Below are positions 1 through 64,000 of a DNA stretch of 64,000 nt, piece after piece. Made by a program: the position numbers and the translations under genes. Each line of letters starts with the position of its first letter. Positions within the stretch are counted from its first letter, which is position 1. The notes under the pieces were generated by a model that did no database searches, was not told where the DNA came from, and was given only the letters and a program-made list of their open reading frames with translations. The DNA comes from Pseudarthrobacter sp. fls2-241-R2A-127. Lineage in GTDB: Bacteria > Actinomycetota > Actinomycetes > Actinomycetales > Micrococcaceae. The stretch spans positions 372,001 through 436,000 of the forward strand of contig NZ_JARVSF010000008.1 in the NCBI RefSeq assembly GCF_030209355.1. Direction: 5' to 3'.

Positions 1-926
1 CCGCCGCGCCAGAACTTGTCATCGTCCCGGTGGGTCAAGCCGGTTTCCCGGGCGGTCCCTTGGGGTTCGCGGTTGTACCGGGCGAGGACAACCATGGCCA
101 GTCCAACGCCGGCCAGCACCGGGACCACCACCACCACCGCAGCCCAGTGCGCCCTGGTTCCGGTCCACATCAGCAGTGACGAGCCCATCATCCCCAGCGC
201 GATCATGCCGGCCAGGCCGAGCAGGGCCCGTGCCCCGAGCGAGGCGTACTGCCGGTGCCAGCGCGCCGAGGCCTGCGGGTGCGCGGGGTCGAGGTCGGCC
301 CGGCCACGGAGGATGCCCGCTGCGATGACGGACAGCAGCAGGGTGACGATGACCTGGACAATAACCAGGGAAAAGGCAGTCCCGAACGACTTCGGCGCCA
401 GCCGGTCGGCCTGGCCGCCGGCTCCGTAGTGCACAGCCAGCAGGGCCGGCATCGAAGGATATTCGACGACGCCGATCGCCCCGGTCGCCACCGTCACCGT
501 GACCGGGAAGGCCAACCACAGCCAGGGAAACCGGGGCGGGTCCGACCGGAGGCCGGTATCGACGGCGATGCCTTGGTGAAGGCCGCCATACCAGTTCCCG
601 GCAGCCTTGGCAGCGCGGATTTCCTGGTTGGCAAGGAAGAAGCAGCCGTACCAGGCGCCAAGGAGCAGCAGCACCGAGACGGGCAGCAGGAACGTGGCGC
701 CTGTGGCGGCGAAGGTGCCCGCTCCGGCCACGGCGGTGAGTACTCCGCTGAGCAGCACCCTCCACCGCTAGCGCCTGGACTGGGCCACCACCACCGGATC
801 ACCAACGTGCCCATCCGGCACCCGCACGCCGAAAGGGACCGTGGGGCTGGTGATGGACGGCAGCACCAGCGCCAGGAGGAGCACCAGCGCCAAGAGAACG
901 GAACTCAGGATAATACCGGGGGTCAT
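1..926 (-). pseudogene. DUF1648/DUF5808 membrane protein, interrupted by an in-frame TAG and cut by the window edge
   Basis: Reading leftward from the ATG at 926, the frame encodes a hydrophobic N-terminus and then meets TAG at 768-770 after 52 codons. The same frame stays open from there to base 1. The continuation has several membrane segments, a DUF1648-like stretch (PSMPALLAVHYGAGGQAD) and ends at the window edge in DDDKFWRGG, the start of a typical DUF5808 C-terminus. The ATG overlaps the stop of the upstream GntR gene (ATGA), so the two are translationally coupled. This pairing is common in Firmicutes and Actinobacteria, where such proteins are linked to SdpI-like immunity or envelope stress. 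A single base change (TAC or TAT to TAG) would explain the stop. It is either a real nonsense mutation or a sequencing error. Confidence 0.75.
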
Positions 927-1315
927 GGCAAATCCTTGCTGGGCGGGGTTTGGAAGGATGCAAGCATGGACTGGCAGGCGTCCAGGACGTCGTCCGCGGG
1001 GACTCCCCTGGCGATGGCTTCGGCCAGCAGGGTTCGCGCCTTTGCCGACCACTCCGCGTGGAATAGCGGGTCCACTGGCGCCGCCGCCACCACCGCCCCG
1101 GTCTTGCGGTTGAGCCGGATGAGGCCCTGTTGGCGCAGCAAGGCATACGCCTTGTTGACCGTGTGGAAATTGATCCCGAAATCGGCGGCCAAGGCGCGCG
1201 TGGCAGGAAGAGTACTGCCCTCCACCAGTCGGCCCTCGGCTATTTCTTCCGTAATCCGGTCCCGAAGCTGCAGGTAGAGCGGTATGTCGCTGGTGAGATC
1301 AAGCGCCAGAATCAT
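923..1315 (-). CDS. GntR-family transcriptional regulator, YtrA type
   Basis: A 130-residue protein with an N-terminal winged-helix GntR domain (IPLYLQLRDRITEEIAEGRL, then TLPATRALAADFGINFHTVNKAYALLRQQGLI) and only a short C-terminal tail. That is the YtrA-like subfamily, which usually represses a neighbouring transporter or membrane protein. The ATG at 1315 follows AGAGGTGC at good spacing; a longer in-frame reading from 1414 has no support. Its stop overlaps the ATG of the DUF1648 membrane gene, so it forms a two-gene operon with that gene. A 12-bp palindrome lies 25 bp upstream and is a candidate autoregulatory operator. Confidence 0.88.
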   Translation of the reverse strand: MILALDLTSDIPLYLQLRDRITEEIAEGRLVEGSTLPATRALAADFGINFHTVNKAYALLRQQGLIRLNRKTGAVVAAAPVDPLFHAEWSAKARTLLAEAIARGVPADDVLDACQSMLASFQTPPSKDLP

Positions 1316-1339
1316 GCTGCACCTCTTTATGCCATCTGT

Positions 1340-1351
1340 TATAGATCTATA
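1340..1351. promoter_or_regulatory. Candidate GntR operator, palindrome TATAGATCTATA
   Basis: A perfect 12-bp palindrome 25 bp upstream of the GntR start, in the A+T-rich patch where a promoter would lie. YtrA-type repressors generally bind palindromes at their own promoters. Assignment to this regulator is inferred from position only. Confidence 0.45.
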
Positions 1352-1623
1352 GCCTCCGGGACGCAACAGGTCGGCCGCATGGCACGATGGCGGCCAGTGC
1401 AGCCCGCCGGCCAAAGCCAGGCCCCGCCGTCGGCCTCCCCATTTCCGTTGCCGCAGGCAAATATCAGCCCAGCTCTGGACTCTTGGGCGGGGCCCAATCA
1501 GACTGTCTACAACAGCTGGCCGGGCGCGCCGACGGCAAGTGGGAAATTCAGCGGCACATGGACGGCTGTATTTATTGGGGTTTTACCGTGATGCCGGTTC
1601 CGCGGCATCGAAAGGACCTGGTC

Positions 1624-3057
1624 ATGCCGGACTTCACCGCATTCTTCCCGCTTATCGCCACAATTTTGGGGGTGCTTGTTGCCGTCGGCTTTATTTGGGT
1701 GGCAACCAAACTGATGTGGAAGGTGGCCGAACCCAACGAGGCCCTGATCATTTCCGGGCTCACCCGCGGAACCCTCGAAACACGCGAAGGAATGGATTTC
1801 AAGATCGTCACCGGCAAGGGCGCCCTGGTGCTGCCCGGCCTCCAGACGGTGCGGCCCCTGTCGCTCACACTGAACGAAACCGAGCTCAAGGTGTCCTGCG
1901 TTACCTCCCAGGGCATCCAGGTAATTGTGGAGGGCGTTGTTATATACAAGATCGGGGACGCTCCGCCGTTTATTGCCAATGCCGCCCGGCGCTTCCTGGG
2001 CCAGCAACCCAAAATGGAAAGCCAGGTCTATAACGTATTTGAGGGCCACCTGCGCTCCATTATTGGCAGCATGACGATGGAGGAAATCATCCGCGAGCGC
2101 GACAAATTGGCGTCGCAGGTGCGCAGCGCCAGCGGAGTGGAGATGGAGAAGCTGGGCCTGGTGGTGGATTCGCTGCAGATCAAGGACCTGCAGGATCCCA
2201 CCGGGTACATCCAGAACATCGCCAAACCGCACATCGCGCAAGTGAAGATGGAGGCCCGCATTGCCGAGGCCACCCGCAACCGCGAGGCCGCCGAGAAGGA
2301 GGCGGAGGCTGCCGCGCTGATCGCCGACGCGCAGAGCGTCTCGGCGATCAGGCAGTCAGTGGCGCAGGCCAACGCCGAACGCGCCAAAGCCAACGCCGCC
2401 CAAGCCGGCCCGCTGGCGGACGCCACGGCCCGGCAACAGGTGGTGGTTCAGGAAACCGAAGTTGCCAAGCTGGAGGCGGACCGGGAAGAGCAGAAGCTGC
2501 AGACCAGCATCCGGAAGCCCGCCGACGCGAAAGCCTACGCCAAGCGCACCGACGCGGAAGGCCAGAAGGCTGCCGACATCTCAGCCGCGGAGGCCCTGGC
2601 CCGGCGCACCGAGCTTGAGGCCACCGCCAATGCCCGCAGAACCGAGTTGCAGGCCCAGGCCAACGCCAACGCCGCGGCTGCGGCCGCCGGGGCCACCAAG
2701 GTCACTGGTGAAGCCGAGGCTGCTGCCACCAGGGCCAAGGGTGACGCAGCAGCCTCGGCCATCAAGGCCAAGGCCCTGGCTGAGGCCGACGGCATCAAGG
2801 CGCGGGCCGAGGCGCTGGGAACCAACCAGGACGCCGTGATCTCGCAGCAGCTCGCCGAAAACATGCCCGCGATCATTGCCGCGGCGGCCGAGCCCTTCTC
2901 CCATGTGGGCCAGATGACGGTGCTGAACGGCGGCGAAGGGGTCAACCAGATGTTGGGCGGGATCCTGGCACAGGTAGGTGATTACCTGCCGGCCCTGTCC
3001 TCCGCGCTCCGGAAGGGCGACGAGGGCAAGCGTACGCCCAAGGCTCCCGGCGCATAG
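1624..3057 (+). CDS. Flotillin / SPFH-domain membrane-scaffold protein
   Basis: A 477-residue protein. One N-terminal membrane segment (residues about 5-30, FFPLIATILGVLVAVGFIWVA) is followed by an SPFH/band-7 domain to about residue 215. A long Ala/Glu/Lys-rich coiled coil follows with the flotillin-type EA repeats, and the tail ends GEGVNQMLGGILAQVG. Flotillins organise ordered membrane microdomains and usually pair with an NfeD protein; here a small OB-fold protein follows 8 bp downstream. The ATG at 1624 is preceded by GAAAGGACC and begins directly before the membrane segment. An in-frame extension upstream to 1387 is not protein-like and was rejected. Confidence 0.9.
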   Translation: MPDFTAFFPLIATILGVLVAVGFIWVATKLMWKVAEPNEALIISGLTRGTLETREGMDFKIVTGKGALVLPGLQTVRPLSLTLNETELKVSCVTSQGIQVIVEGVVIYKIGDAPPFIANAARRFLGQQPKMESQVYNVFEGHLRSIIGSMTMEEIIRERDKLASQVRSASGVEMEKLGLVVDSLQIKDLQDPTGYIQNIAKPHIAQVKMEARIAEATRNREAAEKEAEAAALIADAQSVSAIRQSVAQANAERAKANAAQAGPLADATARQQVVVQETEVAKLEADREEQKLQTSIRKPADAKAYAKRTDAEGQKAADISAAEALARRTELEATANARRTELQAQANANAAAAAAGATKVTGEAEAAATRAKGDAAASAIKAKALAEADGIKARAEALGTNQDAVISQQLAENMPAIIAAAAEPFSHVGQMTVLNGGEGVNQMLGGILAQVGDYLPALSSALRKGDEGKRTPKAPGA

Positions 3058-3065
3058 GGACAGCG

Positions 3066-3308
3066 ATGCACAAAGAGGTGGACCGGAGCCTGACAGGCAG
3101 GATTGGGCGGGTGACCGGCCGCATCGGGCCGGGCACCATCGGAGAAGTCATGCTGCCGTACCTGGGCGGCATCATGGCTTTCCACGCCTACCCTTATGAC
3201 AAGACAAGCGGCTTCGCGGTGGGCGAGGAAGTGCTGGTGATCTACTACGAACCGCCGCAGACGGTCTACGTGGACCAGCTGCCCGATGTGCTGAAGCGCC
3301 CGGCGTAG
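3066..3308 (+). CDS. Small NfeD-like OB-fold protein
   Basis: An 80-residue soluble protein: LTGRIGRVTGRIGPGTIGEVMLPYLGG, then FAVGEEVLVIYYEPPQTVYVDQL. The pattern of an initial G-x-G-x-V strand, an E-V strand and a closing V-x-V strand resembles the C-terminal OB domain of NfeD, without the protease and membrane parts. It lies 8 bp after the flotillin stop and is almost certainly co-transcribed. NfeD/flotillin pairing is well established, so a role as the flotillin partner is likely. The family call rests on the beta-strand pattern and context rather than a diagnostic motif. Confidence 0.72.
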   Translation: MHKEVDRSLTGRIGRVTGRIGPGTIGEVMLPYLGGIMAFHAYPYDKTSGFAVGEEVLVIYYEPPQTVYVDQLPDVLKRPA

Positions 3309-3325
3309 ATGCCGCCGCTCCGTTC

Positions 3326-4357
3326 CTAGCGGCCACCCTCCATCTTGCGGCTGCGCTGCTCTTGCGCCATCGGCCCGTACGGGTAGACACCCGTCTGCGG
3401 CAGGCTGGCCTCGGTCAGCCGGCTGACTTCATCGGCGCTGAGCCGCAGGTCGGCGGCAGCCATGTTGTCGGCGAGCTGTTCAGTGGTCCGAGCTCCCAGG
3501 ATCACCGAGGTCACGGCCGGCCGGTCCGCCAGCCAGGCCAGGGCCACCTGGGCCGGGCTTACCCCGTGGCCGGCGGCGATGTCTTCGACGGCGCCAATGA
3601 CCGTCCACGTGCGGGGGTTGTCATTGCGCGCTTTCCACGCCTCCATGCCGCGTTCGGGGTTCTCCCCTAGGCGGGTCGCACCGGCCGGACGCTGGTCCCG
3701 TTTGTATTTGCCGGACAACCAGCCGCCGCCCAAGGGGGACCAAGGCAGCAGCCCGATCCCCGCATCGAGCGCCGCCGGCACGATCTCGAATTCGATGTCC
3801 CGGACCAGGAGGCTGTACTGCGGCTGCAGGCTCACGGGCGGGTTCCAGCCCTGGCTGCGCGCCGTGTGGACGGCCTTGGTCAGTTGCCACCCGAGGAAGT
3901 TGGAGAAGCCGTAGTAGGCGATTTTTCCGCGGCTCACGGCGTCGTCCAGGAAGCGCAGGGTTTCTTCCAGGGGCGTGATCGGGTCCCAGGCATGCAGCTG
4001 GTAGAGGTCGATCTGGTCCACGCCCAGCCGGCGGAGGGAGTCATCCAGCGCGCGGGTCAGCCGGCGACGCGACGTTCCGACGTCGTTCGGCGCCGTTCCC
4101 ATCGGAAAGCGTCCCTTCGTGGCGATGACCGCCGTGTCACGCAGCGCCGGCCGTTGGGCGAGCCAGCGGCCGATGATCTCCTCCGAGGTGCCGGAACTGT
4201 AGACGTCTGCGGTGTCGATAAAGTTGCCCCCCGCGTTAAAGTAGCTGTCCAGGATGGCGTGCGAGTCTTCCTCGGTGGCTTCGGCGCCGAACGTCATGGT
4301 TCCCAGCGCGTAGTTGGTCACGACGGCGCCGCTGTGGCCCAGGGTTCTGTACTGCAT
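3326..4357 (-). CDS. Aldo/keto reductase
   Basis: A 343-residue NADPH-dependent TIM-barrel oxidoreductase. N-terminal MQYRTLGHSGAVVTNYALGTMTFG and IDTADVYSSGTSEEIIG carry the catalytic Asp and Tyr of the AKR tetrad. The family signature continues with DQIDLYQLHAWDP, and the cofactor-binding C-terminus has SVILGARTTEQLADN. The ATG at 4357 follows GAGGACAACC; a TTG eight codons... six codons earlier has no clear SD. The preceding SMP-30 gene ends 15 bp upstream, so the two form an operon. Together they suggest sugar or sugar-lactone metabolism, but the substrate cannot be read from the sequence. Confidence 0.9.
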   Translation of the reverse strand: MQYRTLGHSGAVVTNYALGTMTFGAEATEEDSHAILDSYFNAGGNFIDTADVYSSGTSEEIIGRWLAQRPALRDTAVIATKGRFPMGTAPNDVGTSRRRLTRALDDSLRRLGVDQIDLYQLHAWDPITPLEETLRFLDDAVSRGKIAYYGFSNFLGWQLTKAVHTARSQGWNPPVSLQPQYSLLVRDIEFEIVPAALDAGIGLLPWSPLGGGWLSGKYKRDQRPAGATRLGENPERGMEAWKARNDNPRTWTVIGAVEDIAAGHGVSPAQVALAWLADRPAVTSVILGARTTEQLADNMAAADLRLSADEVSRLTEASLPQTGVYPYGPMAQEQRSRKMEGGR

Positions 4358-4371
4358 GGTTGTCCTCGCGT

Positions 4372-5265
4372 TCAATGGTGGGTTGGTGGAACGTTCAGTC
4401 CGGCCGCATCACGGGTGCTGGTGCGGATCCGGTACAGGCTTGTGGTGGCCGTGATGTAGAGGTCCCGGCCGTCGGGGCCGCCGAAGCAGAGGTTGGAGAC
4501 CGTTTCCGGGACGTCGATGGAAGCCAACAGCTCGAAGGACGGCGAATAGACCCTGACGGCGGGGCCCGCGGAGGTCCAGATCCTGCCCTCGACATCCACC
4601 CGGAGTCCGTCGGCGGCCTGGCCGTCGGGCAGTTCCACGACGACCCGCCCTGGCCCGCAGACGGCGTCGCGAACTTCGTAGGCAACGATCCTCAGCGGAA
4701 CCCCGTAGCCGGGCCCGGCGGTGTCTGCAACGTACAAGAGTGCCTCATCCGGGGAGAACGCCAGCCCGTTCGGGTGGACGAGGTCTGTGATCACGGCAGC
4801 CAGGGTTCCGGAGGCGGCGTCCAACCGGAACACGTGGCAGCCTCCGTATTCCTGTTCCCCTTCGTGCCCTTCCCTGGTGCCGGGAAGAATGCCATAGGGC
4901 GGGTCCGTAAACCAGATGGAGCCGTCGCGGGCAATAACCACGTCGTTGGGAGAGTTCAGCCGGTGGCCCTGGAAGGAATCCACCAGGCCGGTCACGGTGC
5001 CGTCCTTGTCCCGCTCCACCCGGCGTCGGCCGTGGCTGCACTGCACCACGCTGCCGTCGACGTCGAGCGTGCGGCCGTTGGTGAATTCGACGTCTTGCGC
5101 GTATTCGCGGGTCGCGCCGGTGCCGGGGTGGAATTCCAGGATGCGGTTGTTGGGGATATCGCTCCAGCGAACGGTCTGAGAGGATGGCACCCACAGGGGC
5201 CCCTCGGCCCAGACCGATCCCGTGTAAAGGCACTCCAAGGTGCCGGTCGTCAGTCCATCAGCCAT
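4372..5265 (-). CDS. SMP-30 / gluconolactonase family sugar lactonase
   Basis: A 297-residue six-bladed beta-propeller. SMP-30 hallmarks are an early metal-binding Glu in VWAEGPLWVP, RLNSPNDVVIARDGSIWFTDPPYG, HPNGLAFSPDEALLYVADT and GLRVDVEGRIWTSAGPAVRVYSP. Such enzymes hydrolyse aldonolactones using a divalent metal. The ATG at 5265 has GAAGGTGCG upstream; the twelve-codon longer reading is less likely. The gene sits just upstream of the aldo/keto reductase, and an SDR lies about 150 bp further upstream on the same strand. A dehydrogenase-lactonase-reductase route for a sugar is plausible. Confidence 0.88.
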   Translation of the reverse strand: MADGLTTGTLECLYTGSVWAEGPLWVPSSQTVRWSDIPNNRILEFHPGTGATREYAQDVEFTNGRTLDVDGSVVQCSHGRRRVERDKDGTVTGLVDSFQGHRLNSPNDVVIARDGSIWFTDPPYGILPGTREGHEGEQEYGGCHVFRLDAASGTLAAVITDLVHPNGLAFSPDEALLYVADTAGPGYGVPLRIVAYEVRDAVCGPGRVVVELPDGQAADGLRVDVEGRIWTSAGPAVRVYSPSFELLASIDVPETVSNLCFGGPDGRDLYITATTSLYRIRTSTRDAAGLNVPPTHH

Positions 5266-5412
5266 CGTCGCACCTTCGCATAGGCACCACGATATAGCCA
5301 CGGCACGGGCGCTGCGCCGTTCCCGCGCCGGGGCCGTGGATCTGTCGGGTCCTTGGCTCAGCCGGCTCCGTGACTCAGACAGGAACGCCGGGCAGCACGG
5401 ACGGCGGCGGGG

Positions 5413-6192
5413 TCACCAAACGGAGTCGCCGCGCAGGACGGCGTCGCTGCCGCCATCGATGTAGACCACTTGCCCGCACAGGTGGGTGTTCTCCTCGCCG
5501 CCGAGCCAGGCCAGCAGGCGGGCGACGGCGATCGGTTCGGCGATGCCGTTCAACGGCATCGGCACCATCTTGAGCAGGGCTTCGCGGCCCTGGGCGGTTT
5601 CGATCAGGCCGGCCGTCATGGGGGTGGCGATGACGCCGGGAGCGACGGCGTTGAGGGGAATGCCTGCTCCGGCCCATGTCGCCGTGGGTGCCTGCCTCCG
5701 CACCCACCGCGAGAGCGCCAGCTTGGTGGAGCCGTAGATAAGTCCTCCGGTGGTTTCGGGTTCCTTGGCCAGTACACCGGCGCGGGCAAGGGCCGCTTCT
5801 TCATCCCCTGCGGTGAGCAGGGAAACCAATTCGGGGTCGCTGGGCATCAGCGCAGCCATCGAGGAAACCAGCACGGCCCGCGGCGCCGGGGATCCGGCCA
5901 GGAGCGGGCGCAGGCCATCGAGGGTGGCGATGGTGCCGAAGAAGTTCACGGCGACGGTGGCAGGCGTGGGGGTGGCCAGGCCAGCCACCGCAAACACGGC
6001 GTCAACCTGCCCCGCCAGGTCCCGGACTCCCTGCACCAGTGCTGACCGTCCTTCGGGCGTGGAGAGGTCGGCGGTCACGTCGGCGCCGTGGATGTCCACG
6101 CCTATGACGCGGCTGTTCCGCTGCTCCAGCAGTTCCTTGGTTGCCTTGCCGATGCCGGAGGCGGCGCCGGTGACGACTGATATCCGGGTCAT
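5413..6192 (-). CDS. Short-chain dehydrogenase/reductase
   Basis: A 259-residue classical SDR. The cofactor motif is TGAASGIGKA (residues 8-17). The active-site Ser is near 110 (LVSSMAAL), with Tyr153 and Lys157 in IYGSTKLAL, followed by NAVAPGVIATPM. It resembles the short 3-alpha-hydroxysteroid or coniferyl-alcohol dehydrogenase group in having a brief insertion before the Tyr. The ATG at 6192 follows AAGGGGATC. It is divergent from the FAD oxidase at 6427 and on the same strand as the lactonase and aldo/keto reductase. Substrate unknown. Confidence 0.88.
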   Translation of the reverse strand: MTRISVVTGAASGIGKATKELLEQRNSRVIGVDIHGADVTADLSTPEGRSALVQGVRDLAGQVDAVFAVAGLATPTPATVAVNFFGTIATLDGLRPLLAGSPAPRAVLVSSMAALMPSDPELVSLLTAGDEEAALARAGVLAKEPETTGGLIYGSTKLALSRWVRRQAPTATWAGAGIPLNAVAPGVIATPMTAGLIETAQGREALLKMVPMPLNGIAEPIAVARLLAWLGGEENTHLCGQVVYIDGGSDAVLRGDSVW

Positions 6193-6426
6193 GTGATCCC
6201 CTTGCGCGTTTCGTTGACGTGTGCGATTTCACCGTAGAGGGCGTGGCGGCGGGCAGGACAGGGTCCAACGGCCCCCAGGGTGCGGACCGGTCCGGGCGGC
6301 TGCCGGCGCTCCCTTGACCCTGCCGGGGGCCAGGCGTATACCGAAAGAATCATCGTGCTGGCCCCCGCTGGGCCCTGTATGGAGCCGGCTGCCCCTGGTC
6401 TTCGACACTAAATATCTGGAGTTGTG

Positions 6427-7893
6427 ATGGGTAGCGAACGTTTCGACGTGCTCCGCGAACAGGTCCGCGGGCAGGTCATCGAAGAGGACGACGCCGAGTA
6501 TGAGGCCGCGCGCCTCGTCTACAACGGCATGATCAGCCGCCGTCCCGCAGCAGTGTTGCGGGTCTCGCAGGTGGCGGACGTCCTGGCGGCCGTCCGGTTC
6601 GCCAGGGGGCTCGGAATTGAGGTTGCCGTGCGCGGCGGCGGCCACAGCGCACCGGGGTTCGGAACGGTCGACGGCGGCCTGGTCCTTGATTTCTCGGCCC
6701 GCCGGGGCGTGCGCGTGGATCCTGCGGCACGGCTGGCCCGGGTGGAGCCCGGCGCCACGTGGGCAGACTACAACCACGCCACGCACGCATTCGGGCTGGC
6801 AAGCACGGGCGGGATCATCGGTTCGACCGGCGTTGCGGGCCTGACTCTCGGCGGCGGAATCGGCTACCTGTCCCGGAAGTACGGGCTGAGCTGCGACAAC
6901 CTTGTTTCAGCAGATGTCGTCCTTGCCGACGGTACCTTCGTCACGGCCAGCGATGCGGAGAACGTAGACCTTTTCTGGGCGTTGCGGGGCGGAAGCGGCA
7001 ATTTTGGCGTGGTCACGTCGATGGAGTTCCGGCTGCACCCGGTGGATATGGTGCACGTGGGGATCATGTTTTTCGATGCCTTGGCCGGGGCCACGGTGGG
7101 TGCTGCCTACCGGGAGTGGATTGCCGCCGAACCCGACGAAATGGGTGCGTTCCTGGGGTTCCACCAGGGCCCGCCGGTTCCGTTCCTTCCCGAAGAATGG
7201 CACGGGAAGCCGGTGGCCGTGATCGCCGGCATGTGGACGGGCGACCTTGACGCCGGACCGGCACACTGGCAGCCGATGCTCGATGCCGGCACGGTTCTGG
7301 GCAGCTTCTTCGCGCCCATGCCCTACCCTGCGCTGAACATCATGTTTGACGGACTCAGCGGCGTGCCAGGGCTGCAGGGCTACTGGAAGGCCGACTTCCT
7401 GCGGACCCTCAGCGACGAAGCGCTGCGCACCGCCGTCCACTATGCCCCAGGTATTCCCAGCGTTCACTCCGCCAACCATTTCTATCCGATCGACGGAGCG
7501 GTCCAGCGGGTGGCGCCGGAAGCCACCGCATTCGCGTACCGCAATGTTGACTTCGCCCCGGTCATCGCAGCGCAGTGGCCCGATTCCTCCGAGAACGAGC
7601 GGAACATCGAATGGGTCCGGGAGTACTGGGCCGCGCTGCACGAGTTCTCCGAGCCCGGTGGCTACCTCAATTTCCAGGACGCCGACGACCAGTCCAGGAT
7701 CGAGGACACCCTCGGATCGAACTATGCCCGGCTTGCCCGTCTCAAGGCCAAGTACGATCCCGACAACTTCTTCCACGTGAACCAGAACATCAAGCCCGCC
7801 CCGGCCGCGGCGACGCCGGCGCCGGAGGCGTCACCTGAGCAGGACGCCGCGCCCCCGGCGGCACATCCGGCCGAAGGCGCCGCAACGACCTGA
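6427..7893 (+). CDS. FAD-binding oxidoreductase, berberine-bridge-enzyme-like (PCMH FAD domain plus BBE C-terminus)
   Basis: A 488-residue flavoprotein. The PCMH FAD-binding domain contains VRGGGHSAPG, whose His is the usual 8-alpha-histidyl attachment point. GGGIGYLSRKYGLSCDNLVSADVVLADG and LRGGSGNFGVVTSMEFRLHPV follow. The C-terminus carries the BBE signature YARLARLKAKYDPDNFFHVNQNI. The Cys used by bicovalent BBE enzymes is not in the usual place, so mono-covalent attachment is likely. The ATG at 6427 fits GGAG five bases upstream. A low-complexity Ala/Pro/Glu tail of about 30 residues is unusual. These enzymes oxidise sugars or alkaloid-like alcohols to lactones or ketones; the substrate is unknown. 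Confidence 0.88.
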   Translation: MGSERFDVLREQVRGQVIEEDDAEYEAARLVYNGMISRRPAAVLRVSQVADVLAAVRFARGLGIEVAVRGGGHSAPGFGTVDGGLVLDFSARRGVRVDPAARLARVEPGATWADYNHATHAFGLASTGGIIGSTGVAGLTLGGGIGYLSRKYGLSCDNLVSADVVLADGTFVTASDAENVDLFWALRGGSGNFGVVTSMEFRLHPVDMVHVGIMFFDALAGATVGAAYREWIAAEPDEMGAFLGFHQGPPVPFLPEEWHGKPVAVIAGMWTGDLDAGPAHWQPMLDAGTVLGSFFAPMPYPALNIMFDGLSGVPGLQGYWKADFLRTLSDEALRTAVHYAPGIPSVHSANHFYPIDGAVQRVAPEATAFAYRNVDFAPVIAAQWPDSSENERNIEWVREYWAALHEFSEPGGYLNFQDADDQSRIEDTLGSNYARLARLKAKYDPDNFFHVNQNIKPAPAAATPAPEASPEQDAAPPAAHPAEGAATT

Positions 7894-7899
7894 GGTGCG

Positions 7900-7918
7900 G
7901 CCGGCCCCTGTGGCCGGC
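7900..7918. terminator. GC-rich hairpin between convergent genes
   Basis: A seven-bp perfect stem GCCGGCC / GGCCGGC with a five-base loop lies in the 40-bp gap between the ends of the FAD oxidase (+) and the DUF2264 gene (-). No T-tract is evident on either strand, so bidirectional terminator function is a guess from position and stem strength. Confidence 0.4.
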
Positions 7919-7933
7919 ACCGGACGATCACGG

Positions 7934-9856
7934 TCAGGCGGACTTCGACCGGAGCTGCCCCCACACGGCGGACGGATCCACGGAGGTGCCGTCGGCGAAC
8001 ACGAACAGGCCATCCGCACGGAACCCGGCGGCGTACAGTTCCGCCGTGAGTCCGTTCCCGCCCAGTCCGACGACGGCCGCGTAGTCGCCGTCAACTGCCG
8101 CACCGGCGGTACCGGCCCACGGAACGGCTATGTGCTCCCCCACCGGGTGCGGTGTGGCCGACAGCCATGTCCCTGCGTCGTCAAGGTCCTGTCCCCAGCT
8201 CACGGGAAGGACCACGCTGCTGAGCGTAGACCCGGCGGGCACCGGCCATCCGCCAATCCGCAGCCGCGCGCCCGCGCCGGACGCACCACGCACACGCACC
8301 AGGCGCAGTTCGACGGCGCCGCGCGTCACAGATACCACGGTCACCTCCGGACCTGGCGTGGCGGTCCCGGCAGCTCCGCTGCCGTGGTCCGGACCGCCGT
8401 CGGGATCGATGGCGATCCAGTGCGTTGCCGCACGGGAGGCCCCCACTTGTACCCCGCCGGCATGGAACTGGCCCAGGAACTCAAACCCGGTGCGGTGCGT
8501 CAGCCGCCCTCCGGCATCGGCGAACACCACTGAGTTGTCGAGGGACTCGGACTCCAGGTCCGGGAAGGTGGCCGTGGAGTAGCCCAGGCGGGCGTACAGC
8601 GGCGAGTCGGCCACCCGGATTCCGGGGTTCGCGTGGTCGGTTCCATGGTTGCGGACCCGGACCACGCCGTCCGCCGCGGTGCCGTCCACCTGCCAGCCCG
8701 GGGCGGCGATGAACAGCCGGGTATCACCGGTCTCCACCGGCAGCGGCTCCTCGACGGCGGTCCACACGGGGTGTTCCGCGGGAAGGGCCAGGCCCAGCAT
8801 CCCTTTGGCTGCCCAGTAAGGGGAGCCGGGTCCGGAGTAGGACTGCTTCATGCCCGGGAACTCGCCGTGGAAGCCAATAGTGAGCAGGCCGTCGTCGTTC
8901 GTGGCCCCGCGGCCCATGAAGTACGCCAGGACGCCGGACGCCGCACGCCGCGAAACCCCGGGGCTCAAGCGGGTATGGCCCAGCAGTTGGCCACTCCAGA
9001 ACGGGGCCGCCGCCGCAAAGCGGTAGATCAGGCTGCGGCCCTGGACCAGTGGCGCACCGTCGGCCCCCACGAGGTGGACGGCGTCGTCCAGGAAGTCCGC
9101 CAGCCGGCCGCCGTCCAGCGCTGCCCGTGCCTGCACCCGGGGATCCCCTGGCGCCATAAGCTGCAGTAACTGCGGATACACTTGGAAGGCCCAGCCCACG
9201 TAGTGGTCGTACGCGCGTTCCGGTCCGTCGGCGAACCAGCCGTGGCCGCGGTGCAGCGAGTCGTGGACGGCCAGCCCGGCGTCAATGTCCGCATTCGAGG
9301 ATCTGCCGCCAACGCCGGCAAGGAACACCTCCACCACGATTTGGAACCAGACCCAGTTGATCGGCGGGTACGGTTCGCCAATGACCGCCTCGAACCAGGC
9401 GATCAGCTGTTCCTGGACCCGGCCCGGCAACGTGTCCCAGAGCACGTCGCGGGTCAGGGCCAGCCCCACCGCCAGCGACGCGGCCTCCACCTTGGCCTGG
9501 TCCAGCTCCGCCGGCGTGGGCCAGCGGTCGGGGTTGGCAGGGTCGGTGCCGGCGTCGAGCCCCTGTGCGTACCAGTCCGCGAGCCAGCCGGTGCCCTGCG
9601 GGTCTCCGGCGATCCGGAAGGACGCGAGCAGGAAGGTCCGGGCGAACGCTTCGAGCGAGTCGCTTCGCCGGCCGTAGGCGCTGGTGGCGCCCGGAAGGAA
9701 CAGGTTGGCGTGGTCATCGGTGGCGAATCTGTGCGCAGAGCGCAGCAGGTGGTCTGCATAGGCGCACCAGTGGTCGCGGGTGAGCCCGGTGAAGGGTGAC
9801 AATTCCCGGTCCAGCGGGGGAAGGACACGGGAAACGGGATGTGCAGGGACAGGCAT
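7934..9856 (-). CDS. DUF2264 domain-containing protein, probable polysaccharide-locus enzyme
   Basis: A 640-residue soluble protein without a signal peptide. The N-terminal half matches DUF2264 in style: an alpha-helical toroid with GLTRDHWCAYADHLLRSA, then EAFARTFLLASFRIAG and NWVWFQIVVEVFLAGVG. The C-terminal half is a beta-rich sandwich (HTRLSPGVSRRAASG, GLLTIGFHGEFPGMKQSYSGPGSPYWAAKG). DUF2264 proteins occur near polysaccharide lyases, and their (alpha/alpha)6 fold resembles heparinase-type and unsaturated-glucuronyl enzymes. An SD AGGAACC precedes the ATG at 9856. It is third in the heparinase-regulator-DUF2264 operon, so a role in uronic-acid oligosaccharide breakdown is the best inference. 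Confidence 0.82.
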   Translation of the reverse strand: MPVPAHPVSRVLPPLDRELSPFTGLTRDHWCAYADHLLRSAHRFATDDHANLFLPGATSAYGRRSDSLEAFARTFLLASFRIAGDPQGTGWLADWYAQGLDAGTDPANPDRWPTPAELDQAKVEAASLAVGLALTRDVLWDTLPGRVQEQLIAWFEAVIGEPYPPINWVWFQIVVEVFLAGVGGRSSNADIDAGLAVHDSLHRGHGWFADGPERAYDHYVGWAFQVYPQLLQLMAPGDPRVQARAALDGGRLADFLDDAVHLVGADGAPLVQGRSLIYRFAAAAPFWSGQLLGHTRLSPGVSRRAASGVLAYFMGRGATNDDGLLTIGFHGEFPGMKQSYSGPGSPYWAAKGMLGLALPAEHPVWTAVEEPLPVETGDTRLFIAAPGWQVDGTAADGVVRVRNHGTDHANPGIRVADSPLYARLGYSTATFPDLESESLDNSVVFADAGGRLTHRTGFEFLGQFHAGGVQVGASRAATHWIAIDPDGGPDHGSGAAGTATPGPEVTVVSVTRGAVELRLVRVRGASGAGARLRIGGWPVPAGSTLSSVVLPVSWGQDLDDAGTWLSATPHPVGEHIAVPWAGTAGAAVDGDYAAVVGLGGNGLTAELYAAGFRADGLFVFADGTSVDPSAVWGQLRSKSA

Positions 9857-9921
9857 GGGTTCCTAGGTTGGGTTGGCTGCCGGGCAGGGCAGAGGGCGCA
9901 CGCCGCGGGGCGGCATCATGC

Positions 9922-11067
9922 TCACAGCGGGTCCAGCAGCGCGCCGGTGGCAGCGCGCGGCGCACCCACCGATGAATCGCGCAGGATCAGGTCGGGATTG
10001 AGTTCCACCCGGTGCACCGGCCGCATCCGGCCTTCGGCGAGCCGGGCGGCCATGAGCTGGACCGCCACCTTGCCCACGTATTGCTTGGGCGGGCGGACGG
10101 CTGAAATGGCGGGTTCGCCGAGGTAGGCCACCTCGTCGTCGTATCCCACCACTGCGAGGTCCCCCGGCACGGCCAGTCCACGGTCTACGCAGTGCTGGAC
10201 GAAGGCGACCGCCTGGGTATCCGAATGCACCAGCATGGCGGTGGTACCGGTTGCGGCACACAGTGCCAGGACTTGATCGAAGTGTTGCGCCCGTTCACCG
10301 TTGGCCTGTTTGACCGAGTCTTCCAGGACCGAGCCCTGGACCGGAATCTTGAGCGCGGCCATGGCTTGCTGCCAGCCCCGGACAACATGCGGGCTGGTAG
10401 GGCTGGAGGAGTCCGTCAGGCAGCCGATCCGCCGGTGACCTTCCTGCCACAGGTGCCGGACGGCCATGCCGGCGCCAAAGGCATGGTCTGTGGCCACCCA
10501 CTCAAGCCGATGCGCCGGGACCTCAGGCGGCGAGCGCCGCTCGGCCAGCACCACGGGGATGGGCAGCGCGTTGAGCCACCGCAGCAGCTCCTGCCCGTGC
10601 TCCCCGCCCATGTCCGGCGCCACGATCAGTCCGTCGATGTTCTGGGTGTCCAGGAGGGCCTGGACCTGGCGCCGGTTGTCTGCCGCGTCATAGGCGGACC
10701 CGCGGACCAGGATCCGAAGGTTTTGGGCTTCCGCTTCGGCGCGCGCCCCGCTGATCACCTGCGGCCAGTAGTAGTCCAGCGACGGCACCACCATGCCGAT
10801 CGAGTAGCTGTGGTTAGCCGGCCGGCCCGCCGCGGAGCGGTCCAAGGGGCTGGGCAGCGTGGCACCGCCGTGCACCCGGGACACCAGCCCTTCATCCGCC
10901 AGGGTGTTCACGTCGCGCCGGATGGTCAGCTCACTGACACCGAGTTTCGCTGCAATGTCCCTTACGGTAATGGCGCCGTGGGCGCGCAGCTCCTCCATGA
11001 GCCGTTCCCTGCGCTGCAGCGAGAACAACGACTTCCCTTCCGCGCCGGCGGATTGTTCAGGACTCAT
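9922..11067 (-). CDS. DeoR-type HTH fused to a LacI-type sugar-binding domain (transcriptional regulator)
   Basis: A 381-residue regulator with a DeoR winged helix (residues about 17-72: RRERLMEELRAHGAITVRDIAAKLGVSELTIRRDVNTLADEGLVSRVHGGA, given here as the span and key RRD). It is joined to a periplasmic-binding-like effector domain of LacI/GalR type, with IGMVVPSLDYYWPQVISGA and DLAVVGYDDEVAYLGEP. Typical DeoR proteins carry a different C-terminal domain. The ATG at 11067 follows GGAGG with ideal spacing and overlaps the heparinase stop. Candidate operators lie at 13095-13120, between the divergent transcripts. It likely senses the imported oligosaccharide. Confidence 0.9.
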   Translation of the reverse strand: MSPEQSAGAEGKSLFSLQRRERLMEELRAHGAITVRDIAAKLGVSELTIRRDVNTLADEGLVSRVHGGATLPSPLDRSAAGRPANHSYSIGMVVPSLDYYWPQVISGARAEAEAQNLRILVRGSAYDAADNRRQVQALLDTQNIDGLIVAPDMGGEHGQELLRWLNALPIPVVLAERRSPPEVPAHRLEWVATDHAFGAGMAVRHLWQEGHRRIGCLTDSSSPTSPHVVRGWQQAMAALKIPVQGSVLEDSVKQANGERAQHFDQVLALCAATGTTAMLVHSDTQAVAFVQHCVDRGLAVPGDLAVVGYDDEVAYLGEPAISAVRPPKQYVGKVAVQLMAARLAEGRMRPVHRVELNPDLILRDSSVGAPRAATGALLDPL

Positions 11068-13073
11068 GGTGTTGCCTCCACAGTGAGGGTGAATGCGCCC
11101 GCGGCGCCGGACAGGATTGGCGCGCGGAAGCGCAGGCGGGTGAGTTTCGGTCCCCAGACGGAGGACAGCAGCGGGTCGTCCAAGTGCCATTCGTCCACGA
11201 GGACGACGGCGGTTCCCGGCTCCCAGCGCAGGGCGGCTCCCCGCAGGGACGCCGCCGCGCCGCCGGAGTCCGTCCCGGGAAGACCGGCCGGATGGATGTC
11301 CGCGATGCCCGCCGGACCGACGCGGACGGTGCCGGCTGCGAGGAAGGTGATGTCGACGTCGGACGCGGGCCTGTGCTTCACGGCAGTGTGCTGGTCTTCG
11401 CCGTGCCCGCCGGCCGGGAGGTCCCAGTGGTCGGCAATGGTGACCCGGCCTGTGGCACGGTCCAGGGCGGACGTTCGGATCCACTGGTGCGGCTGCAGAC
11501 CATAGGCTGCCCCCAGGGCAAGGCGAAGGCAGGGGTGCTCCGCCGTTGGCGCCTCTAGGATTTCGGCGGCGAACCCGCTGCCTGTTCCCTGCTCCATGCC
11601 GAAGGGGGCAGGGACGTTGTGCCAGGTGCTCTGCATGGCACGGATGTCGTAGCGGTCCGGTCCAAAGGTCTTGGCGGTGTAGGTGGGCTGGCCGGCGTCA
11701 ACCAGCAGTGGGGTCCCGTCCACTGCAACCACCACCGAACCGACGTCGCGGTGGTTATGGTGTTCGCCGTTGTGGCCGCCCTTGGCGGCGAGGAGCAGGC
11801 CGCGGGTGGTACCTGCTGTTTCCCGGGCGACCATAATCTGGACGGAGGGCAGGTATGTGAACGGTACCAGCGGGAACGTGTCCTTCACGCCCTGAACGCG
11901 CTCGGGCGCCGAGGCACCCAGGAACAGTGAGTGCAGGACACGGCCCAGCCCGGCCGCAGCATCCGGCGCCCCGGCGAGCATCGAGGCCGCGTGCCGTGCC
12001 GCGTCATCATCCCCGAGGCGCACCGCCCAGCGGTGGAGCATGTCCCATGGAAGTGACGCGGCGGCACGTGCGGGGCCGTCTGCCACGTTCAGGAACCATG
12101 GACCGCCGATGTGCATCCGGTGCGGGAAGGCAACCAGCTCCCGGACTACGGGCAAACCGGCGCCGAGGACGCCGCCGGTGGCATCCTCCAGCAGCGCCAG
12201 GCCCTCCAAGGCCCGGCCCGCCCCGTTCCACCAGTAGGCGAATCCTTCGTCGATGGCACCGTCTGCGGGGATGGAGGCCAGGAAACGGTCCAGTCCTTCG
12301 ATGCAGCGGGCCACGACCCGGGCCTGCAGACGGGGATCGTCCAGCAGGAACAGCGCGCCGGCGATGAGGTTCGAATGGATCCACGGATTCCAGTTGTGAA
12401 CGTCACCGTCAAGGCCCAGCCAGTGCCAGTCGAGCCGGTCCAGGAAGGGCTCGATCACACGCTGGCGGGTTTCCTCGCGCAGGCGCCTCCGCAGGCCCGG
12501 CGCCCGGCTGTCGAGGCGGGCGCCCAGGACGTGGTCCAGCCAGGCCAGCTGCGCAGCCACCTCGCCGGCGCCCAGGTCGAGGAACGGCCGTCCCTGGTCC
12601 GGAACCACGTCCCCTGAGCGGCGGAACACATCGTCGTGTGCAGCCCAGGACCAGGAACTTTGCTCGCAGAGGAGATAGGCACCGTCCACAACCTCGTCAA
12701 GCCAAGGCTCGGCTTCACCGCCGTCAGCAGCAGCCAGGGCCATCACCACGGCGCGGGTGAGCCTCTGCTGCCGGGCGGCCACCAGTCCCTCGTACGCGGT
12801 GCGGTTGCCGTCGCGGAAGTAGCGCGCGTAGTGGGAGACCAGGGGCTGCGGCCAGGCGGTTCCGCGTTCTTGGGTTGCCTGACGCTGCAGTGCCGCCAGA
12901 CGGGTGGCGGCCACACGGCGCCAGGCCGGATGGCCTGCCGGACGGACGGGTATGCGGGACTGGGCGCCATCGAGTGCCCGCCGCAGTTCATTCGGGCGGG
13001 CGTGGTTTCCCCATGCCGAGGCAAGGGGTGTGCCGGGCGGCGTTGCCACGGCGGAAGTCATCGGGACTGGCAT
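11064..13073 (-). CDS. Heparinase II/III family protein (polysaccharide or oligosaccharide lyase)
   Basis: A 669-residue protein without a signal peptide. The N-terminal (alpha/alpha) toroid contains HYARYFRDGNRTAYE and NWNPWIHSNLIAGALFLLDD. The C-terminal beta-sandwich carries the family core HNGEHHNHRDVGSVVVAVDG, DAGQPTYTAKTFGPDRYD and QSTWHNVPAPFG. The Tyr, His and metal-site His pattern matches PL12/PL15/PL17/PL21-type lyases, which cleave uronic-acid-containing chains by beta-elimination. Lack of an export signal implies action on imported oligosaccharides. The start is uncertain: neither the ATG at 13073 nor one four codons later has a clear SD. It is first in the minus-strand operon. 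Confidence 0.85.
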   Translation of the reverse strand: MPVPMTSAVATPPGTPLASAWGNHARPNELRRALDGAQSRIPVRPAGHPAWRRVAATRLAALQRQATQERGTAWPQPLVSHYARYFRDGNRTAYEGLVAARQQRLTRAVVMALAAADGGEAEPWLDEVVDGAYLLCEQSSWSWAAHDDVFRRSGDVVPDQGRPFLDLGAGEVAAQLAWLDHVLGARLDSRAPGLRRRLREETRQRVIEPFLDRLDWHWLGLDGDVHNWNPWIHSNLIAGALFLLDDPRLQARVVARCIEGLDRFLASIPADGAIDEGFAYWWNGAGRALEGLALLEDATGGVLGAGLPVVRELVAFPHRMHIGGPWFLNVADGPARAAASLPWDMLHRWAVRLGDDDAARHAASMLAGAPDAAAGLGRVLHSLFLGASAPERVQGVKDTFPLVPFTYLPSVQIMVARETAGTTRGLLLAAKGGHNGEHHNHRDVGSVVVAVDGTPLLVDAGQPTYTAKTFGPDRYDIRAMQSTWHNVPAPFGMEQGTGSGFAAEILEAPTAEHPCLRLALGAAYGLQPHQWIRTSALDRATGRVTIADHWDLPAGGHGEDQHTAVKHRPASDVDITFLAAGTVRVGPAGIADIHPAGLPGTDSGGAAASLRGAALRWEPGTAVVLVDEWHLDDPLLSSVWGPKLTRLRFRAPILSGAAGAFTLTVEATP

Positions 13074-13094
13074 CAGAAAATCGATTCGGTTGTT

Positions 13095-13120
13095 CGATCA
13101 TGATCGTTTTAGAACGATCA
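13095..13120. promoter_or_regulatory. Overlapping palindromes, candidate operator of the DeoR/LacI hybrid regulator
   Basis: A perfect 12-bp palindrome CGATCATGATCG (13095-13106) overlaps a perfect inverted repeat TGATCGTT-TTAG-AACGATCA (13101-13120). They share the GATC half-site three times over. The site lies 22 bp upstream of the heparinase start and about 115 bp upstream of the hydroxyacid dehydrogenase, so one regulator could control both directions. Confidence 0.65.
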
Positions 13121-13234
13121 AGGTTATCTTGGTTGTTCTGTCTTGTTCATGAGTATGTACTGATTGTTAGATGTGATGCAAGACATGAACAGCGGCCCGA
13201 TCCGCACTCCAACCAACGACGAAAGGAGGCCCGA

Positions 13235-14248
13235 ATGTCGCGTAAACCTAAGGCCCTGCTGGTCATGAACCAGGGAACATTTGCCGATCAGTTCGATTCC
13301 GTGCGGCTCGAACGCCTGGCGGGCCTGGTGGACCTCGGCGAAGCGCCGTGGACCGACTCACTGGAAGACCCGGCGTTCGCCGCCCACCTGGCCGGGGTTG
13401 AGATCCTGCTGTCCAGCTGGGGCGTTCCCCGCCTCGATGCACCAGCACTGGCGCGGATGCCCAACCTGCGCGCGGTGTTCCATTGTGCGGGCACGGTACG
13501 CAGCTTCGTCACCCCGGAGCTGTGGGAACGCGGCATCCTGGTGACCAACGGCGCGGACGCCAACGCCATCCCGGTGGCCGAGTTCACCTTCGCGTCTATC
13601 GTGCTGGCAGGCAAGAAGGCCCACGTGCTGGCGAACGACGCACGGACCCACCGGGAGGACTGGGGCTATGCCACGGCGCGCGGGGAACTGGGCAACATCG
13701 GCCGGGTGATCGGCGTGATCGGGTTCTCCCGCATCGGCCGCCGCGTGGTCCGGCTGGTCCAGCAGCTCCAGGACGTGACCTGCCTGGTCAGCGACCCCCA
13801 CGCGGACCCGGCGGCCGTGGCGGCCGCCGGCGGAAAGCTGGTGTCCCTGCATGAGCTGCTGGAATCCTCGGACATCGTCACGGTCCACGCCCCGGCCCTT
13901 CCGGAAACCCGCCATATGATCGGCGCCGCCGAGCTGCAGGCCATGAAAGACCACGCAACCCTGATCAACACTGCCCGCGGGTCACTGGTGGACACCAAGG
14001 CCCTCGAAGCCGAGTGCGCCACGGGCCGGATCCAGGCCCTGCTGGATGTCACCGAGCCCGAACCGCTCCCGGCGGACTCGATTCTTTACGACCTTCCCAA
14101 CGTGGAGATCACCCCGCATATCGCGGGCTCCCTCGGAACCGAAACCCGGCGGATGTCCGATGCCGCCCTGAACGACCTCGAACGCTACCTGACCGGCCAG
14201 CAACTCGCGGCGCAAGTGGTCTCCGCGGACCTCTCCCTCAGCGCCTGA
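13235..14248 (+). CDS. D-2-hydroxyacid dehydrogenase, NAD-binding
   Basis: A 337-residue enzyme of the D-isomer-specific 2-hydroxyacid dehydrogenase family. The nucleotide-binding region is GNIGRVIGVIGFSRIGRRVVRLV (residues about 153-175, written as span). The catalytic triad is visible as Arg248 (INTARGSL), Glu276 (DVTEPEP) and His295 (ITPHIAGS). The ATG at 13235 follows GAAAGGAGG; the much longer upstream reading overlaps the divergent gene and was rejected. It leads the plus-strand operon with the sugar importer, so it may reduce or oxidise a keto or hydroxy acid released from the imported uronate sugar. Confidence 0.92.
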   Translation: MSRKPKALLVMNQGTFADQFDSVRLERLAGLVDLGEAPWTDSLEDPAFAAHLAGVEILLSSWGVPRLDAPALARMPNLRAVFHCAGTVRSFVTPELWERGILVTNGADANAIPVAEFTFASIVLAGKKAHVLANDARTHREDWGYATARGELGNIGRVIGVIGFSRIGRRVVRLVQQLQDVTCLVSDPHADPAAVAAAGGKLVSLHELLESSDIVTVHAPALPETRHMIGAAELQAMKDHATLINTARGSLVDTKALEAECATGRIQALLDVTEPEPLPADSILYDLPNVEITPHIAGSLGTETRRMSDAALNDLERYLTGQQLAAQVVSADLSLSA

Positions 14249-14301
14249 ACAACCCCATGCCGCACACACGGCAAACAACCAAAACCTCAAAGGAGAACGC
14301 A

Positions 14302-15582
14302 ATGAAGCGCAGGACTTTTACCGCCATGGCGCTGGCCGTCACCGCAAGTCTCGGCCTGTCCGGATGCGCCGGTGCCGCAGGCACCGCACCTCAGGCCCAG
14401 GACGGCAAGACCACGCTGACCGTATCCGTGTGGAACTACGAAGGAACACCGGAATTCAAGGCACTCTTCGACGGCTACGAAGCCAGCCACCCCAACGTTC
14501 TCATCGAACCCGTGGACATCCTGGCGGACGACTACCCTCAGAAAGTCACCACCATGCTGGCGGGCGGGGACACCACCGACGTCCTGACCATGAAGAACGT
14601 CATCGACTACGCCCGGTACGCCAACAATGGGCAGCTGCAGGAAATCAACAACGTGGTGGACTCCGTGGGCAAGGAGAAGCTGGCAACCCTGGACGCCTTC
14701 GACATCAACGGCAAGTACTACGCAGCCCCCTACCGGCAGGACTTCTGGCTGCTCTACTACAACAAGGATCTCTTCAAGGCCGCCGGCATCGATGACCCCA
14801 AGGACCTGACCTGGGACAAGTACGCCGAGATCGCCAAGAAACTCAGTGGCACCTCCCCGGATGGCAAGAAGGTCTACGGCACGTACCAGCACATCTGGCG
14901 CTCGGTGGTGGAAGCCGTCTCCGCGGCACAGAACGGCAAGGACCAGAACAGCGGCGACTACAGCTACTTCAAGGACCAATACACCATGGCCCTGGACCTG
15001 CAGAAGAGCGGCGCCACCCTGGACTACGCAACAGCCAAGAGCCAGAAAACCAGCTACCGGACCATGTTCGAGAGCGGCCAGGCCGCCATGATGCCCATGG
15101 GCACCTGGTACATCGCCGGACTCCTGCAGGCAAAGAAGGACGGCAAGACCAACGTCAACTGGGGCCTGGCACCCATGCCGCAGAAGGACTCCAACGGCAA
15201 AGTCACCACTTTCGGTTCCCCCACCGCCTTTGCAGTGAACAAGAACGCCACCCACTCCGACGAGGCAAGGAAGTTCATCGAATGGGCCGCGGGCGCAGAG
15301 GGAGCCAAGGCCATCTCCAAGGTGGGCGTGGTCCCGGCCCTGCAGGACGACGCCGTGACGGACGCTTACTTCAAGCTCGACGGCATGCCCACCGACAGCC
15401 TGTCCAAGAAGGCCTTCGCACCTGACAGCACCGCCCTGGAGATGCCCGTCAGCGACAAGTCGGCAGCCACGGACAAGATCCTGAACCAGGAGCACGACCT
15501 CATCATGGTCGGCGAGAAGTCCGTGGCCGACGGAATCGCCGAGATGGGCAAGCGTGTCAAAAGCGAAGTCCTGGGCCAGTAA
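14302..15582 (+). CDS. ABC transporter sugar-binding lipoprotein
   Basis: A 426-residue extracellular solute-binding protein, family 1. The signal peptide ends in a lipobox LSGC (Cys22), so the mature protein is lipid-anchored. Typical features are TLTVSVWNYEGTPEFKALFDGYE near the N-terminus, PYRQDFWLLYYNKDLFKAAGI in the hinge region and a C-terminal helix region. AGGAG lies directly upstream of the ATG at 14302. It precedes two permease genes in an operon with no ATPase. Context suggests oligosaccharides produced by lyases. Confidence 0.93.
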   Translation: MKRRTFTAMALAVTASLGLSGCAGAAGTAPQAQDGKTTLTVSVWNYEGTPEFKALFDGYEASHPNVLIEPVDILADDYPQKVTTMLAGGDTTDVLTMKNVIDYARYANNGQLQEINNVVDSVGKEKLATLDAFDINGKYYAAPYRQDFWLLYYNKDLFKAAGIDDPKDLTWDKYAEIAKKLSGTSPDGKKVYGTYQHIWRSVVEAVSAAQNGKDQNSGDYSYFKDQYTMALDLQKSGATLDYATAKSQKTSYRTMFESGQAAMMPMGTWYIAGLLQAKKDGKTNVNWGLAPMPQKDSNGKVTTFGSPTAFAVNKNATHSDEARKFIEWAAGAEGAKAISKVGVVPALQDDAVTDAYFKLDGMPTDSLSKKAFAPDSTALEMPVSDKSAATDKILNQEHDLIMVGEKSVADGIAEMGKRVKSEVLGQ

Positions 15583-15591
15583 CAGGCAGCC

Positions 15592-16530
15592 ATGACAACC
15601 AAAACCATCACCCCGGCCGCCGCGCCTGCAGCAGCCCCGGCGCCCGGCCGGGGCAACCGGAAACAGGCGCGGCGCAACACCCTGATCGGCTGGACGTTCA
15701 TCCTCCCGAACTTCCTGGGATTCCTGGCCTTCACCCTCATCCCGGTGCTGGCCGCGTTCGCCCTTTCCTTCATGGAATGGACTTCCTTCAGTGCCCCCAA
15801 ATGGGTGGGGCTAGCCAACTTCCAGCGGATGCTTGCCAGCGACTCCTTCTGGGTGGCCCTGCGGAACACCGTGGTCTACGCGATAGGACACGTGCCGCTG
15901 ACCATGGCCCTGGCCCTGCTGCTGGCCATGCTCCTGAACCGCAAGCTCAAAGGCATCGGCTTCTTCAGGGTGGCAATCTTCTTCCCCTACATCACCTCCC
16001 TGGTGGCAGTCGCCGTCGTCTGGAACATGCTCTTCAGCCCGGACAACGGACCCATCAACCAGTTCCTGCACACGATCGGCATCGCCAACGCGCCGGGCTG
16101 GACCTCCAGCTCAGACTGGGCGCTGCCCGCCGTCATCATCACCAGCGTCTGGCGGGACATGGGCTACTACATGGTGCTGTACCTGGCCGGCCTGCAAGCG
16201 ATCCCCGCAGAACTCTACGAGGCAGCGGAGGTTGACGGCGCCAGCGCCTGGCAGCGCTTCTGGAACGTCACCATACCGTCACTGCGGCCCACCACGTTCT
16301 TCGTCGTGGTCATGCTGACGGTTTCCAGCTTCAAGGTCTTCGACCTGATCGTGGTGATGACCAACGGCGGTCCGGGCCGGGCCACCACGGTCCTGTCCCA
16401 GCTCATCTACCAGGAGGGCATCGGCGAAGGGAAGTTCGGCTACTCGTCAGCGATCTCGCTCGTGCTGTTCCTGATTGTGCTGACGGTCACCGTCCTGCAG
16501 TTCAAGATCCAACAGCGGAGGGAACGCTGA
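15592..16530 (+). CDS. ABC sugar-transporter permease, MalF/UgpA type
   Basis: A 312-residue inner-membrane protein with six predicted membrane segments. It has the EAA loop EAAEVDGASAWQRFWNVTIP that docks the ATPase. An N-terminal Pro/Ala-rich cytosolic tail precedes the first membrane helix (IGWTFILPNFLGFLAFTLIPV). It begins nine bases after the binding-protein stop and overlaps the next permease by one base (TGATG), so translation is coupled. Confidence 0.93.
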   Translation: MTTKTITPAAAPAAAPAPGRGNRKQARRNTLIGWTFILPNFLGFLAFTLIPVLAAFALSFMEWTSFSAPKWVGLANFQRMLASDSFWVALRNTVVYAIGHVPLTMALALLLAMLLNRKLKGIGFFRVAIFFPYITSLVAVAVVWNMLFSPDNGPINQFLHTIGIANAPGWTSSSDWALPAVIITSVWRDMGYYMVLYLAGLQAIPAELYEAAEVDGASAWQRFWNVTIPSLRPTTFFVVVMLTVSSFKVFDLIVVMTNGGPGRATTVLSQLIYQEGIGEGKFGYSSAISLVLFLIVLTVTVLQFKIQQRRER

Positions 16531-17474
16531 TGACCAACATGGCCGAAGACCTCAAGGCCGGGGCACCGCCGGCCGGCACCGCCCCGGCACCTGCTCCGGA
16601 CGGCCGCCGTCGTCCGCCGGTTGCCGGAAACGGCAGGCGCTCCAGCCGGGAGCGGAAGAAGCGGACCACGGATTTCATCATCTACGCCGTGCTGGCCGTG
16701 CTGGTGTTGGCGCTCATGGTGCCGTTCATCTGGATGGTCTCCTCCTCGCTGAAGGAAAACAACCAGGTCCTCACGGTGCCCATCCAGTGGATTCCCAGCG
16801 AATTCGTGTGGAGCAACTACACGGACATCTGGACCCGGATCCCCATGATGGGGTACCTGCAGAACTCGTTGTACCTGGCCGTGATCATCACCTGCCTGCA
16901 GGTGCTCACCGGATCGCTGGCAGCCTACGGCTTCTCCAAGGTCTGTTTCCCGGGGCGGGACGTCCTGTTCCTCTGCTACATCGGCACCATCGCCGTACCC
17001 TGGCAGGCCTACATGGTGCCGCAGTACATCATGATGCAGAACCTGGGCCTGACCAACAGCTTCAACGCGCTGATCCTGCTCCAGGCGTTCGGTGCGTTCG
17101 GCGTGTTCCTGATGCGGCAGTACTACATGACCATCCCGGATGAGCTGTGCGAGGCGGCCCGGATCGATGGCTTGAGCGAATACGGGATCTGGGCCCGGGT
17201 GATCCTGCCGCTGTCCAAACCGGCGCTGGCCAGCCTGGCACTGCTGACGTTCGTGAACACCTGGAACGACTACATGGGCCCGTTCATCTACCTCACCTCC
17301 AACCGGCTCTGGACCGTGCAGCTGGGGCTCCGTTCCTTCGTGGGCCAGTTCGACGCCGAGTACGCCATGATCATGACCGGGTCCGTCATCTCGGTGATAC
17401 CCATCCTGGCCATCTTCCTGATCGGGCAGCGGTACTTCATCCAGGGGATCGCCACGAGCGGAATGAAAGGATGA
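16530..17474 (+). CDS. ABC sugar-transporter permease, MalG/UgpE type
   Basis: A 314-residue membrane protein with a disordered 40-residue N-terminal tail, then six membrane helices starting FIIYAVLAVLVLALMVPFIW. The EAA loop is CEAARIDGLSEYGIWARVILP, and the C-terminus IGQRYFIQGIATSGMKG is the classic MalG ending. It overlaps both neighbours (ATGA junctions). It completes the importer, except for the missing ATPase. Confidence 0.93.
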   Translation: MTNMAEDLKAGAPPAGTAPAPAPDGRRRPPVAGNGRRSSRERKKRTTDFIIYAVLAVLVLALMVPFIWMVSSSLKENNQVLTVPIQWIPSEFVWSNYTDIWTRIPMMGYLQNSLYLAVIITCLQVLTGSLAAYGFSKVCFPGRDVLFLCYIGTIAVPWQAYMVPQYIMMQNLGLTNSFNALILLQAFGAFGVFLMRQYYMTIPDELCEAARIDGLSEYGIWARVILPLSKPALASLALLTFVNTWNDYMGPFIYLTSNRLWTVQLGLRSFVGQFDAEYAMIMTGSVISVIPILAIFLIGQRYFIQGIATSGMKG

Positions 17475-18202
17475 CATCCGTGGCACAGCACAACACCCGG
17501 CCGGCAGAGCCCGTGCGGCGCGGCCTGGCCGGGCGGATTCCCAGCCCCGGGTTCGACGCGTTTGGCAGCATCTTCGGCTTCATCTACACCTTCCTGGCCG
17601 GAAACCTGCTGATGGCCCTGGCCAATGCGCCGCTGGTGCTGTGCCTTGCCCTGGTGGCGGACCCGGCCGCTGCGTGGCCCTTCTTCCTGGCGCTGTCCGT
17701 CACGGTCGCGCCGTCGCTCGCCGCACTCTTCGCCTCCTTCCAGGCGTTGCACGACGACGGCGCTGCGGCCAAGCCCGTGGCCTCCTTCCTGCGGGGCTAC
17801 CGGCGCGGTTTCCGGCGTGCGGCCCCGCTGGGGCTCGCATCCGTGGCGGTGTTGCTGTTCCTGGGCGTGGACCTGGCCATCGTGCAGGCCATGCCGGCTG
17901 CCGCACTCCTGGTGCCCGTGATCCTGGTGGCCGCCGCGATGACCGTGAGCGTGGCCGTAATGGCTGTTGCCGGCGTCGTCCTCCTTCCCGGCAACGGGCT
18001 GAAAAGCCTGCTCAAGGCGTCCCTTTACCTGTCCGTCCAACGCTGGTACCTGAGCCTGGCCATGCTGGTGCTGCTCGGGATCATTGCGTCCGCGGCCCTG
18101 CTGCAGCCGGTCCTGGGCGTGGCCCTGGCACCGGCACCGCTGCTGTTCGTGGCCTGGAGCAATGCCGCCTACGCCTACTCCGCAATCCTGAGCGCTCCCT
18201 AG
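17471..18202 (+). CDS. DUF624 (YesL-like) membrane protein
   Basis: A 243-residue protein with about six membrane helices. It begins FDAFGSIFGFIYTFLAGNLLMALANAPLVL, the usual YesL/DUF624 opening, and contains ALFASFQALHDDG and FLRGYRRGFRRA. YesL-type proteins recur next to MalFG-type importers in polysaccharide loci, but their function is not established. The ATG at 17471 overlaps the permease stop and is preceded by GAAAGG, so it is the last gene of the operon. A longer upstream reading in another frame of the permease was rejected. Confidence 0.85.
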   Translation: MTSVAQHNTRPAEPVRRGLAGRIPSPGFDAFGSIFGFIYTFLAGNLLMALANAPLVLCLALVADPAAAWPFFLALSVTVAPSLAALFASFQALHDDGAAAKPVASFLRGYRRGFRRAAPLGLASVAVLLFLGVDLAIVQAMPAAALLVPVILVAAAMTVSVAVMAVAGVVLLPGNGLKSLLKASLYLSVQRWYLSLAMLVLLGIIASAALLQPVLGVALAPAPLLFVAWSNAAYAYSAILSAP

Positions 18203-18316
18203 GATTCCCTCAGTACTCCTCCGGTGCGTTCCGGACCAGCGGCGGGCTGGAGCTTGCGGGCTCCTGGACGTGGTGGCCGCGAAAGCAATACAGCCGATCA
18301 TCCGGCAGGGCCCTTT

Positions 18317-18853
18317 TTAGAGGATGCGCTGGTACATGCGGTGGTCCTGCCACTGTCCGGCGATCCGCAGGTAGGCCCGGGCGGTGCCGTAGGCCTCGAA
18401 GCCGTTCTTTTCCAGAACCCTTTGCGATGCCGTGTTGTGGACGAGCGTGGCAGCCTCGAGCCGGTGCAGCCCGAGCTGGGTCTTGGCAATGATCATGGCC
18501 GCGGCCAGCGCCGACGTCATCAGCCCTCCCCCTTGGGCGTCCTGGGCGGTCCAATAGCCAACGTGGGCATTTTGGAAGGCGCCGCGGACGATCGAGCTCA
18601 GGTTAAGCAAACCCACTACCGCCTTGCCTCCCACCAGGACCATGGGAAGTGCGGTGCCGTCGTCGAGGTCTTTTAGCCGCCGGGTGAGGACGTCATGTTG
18701 GCCTTGGACCGTGTAGAACTCCTCCGGCCTGACCGGTTCCCAGGGTGCCAGATAGGCGCGGTTGGCCTGAAAGGCCGCGGCCAGCGGAGCGGCATCGGAC
18801 AAGTGGACGGGACGGAGAATGATGCCGTTGGCGAGTTCGCAGGAGAAGTCCAC
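18317..18853 (-). CDS. GNAT-family N-acetyltransferase, RimJ/RimL-like
   Basis: A 178-residue acetyltransferase: ANGIILRPVHLSDAAPLAAAFQANRAYLAPWEP at the start, then the acetyl-CoA site region (HVGYWTAQDAQGGGLMTSAL) and ATLVHNTASQRVLEKNGFEAYG. These match ribosomal-protein-alanine N-acetyltransferases. The pyrophosphate-binding loop QGGG differs slightly from the usual Q/RxxGxG/A. It is monocistronic and convergent with the DUF624 gene. The substrate is unknown. Confidence 0.88.
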   Translation of the reverse strand: MDFSCELANGIILRPVHLSDAAPLAAAFQANRAYLAPWEPVRPEEFYTVQGQHDVLTRRLKDLDDGTALPMVLVGGKAVVGLLNLSSIVRGAFQNAHVGYWTAQDAQGGGLMTSALAAAMIIAKTQLGLHRLEAATLVHNTASQRVLEKNGFEAYGTARAYLRIAGQWQDHRMYQRIL

Positions 18854-18919
18854 GGGCTCAGACTACCCGCCGCATGCGCTTGGAGGTTTGTCCGGCCAGT
18901 CCTGCTGAGTGGTGCCGGG

Positions 18920-19672
18920 TTACTGTACAGTGCCGGTGTTCGCGGCATAGGCAGTGGCCTGGGCGCGCACCTGCCGGATGTAGGCATCGGACTGGTTGTA
19001 CGAGTAGATGGCGTCCGTCCATCCCCGGGAAGTGGCCAGGTCGCCGCCGTGGACGCACAGGTAGGTGGCGGCGGAAAGGGCGGCATCGTCCAGGTTGAAG
19101 GGGTCCGCCACGCCGTCGCCGTTGCCGTCCAGTCCGGCGATCTTCCACGTTGACGGGATGAACTGCATGGGTCCCACGGCGTGGTCCCAGTGGGCGTCGC
19201 CGTCCAGGGCGCCGCCGTCCGTGTCCGGGATGGCGGCGAAGCCTGCGCCATTGAGGCTGGGGCCCACAATGGGCCCGTTGCCCTGGGCCGCGGCGTCCGG
19301 GCTCCCGCCGCCGTAGGTACCGTGCTTTGATTCGACGTATCCCACTGCCGCCACCGTGTTCCAGCCGATCCCGCAGCCCGGATGCGATTCGTTGGCGCCG
19401 GCGGCAGCCGCAACGTAGGCGCGCAGAGCCGGCGCGGGAATGCCCGTTTTCCCGGCCGCCTGGGCGAGCCAGCCGCCGTCGGGGGTCTTGGTCACGTTCA
19501 CCGCCGTGGTCATGCCGGCGGACAATGCGTCAAGCTTCACGCCCGCCAGCGGCGGCGGCGAAAAGACCCCGCGGGCGTCGTTACCCGGCTGCAGGATGGC
19601 CCAGAACGAAAATGCTGTGATAGCGCACACCAGGACGAGGCAGAGAACCAGGTAGCGTTTGAAACGGAGCAC
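18920..19672 (-). CDS. Membrane-anchored lytic murein transglycosylase
   Basis: A 250-residue protein with an N-terminal signal anchor (YLVLCLVLVCAITAFSFWAIL). The lysozyme-like domain has catalytic Glu114 in VAAVGYVESKHGTYGG and the MltB-type follow-up GPMQFIPSTWKIAGLDGNGD, PFNLDDAALSAATYLC and AIYSYNQSDAYI. It would cleave peptidoglycan to 1,6-anhydro-muropeptides at the outer face of the membrane. The start is GTG at 19672 with no strong SD, so the N-terminus may be misplaced by a few residues. Confidence 0.88.
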   Translation of the reverse strand: MLRFKRYLVLCLVLVCAITAFSFWAILQPGNDARGVFSPPPLAGVKLDALSAGMTTAVNVTKTPDGGWLAQAAGKTGIPAPALRAYVAAAAGANESHPGCGIGWNTVAAVGYVESKHGTYGGGSPDAAAQGNGPIVGPSLNGAGFAAIPDTDGGALDGDAHWDHAVGPMQFIPSTWKIAGLDGNGDGVADPFNLDDAALSAATYLCVHGGDLATSRGWTDAIYSYNQSDAYIRQVRAQATAYAANTGTVQ

Positions 19673-19896
19673 TGACCAATCAAACCATCACTGGCCGCTG
19701 CCCGTCGGCAGGCGTGGACCGCCCGCCTCCGGCACCACAGCGCAAGGATCACCAAAGATTAGCGAAGGTTCCCCCAAACACGCGTCCAACAGTGCATGCG
19801 CATGAAAGCATCATCCTTCCGGGCTTCCGCGCCGCCAGCTCAGGCCGGGCTGACGAAGGCGGCCCTGCGGTAGTTCTGTTGTCGGAGGGGGAAACG

Positions 19897-21045
19897 ATGT
19901 TCGTTCCGGGGGTTGGGGACCCTTATCGCGAGGTTGACCTGCCCGCGCGGATCCGCGCCTTGCGGATGCCGGGCTGGGCGGCGATCGCACTCGGCGCCGG
20001 CCTCGTGGTGGTCCCGACGGCGGCCGTGGCCGCCTCGATCCTCATCAACGAGGGCGACCATTCGATCATCCCCTTCTGGGTCGAAGCCCTGATTCTGGCG
20101 GGAGCACTCATATCATCGTTTATTGGCACGACATTGTTCTGGCGTGCCGGGGAGTGGGTAACGCTTACGGGCGACGCAGCGATCCTGACCAGGGCATTCG
20201 TCCTCCACACCAGTGTCGAACGTGCCCAGCTTGAGGACTTCCACGCCTACCTCCGCCAATATCCGGCGCGCGGAGGTCCTCAGTACCGCATGGTGCCCAC
20301 CCTGACCAGCAGGGATTGGTACGACCGGCTCCGGGACCTGCCATTGCCGTTCCTGTCCTATTGGAACCCCGTGGGAGGCACAGAAGCTGCGCTCCCGGCG
20401 CACGCTGCCTATATTGAGGCCTGGGCCCGTGCAGGCAGCAACCCGTATTCAAGGGCTGCATACTTTCGTACCATGCCCGCCAACGTCTCGATGCACCGGC
20501 AAGCCGTCCGGACGGGCCTGCAGCGTCGCTCACGCATATGGGCGATTGCGGTCCCGGTCGCGTCGGTGTCCCTTGGCCTCGGACTCGGCTTCGGGCATGG
20601 ACCAGTCGCCAAGGTCCTGGGACACACCACGAGCGTCGACGCCCAAACAAACCGCACCGGCGTCCGCGACCTCGACGACGCACTCACTCCCGGCGTCACC
20701 GCCTACCAGTGGCGCGCCAAGGTCTACCCCGACACCGGAACGAGGGAATTCACTTTCTTCCCAACAGTGAAATCGCTGCCGCCCGCGCAATATACAGTCC
20801 GATATTTCATCCGGGACCCGGCGCAGCATGGTCCCGGCCTCAGTGCCCCCGAGCAGAAGTACGGCCGGATAATCTCGCAGGGCACCATCTCTGCCAGGGA
20901 TCCCTCGATCGAGTTCACGCTCGATAACAACGACAGCACGTTCACGTTCGAGGTCTATGTCACCGACGAGCAAGGCCACACCACGTTCAATTCCGAGCTC
21001 TACCGGAACATTGCGGCCCTTCCGTCGCCCGCCCCCACGTCCTGA
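19897..21045 (+). CDS. Conserved-type membrane protein of unknown function
   Basis: A 382-residue protein that I cannot assign to a family. Two membrane helices near residues 28-50 and 60-82 (WAAIALGAGLVVVPTAAVAA; WVEALILAGALISSFIGTTLFW) are followed by a charged cytosolic region. A third helix lies near residue 210 (IWAIAVPVASVSLGLGLG). The C-terminal extracytoplasmic part is beta-rich (QWRAKVYPDTGTREFTFFP, IEFTLDNNDSTFTFEVYVTD) and looks like a small Ig- or lipocalin-like fold. The ATG at 19897 follows GGAGGGGG; the longer reading from 19714 is unlikely. It directly precedes a truncated carbonic anhydrase. Confidence 0.7.
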   Translation: MFVPGVGDPYREVDLPARIRALRMPGWAAIALGAGLVVVPTAAVAASILINEGDHSIIPFWVEALILAGALISSFIGTTLFWRAGEWVTLTGDAAILTRAFVLHTSVERAQLEDFHAYLRQYPARGGPQYRMVPTLTSRDWYDRLRDLPLPFLSYWNPVGGTEAALPAHAAYIEAWARAGSNPYSRAAYFRTMPANVSMHRQAVRTGLQRRSRIWAIAVPVASVSLGLGLGFGHGPVAKVLGHTTSVDAQTNRTGVRDLDDALTPGVTAYQWRAKVYPDTGTREFTFFPTVKSLPPAQYTVRYFIRDPAQHGPGLSAPEQKYGRIISQGTISARDPSIEFTLDNNDSTFTFEVYVTDEQGHTTFNSELYRNIAALPSPAPTS

Positions 21046-21076
21046 GAGAAATCCTTCTCCCCCGCAGCCCCCGCGA

Positions 21077-21493
21077 AAGGCGGTAGTCTTCGTGGTGCGG
21101 ACGGCCGGACACGTGCCGGATTACGCCGTGCTCGGCTCGCTCGAGTACGCAGTGTCGGTGCTCCATGTTCCGCTGATCGCAGTACTCGGGCACGACCACT
21201 GCGGCGCCGTCACGGCGGCCCAACACGCGATTGAAACCGGGGTTGCGCCGCCGGGCCACATCCGCGACCTCGTCGAAAGGATCACGCCCTCGGTGCTGGC
21301 GTCCGCTAACGCCGCCCAGCAGGACATCCACGCCGTGGTGGTGGAGCACGTCAAGCAGACCGTACACCGGCTGCTGGATAATTCTCGGGTGATCTTCGAT
21401 GCTGTGGACAACTACTCCACCGCCGTCGTCGGACTGGCATACCGGCTCGACGAGGGCAGGGTGCAGCTCGTCTCCACAGCCGGCGTCCTCTGA
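21077..21493 (+). pseudogene. 5'-truncated beta-carbonic anhydrase remnant
   Basis: The frame reads KAVVFVVRTAGHVPDYAVLGSLEYAVSVL, then LIAVLGHDHCGAV and a normal C-terminus ending VVGLAYRLDEG. These are the central and C-terminal parts of a beta-carbonic anhydrase, including the His and second Cys zinc ligands in HDHCG. The first third, which carries the other Cys ligand and the CxDSR Asp-Arg dyad, is absent. The preceding membrane-protein gene stops at 21045, only 31 bp upstream, so the 5' part was lost by deletion. There is no start codon with an SD, so it is very likely non-functional. Confidence 0.8.
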
Positions 21494-21552
21494 CCGGAGC
21501 CGAGCAGCCGGACCAGCTGCCGCGGTGTTCCGGCGGGCCTGCCGGCTACAAG

Positions 21553-21588
21553 AAATATGCAGCGCGCCCGCGGGCGCGCTGCATATTT
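21553..21588. terminator. 36-bp perfect palindrome, bidirectional terminator
   Basis: Perfectly self-complementary: AAATATGCAGCGCGCCCG followed by its exact reverse complement. Both flanks are A/T-rich, giving a strong GC stem followed by an AUAUUU-type tail on either strand. It lies between the convergent carbonic-anhydrase remnant and gluconokinase, the expected place for a shared Rho-independent terminator. Confidence 0.85.
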
Positions 21589-21604
21589 ATTCGGCGGTCG
21601 GGTG

Positions 21605-22222
21605 TCAGGACCCGTCGGAGGCCGGAGTGCCCGCGGAGGAACTGCCCGGCCGCGGGTGGCCGAGGGCCGAGGAACCGGAAGCCGGTGATAGCCCCAACCG
21701 GCGGACGATTTCGGCCGCCTCCTCCGCGGGAGTGCGACCCACGTCGATGACGATGGTGTTCTCCTCCGGTCCCGGGGGTTCCAACGTGGCGATCTGCGAG
21801 TCGAGCAGGGTCGGCGGCATGTAGTGGTCCATGCGGGTGGTCAGCCGCCGGGCAATCTGTTCCTTGGAGCCGGACAGGTGCACGAACACGACGTTCTTTT
21901 CCCGGAGCCTGTCCCGGTAGACCTTCTTCAACGCCGAGCAGGTAATGATCCCTGGTATCCCGGCCATCGTGTGTTCGATGATCCAGGAGGCGATCGTGTC
22001 CAGCCACGGCCAGCGGTCCTCATCGGTCAGCGGGATTCCGGACGCCATCTTTTCGATGTTCTCCGGCGAGTGAAGGTCGTCGCCCTCCTCGAGGTCCCAG
22101 CCCAGCTGGCCGGCGAGGATGCCTGCCACCGTGGATTTACCGGATCCGGACACGCCCATGATGACCAGGACGGGCTGCTGCTGGTCCTGCCCCGATGCGG
22201 GCGCGCCTTCCTGCGTCGTCAT
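21605..22222 (-). CDS. gntK: Gluconokinase
   Basis: A 205-residue P-loop kinase that phosphorylates D-gluconate to 6-phosphogluconate. The Walker A motif is GVSGSGKST (residues 23-31). It is followed by the gluconokinase signatures EGDDLHSPENIEKMASGIPLTDEDR, CSALKKVYRDRLR and MPPTLLDSQIATLEPP. A Ser/Pro/Gly tail of about 20 residues extends beyond the usual end. Its ATG overlaps the stop of the permease gene (ATGA). Together they form a gluconate-uptake operon, probably under the divergent FadR-type regulator at 23780. Confidence 0.94.
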   Translation of the reverse strand: MTTQEGAPASGQDQQQPVLVIMGVSGSGKSTVAGILAGQLGWDLEEGDDLHSPENIEKMASGIPLTDEDRWPWLDTIASWIIEHTMAGIPGIITCSALKKVYRDRLREKNVVFVHLSGSKEQIARRLTTRMDHYMPPTLLDSQIATLEPPGPEENTIVIDVGRTPAEEAAEIVRRLGLSPASGSSALGHPRPGSSSAGTPASDGS

Positions 22223-23625
22223 GGAATCACCACGGAGAGAACCATCACCAGGCCGAAGCCGACGAGGGAGATCAGCGTCTCCATCACGGACCAGGTCTTG
22301 AATGTCTGGCCCACGGTAAGGCCGAAGAGTTCCTTCACGAGCCAGAACCCGGCGTCGTTGACGTGGGACAGGAACAGCGAGCCTGCACCCACTGCGAGTG
22401 CCAGCAGGCCTGCATGCCCCGGGGAAAGGGATGTGGCCAACGGCGCGACGATGCCGGCGGCCGTGACGGTGGCGACGGTGGCCGAACCGGTGGCCAGGCG
22501 CATCGCTACGGCGATGAGGAACCCAAGGACCAGCACCGAAATGTTGGCTCCCGTGGCCCATTTCGCGACGGCGTCACCTACCCCGGCGCCGATCAGCGTC
22601 TGCTTGAAACCGCCGCCGGCGCCAACGATCAGGATCACTGCGGCGATGGGCCCCACGGAGGCGCCGATCTTGCCGCCGATCTTGTTGCCGGTGAAACCGA
22701 CGGCGTAGCCGAAGGTCACCAGGGCAAGGAGCACTGCGAGGGTCATCGCGACCAGGGGTTCACCGATGAAGTCGAAAAATACGCGTGCCGCACTCGGGTT
22801 CTTTGCGTCGGGGGAAACGATGTCAACGATTGCCTTGAGGAGCATGAGCACGACAGGAAAGACGATGGTCAGCAAGGTGACGAGGAAGGTCGGCTGCCGC
22901 TTGGCGTCCGGGTCGGCCTGGGTGTGTTCGGTGTCGACGCCGCCGGCCATCTTGGGTGCGTCCACCGGGACCCAGCGGGCTGCGTAGATCGAGAACAGCG
23001 GGCCGCAGATGATGACCGTGGGAATGGCGATGAGGAGGCCAAGGGCCAGCGTGATGCCGAGGGGCGCGTTCAGGCTGGAGATGGCAACCAAGGGGCCGGG
23101 GTGCGGCGGAACCAGTCCGTGGAGCACGGAAAGGCCTGCAAGGGCTGGGATGGCGACGCGCATCAGCTTCCCGCCGGAGCGCTGGGCGACCAGCACGACG
23201 ACGGGCAACAGGAGCACCAGGCCGATCTCGAAGAACATCGGCAGGCCAATGATTACCGCAACCAAGGCCATGGCCCACGGCAGGAGCTTCGGGGAGACCT
23301 TGCCAAGCAACGTGTCCACCACGCGGTTTGCGCCGCCGGAATCGGCAAGCAGCTTGCCCAGCATCGCACCGAGGGCGATGAGGAGGCCCACTTCCTTGAG
23401 GGTGTTTCCCACGCCGTCTTCGAAGTTGCTGATGACCTTGTCCAGGCCGACGCCGGACGCGAGTCCCACAAAGGCCGAACCGAGTACCAGGGACAGGAAG
23501 GGGTGGAGCTTGAATTTGACGATCAGCAGCACGATGAGGGCGATGCCGATGGTGGCGACCACCACGAGCTGGGTGTCGTGGCCGTTCCAGGGCTGCGCTG
23601 CCGCAGGAAGGAGGAGGGGTGTCAT
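22219..23625 (-). CDS. gntP: GntP-family gluconate:H+ symporter
   Basis: A 468-residue protein with about 12-14 membrane helices. GntP traits are TQLVVVATIGIALIVLLIVKFKLHPFLSLVLGSAFVGLASG (span near the N-terminus), GLVPPHPGPLVAI, AGGGFKQTLIGAGVG and the C-terminal HVNDAGFWLVKELFGLTV. The ATG at 23625 follows AAGGAAAGCC; a 19-codon longer reading lacks an SD. It is coupled to gluconokinase. It imports gluconate across the inner membrane with protons. Confidence 0.93.
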   Translation of the reverse strand: MTPLLLPAAAQPWNGHDTQLVVVATIGIALIVLLIVKFKLHPFLSLVLGSAFVGLASGVGLDKVISNFEDGVGNTLKEVGLLIALGAMLGKLLADSGGANRVVDTLLGKVSPKLLPWAMALVAVIIGLPMFFEIGLVLLLPVVVLVAQRSGGKLMRVAIPALAGLSVLHGLVPPHPGPLVAISSLNAPLGITLALGLLIAIPTVIICGPLFSIYAARWVPVDAPKMAGGVDTEHTQADPDAKRQPTFLVTLLTIVFPVVLMLLKAIVDIVSPDAKNPSAARVFFDFIGEPLVAMTLAVLLALVTFGYAVGFTGNKIGGKIGASVGPIAAVILIVGAGGGFKQTLIGAGVGDAVAKWATGANISVLVLGFLIAVAMRLATGSATVATVTAAGIVAPLATSLSPGHAGLLALAVGAGSLFLSHVNDAGFWLVKELFGLTVGQTFKTWSVMETLISLVGFGLVMVLSVVIP

Positions 23626-23779
23626 GGCTTTCCTTGGGTTGGGGCGGAGTCCGGATTTGTTTGTTTTTGACCGGCCCGCCAAATATGCTGTGGATCACCG
23701 TACACACTAAATACGATTTATGGAACCCGGCGGCGCTGCCAGAAGTTAGGCGTACCTCCGGGCTGAGGGGGACCCCAAA

Positions 23780-24499
23780 ATGCCTGACCAACCAGGGACG
23801 GCCCGACATGTGAGCAGGCACTCCGCGATCGTCGAGCGGCTCGGGAGCGACATCACGTCCGGCAAACTGGCCACCGGCCTGGTGCTCCGGTCCGAAGACA
23901 TGGAGCAAAAGTACGAGGTCACCCGGTCCGTGCTCCGGGAGGGCCTGCGCGTACTGGAAACACTCGGAATGGTGTCCTCCCGGCGCAGCGTGGGTGTATC
24001 CATCCGCCCTCAAGCCGAGTGGAATGTTTTCGATCCACTCGTGGTCCGGTGGCGCCTGAACGGGGCAGGCAGGGCGGCCCAGCTTCGCTCACTGACCGAG
24101 CTCCGCTCCGCCGTCGAACCTCTCGCCGCAAAACTGGCTGCCACGCGGATAGCTGCCGAGGACGGGCGCCGGCTCCTTGACCTTGCGGCGGGACTTGAAG
24201 TCACTGCCGCAGCAGGCGACCTGGCCGCCTTCCTCCCCCTGGACATCCAATTCCACGCGCTGATCCTGAAAGCATCCGGCAACGAGATGCTGCTGAACCT
24301 TGAATCGGCAATTGCAGAGGTCCTGACAGGTCGAACCCAGCACGGGTTGATGCCCGATCGGCCCGAGCCCGAGCCGCTGCGCCTGCACCTCGAGGTCGCG
24401 AGGGCCGTTGTCGCCAGCGAACCAGCCGCAGCACACGCGGCCATGCAACGCATCGTGGATATCGCCGGCCAGGAAATGGATGCGATTTTGGGAGAGTAA
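23780..24499 (+). CDS. FadR/GntR-family regulator with FCD domain, probable gluconate-operon regulator
   Basis: A 239-residue regulator. A winged helix at residues about 15-75 (LGSDITSGKLATGLVLRSEDM, VTRSVLREGLRVLETLGMV) is followed by an all-helical FCD effector domain. That domain has likely metal or ligand residues in FLPLDIQFHALILKASGN and LHLEVARAV. It is divergent from gntP-gntK with a 154-bp shared upstream region, the standard arrangement for gluconate repressors of the GntR/FadR class. The effector is presumably gluconate or 6-phosphogluconate (inference). Confidence 0.88.
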   Translation: MPDQPGTARHVSRHSAIVERLGSDITSGKLATGLVLRSEDMEQKYEVTRSVLREGLRVLETLGMVSSRRSVGVSIRPQAEWNVFDPLVVRWRLNGAGRAAQLRSLTELRSAVEPLAAKLAATRIAAEDGRRLLDLAAGLEVTAAAGDLAAFLPLDIQFHALILKASGNEMLLNLESAIAEVLTGRTQHGLMPDRPEPEPLRLHLEVARAVVASEPAAAHAAMQRIVDIAGQEMDAILGE

Positions 24500-24521
24500 T
24501 TCCGCCCCTCCCCTGCCGCGC

Positions 24522-25859
24522 CTACAAGCCCACTGCCGGTGTTGCCCTGACGGCGTTGGCCGCCCGGTCGGCCAGCACCTGGGTTTCGGTTCCAGAATCA
24601 AGAATCGTGTTGCGGACGGAGCCGGCATCGACCTGTACGGCCGTCACGGCGAGGCCGTCGGCGGCGCCCGTGGCCAGCAAAGCGTCCACCTGCGCCTCAA
24701 AGCAGGAGTCACTCGATGTGGCGTTGACGTCCAGGGCCACTACGTGGTTTGTGGAGACAAAATTGCCGGCGCCCTCAACCAGCCGGATGATGACCGGGGT
24801 GGCACCTTCCGGCCGGATGGATTGCGAGTCGACGACTTCCGAGAAGTGGTTGCCGATGATCGAATTATTGTTTCCGCTGACGCTCAGAAGCCCCTGCAGG
24901 TCGTCCTTCCCGTTGTCGATTCCCAGGAAGGGCGTCCACGGTTCGTGGTCGCGCAGGAAATGGTTGGTGGCCACGAGGTTCTCGGAACTGTTGGCAGCGA
25001 GGACCACCATGCCGGGATAGAACGAGTGCAGCCGGTTGTTGCTGACACTTGAACGGGTCACACCCTCAAAGTGGACGCTGCTGGCCCCTCGGGGGAACAC
25101 GTTGTTCGCGGTGACCAGGAGCCCGCCATGGTTCTCGGCGTAGATCGAGTGGCCTTTAAAGCCTGCGCCGATCAGGTTGTCGGTGATCTTCGATGCCTGG
25201 CCCCACCCACGCAGTTCGATGCAGTTGCCGCACTCGGCGATGAAGTTGTCGTGGATGGACAGTGCGTCCGCCTTGTGGATGGTCAGTGCGTTCTCGAGGT
25301 AGATGAACCCCATGCCGTTGATGCGGAAGGAGTCGTTGGCGCTGGCGGCGTAGATCCCCGTTTTGCCGTTGACGTAGGTGTTTTCCGGGTGGAGGTCCGA
25401 ACCATCCGGTGCGAAGTGCATCCCGTCGATGCAGAAGTTGGAGAACTCCACGGAACTGATCCGGGGGCTGCCGTCCCGCTCGACATAGAACGCGGCGCCT
25501 GCGGGTCCCGCTGCCTGTCCACCGGCAAGGTCCACGAGGATCCGGCTGCCTCCGGGCCACAGCTCGTGCAAGTCCGGCCACTCCTCCTGGGGAACGTTGA
25601 ACCGGATGCTCGATGATGTGAAGCCGTGTCCTGAACCTTGGATCTTGAGGAAACTGATGTCGATCAGCACCTGGGTACGGAGCCGGTAGTCCCCCGGCGG
25701 CAGGTAGATCACCGCACCCGGTTTTCCGCCGTCGTCCACGTTGGTGCCGGACTGCCGTTCCTTGATGTCCGCGATGATGCTGTTGATGACTTCCCCGACG
25801 TCTTTGGCCGGGTTGCCGATGTGCCACGCCGTCACGTCGTAATAGTTGTTGCTGGACAT
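24522..25859 (-). CDS. Cytosolic GH91 enzyme, probable difructose-anhydride III (DFA III) hydrolase
   Basis: A 445-residue right-handed beta-helix protein of family GH91 with no signal peptide. Conserved GH91 segments include YDVTAWHIGNPAKDVGEVIN, LPPGDYRLRTQVLIDISFL, GSGHGFTSSSIRFNVP and SIHDNFIAECGNCIELRGWG. In the last of these, Asp204 and Glu215 are the predicted catalytic pair, 11 residues apart as in characterised DFA IIIases and inulin fructotransferases. Known DFA III hydrolases are intracellular, close to this length, and open DFA III to inulobiose. The ATG at 25859 follows AAGGGAAG. It is last in an importer-LacI-GH32-fructokinase operon, and a secreted GH91 paralogue is divergent at 33155. 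A DFA I-forming transferase is the main alternative, but the lack of export argues against it. Confidence 0.85.
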   Translation of the reverse strand: MSSNNYYDVTAWHIGNPAKDVGEVINSIIADIKERQSGTNVDDGGKPGAVIYLPPGDYRLRTQVLIDISFLKIQGSGHGFTSSSIRFNVPQEEWPDLHELWPGGSRILVDLAGGQAAGPAGAAFYVERDGSPRISSVEFSNFCIDGMHFAPDGSDLHPENTYVNGKTGIYAASANDSFRINGMGFIYLENALTIHKADALSIHDNFIAECGNCIELRGWGQASKITDNLIGAGFKGHSIYAENHGGLLVTANNVFPRGASSVHFEGVTRSSVSNNRLHSFYPGMVVLAANSSENLVATNHFLRDHEPWTPFLGIDNGKDDLQGLLSVSGNNNSIIGNHFSEVVDSQSIRPEGATPVIIRLVEGAGNFVSTNHVVALDVNATSSDSCFEAQVDALLATGAADGLAVTAVQVDAGSVRNTILDSGTETQVLADRAANAVRATPAVGL

Positions 25860-25879
25860 AGTTTCTTCCCTTGGTGTTC

Positions 25880-26830
25880 TCACTGGTGTGCCGGCTGCTG
25901 TTCCGGGAGGCCTGACTGCAGTTCATCCAATGTTGGCGGCTGGGCGCCCGGGCGGCCAACCGTGATTGCGGCGGCCTTGGCTGCCATCCGGCCCAGCGCT
26001 TCCAGCACTGACGGCGCCAGGCCGTCCGCCCCACGCATGAGGAGTCCGTAAATCAGGGCGGACATGTATGAGTCGCCGGCACCGATGGTGTCCGCCACTG
26101 TTGCTGGGACCGAGGGAACCAGCACACAGGTGTCCCTGGTGGTCAGCATGGACCCCTCCGCTCCCCTGGTGATCGCGACCAGACGGGCGCCCAACCCCAG
26201 GATGTGGCCTGAAATCTCCTCCAGCGGCCGCCGCGGGTAGAGCCAGTGCGCATCCTCATCACTGAGCTTGACCACCTCGGTGAACGGGATGAGTTCCTCG
26301 AAGATCGTCTTCGCCTCAACGTGGCTGCCGAGCAGGGCGGGGCGGATGTTGGGGTCGTACGTGACCATGCAGCGCCGGTGTGACTGTTCGAGGAGCCCGC
26401 GTACTGCAGCCGCACCCGGTGCCAGGAAAGTGGCGATCGAGCCGGCGTGCAGGATTTTGGGCAGCATGGCCGGCGCCGTCCGCGGAAGGTCCCACCGGAG
26501 GTCGAAGTCGTACCGGGCCGAACCGTCCGAGGCCAGGACGGCGGTGGCGGTAGCGGTTGTACCCTGCCGCCTGGAACCGGGCAGGAGGCGTACGCCCGCG
26601 CTTCGAAGGTGGCCTTCGATGGCTGCTGCGTAGTGGTCGTCCCCGATTGACGTCAGCAGTTCGGTCTGGACTCCCAGCCGGCCGAGCCCGTAGGCAACGT
26701 TTGCCGGCGATCCGCCCGGGTGCTCCACCGTGCCCCGGGGGGAGACGACAATATCCACCAAGGCTTCGCCGACGACCATCACATCGGTCCCCACCGCGGG
26801 GCCATCGGGGAGGTGCTGGGGTGTTGACAT
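25880..26830 (-). CDS. PfkB-family carbohydrate kinase, probable fructokinase
   Basis: A 316-residue ribokinase-fold kinase. The N-terminal signature is VVGEALVDIVVSPRG with GGSPANVAYGLGRLG. The C-terminal ATP/anion-hole motif is DTIGAGDSYMSALIYG, with catalytic base Asp253. Fructokinases of this class phosphorylate fructose at O-6. The ATG at 26830 follows GGAAGGG; a TTG seven codons earlier overlaps the previous gene and was rejected. It starts 13 bp after the GH32 gene, which supplies fructose, so fructose is the expected substrate. Confidence 0.9.
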   Translation of the reverse strand: MSTPQHLPDGPAVGTDVMVVGEALVDIVVSPRGTVEHPGGSPANVAYGLGRLGVQTELLTSIGDDHYAAAIEGHLRSAGVRLLPGSRRQGTTATATAVLASDGSARYDFDLRWDLPRTAPAMLPKILHAGSIATFLAPGAAAVRGLLEQSHRRCMVTYDPNIRPALLGSHVEAKTIFEELIPFTEVVKLSDEDAHWLYPRRPLEEISGHILGLGARLVAITRGAEGSMLTTRDTCVLVPSVPATVADTIGAGDSYMSALIYGLLMRGADGLAPSVLEALGRMAAKAAAITVGRPGAQPPTLDELQSGLPEQQPAHQ

Positions 26831-26843
26831 TCGGGACCCTTCC

Positions 26844-28424
26844 TTAGTCAAGTGATGAAACCGTGAGTCGCAGGACGGTTGCCCGACCGCCCTCGGCGGA
26901 CAGCCAGACCTGCTGGTGCTCAGCGTCAGGAAAGACGAGGTCGGTCAGGACCACGGCGCCGCCCTGGGCAAAGACCTCCACGGAGCAATGGTCGACGACG
27001 ACCTGCAGCTTGAGGACGCCATCCTCCAGGACCAGCGGGGCTGACTCGACGGAAGCGAACTTTGCGTGAAAGCCGGTGTCACCTGAGCTCCGGCGGTCAA
27101 GGCTGAGCTCGGCGCGGGCCGTGTCGTAGCTCAAAACGGCGCCTGCGGCCCCGTCCCTGCCGCCAAAGATCCGCAGGTCGAGCCGGTCAGCGCCGCCCGG
27201 GGCAATCTCGGCTTCGATGATCTGTGCGGTGCCGGGGACAGCATCCGGGAGCCGCAGGGCTTCGCCGTTCAGCTCACGCAACCCTGCGCTCACCAGCTGC
27301 TTGCCAGGAATGAGCTCTTCTCCTTCGCTGCGCCCTGCCAGGATGGGCTGCTGGACCAGGCGGAGTGCGCCGTGGGCCGCGGTGAGGCGAAGTTCTCGGG
27401 CCAGGGTCATGGAGGACCGCCAGGGTGCTGTGGGCAGTTCGTTGGCGTAGTCCCAGTTGTTCATCCAGCCGATGACGATGCGGCGCCCGTCGGGGACGTT
27501 GCTGAAAGACACGGAGGCGTAGCAGTCGCGGCCCCAGTCCAGCCATAGGCATTGCCGCAGTGCTGCGGCCGCGGTGGCCGCGTCCAGCGAGCTGACCCCG
27601 CCCGGCGCTGCGAGGGACCCTGCGTCCGGAACGAAACGGACGCCGTCGAAATGGCCCACGAAGTACTGGCCGCCGGAGCCCCCCGCCACCGCGCCGGGAT
27701 TGACGTTCACGATCAGGACCCATTTGGTGTTGCCGGGGTCACCGTCCACCGCGAGCGGAAAGAGGTCGGGGCATTCCCAGTCGCCGGCGTCGGCGTTGGC
27801 CGGGCCGAAATCGCTCAGGTACTCCCAGGACTTGAGATCATCCGAACGGTAGAAGACCACCTGCTGGTGATGCGCCTCGACGGCGACCATGACCCAGTAG
27901 GCACCCTGATCGCCTTGATAGCGGAACACTTTGGGATCACGGAAGTTTGACGAGTTCCTGGTGAGGACCGGGTTTTCATCGTACTTGTTCCAGGTCAGCC
28001 CGGCATCGGCGCTGTAGGCCAGCGACTGGGCCTGCATGCCACTGTGTTCCGACGAACCCTTGTAAGCACTGGTGTAGATGGCCACCAGGGCCGGCGCATC
28101 CGCCGTGCCGAAGCCGGACGTGTTGCCGTGGTCCACCACCACGCTGCCGGAGAAGACGTCCTCCACGTCATCGCACGCAATGGCGACAGGATGTTCGGTC
28201 CAGTGCACCAGGTCCGGAGAGGTGGCGTGGCCCCACGACATGTTGCCCCAGACGTTGCCGAACGGGTTGTTCTGGAAGAAGAGGTGGTAGATGCCGTTGT
28301 GGAACACCAGGCCGTTGGGATCGTTGAGCCAGGTATCCCGTGCCGTGAAATGGATGGCCGGACGGAACCGGGTGGTCCCGGCCGGAGGTGTTTCCGGGCG
28401 TGGAGCATCAAGGAAAGTGGACAT
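26844..28424 (-). CDS. GH32 beta-fructofuranosidase, cytosolic
   Basis: A 526-residue glycoside hydrolase. All three GH32 acidic motifs are visible: nucleophile Asp35 in WLNDPNG, transition-state Asp163 in FRDPKVF and acid/base Glu217 in WECPDLF. The N-terminal five-bladed propeller is followed by a C-terminal beta-sandwich. There is no signal peptide, so it acts on imported sugar: inulobiose made by the GH91 hydrolase, and perhaps sucrose or short fructans. GAGGACC precedes the ATG. It lies between LacI and fructokinase in the operon. Confidence 0.94.
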   Translation of the reverse strand: MSTFLDAPRPETPPAGTTRFRPAIHFTARDTWLNDPNGLVFHNGIYHLFFQNNPFGNVWGNMSWGHATSPDLVHWTEHPVAIACDDVEDVFSGSVVVDHGNTSGFGTADAPALVAIYTSAYKGSSEHSGMQAQSLAYSADAGLTWNKYDENPVLTRNSSNFRDPKVFRYQGDQGAYWVMVAVEAHHQQVVFYRSDDLKSWEYLSDFGPANADAGDWECPDLFPLAVDGDPGNTKWVLIVNVNPGAVAGGSGGQYFVGHFDGVRFVPDAGSLAAPGGVSSLDAATAAAALRQCLWLDWGRDCYASVSFSNVPDGRRIVIGWMNNWDYANELPTAPWRSSMTLARELRLTAAHGALRLVQQPILAGRSEGEELIPGKQLVSAGLRELNGEALRLPDAVPGTAQIIEAEIAPGGADRLDLRIFGGRDGAAGAVLSYDTARAELSLDRRSSGDTGFHAKFASVESAPLVLEDGVLKLQVVVDHCSVEVFAQGGAVVLTDLVFPDAEHQQVWLSAEGGRATVLRLTVSSLD

Positions 28425-28463
28425 GGTTGGTGCGGTCCTCTGGGAAGTGGAAGGGTTGGCTGC

Positions 28464-29507
28464 TCAGTGGCGTGGCGCCGCGATGGAATCGCGGCGCACC
28501 AGCGGGCAGCCCAGGATGGTCGGGTGCAGTGCCATGAGGGAAAGGTCCGTTTTCCCCTCGACAGCGTCAATCAGGTGTTCGGTGGCCCACGCGCCCATCT
28601 CGTAATGGGGCAGCGCCACTGTGGTGAGGCCAGGGTGGAGGTTGGCGGCGATCAGTTCCTGGTCGTCAAAGCCCACGACGGAAAGATCGGCCGGGATGGA
28701 GAGTCCCAGTTCCGCGGCGGCCCGGTAGGCGCCCATCGCCATCCGGTCGTTGTAGCAGAAGAGCCCGGTGGGGCGGTCGCCGCGTGCCAGGATCCGCAGG
28801 GCAGCCTCGTAGCCGCCCTGTACCTCGGAGACTGCCGACTCCACAGGTGCCGCACCGCCGTCGAGCCCTGCCTCGGTCAGGGCCGCCCGGAACGCCTGCA
28901 GCCGCTGCCGGGTCGCGGGCACATCATCGGTGTTGTTGATGAAGCCCACGCGGGTGTGGCCTGCTTCGAGGAGCGCCTCCACCGCCGCGCGAGCCCCGCC
29001 TTCCTCGTCCGGAATCACGGCAGTGATGTTTCCGTCGGTAGCCACCGAGTCCACCAGGATGGAGGGCACGCTGCCCAGGTTGGCCGGCAGCTTCACCGTG
29101 CGGTGATACATGGTGGCGTAGAGGATCCCGTCAACCCGGCGCTCCAGGAGGGCTTCGACGTCGGCCTGCCGGGACTCGAGGCTGGCCGAACCCGAGGTGT
29201 TGATGATCATGAGGTTGTACCCCCTGGCCTTCGCCGCCTCATCGGCACCGAGGATGATCCGGCCGGCGTGGGGCGTGGTGGCGATGTCCTCGCTGACCAG
29301 GCCCAGCATCCCGGTCCTTTGCGTGCGGAGCGCCTGGGCAAGGCGGTTGGGGCCGTACCCCAGCTGCTCCGCCACAGACTTGACCTTGTCCCGGGTTTCA
29401 GGGCTGATCCGCGCATAGGAAACCTCATTGAGGACATGGGACACGGTGGTCACGGACACACCGGCGGCGACGGCCACGTCCTTGATTCCGATATTCCTGT
29501 TACTCAT
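28464..29507 (-). CDS. LacI-family transcriptional regulator of the fructan/DFA operon
   Basis: A 347-residue repressor. The LacI helix-turn-helix is at the N-terminus (IKDVAVAAGVSVTTVSHVLN, then hinge YGPNRLAQALRTQRTGMLGLV). The effector domain has ILVDSVATDGNITAVIPDEEGG and DLSVVGFDDQELIAANLHPGLTTV. It sits inside the operon between the permeases and the GH32 gene. Its operators are probably the CGTTTT/AAAACG sites at 32911-32943 and 33073-33083. The effector could be DFA III, inulobiose or fructose. Confidence 0.92.
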   Translation of the reverse strand: MSNRNIGIKDVAVAAGVSVTTVSHVLNEVSYARISPETRDKVKSVAEQLGYGPNRLAQALRTQRTGMLGLVSEDIATTPHAGRIILGADEAAKARGYNLMIINTSGSASLESRQADVEALLERRVDGILYATMYHRTVKLPANLGSVPSILVDSVATDGNITAVIPDEEGGARAAVEALLEAGHTRVGFINNTDDVPATRQRLQAFRAALTEAGLDGGAAPVESAVSEVQGGYEAALRILARGDRPTGLFCYNDRMAMGAYRAAAELGLSIPADLSVVGFDDQELIAANLHPGLTTVALPHYEMGAWATEHLIDAVEGKTDLSLMALHPTILGCPLVRRDSIAAPRH

Positions 29508-29577
29508 CTGTGTCCCACGTCCTTATGGTTGGTGATGCCCCTGGGGGTTACCAGTAGGCTACTCGTTGCTTGGTGGC

Positions 29578-30609
29578 CTAGCCCTTGACGGCGCCGAGCG
29601 TCATGCCTGCGACGATCTTGCGCTGCAGCAGCAGGGTCAGGAGGATAACCGGGATGGAATAGACGGCCGCCAGGGCTGTCATGGATCCCCAGTCCAGGCC
29701 GAACTGGGTCTGGAAGTTGGCGATGACCACGGGTGTGGTTTGGGACCGGATGGCCGTCATCAAGAGTGCGAACAGGAACTCGTTCCAGGAAGCCAGGAAG
29801 GCGAAGATCGCGGTAACCGCGATGCCACCGGACACCACCGGAATCACCACCCGCCACAGGGCCCCCAGCCTGCTGCAACCGTCCACCGTCGCAGCCTCCT
29901 CCAGGTCTTTCGGCACGGCCTCAAAGAAGCTGGACATCAGCCAGATCGAAAGGGGCAGCGAGATGGTGGTGTGCGCAATGGACAGGGCAATCGGGGTATC
30001 GGCCAGGCCGACGGAGGCCATCATCGACGCCAGCGGGATACCGATGGCCACTGGCGGCACCATGCGGGTGACCAGGGCGGCCATGATGAAGATCCTCCCG
30101 CTGCGGGTCTTGTAGCGCGTGATCCCGTAGGCTGCCGGGACAGAGAGCACCAGGGAAAGAAGTGTGCTGATGACCGCCGTCTGGATGCTGTTGATGAACG
30201 ATGCCGGCACACCGCTGCGGCCCAGTGCGTTGGCGTAATTCTGCAGCGTCCATTCCTTGGGGAGGATAGTGGGCGGGACGGCGATGGTATCGATGGGCGT
30301 CTTGAAGGACGTGAAAAGCAGGTACACGAACGGGAATCCGTAAAGGATCAACGAGGCAGCGAGCAGGATCCACAGGATGGTCCTGGTGCTGCGCTTTCCG
30401 GCTTCGAGTCCCTCGCGGTGGACGCTCCGGCGCTTTCGGCCGGCACCTGCCGGGGTCGGCGCCGACGCGGACCGCCCGGGTTGGAAGGCTGACCGGCCGG
30501 CTACCGCGCTCGCCGGTGCCTGCGCGTTCGAATGTGCCACGCCTGCTGGCAGTGGCGCGGCCGGGCCGATCGGCCTGCCACCGTGGTTGTTGGCTTCTGC
30601 GATGCTCAT
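29578..30609 (-). CDS. ABC sugar-transporter permease, MalG type (fructan/DFA operon)
   Basis: A 343-residue membrane protein with an unusually long, Ala/Pro/Gly-rich cytosolic tail of about 72 residues before the first helix (ILWILLAASLILYGFPFVYLL). The EAA loop is LEEAATVDGCSRLGALWRVVIP, and it ends MTLGAVKG as MalG proteins do. Its ATG overlaps the MalF-type stop (ATGA). It imports the cyclic disaccharide or fructo-oligosaccharides together with the 30609-31496 permease. Confidence 0.92.
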   Translation of the reverse strand: MSIAEANNHGGRPIGPAAPLPAGVAHSNAQAPASAVAGRSAFQPGRSASAPTPAGAGRKRRSVHREGLEAGKRSTRTILWILLAASLILYGFPFVYLLFTSFKTPIDTIAVPPTILPKEWTLQNYANALGRSGVPASFINSIQTAVISTLLSLVLSVPAAYGITRYKTRSGRIFIMAALVTRMVPPVAIGIPLASMMASVGLADTPIALSIAHTTISLPLSIWLMSSFFEAVPKDLEEAATVDGCSRLGALWRVVIPVVSGGIAVTAIFAFLASWNEFLFALLMTAIRSQTTPVVIANFQTQFGLDWGSMTALAAVYSIPVILLTLLLQRKIVAGMTLGAVKG

Positions 30610-31496
30610 CAGGTGTCCTTTCCCGGCCGCCAGATCGTGGTGACTGCGACGAAGGCTATGGCGAGCATGGCCAACAGGTAGATGGTGCCCATGGCGCTGG
30701 CGAGCCCGGGATCACCGAAGCGGATCATGGTCCGGTACACGAGCAGGCTCATGGTTTCAGAGGCAGACTGCGGCCCGCCATTGGTCTGGATAAGGATGGT
30801 GTCGAAAGCCCTCGCCGCGTCGATGCCGCGGACCACGAGCGCCACAGCGATGACCGGCCGGAGCAGCGGAAGGATGATGCGGAACAGAAGCGACGGCGCC
30901 CGGGCGCCATCGAGCCTGGCCGCTTCAATGAGATCTCCGGGGATGTTCTGCAATCCGGCGAAGAGCACCAGGCACATGAACGAAGTCGTCAGCCAGATGT
31001 CCGGGACGGCGACGGAGAACAGGACGATGTCGGGGTTTGAGAGCCAGCCGATCTGATTCGGGTCCTGCAGGATGCCCGCTTGGTGCAGCAAGGTGCCGAG
31101 AAGTCCGAAATTGTCGATCATGAGGAACTTCCAGAGCAAACCGGCCACGATCGGCGCGATCATCAAGGGGTACAGGAACAGTGTCCGCCAGACTTGGGAT
31201 TTCCTGCCCAGGGTGGTGAACAGCAGCGCCATGCCAAGGCCGAGGGCAAACTCAAGAGACACGACCGTCAGGGTGTAGGCGAACGTCCGCCAGCCCGCAC
31301 TGATGAAGTCCGGGGACGTGAAGGCCCGGACGTAGTTGTCAAAGCCCACAAATTCGCGGGGACCCCCCACAAGAGGGGAAATCTTGAAGAAGCTGTCGGA
31401 GATCAGGCGGAACAACGGGTAGGCAACAAAGACTGCTAGGAACAGCGCCGCGGGTGTCATGAGGTACAGGGCAAAGCGGCGATCAGGGATGCGCAC
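30609..31496 (-). CDS. ABC sugar-transporter permease, MalF type (fructan/DFA operon)
   Basis: A 295-residue protein with six membrane helices, beginning FALYLMTPAALFLAVFVAYPLFRLI. It has the EAA loop IEAARLDGARAPSLLFRIILP. It is separated from the binding-protein gene by 84 bp that hold a long stem-loop, and is coupled to the MalG gene by an ATGA overlap. Confidence 0.92.
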   Translation of the reverse strand: MRIPDRRFALYLMTPAALFLAVFVAYPLFRLISDSFFKISPLVGGPREFVGFDNYVRAFTSPDFISAGWRTFAYTLTVVSLEFALGLGMALLFTTLGRKSQVWRTLFLYPLMIAPIVAGLLWKFLMIDNFGLLGTLLHQAGILQDPNQIGWLSNPDIVLFSVAVPDIWLTTSFMCLVLFAGLQNIPGDLIEAARLDGARAPSLLFRIILPLLRPVIAVALVVRGIDAARAFDTILIQTNGGPQSASETMSLLVYRTMIRFGDPGLASAMGTIYLLAMLAIAFVAVTTIWRPGKDT

Positions 31497-31521
31497 AGGA
31501 GGTTTCTTCCACTGGTTGGGG

Positions 31522-31575
31522 CCGCGGCCGGCACCGCGTCTGGTGGCGGTGCCACCTGCTTGATGCCGGCCGCGG
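31522..31575 (-). other. Intercistronic nested stem-loop between binding protein and permease genes
   Basis: An outer perfect 11-bp stem CCGCGGCCGGC (31522-31532) / GCCGGCCGCGG (31565-31575) overlaps an alternative inner 8-bp stem GGCACCGC / GCGGTGCC (31530-31553). It lies between the solute-binding-protein stop and the MalF start. Such structures, known from malE-malF and similar operons, protect the 3' end of the binding-protein message or partly terminate, giving excess binding protein. Confidence 0.65.
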
Positions 31576-31580
31576 AGTCT

Positions 31581-32864
31581 CTACTTGAGGAGGGCTTGGA
31601 TCTTGGTCTTGGCGTCGGCGAGCAGGGTGGCACTGTCTCCGCCGGCGACGGCCTTTTGGAGCATCGGCACGAGGACCGTGTCAACAATCTGCTGCCACTT
31701 CGCCGTTGCCGGACGTGTTGCCGTCGCAGGCGCGTTGAGTGTTTCGATCAGCGGTTTGAAGCTCTCGTAGCCGGGCTGGTCCTGGTACTTCTGGAAGGCA
31801 GATACCCTTGCAGCCAAGCCAAGGCTGGACTGGATGGCCAGGTCGTTGTGGTCGAAGGCGCACTTGACGAACTTCTTCGCAGCATCCGCATTCTTCGTTG
31901 CCTTCGGGACCGAGAGGTACCAAGGCCCGGGTACACCGGCCACACCGGCGGAACCGCCGATCATTGGCGCGGTTCCCACCTTGCCGTAGACGGGAGAGTC
32001 CTTCGGGATCTGCCGGTACGCATGGGCCCAGAACTGGGTCATCGCCGTCTTGCCCTGGTTGAAGAGGTTCTGGGCCGCGGCCCAGTCCACCTGGGCGGCC
32101 CCGGCGGGGGCGTCCTTGACGAGGCTGGTGTAAAAATCCAGCGCTTGTTTATGGGCAGCATTGTCAATGACGACGTTGTTGTTGCTGTCCACAACCATGG
32201 GTGAGCCGGCCTGCAGCACGTGGGCAAGGTACTCAGTCTCAACGCCGCCCTTGACGTCTGTGCCATACATGCCGTCCTTGGTGAAGAAGGCGGAGATGTC
32301 CTGGTACTGCTGCCAGGTCTTCGGCGCGGCGAGGTCGTAGCCGTATTTCGCCTTGAAGTCCGCCTTGTTCTTGGCGTCTTCAAAGAGATCCTTGCGGTAA
32401 AGAACGATCTCGGCGTTGGTCCACGCCGGCATTCCAATGAAGTGGCCATCGACGTTGGCTTCCTTCACCAGCGAAGGGAAGATGTCCTTCTTCGCTTCGT
32501 CGGTGAAAAGTTCGTCGATGGGTTGCAGGGCATCCTTGAAGCTTGGCAGCCAGACGGAGTCAAGGGCGGCAACGTCGAAGGAAACCGCGCCGGAGGAAAA
32601 CTCACTGGAGAGGCGGTTGAACAGCCCGTCGTACGGGAGTTCCACGAAGTTCACGTTGACGCCCGTGTCTTTGGCGCATTGATCGGCGATGGGCTGCAGC
32701 TCGGCATGTCCGCCGGCCTCGACCAGAACGTTGATGGAATTGCTGCTGCCGCCGCCTTCAGTGGCTGCCGGGCCGCCGGCGCCACAGCCTGTAGCGGCAA
32801 GGGCGACGGCGGTGCAGATACCGCCGATACCCGCGAGTTTGGAGATGGTTTTTCGAGAGGACAT
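31581..32864 (-). CDS. ABC transporter sugar-binding lipoprotein (fructan/DFA operon)
   Basis: A 427-residue family-1 solute-binding protein with a lipobox ATGC (Cys27) after a typical signal peptide. Characteristic segments are INVLVEAGGHAELQPIADQCAKDTGVNVNFVELP, FIGMPAWTNAEIVLYRKDLFED and PWYLSVPKATKNADAAKKFVKC. GGAGTCGACAGCG precedes the ATG. It is the first gene of the operon, directly behind a promoter and LacI-type operator. Its ligand is inferred to be DFA III or fructo-oligosaccharides from the downstream enzymes. Confidence 0.92.
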   Translation of the reverse strand: MSSRKTISKLAGIGGICTAVALAATGCGAGGPAATEGGGSSNSINVLVEAGGHAELQPIADQCAKDTGVNVNFVELPYDGLFNRLSSEFSSGAVSFDVAALDSVWLPSFKDALQPIDELFTDEAKKDIFPSLVKEANVDGHFIGMPAWTNAEIVLYRKDLFEDAKNKADFKAKYGYDLAAPKTWQQYQDISAFFTKDGMYGTDVKGGVETEYLAHVLQAGSPMVVDSNNNVVIDNAAHKQALDFYTSLVKDAPAGAAQVDWAAAQNLFNQGKTAMTQFWAHAYRQIPKDSPVYGKVGTAPMIGGSAGVAGVPGPWYLSVPKATKNADAAKKFVKCAFDHNDLAIQSSLGLAARVSAFQKYQDQPGYESFKPLIETLNAPATATRPATAKWQQIVDTVLVPMLQKAVAGGDSATLLADAKTKIQALLK

Positions 32865-32910
32865 CGCTGTCGACTCCCTTTCTCTTGAACGGAGAGACTG
32901 GAACGTGGAG

Positions 32911-32943
32911 GTGCCAAACCGTTTTGCTAAAACGACTTGGCAC
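32911..32943. promoter_or_regulatory. LacI-type operator 1 (fructan/DFA operon)
   Basis: The core palindrome CGTTTT-GCT-AAAACG (32920-32934) is nested inside a wider perfect inverted repeat GTGCCAA / TTGGCAC (32911-32917 and 32937-32943). It begins three bases downstream of the minus-strand -10 box, so a bound repressor would block transcription of the importer operon. Confidence 0.8.
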
Positions 32944-32945
32944 TC

Positions 32946-32975
32946 AGATTAGGACTCTGCGGCGAGGTGTGTCAA
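32946..32975 (-). promoter_or_regulatory. Promoter of the importer-LacI-GH32-PfkB-GH91 operon
   Basis: On the minus strand, a -35 TTGACA (32970-32975), an 18-bp spacer and a -10 TAATCT (32946-32951). The match to the vegetative sigma-70-type consensus is strong, and the operator follows immediately. Confidence 0.75.
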
Positions 32976-33025
32976 GGGCTGGATACCGCCGCAGGTTGAC
33001 AAAATCCGCCGGCGCGATTTTGGCG

Positions 33026-33055
33026 TTGACATGACTTCCCGGCGCTCAATAGGCT
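33026..33055 (+). promoter_or_regulatory. Promoter of the secreted inulin fructotransferase gene
   Basis: A -35 TTGACA (33026-33031), an 18-bp spacer and a -10 TAGGCT (33050-33055). The predicted start of transcription is near 33062, giving a leader of about 90 bases that contains the second operator. Confidence 0.7.
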
Positions 33056-33072
33056 CGGTCAAGTCCGCCGGC

Positions 33073-33083
33073 AAAACCGTTTT
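33073..33083. promoter_or_regulatory. LacI-type operator 2 (inulin fructotransferase)
   Basis: The inverted repeat AAAAC-C-GTTTT shares the ten bases AAACCGTTTT with operator 1. It lies 18 bp downstream of the fructotransferase -10 box, a classical repression position. Both divergent transcripts therefore appear to answer to the same LacI protein. Confidence 0.65.
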
Positions 33084-33154
33084 TTCACATTTTGGCTCAT
33101 GGCCGACTGAAAGATCCCAATGAAGCAATCTTTGACCTGCATGGAGGAAGACAA

Positions 33155-34525
33155 ATGAAGCTGGATCAAGACGACAACCTCAGCGCCACCAGTCCAAGTC
33201 GTCGCCGGATGCTCGGTGCCGGCGCCGCAGGCACCCTGGCAGCGGCACTGACGCTGGGGATTTCATCAAGCGCCAACGCCAACGCCAACGCCGACGCCGG
33301 AGGCAACGGAGCTCTGTCCGGCTCATCCAACACCTACGATGTCACCGCGTGGAAGATCAAGGGGCATCCGGAGGTCACCGCCATGTCCGACGTAGGCGCG
33401 ATCATCAATGACATCATCGCCGATATCAAAGGCCGGCAATCACAGCCGGAGGCGAAGCCCGGAGCGGTCATCATCATTCCGCCAGGCGACTATGACCTTC
33501 GCACCCAAGTGGTTGTGGACATCAGCTTCCTGACCATTTCCGGCTTTGGCCACGGCTTCTTCTCGCGCAGTATCGCCAACAACGTTGACACCACCGGCTG
33601 GCTGGAGCTTCAACCAGGAGGAAGTCACATCCGCGTCCTGACACCGGCGGCCACTCCACAGGCGTTCCTCGTCCGCCGAAGCGGCAGTCCCAGGCTGTCC
33701 GGAATCGTGTTCAGGGATTTCTGCCTTGACGGAGTGGACTTTACACCTGACGGGAACAGCTACCGCAACGGCCGGACCGGGATCGAGGTGGCCTCCGATA
33801 ACGACTCCCTGCACATCACGGGCATGGGATTCGTCTACCTGGAGCACGCCCTCATAGTTCGCGGCGCAGACGCACTGCGCGTACACGACAACATGATCGC
33901 GGAGTGCGGAAACTGCGTCGAATTGACGGGCGCCGGCCAAGCAACGGTGGTGAGTGACAATCTCATGGGTGCGGGCCCGGACGGGGTGACACTCCTCGCA
34001 GAGAACCACGAGGGCCTGCTCGTCACCGGCAACAACCTCTTCCCCCGCGGCCGCAGCCTCGTCGAGCTCACCGGGTGCAACCGTTGTTCAGTTTCCTCAA
34101 ACAGGCTCCAGGGCTTCTACCCGGGCATGCTCCGCCTGCTGAACGGCTGCAAGGAGAACCTCATCACGGCCAACCACATTCGCCGGACCAACGAGGGGTT
34201 CCCGCCGTTTATCGGGCGCGGCAACGGCTTGGACGATCTCTACGGCGTCGTTCACGTGGCCGGAGACAACAACCTCGTCTCAAACAACCTTTTCGCTTTC
34301 AACGTCCCTCCCGCCAACATCGCCCCGGCCGGCGCCCAGCCAACCCAGATCCTCATCGCCGGAGGGGATGCCAACGTGGTCGCCCTCAATCATGTCGTCA
34401 GCAACACGGCCTCCCAGCATGTCGTCCTCGACGCGTCGACCACACACTCGAAAGTCCTCGACAGCGGCGCCGCATCCCAGGTCACGTCATACAGCCCTGA
34501 CACGGCCATCCGGCCGACTCCCTGA
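33155..34525 (+). CDS. Secreted inulin fructotransferase, DFA III-forming (GH91)
   Basis: A 456-residue enzyme. The N-terminus carries a twin-arginine export signal (SPSRRRMLGAGAAGTLAAAL) ending in an Ala-Asn repeat, and the mature part is a GH91 beta-helix. Segments YDVTAWKIKGHPEVTAMSD, IIPPGDYDLRTQVVVDISFL, RVHDNMIAECGNCVELTG and GFPPFIGRGNGLDDLYGVVH match what I recall of Arthrobacter DFA III-forming enzymes (EC 4.2.2.18). The predicted catalytic residues are Asp245 and Glu256. It removes terminal difructose units from inulin as the cyclic dianhydride without hydrolysis. The ATG at 33155 follows GGAGGAAG; the 21-codon longer reading would bury the signal. It is divergent from the DFA-use operon. 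Confidence 0.93.
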   Translation: MKLDQDDNLSATSPSRRRMLGAGAAGTLAAALTLGISSSANANANADAGGNGALSGSSNTYDVTAWKIKGHPEVTAMSDVGAIINDIIADIKGRQSQPEAKPGAVIIIPPGDYDLRTQVVVDISFLTISGFGHGFFSRSIANNVDTTGWLELQPGGSHIRVLTPAATPQAFLVRRSGSPRLSGIVFRDFCLDGVDFTPDGNSYRNGRTGIEVASDNDSLHITGMGFVYLEHALIVRGADALRVHDNMIAECGNCVELTGAGQATVVSDNLMGAGPDGVTLLAENHEGLLVTGNNLFPRGRSLVELTGCNRCSVSSNRLQGFYPGMLRLLNGCKENLITANHIRRTNEGFPPFIGRGNGLDDLYGVVHVAGDNNLVSNNLFAFNVPPANIAPAGAQPTQILIAGGDANVVALNHVVSNTASQHVVLDASTTHSKVLDSGAASQVTSYSPDTAIRPTP

Positions 34526-34534
34526 CAAGTGCAC

Positions 34535-34650
34535 GCGGGCGCGCCTCGAGGCACGGCATCCGCCTCCTCGGGCGCGCTCCCGCAAGGACTCCTGCCGGAC
34601 AGAGCAGTCATAGGCGGCACCCGCGACCTCGATAGTGGCACCCGCGACCT
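34535..34650. repeat. Imperfect stem-loop and a short tandem direct repeat downstream of the fructotransferase
   Basis: From 34535 to 34583 the DNA can fold back imperfectly (GCGGGCGCGCC pairing with GGGCGCGCTCCCGC); this may act as the fructotransferase terminator, though no T-tract follows. At 34616-34629 and 34637-34650 the 14-mer GGCACCCGCGACCT occurs twice with a 21-bp period. I see no gene in 34526-34757. Confidence 0.4.
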
Positions 34651-34757
34651 TGATGTCAGAACATCCGCTTACGACCTGATTCCCAGCTTCCTTCCAGTCT
34701 TCGCAGGTACCGTCCCGGAGGCGGAGCGCTCCGCCGTCAACTGACCGAGGAGGATGC

Positions 34758-35204
34758 GTGGGCCCCATCAAGAGTCTGTGGGCGATGGTCCAGGGAGACC
34801 CGGTCTTCATGCGGCGGGTCAACGGCTGGTTGGCCATTATCTGGATCTTGATGATCCCTATTTCACTGCTGATGGGGTGGCTGGATTCAGTGGTCTACGT
34901 CTCGGCGCTCTCGCTTTGGGCCTTAGTCTCCGGCCATTGGTCGGCATGGCAGGCAGCCCGCGTCGAGGTCGCGCAGCAGGAGGACGCCAAGCGGCGGGAC
35001 AAGGAAGATTTAGTCGCCGAAGTGGTTGAGGCACTGCTGGCCCGGACAAACGTCGAGCCCGTGTCTGCCACCCCGAGCACAAGCGCGGAGACTTCGGCCG
35101 CATCCTCAGCAACACGGCCACCAAGGCCATGCACTTGGGTCTTTGGCCTTTACTGTTCTGCTGCCAGAGAATTTCGGCGGGCCGGAAGGGCAGATCTGAC
35201 ATAA
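34758..35204 (+). CDS. Small two-helix membrane protein, unknown function
   Basis: A 148-residue protein. Two membrane helices (GWLAIIWILMIPISLLMGWLD and VVYVSALSLWALVSGHWSAW) are followed by a charged helix (QQEDAKRRDKEDLVAEVVEALLAR) and a low-complexity Ser/Thr/Ala tail. The GTG at 34758 follows GAGGAGG. No known domain was recognised. The last 25 residues look less protein-like, so a frameshift near 35110 cannot be excluded. Confidence 0.6.
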   Translation: MGPIKSLWAMVQGDPVFMRRVNGWLAIIWILMIPISLLMGWLDSVVYVSALSLWALVSGHWSAWQAARVEVAQQEDAKRRDKEDLVAEVVEALLARTNVEPVSATPSTSAETSAASSATRPPRPCTWVFGLYCSAAREFRRAGRADLT

Positions 35205-35266
35205 AGGAGATGTGGGCTGTCCGCATGCGTGACCGACGTACCTGTCCTTACCGAAAGCTGTTGTTC

Positions 35267-35902
35267 ATGAAAAAGTTCATACCCTTTGGTGCAGCACTGG
35301 CAGGCATCGCCCTGTCGGCCGCCGCATGCTCCGCCCCAACCTCGGGCAGTGCCGTCTCCACCTCGTCCCCGGCTACCCAGCCTGCTCCGGCTGCCACGGC
35401 CTCCGCTCCCGCCCCGTCCGCGGGCTGGGGTCTTGCTGTCCAGGGCGGCGGTGACCGGATCAAAGCCGCCGGACTGGATGTGCTCCGTGCAGAAGGCGCC
35501 GCAGAGCACTTCCACGCGCACTTGGATGTGCTCGTGGACGGGAAGCCTGTCACCGTCCCGGCTGACATCGGCTTCAGCTTCAACTCCGCTGGCCAGCCCA
35601 ACGGAATTTCGGCGCTGCACAGCCACGACGAAACGGGAATTATCCATATTGAAGCGCCCACCGCCGGCGTCACGTACACCCTCGGGCAGTTCCTCACGGA
35701 GTGGGGTGTCCTGGACGGCACCGATGCGAACCCCGGCACGGCGCATTCGGCCCAGGACGGCTGGAAGGTAGCCGTGAATGGCGTCCCTCACGACGGGAAA
35801 ATTTCCGACGTGGTCCTGAAGGCCCACGACGAGATCGTACTCTTCCACGGCGCGGCACCGTCACCTCTGCCAGCCTCATTCACCTTCCCAAGCGGCTTGT
35901 AG
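35267..35902 (+). CDS. Secreted lipoprotein, His-rich, unknown function
   Basis: A 211-residue protein with a signal peptide and lipobox SAAAC (Cys21), then a 30-residue Ala/Pro/Thr linker. The folded part has clustered histidines: AAEHFHAHLDVLVDGKPVTVPADIGF, ISALHSHDETGIIHIEAP and HDEIVLFHG. This arrangement recurs in uncharacterised actinobacterial proteins and could bind a metal such as copper, but no family name can be given from the sequence. The ATG at 35267 starts directly before the signal peptide; its SD (GAAAG) is weak. It appears monocistronic. Confidence 0.75.
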   Translation: MKKFIPFGAALAGIALSAAACSAPTSGSAVSTSSPATQPAPAATASAPAPSAGWGLAVQGGGDRIKAAGLDVLRAEGAAEHFHAHLDVLVDGKPVTVPADIGFSFNSAGQPNGISALHSHDETGIIHIEAPTAGVTYTLGQFLTEWGVLDGTDANPGTAHSAQDGWKVAVNGVPHDGKISDVVLKAHDEIVLFHGAAPSPLPASFTFPSGL

Positions 35903-36063
35903 GCGGTGGCCGGGAGGCTACTACGTACTGCGGCGGGCAGGTTACCCTCCACGTCGTCCTGCAGGGACACCGGTGAAATCTGCCAAGCGGACGGTGCTCC
36001 CGGGGTCTCGCTGCCCGATGGTGACTACTCCCCCGCACCGGGCACCATGCCTAAAATTGCCGC

Positions 36064-37032
36064 ATGATGTGTACTCGGCTCTACCGCCATGGACGGCTCG
36101 AACGCGAGGATCTCCGGTTGGAAGAACTGGACAACATCCTCAGCGAAGAGGGGGTCACGGTCTGGATCGACTACATGTCCCCTACAGCGGATGATCTGGC
36201 AGGTATTGAAAAAGCACTCGGATTGCACCGTCTTGCCGTCGAGGATGCCGTCCATGAACACCAGCGACCCAAGCTGGACCGCTACCCCGGCCACCTCTTT
36301 CTGGCCGCCTACCACGCTGAGCTGGCCGGGGAGTCCAATGAGCTGAAGATCGCTGAGGTCAAGGCTTTCATCACTAAAAGAGCCCTGGTCACCGTGCACG
36401 GCCCGGAAATGGATCCCGGGCAGCTCACGGCGCACTGGGACGCCGAGCCGGACCTTGCCGTGCACGGCACATCGTTTCTGCTCTGGGGCCTGCTTGATCT
36501 AATCGTGGACGGGCACTTCGATACCGTACAGGAACTGGATTCCCGAATTGATTCCCTCGAAGACGTCCTGTTTGTTGATCATGCCCCTGATCATGACCTC
36601 CAGCGCAGGTCGTTCGAGCTCAGAAAATCCCTCGTCCGGCTCCGCCGCGCGGTCCTGCCGATGCGGGAGGTCTTGAACACTCTTCTCCGCCGCGACCTGG
36701 AAGTCCTCGATCCCGAAATGCAGCCATTCCTGCAGGACGTCTATGACCACGTGCTGCGGGTCTCCGAATGGACGGAGTCTCTCCGCGACCTGGTCACCAC
36801 CATTCTGGAAACACACATCAGCATCCAGGGCAACCGCATGAACCTGGTCATGAAGAAGGTCACCAGCTGGGCCGCCATTATCGCCGTCCCTACCGCCGTT
36901 ACAGGGTTCTTCGGCCAAAATGTGCCGTTCCTGGGTTTCCAGTCCCCGCTTGGCCTCACCCTCTCCTTGACACTGATCATCGTTGCCTCTGCAGGGCTGT
37001 ACCTGAGCTTTAAGAAGAAAGAGTGGATTTGA
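36064..37032 (+). CDS. corA: CorA-family divalent-cation transporter
   Basis: A 322-residue protein. An N-terminal alpha/beta cytosolic domain contains GLHRLAVEDAVHEHQRPKLDRYPGHLFLAAY and a long stalk helix (HISIQGNRMNLVMKKVTSWAAIIAVPTAV, span). Two C-terminal membrane helices and the basic tail SFKKKEWI follow. The pore motif is GFFGQN where most CorA proteins have YGMN; Gln replaces Met, which may alter ion selectivity or mark a CorA subgroup. Its stop overlaps the region just before the next gene, so the two are probably co-transcribed. Likely substrates are Mg2+, Co2+ or Ni2+. Confidence 0.9.
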   Translation: MMCTRLYRHGRLEREDLRLEELDNILSEEGVTVWIDYMSPTADDLAGIEKALGLHRLAVEDAVHEHQRPKLDRYPGHLFLAAYHAELAGESNELKIAEVKAFITKRALVTVHGPEMDPGQLTAHWDAEPDLAVHGTSFLLWGLLDLIVDGHFDTVQELDSRIDSLEDVLFVDHAPDHDLQRRSFELRKSLVRLRRAVLPMREVLNTLLRRDLEVLDPEMQPFLQDVYDHVLRVSEWTESLRDLVTTILETHISIQGNRMNLVMKKVTSWAAIIAVPTAVTGFFGQNVPFLGFQSPLGLTLSLTLIIVASAGLYLSFKKKEWI

Positions 37033-37055
37033 ACAGCAGGAGTAGGCTCTGCAAC

Positions 37056-38312
37056 ATGACCGCTAAGAATTCATTCCACGGAATCTCGCGCCCAGGGGGC
37101 TGGCTGCCAGAACAGGACGAACTTGAAGACTGGCTTGCCGGTCATCGGGAACGAGTAGAAGCGCGCCCGGAAGATTCGCCACTGCATCCGGTGATCGTCG
37201 AATTCCAGGAATTGATCGCCAGCGATCCTGTGGTCCGCCTTTACATGACCGAGATGATCGAACAGGTTCCGAAATCCAAACCGTACCGCAAACGGCACCT
37301 CACCAGCGTCGATCAAATGCTGCGGCTTATCAACGAAGTCCTGACAATGGCCCCGGAGTTCAGCGAAGGGGGAATGGTCACTACCCCATTGACGGCAATC
37401 CTAGACTGGACCATGGGAACCGAGGCCGGCTTCGCTGCCCACCGCGACCCCCGGATCGTCGCCATGTTCCGCAAGGTCCTGGACGCTTGGTGCACTTTTC
37501 TCACCAGTCCGGAGTCGCTGTACGTGCTGAACGATTCCCCGTCCGGATGGATGTCGGAGAAGGCCCAGCAGGCCGTCGGGATAAGTGACTACGAACATGA
37601 TCCCCATGCCGAGCACTGGGGGTTCACGTCGTGGAACGACTTCTTCTCCCGTCGACTCACCTCGACGTCCAGGCCCGTTGCTGACGCAGACGACGACAAG
37701 GTCATCGTCAGTGCCTGCGAATCCACCCCCTACAAGATCAGCTCCGACGTACAACGGCAGAGCCGGTTCTGGGTCAAGAACCAGCCATACTCCCTCGATG
37801 ACCTGCTCGCCCGCGACGACTCAGTGGATGACTTCGTCGGCGGGACGGTCTATCAGGCCTTCCTGAGCGCACTGAACTACCACCGGTGGCACGCACCTGT
37901 CGCAGGGACTATCGTGCGCGCCTACCTCAAGGACGGCACCTACTTTTCCGAGGCGGAGTCGGAGGGTGCCAATGCGGTCGACTCCAGATTCTCACAGGCC
38001 TACCTGGCCCACGTGGCCGCCCGGGCGATCATCCTGATCCAGGCCGACGACCCTGCGATCGGCCTGATGGCCTTCGTCCCCGTCGGCATGATCGAAGTCT
38101 CCTCGTGCGTCATCGACCCGGACATCGTGCCGGGACACCACGTGAAGAAAGGCGACGAACTGGGCTACTTCCAGTTCGGCGGCTCAACTGAATGCCTCAT
38201 CTTCCGGCCCGGTGCCATCGACCAGTTCGCCCTGGAAGCAATACCGCAGCCCCAAAACCAAAACGCTCCCCTCGTACGGGTGAGATCGAAGCTGGCTACC
38301 GCAAAACGCTGA
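37056..38312 (+). CDS. Phosphatidylserine-decarboxylase family protein, PsiD-like
   Basis: A 418-residue protein. The N-terminal half contains GWLPEQDELEDWLAGHRERVEARPEDSPLHPVI, the extra domain seen in the PsiD-like branch. The C-terminal PSD domain has WNDFFSRRLTSTSRPV, FLSALNYHRWHAPVAGTI, FVPVGMIEVSSC and the self-cleavage motif GGST (375-378), whose Ser377 would become the pyruvoyl cofactor. Classical Psd enzymes use LGST and have membrane association; this branch includes soluble aromatic amino-acid decarboxylases. The substrate is therefore open. The ATG at 37056 follows AGGAG. It is 23 bp after corA. Confidence 0.87.
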   Translation: MTAKNSFHGISRPGGWLPEQDELEDWLAGHRERVEARPEDSPLHPVIVEFQELIASDPVVRLYMTEMIEQVPKSKPYRKRHLTSVDQMLRLINEVLTMAPEFSEGGMVTTPLTAILDWTMGTEAGFAAHRDPRIVAMFRKVLDAWCTFLTSPESLYVLNDSPSGWMSEKAQQAVGISDYEHDPHAEHWGFTSWNDFFSRRLTSTSRPVADADDDKVIVSACESTPYKISSDVQRQSRFWVKNQPYSLDDLLARDDSVDDFVGGTVYQAFLSALNYHRWHAPVAGTIVRAYLKDGTYFSEAESEGANAVDSRFSQAYLAHVAARAIILIQADDPAIGLMAFVPVGMIEVSSCVIDPDIVPGHHVKKGDELGYFQFGGSTECLIFRPGAIDQFALEAIPQPQNQNAPLVRVRSKLATAKR

Positions 38313-38352
38313 AAGGCAAGTGCACAACCCTTTCATTCATTTGCCAGCCAGC

Positions 38353-38386
38353 GAGCACCGTGATCGGGGCGTCTATGCCGGTGCTC
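38353..38386. terminator. Weak candidate bidirectional terminator
   Basis: Perfect arms GAGCACCG / CGGTGCTC separated by 18 bases lie in the 108-bp gap between the convergent decarboxylase (+) and beta-mannosidase (-) genes. The loop is long and no T-tract is present, so this is supported mainly by position. Confidence 0.35.
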
Positions 38387-38420
38387 CACGTGCATGGTGC
38401 TCTTCGCCGCCTGACCTTGG

Positions 38421-40988
38421 CTATCCTTCGTGAGCATGGATGCCGGATGCTGTAAGGCCTACACCTTGCAGAACCGGGTGCAGGGTCCATCGCTCGAGTT
38501 CTTCAGCGTCCTGCTCGATGGTGGATGTTGTGACACGGAAGGTGTGGCTTTCCCCGGGAAGCAGGGAAATGCACTGTTCGGACACTGTGGCGCCGGGGTC
38601 CATGCGGTCCGCTTGCAAGACAAGGTCGCGGACAACAGTGTGGGCCGTGACCGTCACAGCCACCCCGTCGTGTGTCTTCACGGCTGAGGCGGCAACTCGC
38701 GCAGGTTCAGTGAGGCGGTCCTTGTCCTCGGCATGGAAATGAAGGATGCGGTCCCCGGGCCCTATCCCCTCGCCGCGGATGACGAGGACCTCGGTCAATG
38801 GGAAATCACTCCGGCCGACATCGTTTGGCAGGCTGATGTCCGCCGTGGCGCGTGCTTCGACGTCGAAATCGTAGAGATGGGATGCCATCACTTTCAGGCG
38901 TTGAGCGGTGACGTCCGTGGCGGCGTCCGTGCTGATCAACTCCAGGCTCAGTGTTCCCCTCCAAGGGTCAGCTGTGTCGTTCACCAGGACAACGACGAGC
39001 TCGCTGCCGCGCTGCTGGACCGTCGCCAGCCGTGGCCGGTACGCGTCCCTGATGGCGTACCAGAGCGGCTTGAGCTGTCCATAGCCATCGACGGCGGCCC
39101 ATGACGTGACGGGCCAGCAGTCGTTGAGTTGCCAGACGATGGACCCGGCGCACACGGGCGACCCGGCGCGGAAGTGTTCAATGCCGAACCGGACGGCGCG
39201 GGCCTGGTTGACCTGGGTCAGGAAGTGCCAGTCAACGAAATCCGCTGGGTCGGGCAGGTGCGCGGCAAGTCCGCGCTGCAGTTTCGTGGTCCCGTCCTGG
39301 GCCTTTTGGTGGTTGAGGAAGGCTGGGGCGTCGAGGTCCAGGTCGGCGGGCTCCAGTGTCCGGGCCAGGGTGGACCAGTTGGGCGGGCCCTGGAAACCGA
39401 ATTCGGAAACGAACCTGGCGTTCCACTGTGCGTAGTCCAGGTAGTCTTCCTGGTTCCACACGTCCCAAATGTGCACGGTGCCGTGCTGTGGGTCGTTCGG
39501 GTGCAGTTCAGGGTTTCCCGAATAGGGACTACCGGGCCAATAAGGGCGGGTGGGATCCAGCCCGGCAATGAGGTCAGGCAGGAGTTCGGCGTAGTAACGC
39601 CATCCCCAGCCGCGCCCGTCCAGCTGGGCTTTCCAGTTCCAGTCCTCGTATCCCCAGATGCATTCATTGTTGCCGTTCCAGATTACGAGGCTTGGATGAC
39701 TCATCAGCCGGACAACGTTGTCCCGGACCTCACCGGCGACCTCATCGTAGAGTAGACCGTCCTCGGGGTAGCCGGCGCAGGCGAAGAGGAAGTCCTGCCA
39801 GACGAGAATGCCCATCCGGTCGCACAGGTCGTAGAAGTCGTCTGACTCATACACCCCACCGCCCCAGACCCGGAGGAGGTTCATATTCGCCCCAATGGCT
39901 TGGGAAATGCGCTCCCGCAGGCGGTCCTCAGTGATGCGGGACGGAAAGCAGTCATCGGGGATCCAGTTGGCGCCTTTGACAAAGATGTCGATGCCATTCA
40001 CGGCAAAGACAAAGGCGGTTCCGTTTTCGTCCCGGTCAGTCTTGAGTTCAAAGTCCCGGAAGCCGACGTCCTTGGACCAGGTGTCGAGGGTCTGGTGTCC
40101 CATCTGCAGGGAAACTGCAAGCCGGGAGAGAGGCTGAGCGCCCAAGTCGTGGGGCCACCACAATTCCACCTCGTCCAATTCGAGGACGACGGTAGCGGAG
40201 ATTGAGTCCGGGATGATGGGGACGGTCCTCGTGGTCCCGTTCACGCCGACGGTCAGTGCGAGCTCGATAGGCAGCCCACTGTGAATGCCCGGGGCCCGGA
40301 GCAGATCGACGTTTACCTCGACCCGAGCGCTCCCGTGGGTGGGCGTGGTGCCGACTTGGGCTGGCTTGACTCTGGTGGTGATGGACGGGCGGACCGACTG
40401 AAAGCGGGCAGTGGTGTACCGGCGGATGCTGACCGGTTTCCAGGGGCCGGCGGTGACCAGGTTTGGTCCCCAGTCCCACCCGAAGTTGCAAGCGGATTTG
40501 CGGACGTATTGGAAGGGTTCTGGATTTTCATTGGGCTGTTCCCCGGCCTCCGCGCGGACCAGCTCGGCATGGGCGCGAACGTCCTTGAATATCAGGGCCA
40601 GGGTATTGATGCCGGCTTTGACATGGTCAGTGATGTCGACGGTGTAGCTGCGGTGCTGATTGAAGGTGTGCGCCAGGTCCACGCCGTTGAGGCGGATGAC
40701 GGCCACGGTGTCCAGTCCTTCGAAGCCCAGCTCGGTAGGGCGGTGCCTGGCCCCGTCGTGCTCGAAAGTAGTTGCGTACTCCCATTCGCTGCGGCCGATC
40801 CAGTGTTGGGTGTCCTCGTTTTGACCGGCGTACGGGTCGGGGATGAGCCCATGATCCAGGAGTACGGTGTGAACAACCGAAGGTACGGACGCAGGGAGCC
40901 TCCAGGCGGCTGCTCCATCGGGAGCGTCATCGGCCGGGATCGTCGTGCGCAGCACCCATCCGTCAGTGAGACGGGTCGTCTCAATCAT
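38421..40988 (-). CDS. GH2 beta-mannosidase
   Basis: An 855-residue glycoside hydrolase, normal length for the family. The N-terminal jelly-roll has WRLPASVPSVVHTVLLDHGLIPDPY and NFGWDWGPNLVTAGPWKPV, both typical of beta-mannosidases. The TIM barrel has acid/base Glu442 in WNGNNECIWGY and nucleophile Glu529 in FVSEFGFQ. There is no signal peptide, so it removes mannose from imported oligosaccharides. The ATG at 40988 follows AAGGCAG; a 180-codon longer reading overlaps the upstream gene and was rejected. It is last in the LacI-importer-GH130 operon. Confidence 0.93.
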   Translation of the reverse strand: MIETTRLTDGWVLRTTIPADDAPDGAAAWRLPASVPSVVHTVLLDHGLIPDPYAGQNEDTQHWIGRSEWEYATTFEHDGARHRPTELGFEGLDTVAVIRLNGVDLAHTFNQHRSYTVDITDHVKAGINTLALIFKDVRAHAELVRAEAGEQPNENPEPFQYVRKSACNFGWDWGPNLVTAGPWKPVSIRRYTTARFQSVRPSITTRVKPAQVGTTPTHGSARVEVNVDLLRAPGIHSGLPIELALTVGVNGTTRTVPIIPDSISATVVLELDEVELWWPHDLGAQPLSRLAVSLQMGHQTLDTWSKDVGFRDFELKTDRDENGTAFVFAVNGIDIFVKGANWIPDDCFPSRITEDRLRERISQAIGANMNLLRVWGGGVYESDDFYDLCDRMGILVWQDFLFACAGYPEDGLLYDEVAGEVRDNVVRLMSHPSLVIWNGNNECIWGYEDWNWKAQLDGRGWGWRYYAELLPDLIAGLDPTRPYWPGSPYSGNPELHPNDPQHGTVHIWDVWNQEDYLDYAQWNARFVSEFGFQGPPNWSTLARTLEPADLDLDAPAFLNHQKAQDGTTKLQRGLAAHLPDPADFVDWHFLTQVNQARAVRFGIEHFRAGSPVCAGSIVWQLNDCWPVTSWAAVDGYGQLKPLWYAIRDAYRPRLATVQQRGSELVVVLVNDTADPWRGTLSLELISTDAATDVTAQRLKVMASHLYDFDVEARATADISLPNDVGRSDFPLTEVLVIRGEGIGPGDRILHFHAEDKDRLTEPARVAASAVKTHDGVAVTVTAHTVVRDLVLQADRMDPGATVSEQCISLLPGESHTFRVTTSTIEQDAEELERWTLHPVLQGVGLTASGIHAHEG

Positions 40989-41029
40989 GATTTCTGCCTT
41001 ATCTGGGGATGTTGGCGTGGTGGAGGGGA

Positions 41030-42097
41030 TTACTGGTTGCCGTCGGCACGGTAGAAGTACATCTCCCTGGACCCAGATGGGGCGTCCCACCCCTGGGCAA
41101 ACATCCAGCTTCCGCTGAATTTGAGCAAGCCGCCCCACGCGAGGGAACCGCCCAGGTAGAGTGCCTTTTGGGTGAAAGGTGCGTTCGTGTCGTAGAGGGC
41201 CTGGGCTGCGGCGAATTGTCCATCGGCGTCGCCGTAGAAGAAGTCCAGGACCAGCTTGGATCCGTCGTCTTCGACGATGGCGCAGGCCACTTCGTGGAGG
41301 GAGCCGCCCAGCGGGCCGAGGTCCAGGTAGTCCTGGGGCTCGAACGTCCAGTTGACCATGTCCGTGGAACGGCCCACGTGAGTGGTGCCTCCGCATCCTT
41401 CGGACAGGTACATCAGGTAGTGTCCGCCGAGCTTGACCGCCTCGCCGCGGGCGTTGCGGGGGATAACAGCCCCTTTGGCCCAGTAGCGGGAGATCTCGTG
41501 CGGGACCGCAAGGCCGAGCTTTTCCCAATTGATGAGGTCATCGGAGACGGCCAAATTGATGTCACAGCCAACGTCCCCGAGGGGGTATACATCCGGGTCA
41601 TCGCCGGTGGCTTGGTCCCCGTTCCGGTCGATGGTCCAGATCCCGTTGTAGAACATGTAGTAGCGCCCGTTGGCCGCGTATATTTTTGGATCTTCGCAAC
41701 CGAGGATTTCGTTGTCCTGCGTTGGGTAGATGACGGGGTTGGCGGAATTGTCCTGCCACCCTGCCTCCGAATCGTAGACTGCGACCCCGATCCGGCTGGA
41801 GATGGATTCCTTGCGCGGTGAGGCCCGGTAGAAAAGGTAGAGCCTGCCGTCTCGAACCATGAGAGACGGGTTGAAGATCGAATCTGAGGTCCAGCCGATT
41901 CCTGTCGGGTCGGCCCAGTCCGTCTCCTGCCGGAACGTCAGCGAGTCGTCCTTCTGGAAAGGTCCTACCACCCATTCGGGCCGGTCGGGATATTCGGCCG
42001 AGAACTGGTCTGTCGAGATGGTGTCGGTCAGCGGGTTGCTGAACGTGAGCGCTTTTTCATAAGTCTCGCGCAGTGCGGCTGTGGTGATCTTCTGCAT
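41030..42097 (-). CDS. GH130-like phosphorylase/glycosidase (five-bladed propeller)
   Basis: A 355-residue beta-propeller. GH130-style strands are FNPSLMVRDGRLYLFYRAS, ILGCEDPKIYAANGRYYMFY, WAKGAVIPRNARGEAVKLGGHYLMY and SLHEVACAIVEDDGSKLVLDFFYGD. The predicted acid Asp is residue 136 in GCEDPK. GH130 enzymes phosphorolyse beta-1,4- or beta-1,2-mannosides to mannose 1-phosphate, and some members hydrolyse instead. There is no signal peptide. It is distinct from the second GH130 protein in the same operon, suggesting different chain-length or linkage preference. Confidence 0.82.
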   Translation of the reverse strand: MQKITTAALRETYEKALTFSNPLTDTISTDQFSAEYPDRPEWVVGPFQKDDSLTFRQETDWADPTGIGWTSDSIFNPSLMVRDGRLYLFYRASPRKESISSRIGVAVYDSEAGWQDNSANPVIYPTQDNEILGCEDPKIYAANGRYYMFYNGIWTIDRNGDQATGDDPDVYPLGDVGCDINLAVSDDLINWEKLGLAVPHEISRYWAKGAVIPRNARGEAVKLGGHYLMYLSEGCGGTTHVGRSTDMVNWTFEPQDYLDLGPLGGSLHEVACAIVEDDGSKLVLDFFYGDADGQFAAAQALYDTNAPFTQKALYLGGSLAWGGLLKFSGSWMFAQGWDAPSGSREMYFYRADGNQ

Positions 42098-42119
42098 GGT
42101 GGCGTTGCCTGTCGTTGGG

Positions 42120-42149
42120 GCAGGCCCGGACGGGGATGGCCGGGCCTGC
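42120..42149 (-). other. Intercistronic hairpin in the mannan operon
   Basis: A perfect 10-bp stem GCAGGCCCGG / CCGGGCCTGC with a 10-base loop lies in the 76-bp gap between the secreted-protein stop and the GH130 start. There is no T-tract on the coding strand, so mRNA stabilisation or processing is more likely than termination. Confidence 0.55.
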
Positions 42150-42173
42150 TGTGAAAGAAGGGTGGGGTGTTGG

Positions 42174-44249
42174 TCAGTTTTGGTCGATGGAAACCCAGGT
42201 GAAGCCCCCTGGCGCGACAGAGACGCGACCTGCGTGATCCGCGCCGTTCTGGTCTGCGGTCGGGGGCAGGGCGCGGCCGCTGGCATCGTAGGCCTGTTGG
42301 CTGAGGTGAAAGCCCTGTGGCACGTCAATCTTCCGGTCAACGCTTGTGCTGGCCGCGCTGATGAACAGCGTGCGCTCACCGGACAGGCCCGAAACGCTGA
42401 CGGAGGAAATCTGTGGCTGCACCAGCACCCCGTCGATGGCGACGTTGCTGCCGGCCGTGGCGAGAACGCTGTCTCGATGGGCTGGCAGGGCCTTGTCGAG
42501 GGAAAGCGGGGAGAGCTTTCCGGGGGCCGCCGTGATGCCCTGCTCCCCTGCCCCGCCGTTGGCGGTGGTGCCAAGTACGGTGTCCCCGGAGGTCCAGGAC
42601 GTTGTCCCGGCAGGGTTCGGGAGCTGGTTGACGATGGGGTAGATGTTCTGTGGCTGGTCGGCTGCCGGCACCGGAATCCGCAACGTACCGCCGGCGTTGA
42701 GGGCCACGTAGGCTCCCCCGGACCAGTTGGCCTCGCCGGTCCAGGCGGAGGCAGGTTTGACGACTTGGCCGCCGGTTACGGCCCCTGATTCGGCTTCAGC
42801 CACTTTGAGCCCGTCGGTCCCCACGGTGTGGTTGATGCCAAGGGCCTTGGCCTTGAGCTCCGGGTTGGCGTCCAGGGCCAGCCTGGAGAGCAGGGTGTGG
42901 ATGGTGGACTCCGCCCCGGAGTTGGGATTGACGCGGCCGTCGGTTTCGATGCCGTCAATAGCGGTTCCGGTGGCCGGGTTGTAAGCGGGTTTGCCGCTGC
43001 GGTTGGCCCCGAAGTACCAGCCGGCGGTCACGGCTGCGACGTCGAGCAGGCCGGGTGCGTGGGCGGCCCGGGCTGTTGCGACGAGTCCTTCGACCCGGGA
43101 GTCCACTCCGTAGGCGATCTGTGCTTCGCCGGGGACCGGGCTCCAAGCATTGTCCGGACCGCCGGCGGCAAGCAGTTGGGGCGTGAACTGGGCGGAGTCC
43201 CGCACGGCAGCGGTCAGCAGGTCGGGACGGTTGAGGACGGGTGAGGCGCCCGCGACGGCGGCAGCGGTCATCCCGCCCCAGGCGTGCCACAGGGTCCGTG
43301 ACTGGTTCCAGGGCAGGATTGCTCCGAAAGGCCATTGCCGCACGGAGCCGGATGACATGGCAGCCACGCCTTCGGTGAGCTCCCGGAGAGCCGTCGCGGC
43401 GACTCCGTCGTCCGTGGCAGCCTGGGTGTAGGCGGTGAGTCCCAGCACTGCTTCGGCTGAGGCGTCGGCTCCGCCCGTGATGAGCCAGGCCGGCACCTTG
43501 TCACCGTCCGCGATGTCATAGGTTCCGTACTTGGCCAGGGACTGCTTGTTCAAGGACGCCACAGCGAGGTCAAGCCTCGCCTTCAAGAACGCTGCGAACT
43601 GTGGATCGGCTACTTTGAACGCCGCGTAGCCCTCCCCCAGGGCCCAAACGGTCCTCGCGAGCCAGTACGACTCTGCCGAGTCGCTGGGATCGGGCAGTTC
43701 GGCAGGCTTCGCGCTCGGTGTCAGTGACCCGTCCGGCTGTTGCCAGAGGACGACGTTTCCGGCGTTCGGTCCGGAGGAGGTTTGCAGGTATGTCAGTTCG
43801 CGCAGCACCTCGAAGGCATGGTCCCGGCTGGTAGTGTCGCCGGTCTGCTGCCAGTGGCGAAGATAGACGACGGCGGTGCGGGCTATGTCGTCGGCGTTGA
43901 AGGCCCCCTGGGTCCAGTAGCCGGTGGCAGCGTCTTTGGTTCCGCCGCCGACCCGGGTGTAGCTGCCGTCGTCGTTCTTGTTGGCATAGGTCCACGGTGC
44001 CTGGGCGGTTGGGCGTTCGTCCAGCTGGTAAGTGGTGTGGCCGTCGACGGCGTGCAGCGGGACACTGTCCAGCAGGAAATTCAGGTGGGACAGGTTGGTC
44101 AGTGGTGCCTGCGTGCCGACGGTCGGGGGCGCGGACGGGGACGGTGGAGCCGCGCTTGCGGCTCCGGCCCCAGTCAGTAGGAGTGATACTGCTGCAAGAG
44201 ACGCAACAGGGGCGTATCTGGAACGTTGGCGGGTGCTGGCACGGGTCAT
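42174..44249 (-). CDS. Secreted protein of the mannan operon, unclassified (alpha-helical toroid plus beta-sandwich)
   Basis: A 691-residue exported protein with a Sec-type signal ending GAGAASAA. The body starts with a helical-repeat region (YWTQGAFNADDIARTAVVYLRHWQQTGD; SYWLARTVWALGEGYAAF; LWHAWGGMTAAAVAG) resembling an (alpha/alpha)6 glycosidase barrel. The C-terminal region is beta-rich with VAEAESGAVTGGQVV, which looks like a carbohydrate-binding module opening. I do not recognise an established CAZy family. Being the only secreted enzyme-like protein in this operon, it may attack the polymer outside the cell. Confidence 0.75.
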   Translation of the reverse strand: MTRASTRQRSRYAPVASLAAVSLLLTGAGAASAAPPSPSAPPTVGTQAPLTNLSHLNFLLDSVPLHAVDGHTTYQLDERPTAQAPWTYANKNDDGSYTRVGGGTKDAATGYWTQGAFNADDIARTAVVYLRHWQQTGDTTSRDHAFEVLRELTYLQTSSGPNAGNVVLWQQPDGSLTPSAKPAELPDPSDSAESYWLARTVWALGEGYAAFKVADPQFAAFLKARLDLAVASLNKQSLAKYGTYDIADGDKVPAWLITGGADASAEAVLGLTAYTQAATDDGVAATALRELTEGVAAMSSGSVRQWPFGAILPWNQSRTLWHAWGGMTAAAVAGASPVLNRPDLLTAAVRDSAQFTPQLLAAGGPDNAWSPVPGEAQIAYGVDSRVEGLVATARAAHAPGLLDVAAVTAGWYFGANRSGKPAYNPATGTAIDGIETDGRVNPNSGAESTIHTLLSRLALDANPELKAKALGINHTVGTDGLKVAEAESGAVTGGQVVKPASAWTGEANWSGGAYVALNAGGTLRIPVPAADQPQNIYPIVNQLPNPAGTTSWTSGDTVLGTTANGGAGEQGITAAPGKLSPLSLDKALPAHRDSVLATAGSNVAIDGVLVQPQISSVSVSGLSGERTLFISAASTSVDRKIDVPQGFHLSQQAYDASGRALPPTADQNGADHAGRVSVAPGGFTWVSIDQN

Positions 44250-44283
44250 CGTGGCTCCTGGAATCCGGGGAGGGGCTTGGTTT

Positions 44284-45366
44284 TCAGACGCGGTCGAGCC
44301 GCGCGACGCCGATCTTTGAGTCAGCCATGCCGTAGAACACGAACAATTGCTCGCCTATTTTTTCGATCGCCGTGGGAAAAACGACGTTGGGGACTATGCC
44401 GGACCTTTCATCGTCCGTTTCGGGGGCCAGCAGGGGCTCGTGGCTGCGCGCGATCACTGTCGAGGGGTCCTGCGCGTCCAGGATCATGGCGGCCGCAGCG
44501 TAGTTGACGTTCTGTTGGTGGTCGAAGGAAGACTTTTCAATGGTTCCGGTCACCCCGTGGTAGATCAGTAGCCACCCTTCGTCAATTCGGATCGGGGCGG
44601 GACCGCCGCCGATCTTGAGGTTCTCGAATGGGAACTCGCTCATGGCCACCAGTTTGTGGTGGCGCAGGTGGACGAGGTTGCGGATGTCCTTTTCGACGTC
44701 GGCGGCCGGCACGTAGGAGATCCAGATGCCGAGGCGGCCATCGGTGATCCCGGCAGGGAGGTGTTCGCCTTCACCCTCACGGATCCAGCCCAGGTCCCAC
44801 ATTGGGCGGTGCAAGAGTGCGTAGGACGGGATCCCGTCGGGGTCGTTGACCGGTTCCGGGAAGAACACAGCGTCTTTGTTGGCGAAGAGGTTCAGGTCCA
44901 TGGACAGGTCGGCCTGGTACTCGAAATGAACCGGTCCGAGCCGGTGCCAGGTGCGCAGGTCCTCGGACCAGGCGAGGGCAAGGCGGGGCCCCAGCGGCCC
45001 GTACGCGACGTAGGTCATCAGGTGTTTGCCGAGGGACGGAACCCAGGTGACGCGCGGGTCTTCAGTGCCGGCGTTATTTACGCCGCGTTCCCATCCTTCA
45101 TCAGGGGCCAGGACGACGCCTTCGCGCTCGACGCCGTCGGGAACGCCGTCATCGCCGATGAGCACCTTGGCCAGTCCCACGCGGGAGACGTTGCCTTTGG
45201 CGACGAGACGCGGCAACAGGTACAGCTCGCCGTCGGGTGTTCGGCCGCTGGCGGGGTTCAACACCCCCTCGGCTTCGAACTCGTTGCCTTCTTCGGGAGT
45301 CATGATGACCCCGGCGCGGGTGAGTTTGAATGGGACAGTGGGAAGTCGCGATGCTGTGGAAGTCAT
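44284..45366 (-). CDS. GH130 beta-mannoside phosphorylase
   Basis: A 360-residue five-bladed propeller with classical GH130 motifs: EGVLNPASGRTPDGELYLLPRLV, AGTEDPRVTWVPSLGKHLMTY (acid Asp103), FENLKIGGGPAPIRIDEGWLLIYHG and VVFPTAIEKIGEQLFVFYGMADSKIGVARL. It would phosphorolyse beta-mannosides to alpha-mannose 1-phosphate in the cytosol, saving one ATP. It lies six bases after the MalG-type permease gene and upstream of the secreted protein. Confidence 0.92.
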   Translation of the reverse strand: MTSTASRLPTVPFKLTRAGVIMTPEEGNEFEAEGVLNPASGRTPDGELYLLPRLVAKGNVSRVGLAKVLIGDDGVPDGVEREGVVLAPDEGWERGVNNAGTEDPRVTWVPSLGKHLMTYVAYGPLGPRLALAWSEDLRTWHRLGPVHFEYQADLSMDLNLFANKDAVFFPEPVNDPDGIPSYALLHRPMWDLGWIREGEGEHLPAGITDGRLGIWISYVPAADVEKDIRNLVHLRHHKLVAMSEFPFENLKIGGGPAPIRIDEGWLLIYHGVTGTIEKSSFDHQQNVNYAAAAMILDAQDPSTVIARSHEPLLAPETDDERSGIVPNVVFPTAIEKIGEQLFVFYGMADSKIGVARLDRV

Positions 45367-45372
45367 TGGTTG

Positions 45373-46281
45373 TTAGCCCTTTACGCTGGAGCCGATATTG
45401 GTCGAAATGAATTGGCGTTGGAAGAAGATGAACAGGGCGACGGCGGGTGCTGCCAGGACGCAGGCGCCGGCGAGAATTGCCCCGAAGGGATTGGCCGCCG
45501 TGGCGGCGATGTTGGAGATGTAGTTGGCCAGCGACACCGCGAGCGGCTGCATGGCGGCGTCCTTGGTGACCAGGAATGGCCAGAGGAACTCATTCCAAGG
45601 GCCGATGAAGGTCAGCAGGATCGCTGTGACAATGGCCGGGCGGACGAGGGGGATGGCGATCTGCCATAGGATCCTCAGTTCGCTGGCTCCGTCGATCCGG
45701 GCCGCTTCGAACAGGGTTGAGGGCAACTGCAGGAAGTATTGCCGGAAAACGAACACAGCGGTGGAGTTGATCGCGAACGGCAGGATCATTCCCAGGTAGT
45801 TGTCCGAGAGCCCGTAGTCGCGCACGATCATCACGTACAGCGGGATCAGCAGGAGCTGGAACGGGACCATCTGGACCAGCAGCAACATGCCGAAGACGAC
45901 GCCGCGGCCGCGGAACTGCATCTGGGCCAAGGCATATCCGACGAGGATCCCGAAGAGCACCGTGCCCAAGATGACGCCGCCGGTGAAGATACCGGAGTTG
46001 GCCAGGCCGGTGAGCAAGTTAATGGAGCCGTTGATGTTGGCGTAGTTTTCCGGCGTGAGGTTGGCCGGGTTGGGAAAAGCGCCGGCGACAGAGGTATCCG
46101 GGCTGGTTTGCAGCGAGCCGATAAACATGTAGTAGAAGGGAAACAGGAAGACGAACGCACCGAGGGCGAGCAGGATGAAGCTGCCGACGCCCAGATGGGC
46201 GCGTTTCCCGACGCTTGCCTCGTTTTGCTTGGCCTGGGCTGGCTCTCCGGCCGCGGTGCGCGGGACATTATCAAGTGCCAC
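45373..46281 (-). CDS. ABC sugar-transporter permease, MalG type (mannan operon)
   Basis: A 302-residue six-helix permease. It has the EAA loop FEAARIDGASELRILWQIAIP and C-terminus FISTNIGSSVKG. The GTG at 46281 is chosen because AGAGG lies six bases upstream; the in-frame TTG at 46305 has no SD. The SD itself lies inside the end of the MalF-type gene, and the GTG follows that stop by one base, indicating coupled translation. Confidence 0.9.
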   Translation of the reverse strand: MALDNVPRTAAGEPAQAKQNEASVGKRAHLGVGSFILLALGAFVFLFPFYYMFIGSLQTSPDTSVAGAFPNPANLTPENYANINGSINLLTGLANSGIFTGGVILGTVLFGILVGYALAQMQFRGRGVVFGMLLLVQMVPFQLLLIPLYVMIVRDYGLSDNYLGMILPFAINSTAVFVFRQYFLQLPSTLFEAARIDGASELRILWQIAIPLVRPAIVTAILLTFIGPWNEFLWPFLVTKDAAMQPLAVSLANYISNIAATAANPFGAILAGACVLAAPAVALFIFFQRQFISTNIGSSVKG

Positions 46282-46282
46282 G

Positions 46283-47242
46283 TTAATCCTCTTTTCCGCC
46301 GACAAGGCGCTTTTGGATCAGGGTGACCAGCAGGACGCCGATTACCAGAACGACGCCGAGTGCCGCAGCGACGTCCGGGTTGCCTTGCAGGATTCCCTTC
46401 TGGTACATGAGGAACACCGGCGAGGCGGAGGCTCCGTCGGGACCTCCCCCGCCTGTGAGCAGGTAGGGCTCGGTGAAGAGATTGGCACCGGTGATGGTGG
46501 CCAGAAGGGTCACCAGGACACTTGCCGACCGGACGCCGGGAACGGTGATATTCCAGAACTGGATCCACTTGTTGCCGCCGTCCACGGAGGCTGATTCGTA
46601 GAGTTCATCCGGGATGTTCTGCAGCGCAGCCAAGTAGAGCAGGATGAAGAAGCCCAGTTGTTTCCATGTCACGTACAACGCGACGGTGGGCATCGCCAGC
46701 CACGAGTTCACGAGCCAGGACGGGTTGGGTGCCAGCGGGCCGAGCAGGGAGTTAACCAGGCCGTTCTGCTGGAACAGGAACAACCAGACGCCGACCACGG
46801 CGACGCTGGCCGTCACGTAGGGAACGTAATAGCTGACGCGGAAGAATGTCCTAAGTTTCTGCACCCTGTTTAGTGCGTTGGCCAGGACTAGGGAGAGTCC
46901 GACCGTCAGGGGGACGTTAATGACCAGGAAGATCCCGATATTAATGAACGACCGCTGCACCTGCGGGTCGGACAGGACTGTCACGTAGTTATCCAAGCCT
47001 ACGAAGGGCCTGTCTACCTGCACGCCCGGGGCGGTGAAATAGAACTGGTGGAGTGAAATGTAGACGGCATATCCCAAGGGAAATGCCAGCACGCCAAGGA
47101 CATAGAGCACGTAAGGGGCGCTGAAGAGCAAGCCGAGGGGTTGGGCGCCGAGCAGTGCCGGGCGTTTCCGTTGACCCTTCGGGCCCTTCCCCTCCAGGTT
47201 CGAGACCTGGAGGGGAGCGCCTGTTGATCCTGGCCTGGTCAT
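46283..47242 (-). CDS. ABC sugar-transporter permease, MalF type (mannan operon)
   Basis: A 319-residue membrane protein. A charged N-terminal tail of about 30 residues is followed by six helices starting LGLLFSAPYVLYVLGVLAFPLGYAVYI. The EAA-type loop is YESASVDGGNKWIQFWNITVP, with Ser in place of the second Ala. It begins six bases after the binding-protein stop. Confidence 0.9.
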   Translation of the reverse strand: MTRPGSTGAPLQVSNLEGKGPKGQRKRPALLGAQPLGLLFSAPYVLYVLGVLAFPLGYAVYISLHQFYFTAPGVQVDRPFVGLDNYVTVLSDPQVQRSFINIGIFLVINVPLTVGLSLVLANALNRVQKLRTFFRVSYYVPYVTASVAVVGVWLFLFQQNGLVNSLLGPLAPNPSWLVNSWLAMPTVALYVTWKQLGFFILLYLAALQNIPDELYESASVDGGNKWIQFWNITVPGVRSASVLVTLLATITGANLFTEPYLLTGGGGPDGASASPVFLMYQKGILQGNPDVAAALGVVLVIGVLLVTLIQKRLVGGKED

Positions 47243-47248
47243 GGCAGC

Positions 47249-48556
47249 CTACTTTTGCCCGGCCAGTTGGTCGATCTTGTCCGAGGCGCCCTTGAAGGCG
47301 TCATCTATGCTCTGGTTGCCGAAAATCACGGACTTGGACCAGGCGTCCCGGAAGGTCTGCCAGATCTGGACTGAGTTGGAAACGTTGGGAACTTCCACGG
47401 TCCGGGACGCTTGGTCGGCGAACTGGGTATAGGCGGGGTTCTTTGCGAAGTAATCCGAGTAGGTTGTGGTCAGGTTCTTGCGCATCGGCATCTGGCCCGT
47501 CTCGGTCAGCAACTTGCCGTCCTCGTCCTGGCTGGTGGCGAACTTCATCACATCCCACGCTGTGCCTTGGTTTTTGCAGGCAGAGTACATGGCGACGTTC
47601 TTGGCGTCGGAGGATGTATAGGACTTGTCCTGCTTCTGCGGACCGGGCACCGGCACGGCACCCCAGTTCACCTTGTCCTTGTAGGCTGCGATCGCCCACG
47701 GGCCAGCCAGCGCCATCGCGGATTTGCCTTCCGCGAAGGAATCGCCCTGGTAAGCCTCAGCCGAGGCAAGCTTTTCCTTGTACAGCGTCTGGAACATAGT
47801 GGCGACCTGCTTGCCCTGGTCGTCGTTGAAGGTGGACTTGCCGTCCTTCACCAGCTGCGATCCCTGGCTTGATGCGGCATAGAAGGGATAGAAGTCAAAC
47901 CACGGCTGGTAGAAATCGCTCGAGGGGGAAGGCCAGATCGCCGTTTGGACCGCACCGGATTTGACCAGGCTGCGAGCTGTGTCCAGGACCTCAGACTGGG
48001 TGGAGAGCTTCGGGTTCTCCGAATCCAGGCCGGCCTTTTTGAACAGGTCCTTGTTGTAGAACAGGACCACCGGGTTGGACTTCCATGGCAGCTGGTAGGT
48101 CTTTCCGTCTGAGGACTTGTACTGATCCGCCAGGTCGCCGGTGCGGTCCTTGATGTACTGTGCACCGTCCGGAAAGGAATCCAGCGGGACCAACCCGCCC
48201 TGCTTCTGGAACTGAGGCACTGCGGCCGGGGACGTGTTGAACACCAGGCATGGTGCGTTGCCGGCGGTGATCGCGGCGCCGATAACTTCCTCGCTGCTCT
48301 TCCCGGCAGGGATTTCCTGCCCGTCGATCTGTTCGTCGGGGTGGGCGGAGTTCCAGGCGGCGACCATGTCCTTGCCCCACTTCACCTCTGCGGCGTTGTT
48401 CGAGTACCAGATCTTAATTGGGCCCTTGGCCGTTGTCGCGGAACCTGCGCCTCCGGTGCCGGTGGCTCCCCCTCCGCCACATGCGGCGAGGGTAGTGCCG
48501 AGCACGGCCATGGCGGCTATCGACAGAATCCGGGCATGGTTTTTTCCACGCTTCAT
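47249..48556 (-). CDS. ABC transporter sugar-binding lipoprotein (mannan operon)
   Basis: A 435-residue family-1 solute-binding protein with lipobox LAAC (Cys26), followed by a Gly-rich linker. Key segments are IKIWYSNNAAEVKWGKDMVAAWNSAHPDEQIDGQEIP, LPWKSNPVVLFYNKDLFKKAGL and FAEGKSAMALAGPWAIAAYKD. AGGAG precedes the ATG. It follows the LacI gene by 77 bp and heads the structural genes. The ligand is presumably manno-oligosaccharide. Confidence 0.92.
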   Translation of the reverse strand: MKRGKNHARILSIAAMAVLGTTLAACGGGGATGTGGAGSATTAKGPIKIWYSNNAAEVKWGKDMVAAWNSAHPDEQIDGQEIPAGKSSEEVIGAAITAGNAPCLVFNTSPAAVPQFQKQGGLVPLDSFPDGAQYIKDRTGDLADQYKSSDGKTYQLPWKSNPVVLFYNKDLFKKAGLDSENPKLSTQSEVLDTARSLVKSGAVQTAIWPSPSSDFYQPWFDFYPFYAASSQGSQLVKDGKSTFNDDQGKQVATMFQTLYKEKLASAEAYQGDSFAEGKSAMALAGPWAIAAYKDKVNWGAVPVPGPQKQDKSYTSSDAKNVAMYSACKNQGTAWDVMKFATSQDEDGKLLTETGQMPMRKNLTTTYSDYFAKNPAYTQFADQASRTVEVPNVSNSVQIWQTFRDAWSKSVIFGNQSIDDAFKGASDKIDQLAGQK

Positions 48557-48633
48557 TGCGTCTCCTAATACTTGGTTTTAATGAACGAGATTGTGTATGT
48601 GGTGCGAAGTGATTTGCTGCCTCACAGGTGGGA

Positions 48634-49653
48634 TCAGCGGTCGGGTGCCGGCCCGGTCGAACCCCGAATGATCAGTTCCGGCGGAGGCAGGCGGACGTCC
48701 TGCCCGTCATGGCTGCCGTCAAACAGGGCAAGCATGGCGTGTGCCGCCTCGTGGCCCCAACGCAGCGGATCGGCAGAAATTGTGGTCAGCGGAGGGTTCA
48801 GATACCGAACGAACTCGGCATCGTCATAACCGGTGATCGAGAGGTCATCCGGGACGCAGTAACCCCGAGCCTGCGCCACGGACTGGCCTGCCGTAGCCAT
48901 AAGGTCGTTCGCATAGACGATCGCCGTCGGCCGGTCGTCCATTGCGAGGAGACGTTCGGTGCTGTCGGCGCCGCCTGGGGCCGTGAAGTCAGACTCAATG
49001 AAGAGGTCGCTCTTGAGGCCGGCTGCCTGGAGTGCGTCCTTCCATGCGTCGTATCGGCCCCTTCCGTGCACGTAGCGTAAGGGTCCACCGACATGGGCAA
49101 TGCGGGTATGCCCGAGGGCTACGAGGTGTTCAACCGCCTTTGTGAATCCTTCCGTGCCGTTCATGCTGACGGCCGGGAAGGGAGATTCGATGTCCGGCCG
49201 GTTGAGGGTCACGGCTTTGAGTTTGAGTTCCTCCAACAGCCCAATCCTCGGGTCATCGAGGAGCAGGTCCGTGAGGATGAACCCATCCACCCTGCCCGCA
49301 GAGAGCTTCCGGTAACTCTTTCGTTCCGCTGTCTCATCCGCGGCGACCGTGAGCACGAGAGTGTACTCGTGCTCCGCCAGGACGGTTTCGATCCCGGCGA
49401 TGAATCCTGCGAAAAACGGATCAGTACCCAACAGCTTCGGGTCTCGTGCCAGTATCAGGCCGATAGCGTAGGCGCGTGCGGACGCGAGCCCCTTGGCTCG
49501 GAGGCTGGGGGTCCATCCGAGAGCCTTCGCTGCAGCGAGGATCCGCTTCCGCGTTTCCTCGCCGACGCCCGGCTGACCGTTCAGGGCAAGCGAAACAGCG
49601 CCCTTGCTGACGCCTGCCGCGCTGGCGACGTCGCTGATCGTGGCACCCGCCAA
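48634..49653 (-). CDS. LacI-family regulator of the mannan operon
   Basis: A 339-residue repressor. The helix-turn-helix is ATISDVASAAGVSKGAVSLALNG with hinge LGWTPSLRAKGLASAR; the effector domain includes GFILTDLLLDDPRIG, HTRIAHVGGP and DLSITGYDDAEFVRYLNPPLTTIS. The TTG at 49653 is chosen because AGGAGG sits eight bases upstream; the in-frame GTG at 49662 overlaps that SD and cannot be used. Two operators lie in its own promoter, so it should repress itself and the genes behind it. Confidence 0.9.
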   Translation of the reverse strand: MAGATISDVASAAGVSKGAVSLALNGQPGVGEETRKRILAAAKALGWTPSLRAKGLASARAYAIGLILARDPKLLGTDPFFAGFIAGIETVLAEHEYTLVLTVAADETAERKSYRKLSAGRVDGFILTDLLLDDPRIGLLEELKLKAVTLNRPDIESPFPAVSMNGTEGFTKAVEHLVALGHTRIAHVGGPLRYVHGRGRYDAWKDALQAAGLKSDLFIESDFTAPGGADSTERLLAMDDRPTAIVYANDLMATAGQSVAQARGYCVPDDLSITGYDDAEFVRYLNPPLTTISADPLRWGHEAAHAMLALFDGSHDGQDVRLPPPELIIRGSTGPAPDR

Positions 49654-49679
49654 GCCCAACACCTCCTATGATCTGGGTC

Positions 49680-49719
49680 ACTAAACCGGTTCAGTAAAGT
49701 AAGACTAAACCGGTTTAGT
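49680..49719. promoter_or_regulatory. Twin LacI operators of the mannan operon
   Basis: A perfect 16-bp palindrome ACTAAACCGGTTTAGT (49704-49719) and a one-mismatch copy ACTAAACCGGTTCAGT (49680-49695), with centres 24 bp apart. The first lies between the -35 and -10 boxes and the second lies just past the expected transcription start, an arrangement giving tight repression. Confidence 0.88.
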
Positions 49720-49730
49720 AATTCGGTCAA
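49702..49730 (-). promoter_or_regulatory. Promoter of the mannan operon
   Basis: On the minus strand, a -35 TTGACC (49725-49730), a 17-bp spacer and a -10 TAGTCT (49702-49707). It overlaps the perfect operator and precedes the LacI gene, which is the first gene of an eight-gene operon reaching to 38421. Confidence 0.7.
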
Positions 49731-50227
49731 GGATTTTCTGCAAAACTTCCTGCACACGGAGCGCTGCCTCGGAGGGCGGTTCCCTTGAACGTAGGTATCC
49801 CATCCGCGTTACAGGGAATCAGTTAGTTCTCGGGAAGTTCGGAGCAAAGGGCCATAGGATTCCCGCATGCCATACGCGACGCTGGTCATCCGCGGCGGTC
49901 AAGCAAAATTCAAAGAGGAGATTCGCACACGTCCGATGAAGCGCCGGCGCGGGACAGAGCTGGCCCGGCAGGAGCCAGTTCCAGAACCTAAATGGTGTAC
50001 AAGGCCGAACCCGTCAGAACCGGATACCCAGCGATGGGGCATCGCCGAGCGCCATTCCCTCGGTACAAGCCACGACGGCGCCGCAGCCGAGCCACCCACG
50101 CAGTTGCTCGTAGGGAAGTCCATGCCCCGCAGTTCCGAACAATCAGCCAGCCAGCCGACTCGGACGACGGGCCTACCCGGCAAATACTGGTACCCGTTGT
50201 AGCCAGTGGAAGAACTAAGGCGAAGTT
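49731..50227. other. Intergenic region without a supported gene
   Basis: About 500 bp between the mannan-operon promoter and the secreted GH25-like gene. An open frame at 49867-50202 has an Arg/Pro/Ser-rich, low-complexity translation, no SD and no recognisable motif, so I do not call it. The last 20 bases hold the SD AAGGCGAAG of the next gene. Confidence 0.6.
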
Positions 50228-51196
50228 TTGAGAAACGCAATAATTTTTGTCGGTTCGTGCCTTTTGGCCGTTGGTTGCCTGTTGTTGGGGTGGCAGGTCG
50301 GGCCGGCGCGGGCAGACAACTCCCCCGGGGCTCTTCCACCGGTCGCCGCTGCCTCCGGGATAGACATCTCCTGGCCGCAGTGCGGCGCGGAAATGCCGGA
50401 ACTTCCGGGCTTCGCTGTCGTGGGGGTGAACGGCGGCCTTCCGGACACGACCAACCCCTGTTTAGCCGCACAGCTGGCTTGGGCCACGGGCACCCCCGGA
50501 GGCCCGGCCGGCAACCACGTTCCGGTGTACGTAAATACCGCAAATCCGGGCGCCGGCGGATCTTGGTGGCCCACGTCAAACGTCTACAACGGGAACCAGA
50601 TCAACAATCCGTATGGGGTGTGCGCCGGAACCGCTACTGCGGCCTGCGCGTACGTCTACGGCTATGGGCTGGCCTTTGAGGACGTCATTCATCGTGGTGT
50701 CCCGGACCCGGCGCACCGTTTGTGGTGGCTGGATGTAGAAACCTTGAACAGCTGGTCGTCAGACTCCGGGGCGAACGCGGCCGTTCTGGAGGGAATGACG
50801 GCCTACTTGGAGGGCATCGGCGCACAGGTTGGAATCTACTCCACCGGTTACCAGTTCGGCGAAATCGCTGGCGTCATTGATGTCGGCAGCAACCTGAACA
50901 AACTCGATGACTGGATCGCTGGTGCAGACTCCCCTGCGTCCGCGGAGGCTAACTGCGGGGCTGATCCGCTCACACCCGGTGGGACCGTGACGCAGACCCA
51001 GTTCACCACCGCATCCTTTGACTACAACCTCGCCTGCCCAAGCCATACGGCCCTGCAACCCGACGCCCGCACCGGCACCGGCCAGGGGGAGGGTCCCGGA
51101 ACTGCAGGCCGTGACGAGCGAAATTCCCTTGACTTGGGCGGACTGCTTACCTTCCCCGAGGGGGTGCCGTGGGCACGCAGCCCGTCGGGTCAGTGA
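50228..51196 (+). CDS. Secreted GH25-like / TIM-barrel glycoside-hydrolase-like protein
   Basis: A 322-residue protein with a signal peptide (IIFVGSCLLAVGCLLLGWQ). The mature part begins SGIDISWPQCG and continues with FAVVGVNGGLPDTTNPCLAAQLAWA, HVPVYVNTANPG, LWWLDVETLNSWS and QVGIYSTGYQF. The early Asp and the later DVE pair are placed as in GH25 lysozymes and DUF1906-type glycoside-hydrolase-like domains. Several Cys pairs suggest disulphides. The start is TTG at 50228 with AAGGCGAAG upstream. The last 50 residues are low-complexity. Cell-wall hydrolysis is plausible but unproven. Confidence 0.72.
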   Translation: MRNAIIFVGSCLLAVGCLLLGWQVGPARADNSPGALPPVAAASGIDISWPQCGAEMPELPGFAVVGVNGGLPDTTNPCLAAQLAWATGTPGGPAGNHVPVYVNTANPGAGGSWWPTSNVYNGNQINNPYGVCAGTATAACAYVYGYGLAFEDVIHRGVPDPAHRLWWLDVETLNSWSSDSGANAAVLEGMTAYLEGIGAQVGIYSTGYQFGEIAGVIDVGSNLNKLDDWIAGADSPASAEANCGADPLTPGGTVTQTQFTTASFDYNLACPSHTALQPDARTGTGQGEGPGTAGRDERNSLDLGGLLTFPEGVPWARSPSGQ

Positions 51197-51262
51197 GAAT
51201 AGCCGCGCGATGGTGGGCGGGACTCCTGGTGCAGGACGCAGGAAACGTTCCGGGCCAGTGAA

Positions 51263-52243
51263 TCAGGGAGCCTGGAAGAGGGCGTCTGCCACTGCCGCTG
51301 TCACCTGACGGATGATGTCGGTGCGCTCGGGGACGCTGCCTAAGTCTTCACCCTTGGTGTAGACCACCAGGGTGTAGGCGTGTCCGTCCTTGGCCAGGAC
51401 CGCGGCATCGTGAAGTTCCCCGTCAAGCTCCCCGTACTTGTGGTAAACCGTGACGCCTGCGGGAACTGCGGCCGGGATGAGAGTTTCATCGTTCGTGTTC
51501 TGCATGGTGGATAACAACTGTGAGGTGTCCGCGGCATTGAGCAGGCTCCCGGAGTAGAGCCCCGCGAGGATGTGGGCCATGTCCGCGGGGGTGAGCGTGT
51601 TGCTTTCCGGGTCGTACTGTACGCCCAAAGAACTGGCGTAGTCGGTCAGCTCCTGGTGGCCGACGGCGTCCATGATCAGCGACCAGGAGTCGTTGTCGCT
51701 TTGTTGGATCATTGCCTGCAGCTGAAAGGACGCGGGATAGGCCCCCAGGGGCTCGTTCAGCGATGCTTCGCCGGTTTCAACAAGGTGGTAATACGCTTCG
51801 GCTGCCAGGACTTTGGCGGTGCTGGCAGCCTCAAATGGTTCCTCGACACCGTACAGGTGGACTTGATCGCTGGCAGCCCCGGCCGGTATCTCCATGAGCG
51901 CCACCCCGATTTGATACTCCGGGTGGGCGTCGATGATGCCGTTAATCGTGGCGTCCAGGGCAGCGTCGATGACGGCGGACGCCCCGGACGCCCCGGACGC
52001 AGCTTTCGCTGGTGGAGCCGGCTTCTGGCCCGAAACCGTCGTCGTCGTGCTGCCCGACCCCACGGTGGGTGTTGATCGGGCCTGCGCCGCCACGTGGACG
52101 CTGACGGGAACTGCCACGGCAAGAAGAACGGCGCACGCCCCCAGTATGAGCGCACGGCGGCGGCGAAACGCCCTGGATCCGTGGCGGCCGCGGCCGATCC
52201 TGGATGACTGTCGGTCAGGCCGCTGGGGTTTTGGTTCGTCCAC
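51263..52243 (-). CDS. Secreted serine hydrolase, class A beta-lactamase / PBP fold
   Basis: A 326-residue protein with an N-terminal membrane anchor (ALILGACAVLLAVAVPVSVHVAA) and a Ser/Thr/Ala linker. The three PBP motifs are present: SxxK with Ser141 and Lys144 (ASTAKV), SDN at 182-184 (QQSDNDSW) and KYG at 269-271. A clear Glu166 equivalent of true beta-lactamases is not obvious, so a peptidase or esterase role at the cell wall is as likely as antibiotic hydrolysis. The start is GTG at 52243 with a weak SD. Confidence 0.83.
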   Translation of the reverse strand: MDEPKPQRPDRQSSRIGRGRHGSRAFRRRRALILGACAVLLAVAVPVSVHVAAQARSTPTVGSGSTTTTVSGQKPAPPAKAASGASGASAVIDAALDATINGIIDAHPEYQIGVALMEIPAGAASDQVHLYGVEEPFEAASTAKVLAAEAYYHLVETGEASLNEPLGAYPASFQLQAMIQQSDNDSWSLIMDAVGHQELTDYASSLGVQYDPESNTLTPADMAHILAGLYSGSLLNAADTSQLLSTMQNTNDETLIPAAVPAGVTVYHKYGELDGELHDAAVLAKDGHAYTLVVYTKGEDLGSVPERTDIIRQVTAAVADALFQAP

Positions 52244-52353
52244 AGTCGGTAACGATAAACGTGGAACCTATGCCGAAGCTTTGAACCGGCTGTTATCTCG
52301 CCGCCGTGCAGAGAGTCGTCCCTGTCATTCCCGGTACGGTCCGGAATTTTTTG

Positions 52354-54498
52354 CTATTTGCGCAGCTGGTAGACGGTGCTCCCGCCGACCGTTGTGGCCG
52401 GGAATGTCGCTTGGACCCATTGGGTGATGGCCGAGGAAGTGCCGCCCGCTCCGGACCGTCCAGCCCCATTATTACCCCCGGCTCCGGCACCCGGGCCGCT
52501 GTCCTGCGGCCGGGCGCCCGCTGTTCCTTGAGGCGTTCCGGGGCCCCCGAAAGGCCTGCCGGGGATGAAATAGGCTATCTGTCCTGCGGACACCATTTGT
52601 TTGAACTGGTCCAGCGTCGGATAAGGATCAGTGCCACTGAACCCGCCGATGGCCATGACTGACGTATTGGAACCAAGCTCAAGAGCGGCGGCGCTGTTCG
52701 CCCCGATGGTAGCGGCGGACCATGTTGTCGATTCCTTTTGCAGCAGTGCATTCAGTGCCGGGTCGCTAGGGGCAGCATCCGCCAAACCTCCGGGTGCTCC
52801 CCCCGGTTCGAAGTTGGCCGGGGCACGGAAGTCGGGACGTCCGCGTGCTGCCCCGCCGCGGCCGCCGGCGACGTTCGGGCTGCTGATGCCGGCCAGTCCC
52901 ATTGTTTGGTTGTTGGCCGCGGAGGCCGGCCCGGAAGAAGGAGAGCCGCCGGTATGGCCGGTTGCCGCCGTCGCGAGAGTCCATGCACCCGTGCCAAGGC
53001 CTGCAGAAACGAGAGCCAGCACTGCCGCCGCAACACCGGCGCGCGCGGTCCGGACGGGACCGGCCGCGATGAGGGCCGCGCTGAGTATGCCGACGGCGGG
53101 CACGGTCCAACGGAGCCACGGGAGCCAGCCTGGGCTGTTGGAGAGAAGGAGGAAAGACCAGGCTGCCGTGAGCAATAGGGCCGACACCAGGACAGCCCGG
53201 ACTGCGGCCATGGACCGTTGCCTCCAGAGTTGGACTCCGGCGATACCGATTACGGCAGCCACAGCGGGAGCAAGTTCGACAGTGTAATAGGCATGGATTG
53301 TGCCGCTCATGAACGAAAAAACAGCCGCGGTTGTAAGCAGCCAAGTGCCCCACATGATTAGTGCCGCGCGGACAATATCTGTTCTCGCCAGTCGCCGCAT
53401 AAACCACAGCGTGGCGACGAGAAGGACGATTGCCGCGGGCAGCAGCCATGCCACTTCCGCGCTGAACTCTCCTCCGAACAGGCGGAGGACGCCCGGAGGG
53501 CCCCCGAAGGAAAATCCGCCCCCACCCCCGGCTGCGCCGGGGAAGCCGCCCGCGGCCCCGGGATTACCGGCGAAATCCGGTGCCACACCGCCACCGGACC
53601 TCCCGGCGCCGCGACCGAGGATGCGGCTGAGTCCGTTGTAGCCGAAGACGAGTTCCCAAAGTGAATTAGTTTGGGAACCGGCCATGTATGGCCGGGCCGA
53701 GACCGGGAAGAGCTGGAATACCAGCGCGTAGGCTCCGGTGACAACCGTGATACCGCCGGCGGCGGCGAGCAGGTGCTGAAACCTCTTCTTCAGGGAAACC
53801 GGGGCCGCTATCAGGTAGGCGAGTCCGAAAGCGGGGACAGTCATGAATCCTTGGAGCATCTTGCTTAGAAAGGCCATGCCCACAAAGGTTCCTGCCCAGA
53901 AGAGCCAGGCGGGGCTGCCCTTTTGGATGGCCGTCGTCGTCATCCAAGCAGCGGCCATCAGGCAGAAAACCATCATGGCGTCGGGGTTGTTAAAGCGGAA
54001 CATGAGGGCAGCGACGGGTGTAGCGGCGAGTGCGGCTCCAGCGAGAAGACCTGCGGCCGGTCCGGCCGCCCGCTTCACGGCGAGGTAGAGCAGCCCCACG
54101 GATGCGATTCCCATAACGGCTTCGGGCAGGAGCATGGTGAGGGAACTGAATCCGAAGATCCTGCCCAACAAGGCCGGGATCCAGAAAGCTGCCGGTGGTT
54201 TATCTACAGTGATGGCGTTGGACGGGTCCAGGGATGCGAAAAGCAATGCCGTCCAGTTTTTTGTCCCGGACTGGACGGCTGCTGCGTAGAAGGCATTGGC
54301 ATAACCCGAGTTCGTCAGATTCCACAAGTAGATGAGCCCTGTCAGCAGGAGCAGCGCCGCGGCGGAGGGCCGCACCCAGCGGGGTTGCCCCTCGCCGAAG
54401 GCCAGGCGCTTCCACTGGGCGGCGGACGCGGCCTGCCGGGATGCGTCGCGGGACGGGTCCGGTATGGGGCTGGTGTTGGTGATGGATTCGGTGCTCAT
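52354..54498 (-). CDS. GT39 / ArnT-like membrane glycosyltransferase
   Basis: A 714-residue integral membrane protein. Early loop residues SGYANAFYAAAVQSG and SLDPSNAITVDKPPAAFWIPALLGRIFG carry the Asp and Lys-Pro-Pro features of lipid-linked-sugar transferases of the PMT/ArnT clan. About 11-12 helices follow. A Gly-rich loop near residue 320 and Gly/Ala/Pro-rich stretches around 555-590 and near the C-terminus are typical of the actinobacterial subgroup. The ATG at 54498 follows the upstream GT2 stop by eight bases. Polyprenyl-phosphate sugar made by that GT2 protein is the expected donor. Confidence 0.87.
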   Translation of the reverse strand: MSTESITNTSPIPDPSRDASRQAASAAQWKRLAFGEGQPRWVRPSAAALLLLTGLIYLWNLTNSGYANAFYAAAVQSGTKNWTALLFASLDPSNAITVDKPPAAFWIPALLGRIFGFSSLTMLLPEAVMGIASVGLLYLAVKRAAGPAAGLLAGAALAATPVAALMFRFNNPDAMMVFCLMAAAWMTTTAIQKGSPAWLFWAGTFVGMAFLSKMLQGFMTVPAFGLAYLIAAPVSLKKRFQHLLAAAGGITVVTGAYALVFQLFPVSARPYMAGSQTNSLWELVFGYNGLSRILGRGAGRSGGGVAPDFAGNPGAAGGFPGAAGGGGGFSFGGPPGVLRLFGGEFSAEVAWLLPAAIVLLVATLWFMRRLARTDIVRAALIMWGTWLLTTAAVFSFMSGTIHAYYTVELAPAVAAVIGIAGVQLWRQRSMAAVRAVLVSALLLTAAWSFLLLSNSPGWLPWLRWTVPAVGILSAALIAAGPVRTARAGVAAAVLALVSAGLGTGAWTLATAATGHTGGSPSSGPASAANNQTMGLAGISSPNVAGGRGGAARGRPDFRAPANFEPGGAPGGLADAAPSDPALNALLQKESTTWSAATIGANSAAALELGSNTSVMAIGGFSGTDPYPTLDQFKQMVSAGQIAYFIPGRPFGGPGTPQGTAGARPQDSGPGAGAGGNNGAGRSGAGGTSSAITQWVQATFPATTVGGSTVYQLRK

Positions 54499-54506
54499 GG
54501 TGTCTT

Positions 54507-55859
54507 TCACTTGACTGCGGGCGCATCAGTGGGCCCCGGCGGGGCTGGCGCGGCGGGGTGGCGGCGTGGGTGTTTGAAAACCCAGGACCGGAACAGGATA
54601 AATTTCAGCAAGGTGGCCAGGAGGTTGGCGCCGACGACGATCGCCACTTCGACACCCCTGGAGGGTTCGTGTTCGGAGTGAAGCCAGAACAGCGCTCCGG
54701 ACGTCAGTGCCAGGCCCAAAACAAACACTGCGAGGCCTTGGAATTGATGTCGTAAGGCGCCCGAGCGCCCGGAGACCCCGAAGGTGAACAACCGGTTGGC
54801 TGCCGTGTTTGCGACGGCAGTGATGAGCAACGCCACGAAATTCGCAGCCTGGGCATCGGCAATCGTGCGGAGTGTCAAAAAGAGTACAAGGTAGGCCAAG
54901 GTTGATAAGGCCCCGATGACACCAAAGCGGACCATTTGCCCCAGGAGAGCTCCGCTGCTTCTGTCCGGGGCGTTGCGGCCCAGGGCGTCGCGCAGCTCGG
55001 TGACGGGGATGCGTCCGGTGATCATGTCCCGCCCGATCCGTACGATCCCCTTCAGGTCATCGATGGAAGTTCGCAAAATATCAACCGACGAGTCCGGGTC
55101 GTCAGTCCAGTCCACCGGCACTTCGGCCACCCGCAATCCGGCCCGGTCGGCGATGACCAGAAGCTCGGTGTCGAAAAACCATGCGTCATCGACGGTGTAT
55201 GGCAGGAGGGCCCGGGCGATGTCGGATCGGATAGCTTTGAAGCCGCATTGGGCGTCTGAAAACCGGGCGCCTAAGGAGCCCCGGAGAACCAGGTTGTAGC
55301 TTCGGGAAATGAACTCACGCTTGGCCCCCCGGACCACGCGTGAGTTCCGGTTCAGCCTCGTCCCGATGGACAAGTCCGAATGGCCCGACAGCAGGGGTGC
55401 GACAAGCGGCCCCAGTGCAGCCAGATCAGTCGACAAATCAACATCCATGTAGGCCACAACTGCAGCCTCAGAGGCAAGCCAAACCGTCCGAAGCGCCCGT
55501 CCGCGCCCCTTCCGGTCTAGATGCACGACGCGCACGTCACCGAGCTCAGCGCAAAGACGGTGGGCAATCTCCAGGGTCGAGTCCGTGCTCGCGTTATCCG
55601 CAATGGTAATGACAAAGCGGTGCGGAAAACTGTCCTTCAAGTAGGAATGCAGACGCCGGACCGCAGTTTCCAGAGCCGCTTCTTCGTTGTAGACCGGGAG
55701 CGCGACATCGAGAACCACGATGCCGTTGGAGGTAGGAACCGGAGCACGCTCGGGCCGGACAGCAGGCACGCGACCGCCCGCGGACACGCCTGCTGGCTCG
55801 TGTCCGCCGGGGGGTTCGGCGATCAGGCCCCCGGAGTGGGTAGTAGTCGTACTGGGCAT
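54507..55859 (-). CDS. Polyprenyl-phosphate glycosyltransferase (GT2) fused to a GtrA-type membrane domain
   Basis: A 450-residue two-domain protein. Residues about 45-285 are GT2: VLDVALPVYNEEAALETAVRRLHSYL, ITIADNASTDSTLEIAHRL and YMDVDLSTDL (metal-binding DxD). Residues about 305-430 are a four-helix GtrA domain (MVRFGVIGALSTLAYLVLFLTLRT; NTAANRLFTFG). The first part charges polyprenyl phosphate with a sugar, and the GtrA part may flip it. No SD precedes the ATG at 55859; a palindrome and a TAACTT box sit immediately upstream, hinting at leaderless initiation. Confidence 0.88.
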   Translation of the reverse strand: MPSTTTTHSGGLIAEPPGGHEPAGVSAGGRVPAVRPERAPVPTSNGIVVLDVALPVYNEEAALETAVRRLHSYLKDSFPHRFVITIADNASTDSTLEIAHRLCAELGDVRVVHLDRKGRGRALRTVWLASEAAVVAYMDVDLSTDLAALGPLVAPLLSGHSDLSIGTRLNRNSRVVRGAKREFISRSYNLVLRGSLGARFSDAQCGFKAIRSDIARALLPYTVDDAWFFDTELLVIADRAGLRVAEVPVDWTDDPDSSVDILRTSIDDLKGIVRIGRDMITGRIPVTELRDALGRNAPDRSSGALLGQMVRFGVIGALSTLAYLVLFLTLRTIADAQAANFVALLITAVANTAANRLFTFGVSGRSGALRHQFQGLAVFVLGLALTSGALFWLHSEHEPSRGVEVAIVVGANLLATLLKFILFRSWVFKHPRRHPAAPAPPGPTDAPAVK

Positions 55860-55860
55860 G

Positions 55861-55875
55861 CGCTTAAGTTAAGCG
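55861..55875. promoter_or_regulatory. Palindrome at the GT2-GtrA start
   Basis: CGCTTAA-G-TTAAGCG is a perfect 15-bp inverted repeat ending one base before the ATG on the minus strand. It contains TAACTT, a -10-like hexamer six bases from the ATG, but no good -35 is visible. It may be an operator or part of a leaderless promoter. Confidence 0.4.
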
Positions 55876-55994
55876 GCGAAGCTGTGCCCTTCCCGAAGAG
55901 ATCCTGTAAATCCGCGCTTAGGTATGCCCTGCGATTGGTGAGGTGGTAGACCATGCCGGCACTTACCGCCGTCGGATCAATAAAGCGTAAGTAG

Positions 55995-56279
55995 GTGTGG
56001 ACAGCTCCCGAGCTTCGCGGCCGGGTGCTCGGCGTGCACGCCCAGACCTGGCAGCACTGTTTCGCCCTGCTCAGCCCGGAACGGGCATCCGTCCTTCCCG
56101 AACTCCAGCGCGCCGTGGGTTGGCTGCATTTCGCCGGTGACTATACGTCGGAAACCGCCGGCACCCATGGGGCGTATTCCGAAGGAGAACGGGTCGCAGC
56201 CCAGATTCGCGCTGCCATGAAGCCAACAAGCCAGCCGGCACAACCGTGGATGCCACGGGACGAACTGCAGCAGCAATAA
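55995..56279 (+). pseudogene. C-terminal remnant of a flavin amine oxidase
   Basis: The translated frame contains HAQTWQHCFALLSPERASVLPELQR followed by VGWLHFAGDYTSETAGTHGAYSEGERVAAQI. The latter is the FAD-contacting C-terminal motif of FAD-dependent amine oxidases and related desaturases. The roughly 350 residues that should precede it, including the N-terminal GxGxxG nucleotide site, are absent, and there is no SD-led start. It is best read as a decayed gene whose 5' part was deleted. Confidence 0.72.
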
Positions 56280-56294
56280 TGGTCCCCCGGCGGC

Positions 56295-57149
56295 TCAGTA
56301 CTTGTAGAAGCCCTCTCCCGAGGCGACGCCCAGCTTGCCCTGGTCGATGTAGTGCTTCTTCAGGTACTGGGCGAACGCCTGGGAACCGGCATCCGGGGAG
56401 GCCGAGGCGATGTTGTACGCGGTGGTGAGGCCAACGACGTCGTAGATCTGGAACGGTCCGCTCGGGGCCCCCGTGGCGGTGCGCCAGGTCCTGTCAATGG
56501 TGTGCGGGTCAGCGACACCCTGCAGCAGCAGTCCGGCGGCCGCGTTCAGCAGCGGAACCAGCAGCGAGTTCAGGACGTAGCCGGCCTTCTCCTTCTTGAT
56601 CTCGATCGGTTCCAGTCCGCTGTTCCGGGCAAAGTCGACGACGGCGGCGTACACCGACGGGTCGGTCTCCGCGGTGCCCATGACCTCGGCGATGTTCTGC
56701 GCCCAGATGTTGTTGGCGTAATGGAGCGCGAGGAAGCGGTCCGGGCGTCCGGTGTAGTCTTTCAGGTCACTGGGTAGCAGGGTGGAGGAGTTGGTCGCAA
56801 AGATGGCCTTGGCCGGTGCCAGCTCAGCGAGCTTGCGGTAGACGCCGCGTTTGAGTTCCAGCAGTTCGGGAACGGCTTCGATCACGAGGTCCGCGTCGAC
56901 GACGGCGTCCGCGAGGTCTGCGGTGAGGCGGAGGTTTGCCAGGGCTGCTTCGGTCTTGCCCCCGGACGCGCCCGCTACCTGTGCCCGGTAGATGCCGGCC
57001 AGGCGGGTGAAACGGTCCCGCGCCTTGGCAAGCGCGTCCTCGTCGACGTCGTAGGCGGTGACCGCGAAACCGTGGAATGCGGCCTGGAAGGCGATCTGGG
57101 AGCCGAGCACTCCGGTGCCGAGCACCGTGAGCGTCTTGATGGAGGGCAT
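56295..57149 (-). CDS. 3-hydroxyacyl-CoA dehydrogenase, short form
   Basis: A 284-residue NAD-dependent dehydrogenase. The Rossmann motif is VLGTGVLGSQIAFQAA (residues 9-24), with DADLVIEAVPELLELKRGVYRKL and ATNSSTLLPSD. The C-terminal 3HCDH domain is complete (KKEKAGYVLNSLLVPLLNAAAGLLL; GLTTAYNIAS). It oxidises 3-hydroxyacyl-CoA, or a related hydroxy-acid CoA, to the keto form. It follows the TetR gene by 23 bp on the same strand and has a paralogue at 62872. It may process acids released by the monooxygenase-hydrolase pathway. Confidence 0.9.
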   Translation of the reverse strand: MPSIKTLTVLGTGVLGSQIAFQAAFHGFAVTAYDVDEDALAKARDRFTRLAGIYRAQVAGASGGKTEAALANLRLTADLADAVVDADLVIEAVPELLELKRGVYRKLAELAPAKAIFATNSSTLLPSDLKDYTGRPDRFLALHYANNIWAQNIAEVMGTAETDPSVYAAVVDFARNSGLEPIEIKKEKAGYVLNSLLVPLLNAAAGLLLQGVADPHTIDRTWRTATGAPSGPFQIYDVVGLTTAYNIASASPDAGSQAFAQYLKKHYIDQGKLGVASGEGFYKY

Positions 57150-57172
57150 TCTGGTTTCCTTTCGGCGCGGGC

Positions 57173-57814
57173 TTAGCGCCCGCCGGGGTTGTCGGACCCG
57201 TAAATACTGCGGATCCAGATGGTTGACAGGACGTCCAGGGCGGCGGTCTCCGCGATGGCGGGACTCTCCCGATTAAGGGCAGCAGTAATGACCCGTTCGT
57301 TCATCAGGTTCAGGCTCACCGCGAGGTCGTGCGCGTCGATGCCCGCCGGCGCGGCCCCGCGGGCCTGTTCGGCACGGATGACGTCGCTTGAGAAGTCGAC
57401 CCAGGACTGCATCGATCTGGACCAGAGTCCGCGCACCTCGTCGTTGCGGGCGCGGGCACCGATGGCGGCGGTCGACACAGCGCGGTGCGAGACAAATACC
57501 TCTACGAACATTCCGATGGAACGGGTCCACGCACCCGCGGGGTCGCTCTCGAAATCGCGCGGCAGGTGCCCCACCCGGTGCTCGACCTCGGTGATGACCC
57601 GGTCCAGCAGGGCCAGCAGCACGGCGTCTTTCGAGGGGAAGTAAAAGTAGAACGTGGGGCGCGAAATGCCGGCACCCCGGGCCAGGTCCTCGATGGAGAC
57701 GTCGTCAAAGGCACGGCTGGCCAGGAGGGCCTCCGCGGTCACCAGAATTGCGTCTTGCCGCTCATCCCCCGAAACCCTCGCGCTGCGTCTTCCTCTTTGA
57801 ACCATGCGTCCCAT
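57173..57814 (-). CDS. TetR-family regulator, EthR-like
   Basis: A 213-residue repressor. The helix-turn-helix is in SIEDLARGAGISRPTFYFYFPSKDAVLLALLDRV, and the C-terminal helical domain would bind the ligand. It resembles the EthR class, which neighbours Baeyer-Villiger monooxygenases such as EthA. The ATG at 57814 follows GAGGCTAGG; another at 57805 is possible. It is divergent from the monooxygenase-hydrolase gene with 61 bp between them, and a palindromic operator is in that gap. Confidence 0.9.
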   Translation of the reverse strand: MGRMVQRGRRSARVSGDERQDAILVTAEALLASRAFDDVSIEDLARGAGISRPTFYFYFPSKDAVLLALLDRVITEVEHRVGHLPRDFESDPAGAWTRSIGMFVEVFVSHRAVSTAAIGARARNDEVRGLWSRSMQSWVDFSSDVIRAEQARGAAPAGIDAHDLAVSLNLMNERVITAALNRESPAIAETAALDVLSTIWIRSIYGSDNPGGR

Positions 57815-57828
57815 CCTAGCCTCGGTTA

Positions 57829-57843
57829 TCAACACAGTGTTGA
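57829..57843. promoter_or_regulatory. TetR operator TCAACACAGTGTTGA
   Basis: A perfect palindrome around a central A, with a further half-site TCAACACT starting at 57849. It lies between the divergent TetR and monooxygenase genes and overlaps the -35 box of the latter, so a bound repressor would block it. Confidence 0.8.
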
Positions 57844-57869
57844 CTATCTCAACACTAAGTCGATAGCTT
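57840..57869 (+). promoter_or_regulatory. Promoter of the monooxygenase-hydrolase gene, probably leaderless
   Basis: A -35 TTGACT (57840-57845), an 18-bp spacer and a -10 TAGCTT (57864-57869). The ATG follows six bases later at 57876, with no SD in between, so transcription would start at or next to the ATG. Leaderless mRNAs are frequent in Actinobacteria. Confidence 0.65.
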
Positions 57870-57875
57870 GGCGGC

Positions 57876-60284
57876 ATGAGCGAGCACGTAGATGTGTTGA
57901 TTGTCGGCGCCGGGCTGAGCGGCGTGGGTTTCGCCAGCCGGCTGAAGCGCGAGGTACCCGGAAAAACCTTCACCGTGTTGGAGTCGCGGAACGCCATCGG
58001 GGGGACGTGGGACCTTTTCCGGTACCCCGGGATCCGGTCCGACAGCGACATGTACACGCTCGGCTACTCCTTCCGGCCTTGGGCCGGCGCAAAGGCGATC
58101 GCGGACGGCGAGTCCATCCGCGAGTACATCGAGGCAACGGTCGCCGACGAGGGCCTGGCGCCGCGGATCCGGCTGAACACCCGGGTCGTTTCCGCCGCGT
58201 GGTCAAGCGAAACCGCGTTGTGGACCGTGACGGCGGTCCGCACCTCCGGCGGCGAGTTCCGGGCCGGCGACACCGCTTCCTCCCCCGAGCCGGTCACTTT
58301 CACCTGCTCGTTCCTGTCCGTTTGCTCCGGCTACTACCGCTATGACGAGGGCTTCGCCCCGGCTATCGAGGGGGCCGACACCTTTGCTGGAAGCATCGTC
58401 CACCCGCAGCACTGGCCGGCAGACCTCGACTATGCGGGAAAGCAGGTGGTGGTCATCGGCAGCGGCGCTACGGCCGTGACCCTGGTGCCGTCCATGGCAA
58501 AGTCGGCGGCCAAGGTGACGATGCTGCAGCGCTCCCCCACCTACATCGCCCCCGTGCCCGCGCGGGACCACCTGGCCGACCGTCTCCGGGGCAAGCTGCC
58601 CGCGCAACTGGCGTACGACGTCGTACGCTCCAAGAACATTCTCTTCTCCATGTTCACTTACCAGCTCAGCCGACGGCGGCCCGAGACGATGAAGGCGATC
58701 CTGCGCAAGTCGGCAGTAGCCAAACTGCCGGCGGGATTCCCGGTGGACACGCACCTGGCCCCGTCGTACCAGCCGTGGGACCAGCGGGTCTGCGCAATCC
58801 CCAACGGGGACCTGTACCGGGCCATCAGTGCCGGCACTGCCGGGATCGTGACCGACACGATCTCCCGGATCACCCCGGACGGGATTGACCTGGCCTCCGG
58901 CACATCGCTGCCCGCCGACGTCATTGTCACGGCCACGGGACTGAACTTGCTGGTGATCGGCGGCACGAAGCTCTCCGTCGACGGCGAGCCCGTGGACGTC
59001 GGCAGAACCCTCACCTACAAGGGCATGATGCTCGAGGGTGTTCCGAATTTCGCCCTCACCATCGGCTACACCAACGCGTCCTGGACCCTCAAGGCGGACC
59101 TGGTCGCCGATTACATCTGCAGGCTGATCAAGCAGCTCGACCGCCGGAACCTCCAGTGGGTGGTGCCCGTTGCGCCCGCGGACGTCGCCAACGGCACGCT
59201 GTCCTCGCTGATCGACCTGAAGGCCGGCTACATTTTCCGCGGCGCCGACCAACTCCCCCGGCAGGGCGAAGGCTCACCGTGGCGGCTGCACCAGAACTAC
59301 TTCCGCGACTTCGCCCTGCTCCGGGCCGGCAGGCTGACCGACCACGTCCGGTTCGGCCGGCGCGGCCAGCCGGTGCGGGCAACCGACCGGCAACCCGCGG
59401 CCCCTGCCCGGGATCCCCTCTCGCTGCCGGGAACGGGCTACGCCACCGTCGCGGGGACACGCCTGCGCTACCGGAAGACCGGCAGCGGGGACCCGGTCCT
59501 GCTGCTGCACGGCATCGGCCAAAGCCTCGAGGACTGGAACGAACAGCACGAGCGGCTCTCGGACCGACACACGGTCTACAGCGTCGACCTTCCCGGCTTC
59601 GCGTATTCCGAACGGCTCCCCGGCACGACGACGCTCGCGAGGCTGGCCGGGATCCTGCCTGGCTTCCTGGACGCCGTAGGGGTTTCCGGGCCGCTGCCCG
59701 TGATGGGCAACTCGCTGGGCGGTGCCGTGGCAATGAAGTTGGCCACCGACCATCCGGACCGCGTCTCCGCGCTCGTCCTGGCCAACAGCGCCGGATTCGG
59801 CAAGGACGTGGCACTGGTCCTTCGCCTTCTTTCGGTCCGCCCGCTGGCGGCCCTGCTCCTGCGGCCCGACGAGAAAGCATCACGCCGGACCGTCCGAGCG
59901 ATCTTTTACGACAAAACGCTGGTCACGGAGGACCGCATCGGCCACGCGTTAGCCCTGTCGCAGCGTGAGGCGCATCGCCGGACACTGCTCGACATGGCCC
60001 GCGACCTCGGAACGATCTCCGGTGTCCGGCCCGGGTGGCGTACCGCTCTGATCGGGGCGCTCGCCAAGTCCGACGTTCCGGCGTTGGTGGTGTGGGGCGA
60101 CCACGACCACGTCCTGCCGTTCAGCCACCTTGAAGCGGCCGTGGCGGCACTGCCCCGCGCAGAGTCGCACGTCTTCGCCAAAACCGGACACATGCCGCAG
60201 ATTGAACGGCCCGACGAGTTCGCGGCCGTAGTGGAGGACTTCCTCACGAGGGTCTCAGCAGACCGTCAGGCGGCAAGCATCTAA
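57876..60284 (+). CDS. Baeyer-Villiger monooxygenase fused to an alpha/beta hydrolase
   Basis: An 802-residue fusion. Residues 1-500 form a type I Baeyer-Villiger monooxygenase: FAD site VGAGLSG (10-16), GGTWDLFRYPG, the family fingerprint FAGSIVHPQHWP (170-181, exact FxGxxxHxxxWP) and NADPH site IGSGATA (194-200). Residues about 518-797 form an alpha/beta hydrolase with oxyanion region LLLHGIGQSLEDW, nucleophile Ser613 in MGNSLGG, acid Asp742 or Asp744 and His772 in KTGHMPQIE. The two halves would insert oxygen into a ketone and then hydrolyse the resulting ester or lactone. No frameshift or stop separates them. It is controlled by the divergent TetR gene. Confidence 0.92.
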   Translation: MSEHVDVLIVGAGLSGVGFASRLKREVPGKTFTVLESRNAIGGTWDLFRYPGIRSDSDMYTLGYSFRPWAGAKAIADGESIREYIEATVADEGLAPRIRLNTRVVSAAWSSETALWTVTAVRTSGGEFRAGDTASSPEPVTFTCSFLSVCSGYYRYDEGFAPAIEGADTFAGSIVHPQHWPADLDYAGKQVVVIGSGATAVTLVPSMAKSAAKVTMLQRSPTYIAPVPARDHLADRLRGKLPAQLAYDVVRSKNILFSMFTYQLSRRRPETMKAILRKSAVAKLPAGFPVDTHLAPSYQPWDQRVCAIPNGDLYRAISAGTAGIVTDTISRITPDGIDLASGTSLPADVIVTATGLNLLVIGGTKLSVDGEPVDVGRTLTYKGMMLEGVPNFALTIGYTNASWTLKADLVADYICRLIKQLDRRNLQWVVPVAPADVANGTLSSLIDLKAGYIFRGADQLPRQGEGSPWRLHQNYFRDFALLRAGRLTDHVRFGRRGQPVRATDRQPAAPARDPLSLPGTGYATVAGTRLRYRKTGSGDPVLLLHGIGQSLEDWNEQHERLSDRHTVYSVDLPGFAYSERLPGTTTLARLAGILPGFLDAVGVSGPLPVMGNSLGGAVAMKLATDHPDRVSALVLANSAGFGKDVALVLRLLSVRPLAALLLRPDEKASRRTVRAIFYDKTLVTEDRIGHALALSQREAHRRTLLDMARDLGTISGVRPGWRTALIGALAKSDVPALVVWGDHDHVLPFSHLEAAVAALPRAESHVFAKTGHMPQIERPDEFAAVVEDFLTRVSADRQAASI

Positions 60285-60384
60285 AGGCGCTTCTCGACGT
60301 CGGCCAGGCTGGGGAACGACCGTCAGGATAGGTTCCAAAAAGGCATTAGTCACACGCCGATGTTGGCGCGGCCAATTTCCAGCC

Positions 60385-60414
60385 AAAACAAAAGCCCGCA
60401 TCAAGGATGCGGGC
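60385..60414 (-). terminator. Rho-independent terminator of the small membrane-protein gene
   Basis: A perfect 9-bp stem GCCCGCATC / GATGCGGGC with a three-base loop (60394-60414). On the minus strand it is followed by TTTTGTTTT (60385-60393). It ends 19 bp after the stop of the 48-residue gene at 60434-60580. Confidence 0.88.
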
Positions 60415-60433
60415 CTTCGTGATGTCGCGGTGG

Positions 60434-60580
60434 TTAGACCCGGGACCTGCCACGGACGAAGTGGACAATCAGGACGATCACGGCAACCACCAACAGGATG
60501 TGAATCAATCCTCCGCCGATATTGGCCAGCAGGCCAAGCAGCCAAAGAACGGCGATGATTATGGCAATCCAAAGCAACAT
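60434..60580 (-). CDS. 48-residue membrane protein, lmo0937/DUF5670 type
   Basis: The translation is MLLWIAIIIAVLWLLGLLAN, then IGGGLIHILLVVAVIVLIVH and FVRGRSRV. These are two hydrophobic helices with a Gly-rich turn, ending in a basic tail. This is the pattern of the small lmo0937/DUF5670 family, often induced by envelope or general stress. The ATG at 60580 follows AAGGGAGAC, and a clear terminator lies downstream. Function is unknown. Confidence 0.85.
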   Translation of the reverse strand: MLLWIAIIIAVLWLLGLLANIGGGLIHILLVVAVIVLIVHFVRGRSRV

Positions 60581-60659
60581 GAGTGTCTCCCTTAGTTGTT
60601 ACTCGCCGAAATGCAGTCCCGTGGTCCGGGCGCTTGAGTTCGGACAGCTTCAGCTTAAT

Positions 60660-60675
60660 ACTAAGCATGCTTAGT
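60660..60675. promoter_or_regulatory. 16-bp perfect palindrome ACTAAGCATGCTTAGT
   Basis: It lies 80 bp upstream of the 48-residue membrane-protein gene, in an A/T-rich patch inside otherwise GC-rich DNA. The minus strand continues TAGTATTAAG, which may supply a -10 box. It is a likely operator; the cognate regulator is not identifiable here. Confidence 0.55.
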
Positions 60676-60978
60676 GCCAATGGTGTGATTCGTTGGGCTC
60701 TATGTTTCGTGTCGACTCCATGGCTTGGAATCCAGCCCGCCGTCCGGTGCTCGTTGGCCGCCCGCACCAGCGCGCGAGGGGGCCGGGACGCGCCTCTGGC
60801 ATCCCGCTTGGGCAGAGCTCGCGGCCCAGGTGATTCCCGCCGCTCCGACTGTGTGGGCCTGGCGCTTTCGCCAACGCTGCCCAAAGAGCGCGAACAGACC
60901 AGCGGCGGATTGTCTGGACGGATACCGACAGCCAAATCCAACGGCCGACCACGTTTGCCTGAAGGAGGGTTTTGGAAT
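60676..60978. other. Intergenic region without a supported gene
   Basis: About 300 bp between the palindrome and the end of the TetR gene at 60979. Short open frames here have Arg/Pro-rich translations with no SD or motif. I see no repeat or RNA gene; it may be decayed coding sequence. Confidence 0.5.
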
Positions 60979-61554
60979 CTAAGTCTCAGCGGGACCCTTC
61001 GACCGCTCCCCCAGCAGCCGTTCGATTCGGCCCTGGACCTCCAGGGCGGCTGCTGATTCATGGTTGAAGAGAATCCGGTAGATCACCGGGGCGACAACAG
61101 CATCGACAATCTCCGATGTCGCCGGCGCTCTTTCGCCTCGGAGTCCGGCCAGCCTGCGGATCTCTTCGACGTGGCCCTGCATGGACTGGAAATAGTCGCG
61201 GGTTACTGCGCCGTCCGCGAGCATGTCCCTGAGCACCTGCCGTCCGAGTGGTGATGAGAATTCCTCCACGTAGGGGACGAACCACGCCTCCATATCGCCC
61301 CTGAGCGAGCCGGTGTCCTCCACCTGCTCCGGCAGCATCTGGTTCGAGGCAACGGCGGCGAGCAGCCGGGGCAGGTCGCCCCAGCGACGGTAGATGGTGG
61401 AGGAGTTCACGCCCGCCCGGTCCGCGACCAGCGGGACGGAGAGGGCGGTCCGGTCGCCGTCATTCTCCGCCAGCAGCGAGCGCACGGCCTGGTGCACGGC
61501 CTGCTGGACGCGGGCGCTCCGGCCGCCGGGGCGGGGGGTCGCTGTCGTCATCAT
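60979..61554 (-). CDS. TetR-family regulator
   Basis: A 191-residue repressor. The helix-turn-helix is SVPLVADRAGVNSSTIYRRWGDLPRLLAAVASN. The C-terminal half (WFVPYVEEFSSPLGRQVLRDMLADGAV; VAPVIYRILFNHESA) is of the TetR_C class common in efflux repressors. Three tandem starts (GTG 61557, ATG 61554, ATG 61551) exist; the first ATG is given. It is divergent from the MFS gene, with an imperfect palindrome between them. Confidence 0.9.
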   Translation of the reverse strand: MMTTATPRPGGRSARVQQAVHQAVRSLLAENDGDRTALSVPLVADRAGVNSSTIYRRWGDLPRLLAAVASNQMLPEQVEDTGSLRGDMEAWFVPYVEEFSSPLGRQVLRDMLADGAVTRDYFQSMQGHVEEIRRLAGLRGERAPATSEIVDAVVAPVIYRILFNHESAAALEVQGRIERLLGERSKGPAET

Positions 61555-61574
61555 CACACCAGCCTAAGGCATAC

Positions 61575-61592
61575 TATCCGCTTTAGCGGGTA
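61575..61592. promoter_or_regulatory. Candidate TetR operator between regulator and MFS gene
   Basis: TATCCGC-TTTA-GCGGGTA is an inverted repeat with one mismatch, 20 bp upstream of the TetR start and 56 bp upstream of the MFS start. Its position fits autorepression and control of the transporter. Confidence 0.6.
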
Positions 61593-61648
61593 TAGCCTCT
61601 TAATGCACAGATTGTGCGTTTGGATATTTCGAGTAGGCAGGATTAGTT

Positions 61649-62860
61649 GTGAAGAACACCGGTACCGCGTTCTGGCTTCACGCGGCGCTCCTGACGGTTT
61701 TCATCGGCGCTTCGTCGGCGCCCTCGCCGTTGTACGAGTTCTACGCCCGCGAGTGGGGACTCGGCTCCGCGGCCGTCACGGTGATCTTCGCCGTCTACGC
61801 CTTGGCCGTGCTGCTGACCCTGCTGGTGGTCGGTTCGCTGGCAAACCACGTGGGCACGCGGCCGGTGCTCCTGGGCGCGGTGGCGCTGCAGATCGGCGCG
61901 ATGATGACCTTCGCCTTCGCGCCGGGCCCGGAGATGCTGCTGGCCGCCCGGGCGCTGCAGGGTGTTGCCACCGGTGCCGCGATGGGTGCCGCGGGCGCCG
62001 CACTGCTGGCGTTTGAAGGCCCGAAGCGCCGCGGCCGCGGGTCCCTGGTCAACAGTGCCGCCTCGCCAATCGGACTCTCAATCGGCGCGCTCGGATCCGC
62101 CTCCGTCGTCAGGTTCCTGCCGGAGCCGACCAAGACGGTCTACTTCTTCCTCGCCGTGCTGCTGCTGGTCCTCGGTGTGGCGCTGCTCCGGCTGCCGAGC
62201 GCCGGCCAGGTGGCCCCTGGCTGGCTGCGCTCCCTGATACCCGAGGCCCGGATGCCCGGTTCCGCCCGGAAAACCATGGCCGCCACCATGCCGGTGGCCG
62301 CGGCCACCTGGGCGCTGGCAGGGTTCTACCTCTCGCTGGGGCCGGCCCTGGCGCACGCCATCACCCGGGGCAACTCGGTGCTGGTGGGCGGCCTGGCCCT
62401 CTTTGCCCTCTTCGTTCCCGGCGCCCTGGCCATCCTGGTGGTCCGCCGCCGCTCGGACCGGACCACGCTGCTGACCGGCGTCGTCTCCCTGATCACCGGC
62501 ATCTCCCTGACCGTGCTGGCCGTCCAGCTCGGATCCGCGCCGCTGTACTTCGCGGGCACCGTGGTGGCCGGCGTCGGCTTCGGCAGCGGGTACTTCGGCG
62601 CGATGCGCATGACCCTCCCGCTCTGCGGTCCGCACGAGCGCGTGGGCATGCTCTCCAGCATCTACCTGATCTGCTACCTCGGCTTCAGCGTCCCCGCCGT
62701 GGCCGCCGGGCTGCTGGTGGCCGTGGCCGGCATGAAGGGGACCACGCTGATTTACGGCGTGGCCCTCGTGCTCGCCGCCATTCCGGCCCTGCTTCGCACC
62801 ATCCGGAAAAACCCCGCCCACCGTCCCACCCTGGCTACCGATTCCCCGGCAGCGTCCTGA
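61649..62860 (+). CDS. Major facilitator superfamily transporter
   Basis: A 403-residue protein with 12 predicted helices. It starts TAFWLHAALLTVFIGASSAPSPLYEFYAREWGL. The loop 2-3 region is LLVVGSLANHVGTRPVLL, the drug:H+-type signature in degenerate form, and helix 4-5 has ARALQGVATGAAMGAAGAALLAF. The start is GTG at 61649 with AGGCAGGA upstream. It precedes a 3-hydroxyacyl-CoA dehydrogenase by 11 bp and is divergent from a TetR gene, so regulated efflux or uptake of a metabolite of the pathway is likely. Confidence 0.9.
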   Translation: MKNTGTAFWLHAALLTVFIGASSAPSPLYEFYAREWGLGSAAVTVIFAVYALAVLLTLLVVGSLANHVGTRPVLLGAVALQIGAMMTFAFAPGPEMLLAARALQGVATGAAMGAAGAALLAFEGPKRRGRGSLVNSAASPIGLSIGALGSASVVRFLPEPTKTVYFFLAVLLLVLGVALLRLPSAGQVAPGWLRSLIPEARMPGSARKTMAATMPVAAATWALAGFYLSLGPALAHAITRGNSVLVGGLALFALFVPGALAILVVRRRSDRTTLLTGVVSLITGISLTVLAVQLGSAPLYFAGTVVAGVGFGSGYFGAMRMTLPLCGPHERVGMLSSIYLICYLGFSVPAVAAGLLVAVAGMKGTTLIYGVALVLAAIPALLRTIRKNPAHRPTLATDSPAAS

Positions 62861-62871
62861 AAGGAAACGCC

Positions 62872-63732
62872 ATGACCTTTTCCCTCCCCGCCCACACCGC
62901 CGTCCGGCCCATCACCGTCATTGGCGGCGGCACCCTGGGCCGCCGCGTGGCCCTGATGCTGTCGCTGCGCGGCGCCGACGTGCGCATCTTCGACCTCAAC
63001 CCGGCCGTCGGCCAGGCCGCCGTCGACTTCATCGAGGCCGAGCGGCCCGCCGTCGCGGCCGAGCACGGCGGCGCGGCAGCCGGCCGGATCACCGCCGGCG
63101 GCGACCTCGCTGCCGCCCTGGACAACGCCTGGCTGGTGGTCGAGGCGGTGCCCGAAATGCTGGAGCTCAAGCGCGGGATCTTCGCGGACCTGGACCGGCT
63201 GGCCCCGGCGGACGCGCTGCTGGCCAGCAACTCGTCGTCGTTCGCGTCCTCGGAGTTCATTGGCGGCGTGTCCACCCCGGAGCGGGTCCTGAACATGCAC
63301 TTCTACATGCCGCCGGCCGTGCGCTCGGTGGAACTCATGTCCTGCGGCCGGACTGACCCGGCTGTCCTGGACCTGCTGATGGCCGAACTGCCCGGCTACG
63401 CGCTGGCCCCGCACCTGGTCCGGAAGGAAAGCACCGGCTTCATCTTCAACCGGGTCTGGGCCGCGATCAAGCGCGAGGCACTGCTGGTGGTGGCCGAGGG
63501 CGTGGCCGAGCCGGAGGACGTGGACGCCCTGTTCGTGGACGTCTTCAAGGCGGACACGGCACCGTTCCGCTTCATGGACCAGGTGGGCCTGGACGTGGTG
63601 CTCGACATCGAGAACCACTACTGCGAACTGGCCGGCATGGAAAACAAGTCCGCCCCGCTGCTGCAGGAATACATCGGCAAGGGCTGGCTGGGAATCAAGT
63701 CCGGCCGCGGCTTCTACAACGACTACGCCTAA
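62872..63732 (+). CDS. 3-hydroxyacyl-CoA dehydrogenase family protein
   Basis: A 286-residue NAD-binding dehydrogenase paralogous to the one at 56295. The Rossmann motif is TVIGGGTLGRRVALMLSLRG, with NAWLVVEAVPEMLELKRGIFADL, LASNSSSFASSEFIGG and NMHFYMPPAVRSVELM. The C-terminal domain contains RKESTGFIFNRVWAAIKREALLVV. AAAGGAAACGCC precedes the ATG, 11 bp after the MFS gene, so the two form an operon. The specific hydroxyacid is unknown. Confidence 0.9.
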   Translation: MTFSLPAHTAVRPITVIGGGTLGRRVALMLSLRGADVRIFDLNPAVGQAAVDFIEAERPAVAAEHGGAAAGRITAGGDLAAALDNAWLVVEAVPEMLELKRGIFADLDRLAPADALLASNSSSFASSEFIGGVSTPERVLNMHFYMPPAVRSVELMSCGRTDPAVLDLLMAELPGYALAPHLVRKESTGFIFNRVWAAIKREALLVVAEGVAEPEDVDALFVDVFKADTAPFRFMDQVGLDVVLDIENHYCELAGMENKSAPLLQEYIGKGWLGIKSGRGFYNDYA

Positions 63733-64000
63733 CCTCCACTAGCTATGCGGGGCCCAATTGCAGCCGTCGCGCCCTCGGGCGCCGGCCGCACCTGGCCCCG
63801 CGCTGAAGCAGGAGCCCAGCAATATGCCGCTTTATCAACAGTAAAAGGGCAACTGGCCCAGTCGGTATCTATGACCCTGGGGCTGGCGGGTACTGGCTCG
63901 CAGACCATGAGGGACCCCCCCCCCCCCCCCCGGGGGGTGTAATTCGGAAGGCGAAATCTTGCATGCCTGGATTCTCTGTGGCTAGGCGATGTCTACCCAC
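63733..64000. other. Terminal non-coding stretch with a C17-G6 homopolymer tract
   Basis: No gene is supported. At 63915-63931 there are seventeen consecutive C, immediately followed by six G (63932-63937). Such a tract is exceptional in this sequence and may be real, slippage-prone DNA or an assembly artefact at a contig end. Confidence 0.6.

Follow-up and report, generated by a model that had tools for sequence, protein, structure and literature searches.

Organization of the fused gene

At positions 57876–60284 of the forward strand, the analyzed window (the whole stretch of 64,000 nucleotides) carries an open reading frame that runs from ATG to stop without an internal stop codon and encodes a protein of 802 aa, in which a predicted EthA-family Baeyer–Villiger monooxygenase (BVMO) is joined to an alpha/beta hydrolase, as judged from the frame, from Pfam and from conservation of the fusion. 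Divergent from it lies a gene of a predicted EthR-family TetR repressor (57173–57805, reverse strand; EthR_C, PF21313, E-value 3e-41), whose start is presumably 57805, its ORF being open further upstream. A 3-hydroxyacyl-CoA dehydrogenase gene of the PRK08293 type (56295–57149, reverse strand; score 403.3 bits, cutoff 312; recognized also by synteny) follows 23 bp downstream in the same direction. The 70-bp gap between the divergent genes contains a candidate tandem operator, two palindromic 15-bp sites placed 20 bp apart (57829–57863). At a greater distance, a GT2/GtrA-type glycosyltransferase gene (54507–55859, reverse strand) overlaps a 718-aa ORF (52354–54510), and no link of these to the fusion was seen.

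The type I BVMO module (aa 1–495; 57876–59360, forward strand) was recognized by the NAD_binding_8 and FMO-like Pfam matches in the first part of the protein, by the BVMO fingerprints, by its identity to a relative encoded at locus L136 and by Foldseek, where all of the 50 matches listed, of 1986 with an E-value of up to 10, were BVMO structures. Motif matching placed BVMO1 at aa 42–56 (57999–58043) and BVMO2 at aa 170–181 (58383–58418), both on the forward strand and both following the definitions given in section 5 of PMC9044951, i.e., [GA]GxWx4[FY]P[GM]x3D and FxGx3Hx3W[PD], respectively. Both fingerprints are present in 42 of the 46 aligned rows, the remaining four having Tyr in place of Phe170, and Asp56 is invariant in all 46. 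The motifs GAGLSG and GSGATA begin at aa 11 and aa 195. Arg304 is likewise invariant in the 46 rows, but it does not lie at the position that we take to be that of the catalytic arginine of cyclohexanone monooxygenase, while Arg315, which adjoins this presumed place, is an arginine in 30 rows. In the host genome, a single other match to the BVMO part of the gene was found (E-value 3.1e-4).

An interdomain linker of 27 aa (aa 496–522; 59361–59441, forward strand) leads to the hydrolase module (aa 523–791; 59442–60248, forward strand), which matches Abhydrolase_1 at aa 540–779 (E-value 1.8e-27; 97.1 bits against the Pfam cutoff of 25.8). Over 265 columns, the module is 54% identical to an independent hydrolase frame next to an unfused relative (L052). 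Its predicted catalytic triad comprises Ser613 in GNSLGG (from aa 611), Asp744, taken here as the acid, and His772 in GHMPQ (from aa 771), with forward-strand codons at 59712–59714, 60105–60107 and 60189–60191, respectively. All three residues are invariant across the 36 aligned hydrolase domains. The uninterrupted frame with a BVMO fingerprint and a full hydrolase domain, which the first-pass annotation had read here, was recovered over its 802 aa by Pfam, fingerprints and triad, and the serine and the histidine were placed where that annotation had them. The AlphaFold2 model (58 sequences) has a mean pLDDT of 89.0, and its sole segment below 50 lies within the linker (aa 503–510); at its pTM of 0.68, the mutual placement of the two modeled domains is tentative.

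We regard as negligible the chance that the fused frame results from misassembly or a frameshift error, or that the gene is decaying. A scan of the collection detected 354 stretches that encode relatives, and the best 80 entered an ORF survey; in 30 of these 80 loci the best BVMO frame and the best hydrolase match fall in one ORF, with an open junction. An artefact or decay would fit the two of these 30 loci in which the hydrolase match is incomplete, namely L012 and L027, the hydrolase domain of the latter aligning in part only. The L012 gene (6001–8440; Arthrobacter liuii) is an otherwise 94% identical fusion with a frame break inside the hydrolase domain, reflecting either an error or decay. 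Against this, no break at the junction occurs in any of the 30 relatives flagged as fused, and the NG86 dN/dS, calculated for 16 close sequences picked from the clade of the fused gene, is below 0.2 for each domain (0.128 for the BVMO and 0.182 for the hydrolase, 120 pairs each; 0.340 for the linker, 114 of the 120 pairs), indicating that both domains are under purifying selection and that the fused gene is maintained. A sequencing error between the domains, which the first-pass annotation had considered, is contradicted, since this selection acts on both domains and the same fusion is present in named relatives with identities as low as about 52%.

Nor is there any indication that the hydrolase is translated separately, because the only in-frame start codon within 59250–59560 is a GTG at aa 500 preceded by a Shine–Dalgarno sequence with three of six matches; independent translation of this module was rejected for lack of a good internal start.

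The EthR-type neighbor and the candidate operator

The BVMO module shares 260 of 498 aligned columns (52%) with the product of L136, which is divergent from an EthR-type gene and which we take to be an EthA. Loci L135–L137 presumably resemble mycobacterial EthA, a naming that follows the EthA sequence and the promoter. On these grounds the module is assigned to the EthA family. The fused protein departs from the size of a single-module EthA of about 490 aa, and it is a variant rather than EthA itself because of its 802 aa and its additional hydrolase domain.

The neighbor of the fused gene is the single EthR_C match of the host genome, and this family was absent from all 14 control genomes searched. 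The candidate operator consists of TCAACACAGTGTTGA (57829–57843) and TCAACACTAAGTCGA (57849–57863). Within the 64-kb window, the TCRACANNGTGTYGA pattern, allowing at most one mismatch, occurs at this gap only, with three strand matches compared with 0.23 expected, and 100 shuffles of the window gave two matches at most. In the whole genome, the half-site with at most one mismatch gave 17 strand matches against eight for a control pattern. A second EthR-controlled locus in this genome was sought and rejected, as none of these matches elsewhere formed a pair of sites 20 bp apart.

Among all 141 loci with a BVMO frame, a pair of sites 20 bp apart (at most six of 24 fixed positions missed), located no more than 200 bp before the BVMO, accompanies 52 of the 58 loci with an EthR-like match anywhere in the locus and two of the 83 without one; with at most four positions missed, the counts are 49 of 58 and 0 of 83. 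Because near-duplicates and the host locus itself are counted and the loci share ancestry, these are not independent events. The six EthR-like loci in which no paired sites were found are L017, L033, L035, L065, L066, and L123.

The second palindrome is abutted by TAGCTT (57864–57869, forward strand), a −10-like hexamer located 7–12 nt before the start codon of the fused gene, and it is possible that a leaderless promoter at this hexamer is occluded by the repressor. In a primer for the ethA promoter of Mycobacterium tuberculosis (PMC5623190), read in reverse, the ATG is preceded by GTTGATAGCGTGGATCC, compared with GTCGATAGCTTGGCGGC here; the longer comparison sets GTTGATAGCGTGGATCCATGACCG of that primer against GTCGATAGCTTGGCGGCATGAGC at the same place upstream of the fused gene, with the limitation that the primer may contain designed bases. 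As far as the sequence goes, a divergent EthR_C regulator and a conserved tandem palindrome are arranged here as in the EthA/EthR pair, and binding of the repressor to this palindrome is predicted.

It should be stressed that EthR control is not general to the fusions, as among 96 loci examined for neighbors an EthR-like gene lies within 2 kb of 20 of the 38 fused genes and is absent from this distance in the other 18. The earlier reading of this locus is supported in part, above all for a real single-polypeptide BVMO–hydrolase; it had overlooked the candidate operator, the EthR-type repressor and the membership in the EthA family.

Distribution of the fusions and their gene partners

In Micrococcaceae, 55 of 245 genomes (the host genome included) have a match at an E-value of 1e-90 or better, and the fusion itself is present in at least 18 of them, according to our own count with domain calls on the part of the matches that was fetched. 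Matches were also found in 60 of 396 genomes of an order sample (E-value 1e-100) and in 46 of 396 genomes of a phylum sample (E-value 1e-120), these two samples overlapping and their matches covering mostly the BVMO part only. The fusion is conserved in Micrococcaceae and Microbacteriaceae, yet patchy.

The BVMO tree was built for 107 modules (106 loci and the host gene) from the 141 loci, 35 being omitted as near-duplicates or close relatives, as the host locus (L081) or as odd or broken frames (L097, L115, and L127). On this tree the fused and unfused states need five changes, four of them forced by starred branches, gains and losses being indistinguishable in these counts. The fused rows fall into the clade of the host gene (23 rows), L028 with L094, L030, L098–L107 (where they all come from the family of the host), L109–L112, and L108. 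Monophyly of the 41 fused rows was rejected (p-AU 5.3e-8), as was that of the 26 class-A rows (3.5e-6), and with it a single origin of the fusion on the trees made, which were built by a quick procedure and include some long branches. For the hydrolase, a tree of 66 rows, from which 15 loci were omitted as near-duplicates or broken, shows, by eye, blocks similar to those of the BVMO tree and carries long-branch warnings. The survey of fusion homologs proposed in the first-pass annotation revealed fused genes that are not confined to one clade, and BVMO–hydrolase fusions appear to be recurrent and to have arisen more than once.

Among the near relatives, L065, L123, and L125 are BVMO/hydrolase gene pairs with four-base overlaps. 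The fused L030 groups with L065 and L125, whose hydrolase gene starts, in a different reading frame, at the stop codon of the BVMO gene, which suggests that the L030 fusion was formed through loss of such an overlap, although this case could be an error, as it comes from one assembly only.

Two plasmid-borne genes extend this picture. In the Deinococcus radiodurans plasmid MP1, DR_RS15615 (L151:2433–4934), annotated as an alpha/beta hydrolase fold protein only, encodes an Abhydrolase_3 domain followed by an EthA-family BVMO in one protein. In a plasmid of Streptomyces sp. NBC_01717 (L149:3956–6298), there is an open BVMO–hydrolase frame of 780 aa, of which the record table (pseudogenes omitted) lists the hydrolase half only; this frame is accompanied by the 3-hydroxyacyl-CoA dehydrogenase gene, by a gene annotated as long-chain fatty acid–CoA ligase and by a TetR neighbor without EthR_C. 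A search of titles and abstract openings, with subscription journals mostly outside its coverage, found no earlier report of a natural BVMO–hydrolase fusion, and the words "fusion", "fused" and "hydrolase" are absent from the main text of PMC4498894.

In the main fused clade (28 loci, L001–L027 and L029), the EthR-like gene is present in 23 loci and the dehydrogenase in 21. By this synteny, the dehydrogenase gene adjoining the EthR-like gene is a conserved partner of the fused gene, and to this extent the first-pass annotation, which had pointed to the flanking 3-hydroxyacyl-CoA dehydrogenases, was right. Of the second one (62872–63732, forward strand) no ortholog was found in the flanks of the 80 loci; this candidate partner was rejected, being 29–34% identical to the copies of the first dehydrogenase in the relatives and having no better match there. 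This distant second dehydrogenase gene lies 11 bp downstream of an MFS transporter gene (61649–62860, forward strand), and the pair is divergent from a gene of a TetR_C_11 regulator (60979–61557, reverse strand).

Neighbors were counted in the 96 of the 106 tree loci that are flanked by 1.8 kb or more on either side. A 3-hydroxyacyl-CoA dehydrogenase lies within 2 kb in 22 of these loci and an SDR in 28, but never together (kinship not removed), as if the two filled one dehydrogenase slot. In Micromonospora loci, the BVMO, SDR and Abhydrolase_1 genes are consecutive, while Amnibacterium and an Acidobacteria MAG have BVMO, 3-hydroxyacyl-CoA dehydrogenase and Abhydrolase_3 genes with an AMP-binding ligase close by (domains called with Pfam for L034 and L049 and with local profiles for the others).

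A hydrolase is encoded within 2 kb in 31 of the 41 loci with an EthR-like gene and in 28 of the 55 without it. No hydrolase of the two types sought was found within this distance in 37 of the 96 EthA-family loci, nor was one found in the loci of mycobacterial type (L135–L137), which speaks against a universal pairing of BVMO and hydrolase in this family.

Proposed function and comparison with known systems

In our judgment, the fused gene probably encodes a bifunctional EthA-family enzyme which converts a ketone into an ester and hydrolyzes the latter, under EthR control. We infer this order of reactions, with the ester as the shared intermediate: the FAD/NADPH module would insert oxygen beside the carbonyl of a probably aliphatic ketone, and the fused Ser613–Asp744–His772 hydrolase would split the resulting ester into an acid and an alcohol. 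The divergent repressor would bind the tandem palindrome abutting the promoter and would be released once a ligand is present, which may be the ketone or one of the products. The acid may then enter CoA-linked oxidation, in which the neighboring 3-hydroxyacyl-CoA dehydrogenase could perform one of the later steps. A pathway in which a BVMO turns a ketone into an ester that is then cleaved by an esterase has been described (PMC13055320), and the discussion of PMC9044951 gives in vitro activity of EthA, MymA, and Rv0565c on linear substrates (2-oct and Et3-ox, as abbreviated there). Fusions outside the clade of the host gene, unfused gene pairs with four-base overlaps and the reversed fusion of Deinococcus all lend strength to the view that the two reactions belong together.

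A different substrate for the hydrolase seems unlikely to us. It might act elsewhere than on the BVMO product, e.g., on a diketone by C–C bond hydrolysis or on a compound from which the ketone is made, and the C–C hydrolases HsaD and BphD are indeed among the nearest solved and curated relatives of this domain. All 25 curated families listed for the module scored below their own cutoffs, including the HsaD and BphD equivalogs (112.3 against 400 and 90.1 against 462.15, respectively). Abhydrolase_3, a class containing many esterases, is paired with the BVMO in two lineages, i.e., the Amnibacterium/Acidobacteria clade and Deinococcus, which argues that the pairing is with a hydrolytic activity and not with one family.

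The benefit of the fusion is a separate matter. With the same two reactions, the fusion may merely fix a 1:1 ratio and joint expression, while the ester diffuses freely without channelling, and we give this version slightly better than even chances. It is favored by the linker, whose length ranges between 13 and 52 aa in the main fused clade, whose conservation is the weakest in the protein and which includes the modeled segment with a pLDDT below 50, as well as by some unfused relatives with overlapping genes, which could also be co-expressed. No counter-evidence was found here, repeated fusion being equally compatible with channelling.

Returning to the bifunctional ketone-to-acid enzyme, a broader proposal, which we hold only tentatively and consider rather improbable, is that EthA/EthR systems are basically regulated modules for turning ketones into acids, in which the EthA-family BVMO works with a hydrolase dedicated to the ester. 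The two would have been fused repeatedly, in either order and with hydrolases of two classes, for direct transfer of the ester. If so, the Arthrobacter-type fused protein would be a pointer to the natural role of mycobacterial EthA. The physiological role of the ethionamide-activating EthA and its kin is described as an open question in the discussion of PMC9044951. The most useful new fact is an EthA-family enzyme with a built-in esterase candidate, next to an EthR-type regulator and a palindrome, which may offer a harmless route to the ligand, the ketone and the products in a bacterium of the Arthrobacter group. Moreover, natural BVMO–hydrolase fusions may act as one-enzyme catalysts leading from a ketone to an acid and an alcohol.

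Among known systems, EthA/EthR of mycobacteria has the same arrangement of an EthA-family BVMO divergent from an EthR_C-type repressor across a short gap with the same tandem palindrome, but the L136 protein of that type has 489 aa, whereas in the gene described here a hydrolase domain is added, and a 3-hydroxyacyl-CoA dehydrogenase gene accompanies it as a conserved partner. The mymA operon of M. tuberculosis also groups an EthA-family BVMO with a hydrolase and dehydrogenases, in unfused form. This operon comprises seven genes, adhD being the fourth, and is tied to VirS, not to EthR (PMC13234193). Subterminal oxidation of alkanes and ketones by a BVMO and an esterase follows the two-step scheme that is also proposed for the fused protein (PMC13055320), with separate proteins there and a single polypeptide here. 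Finally, DR_RS15615 of D. radiodurans (WP_010884002.1) likewise unites a hydrolase and an EthA-family BVMO in one protein, but in the reverse domain order and with Abhydrolase_3 in place of Abhydrolase_1.
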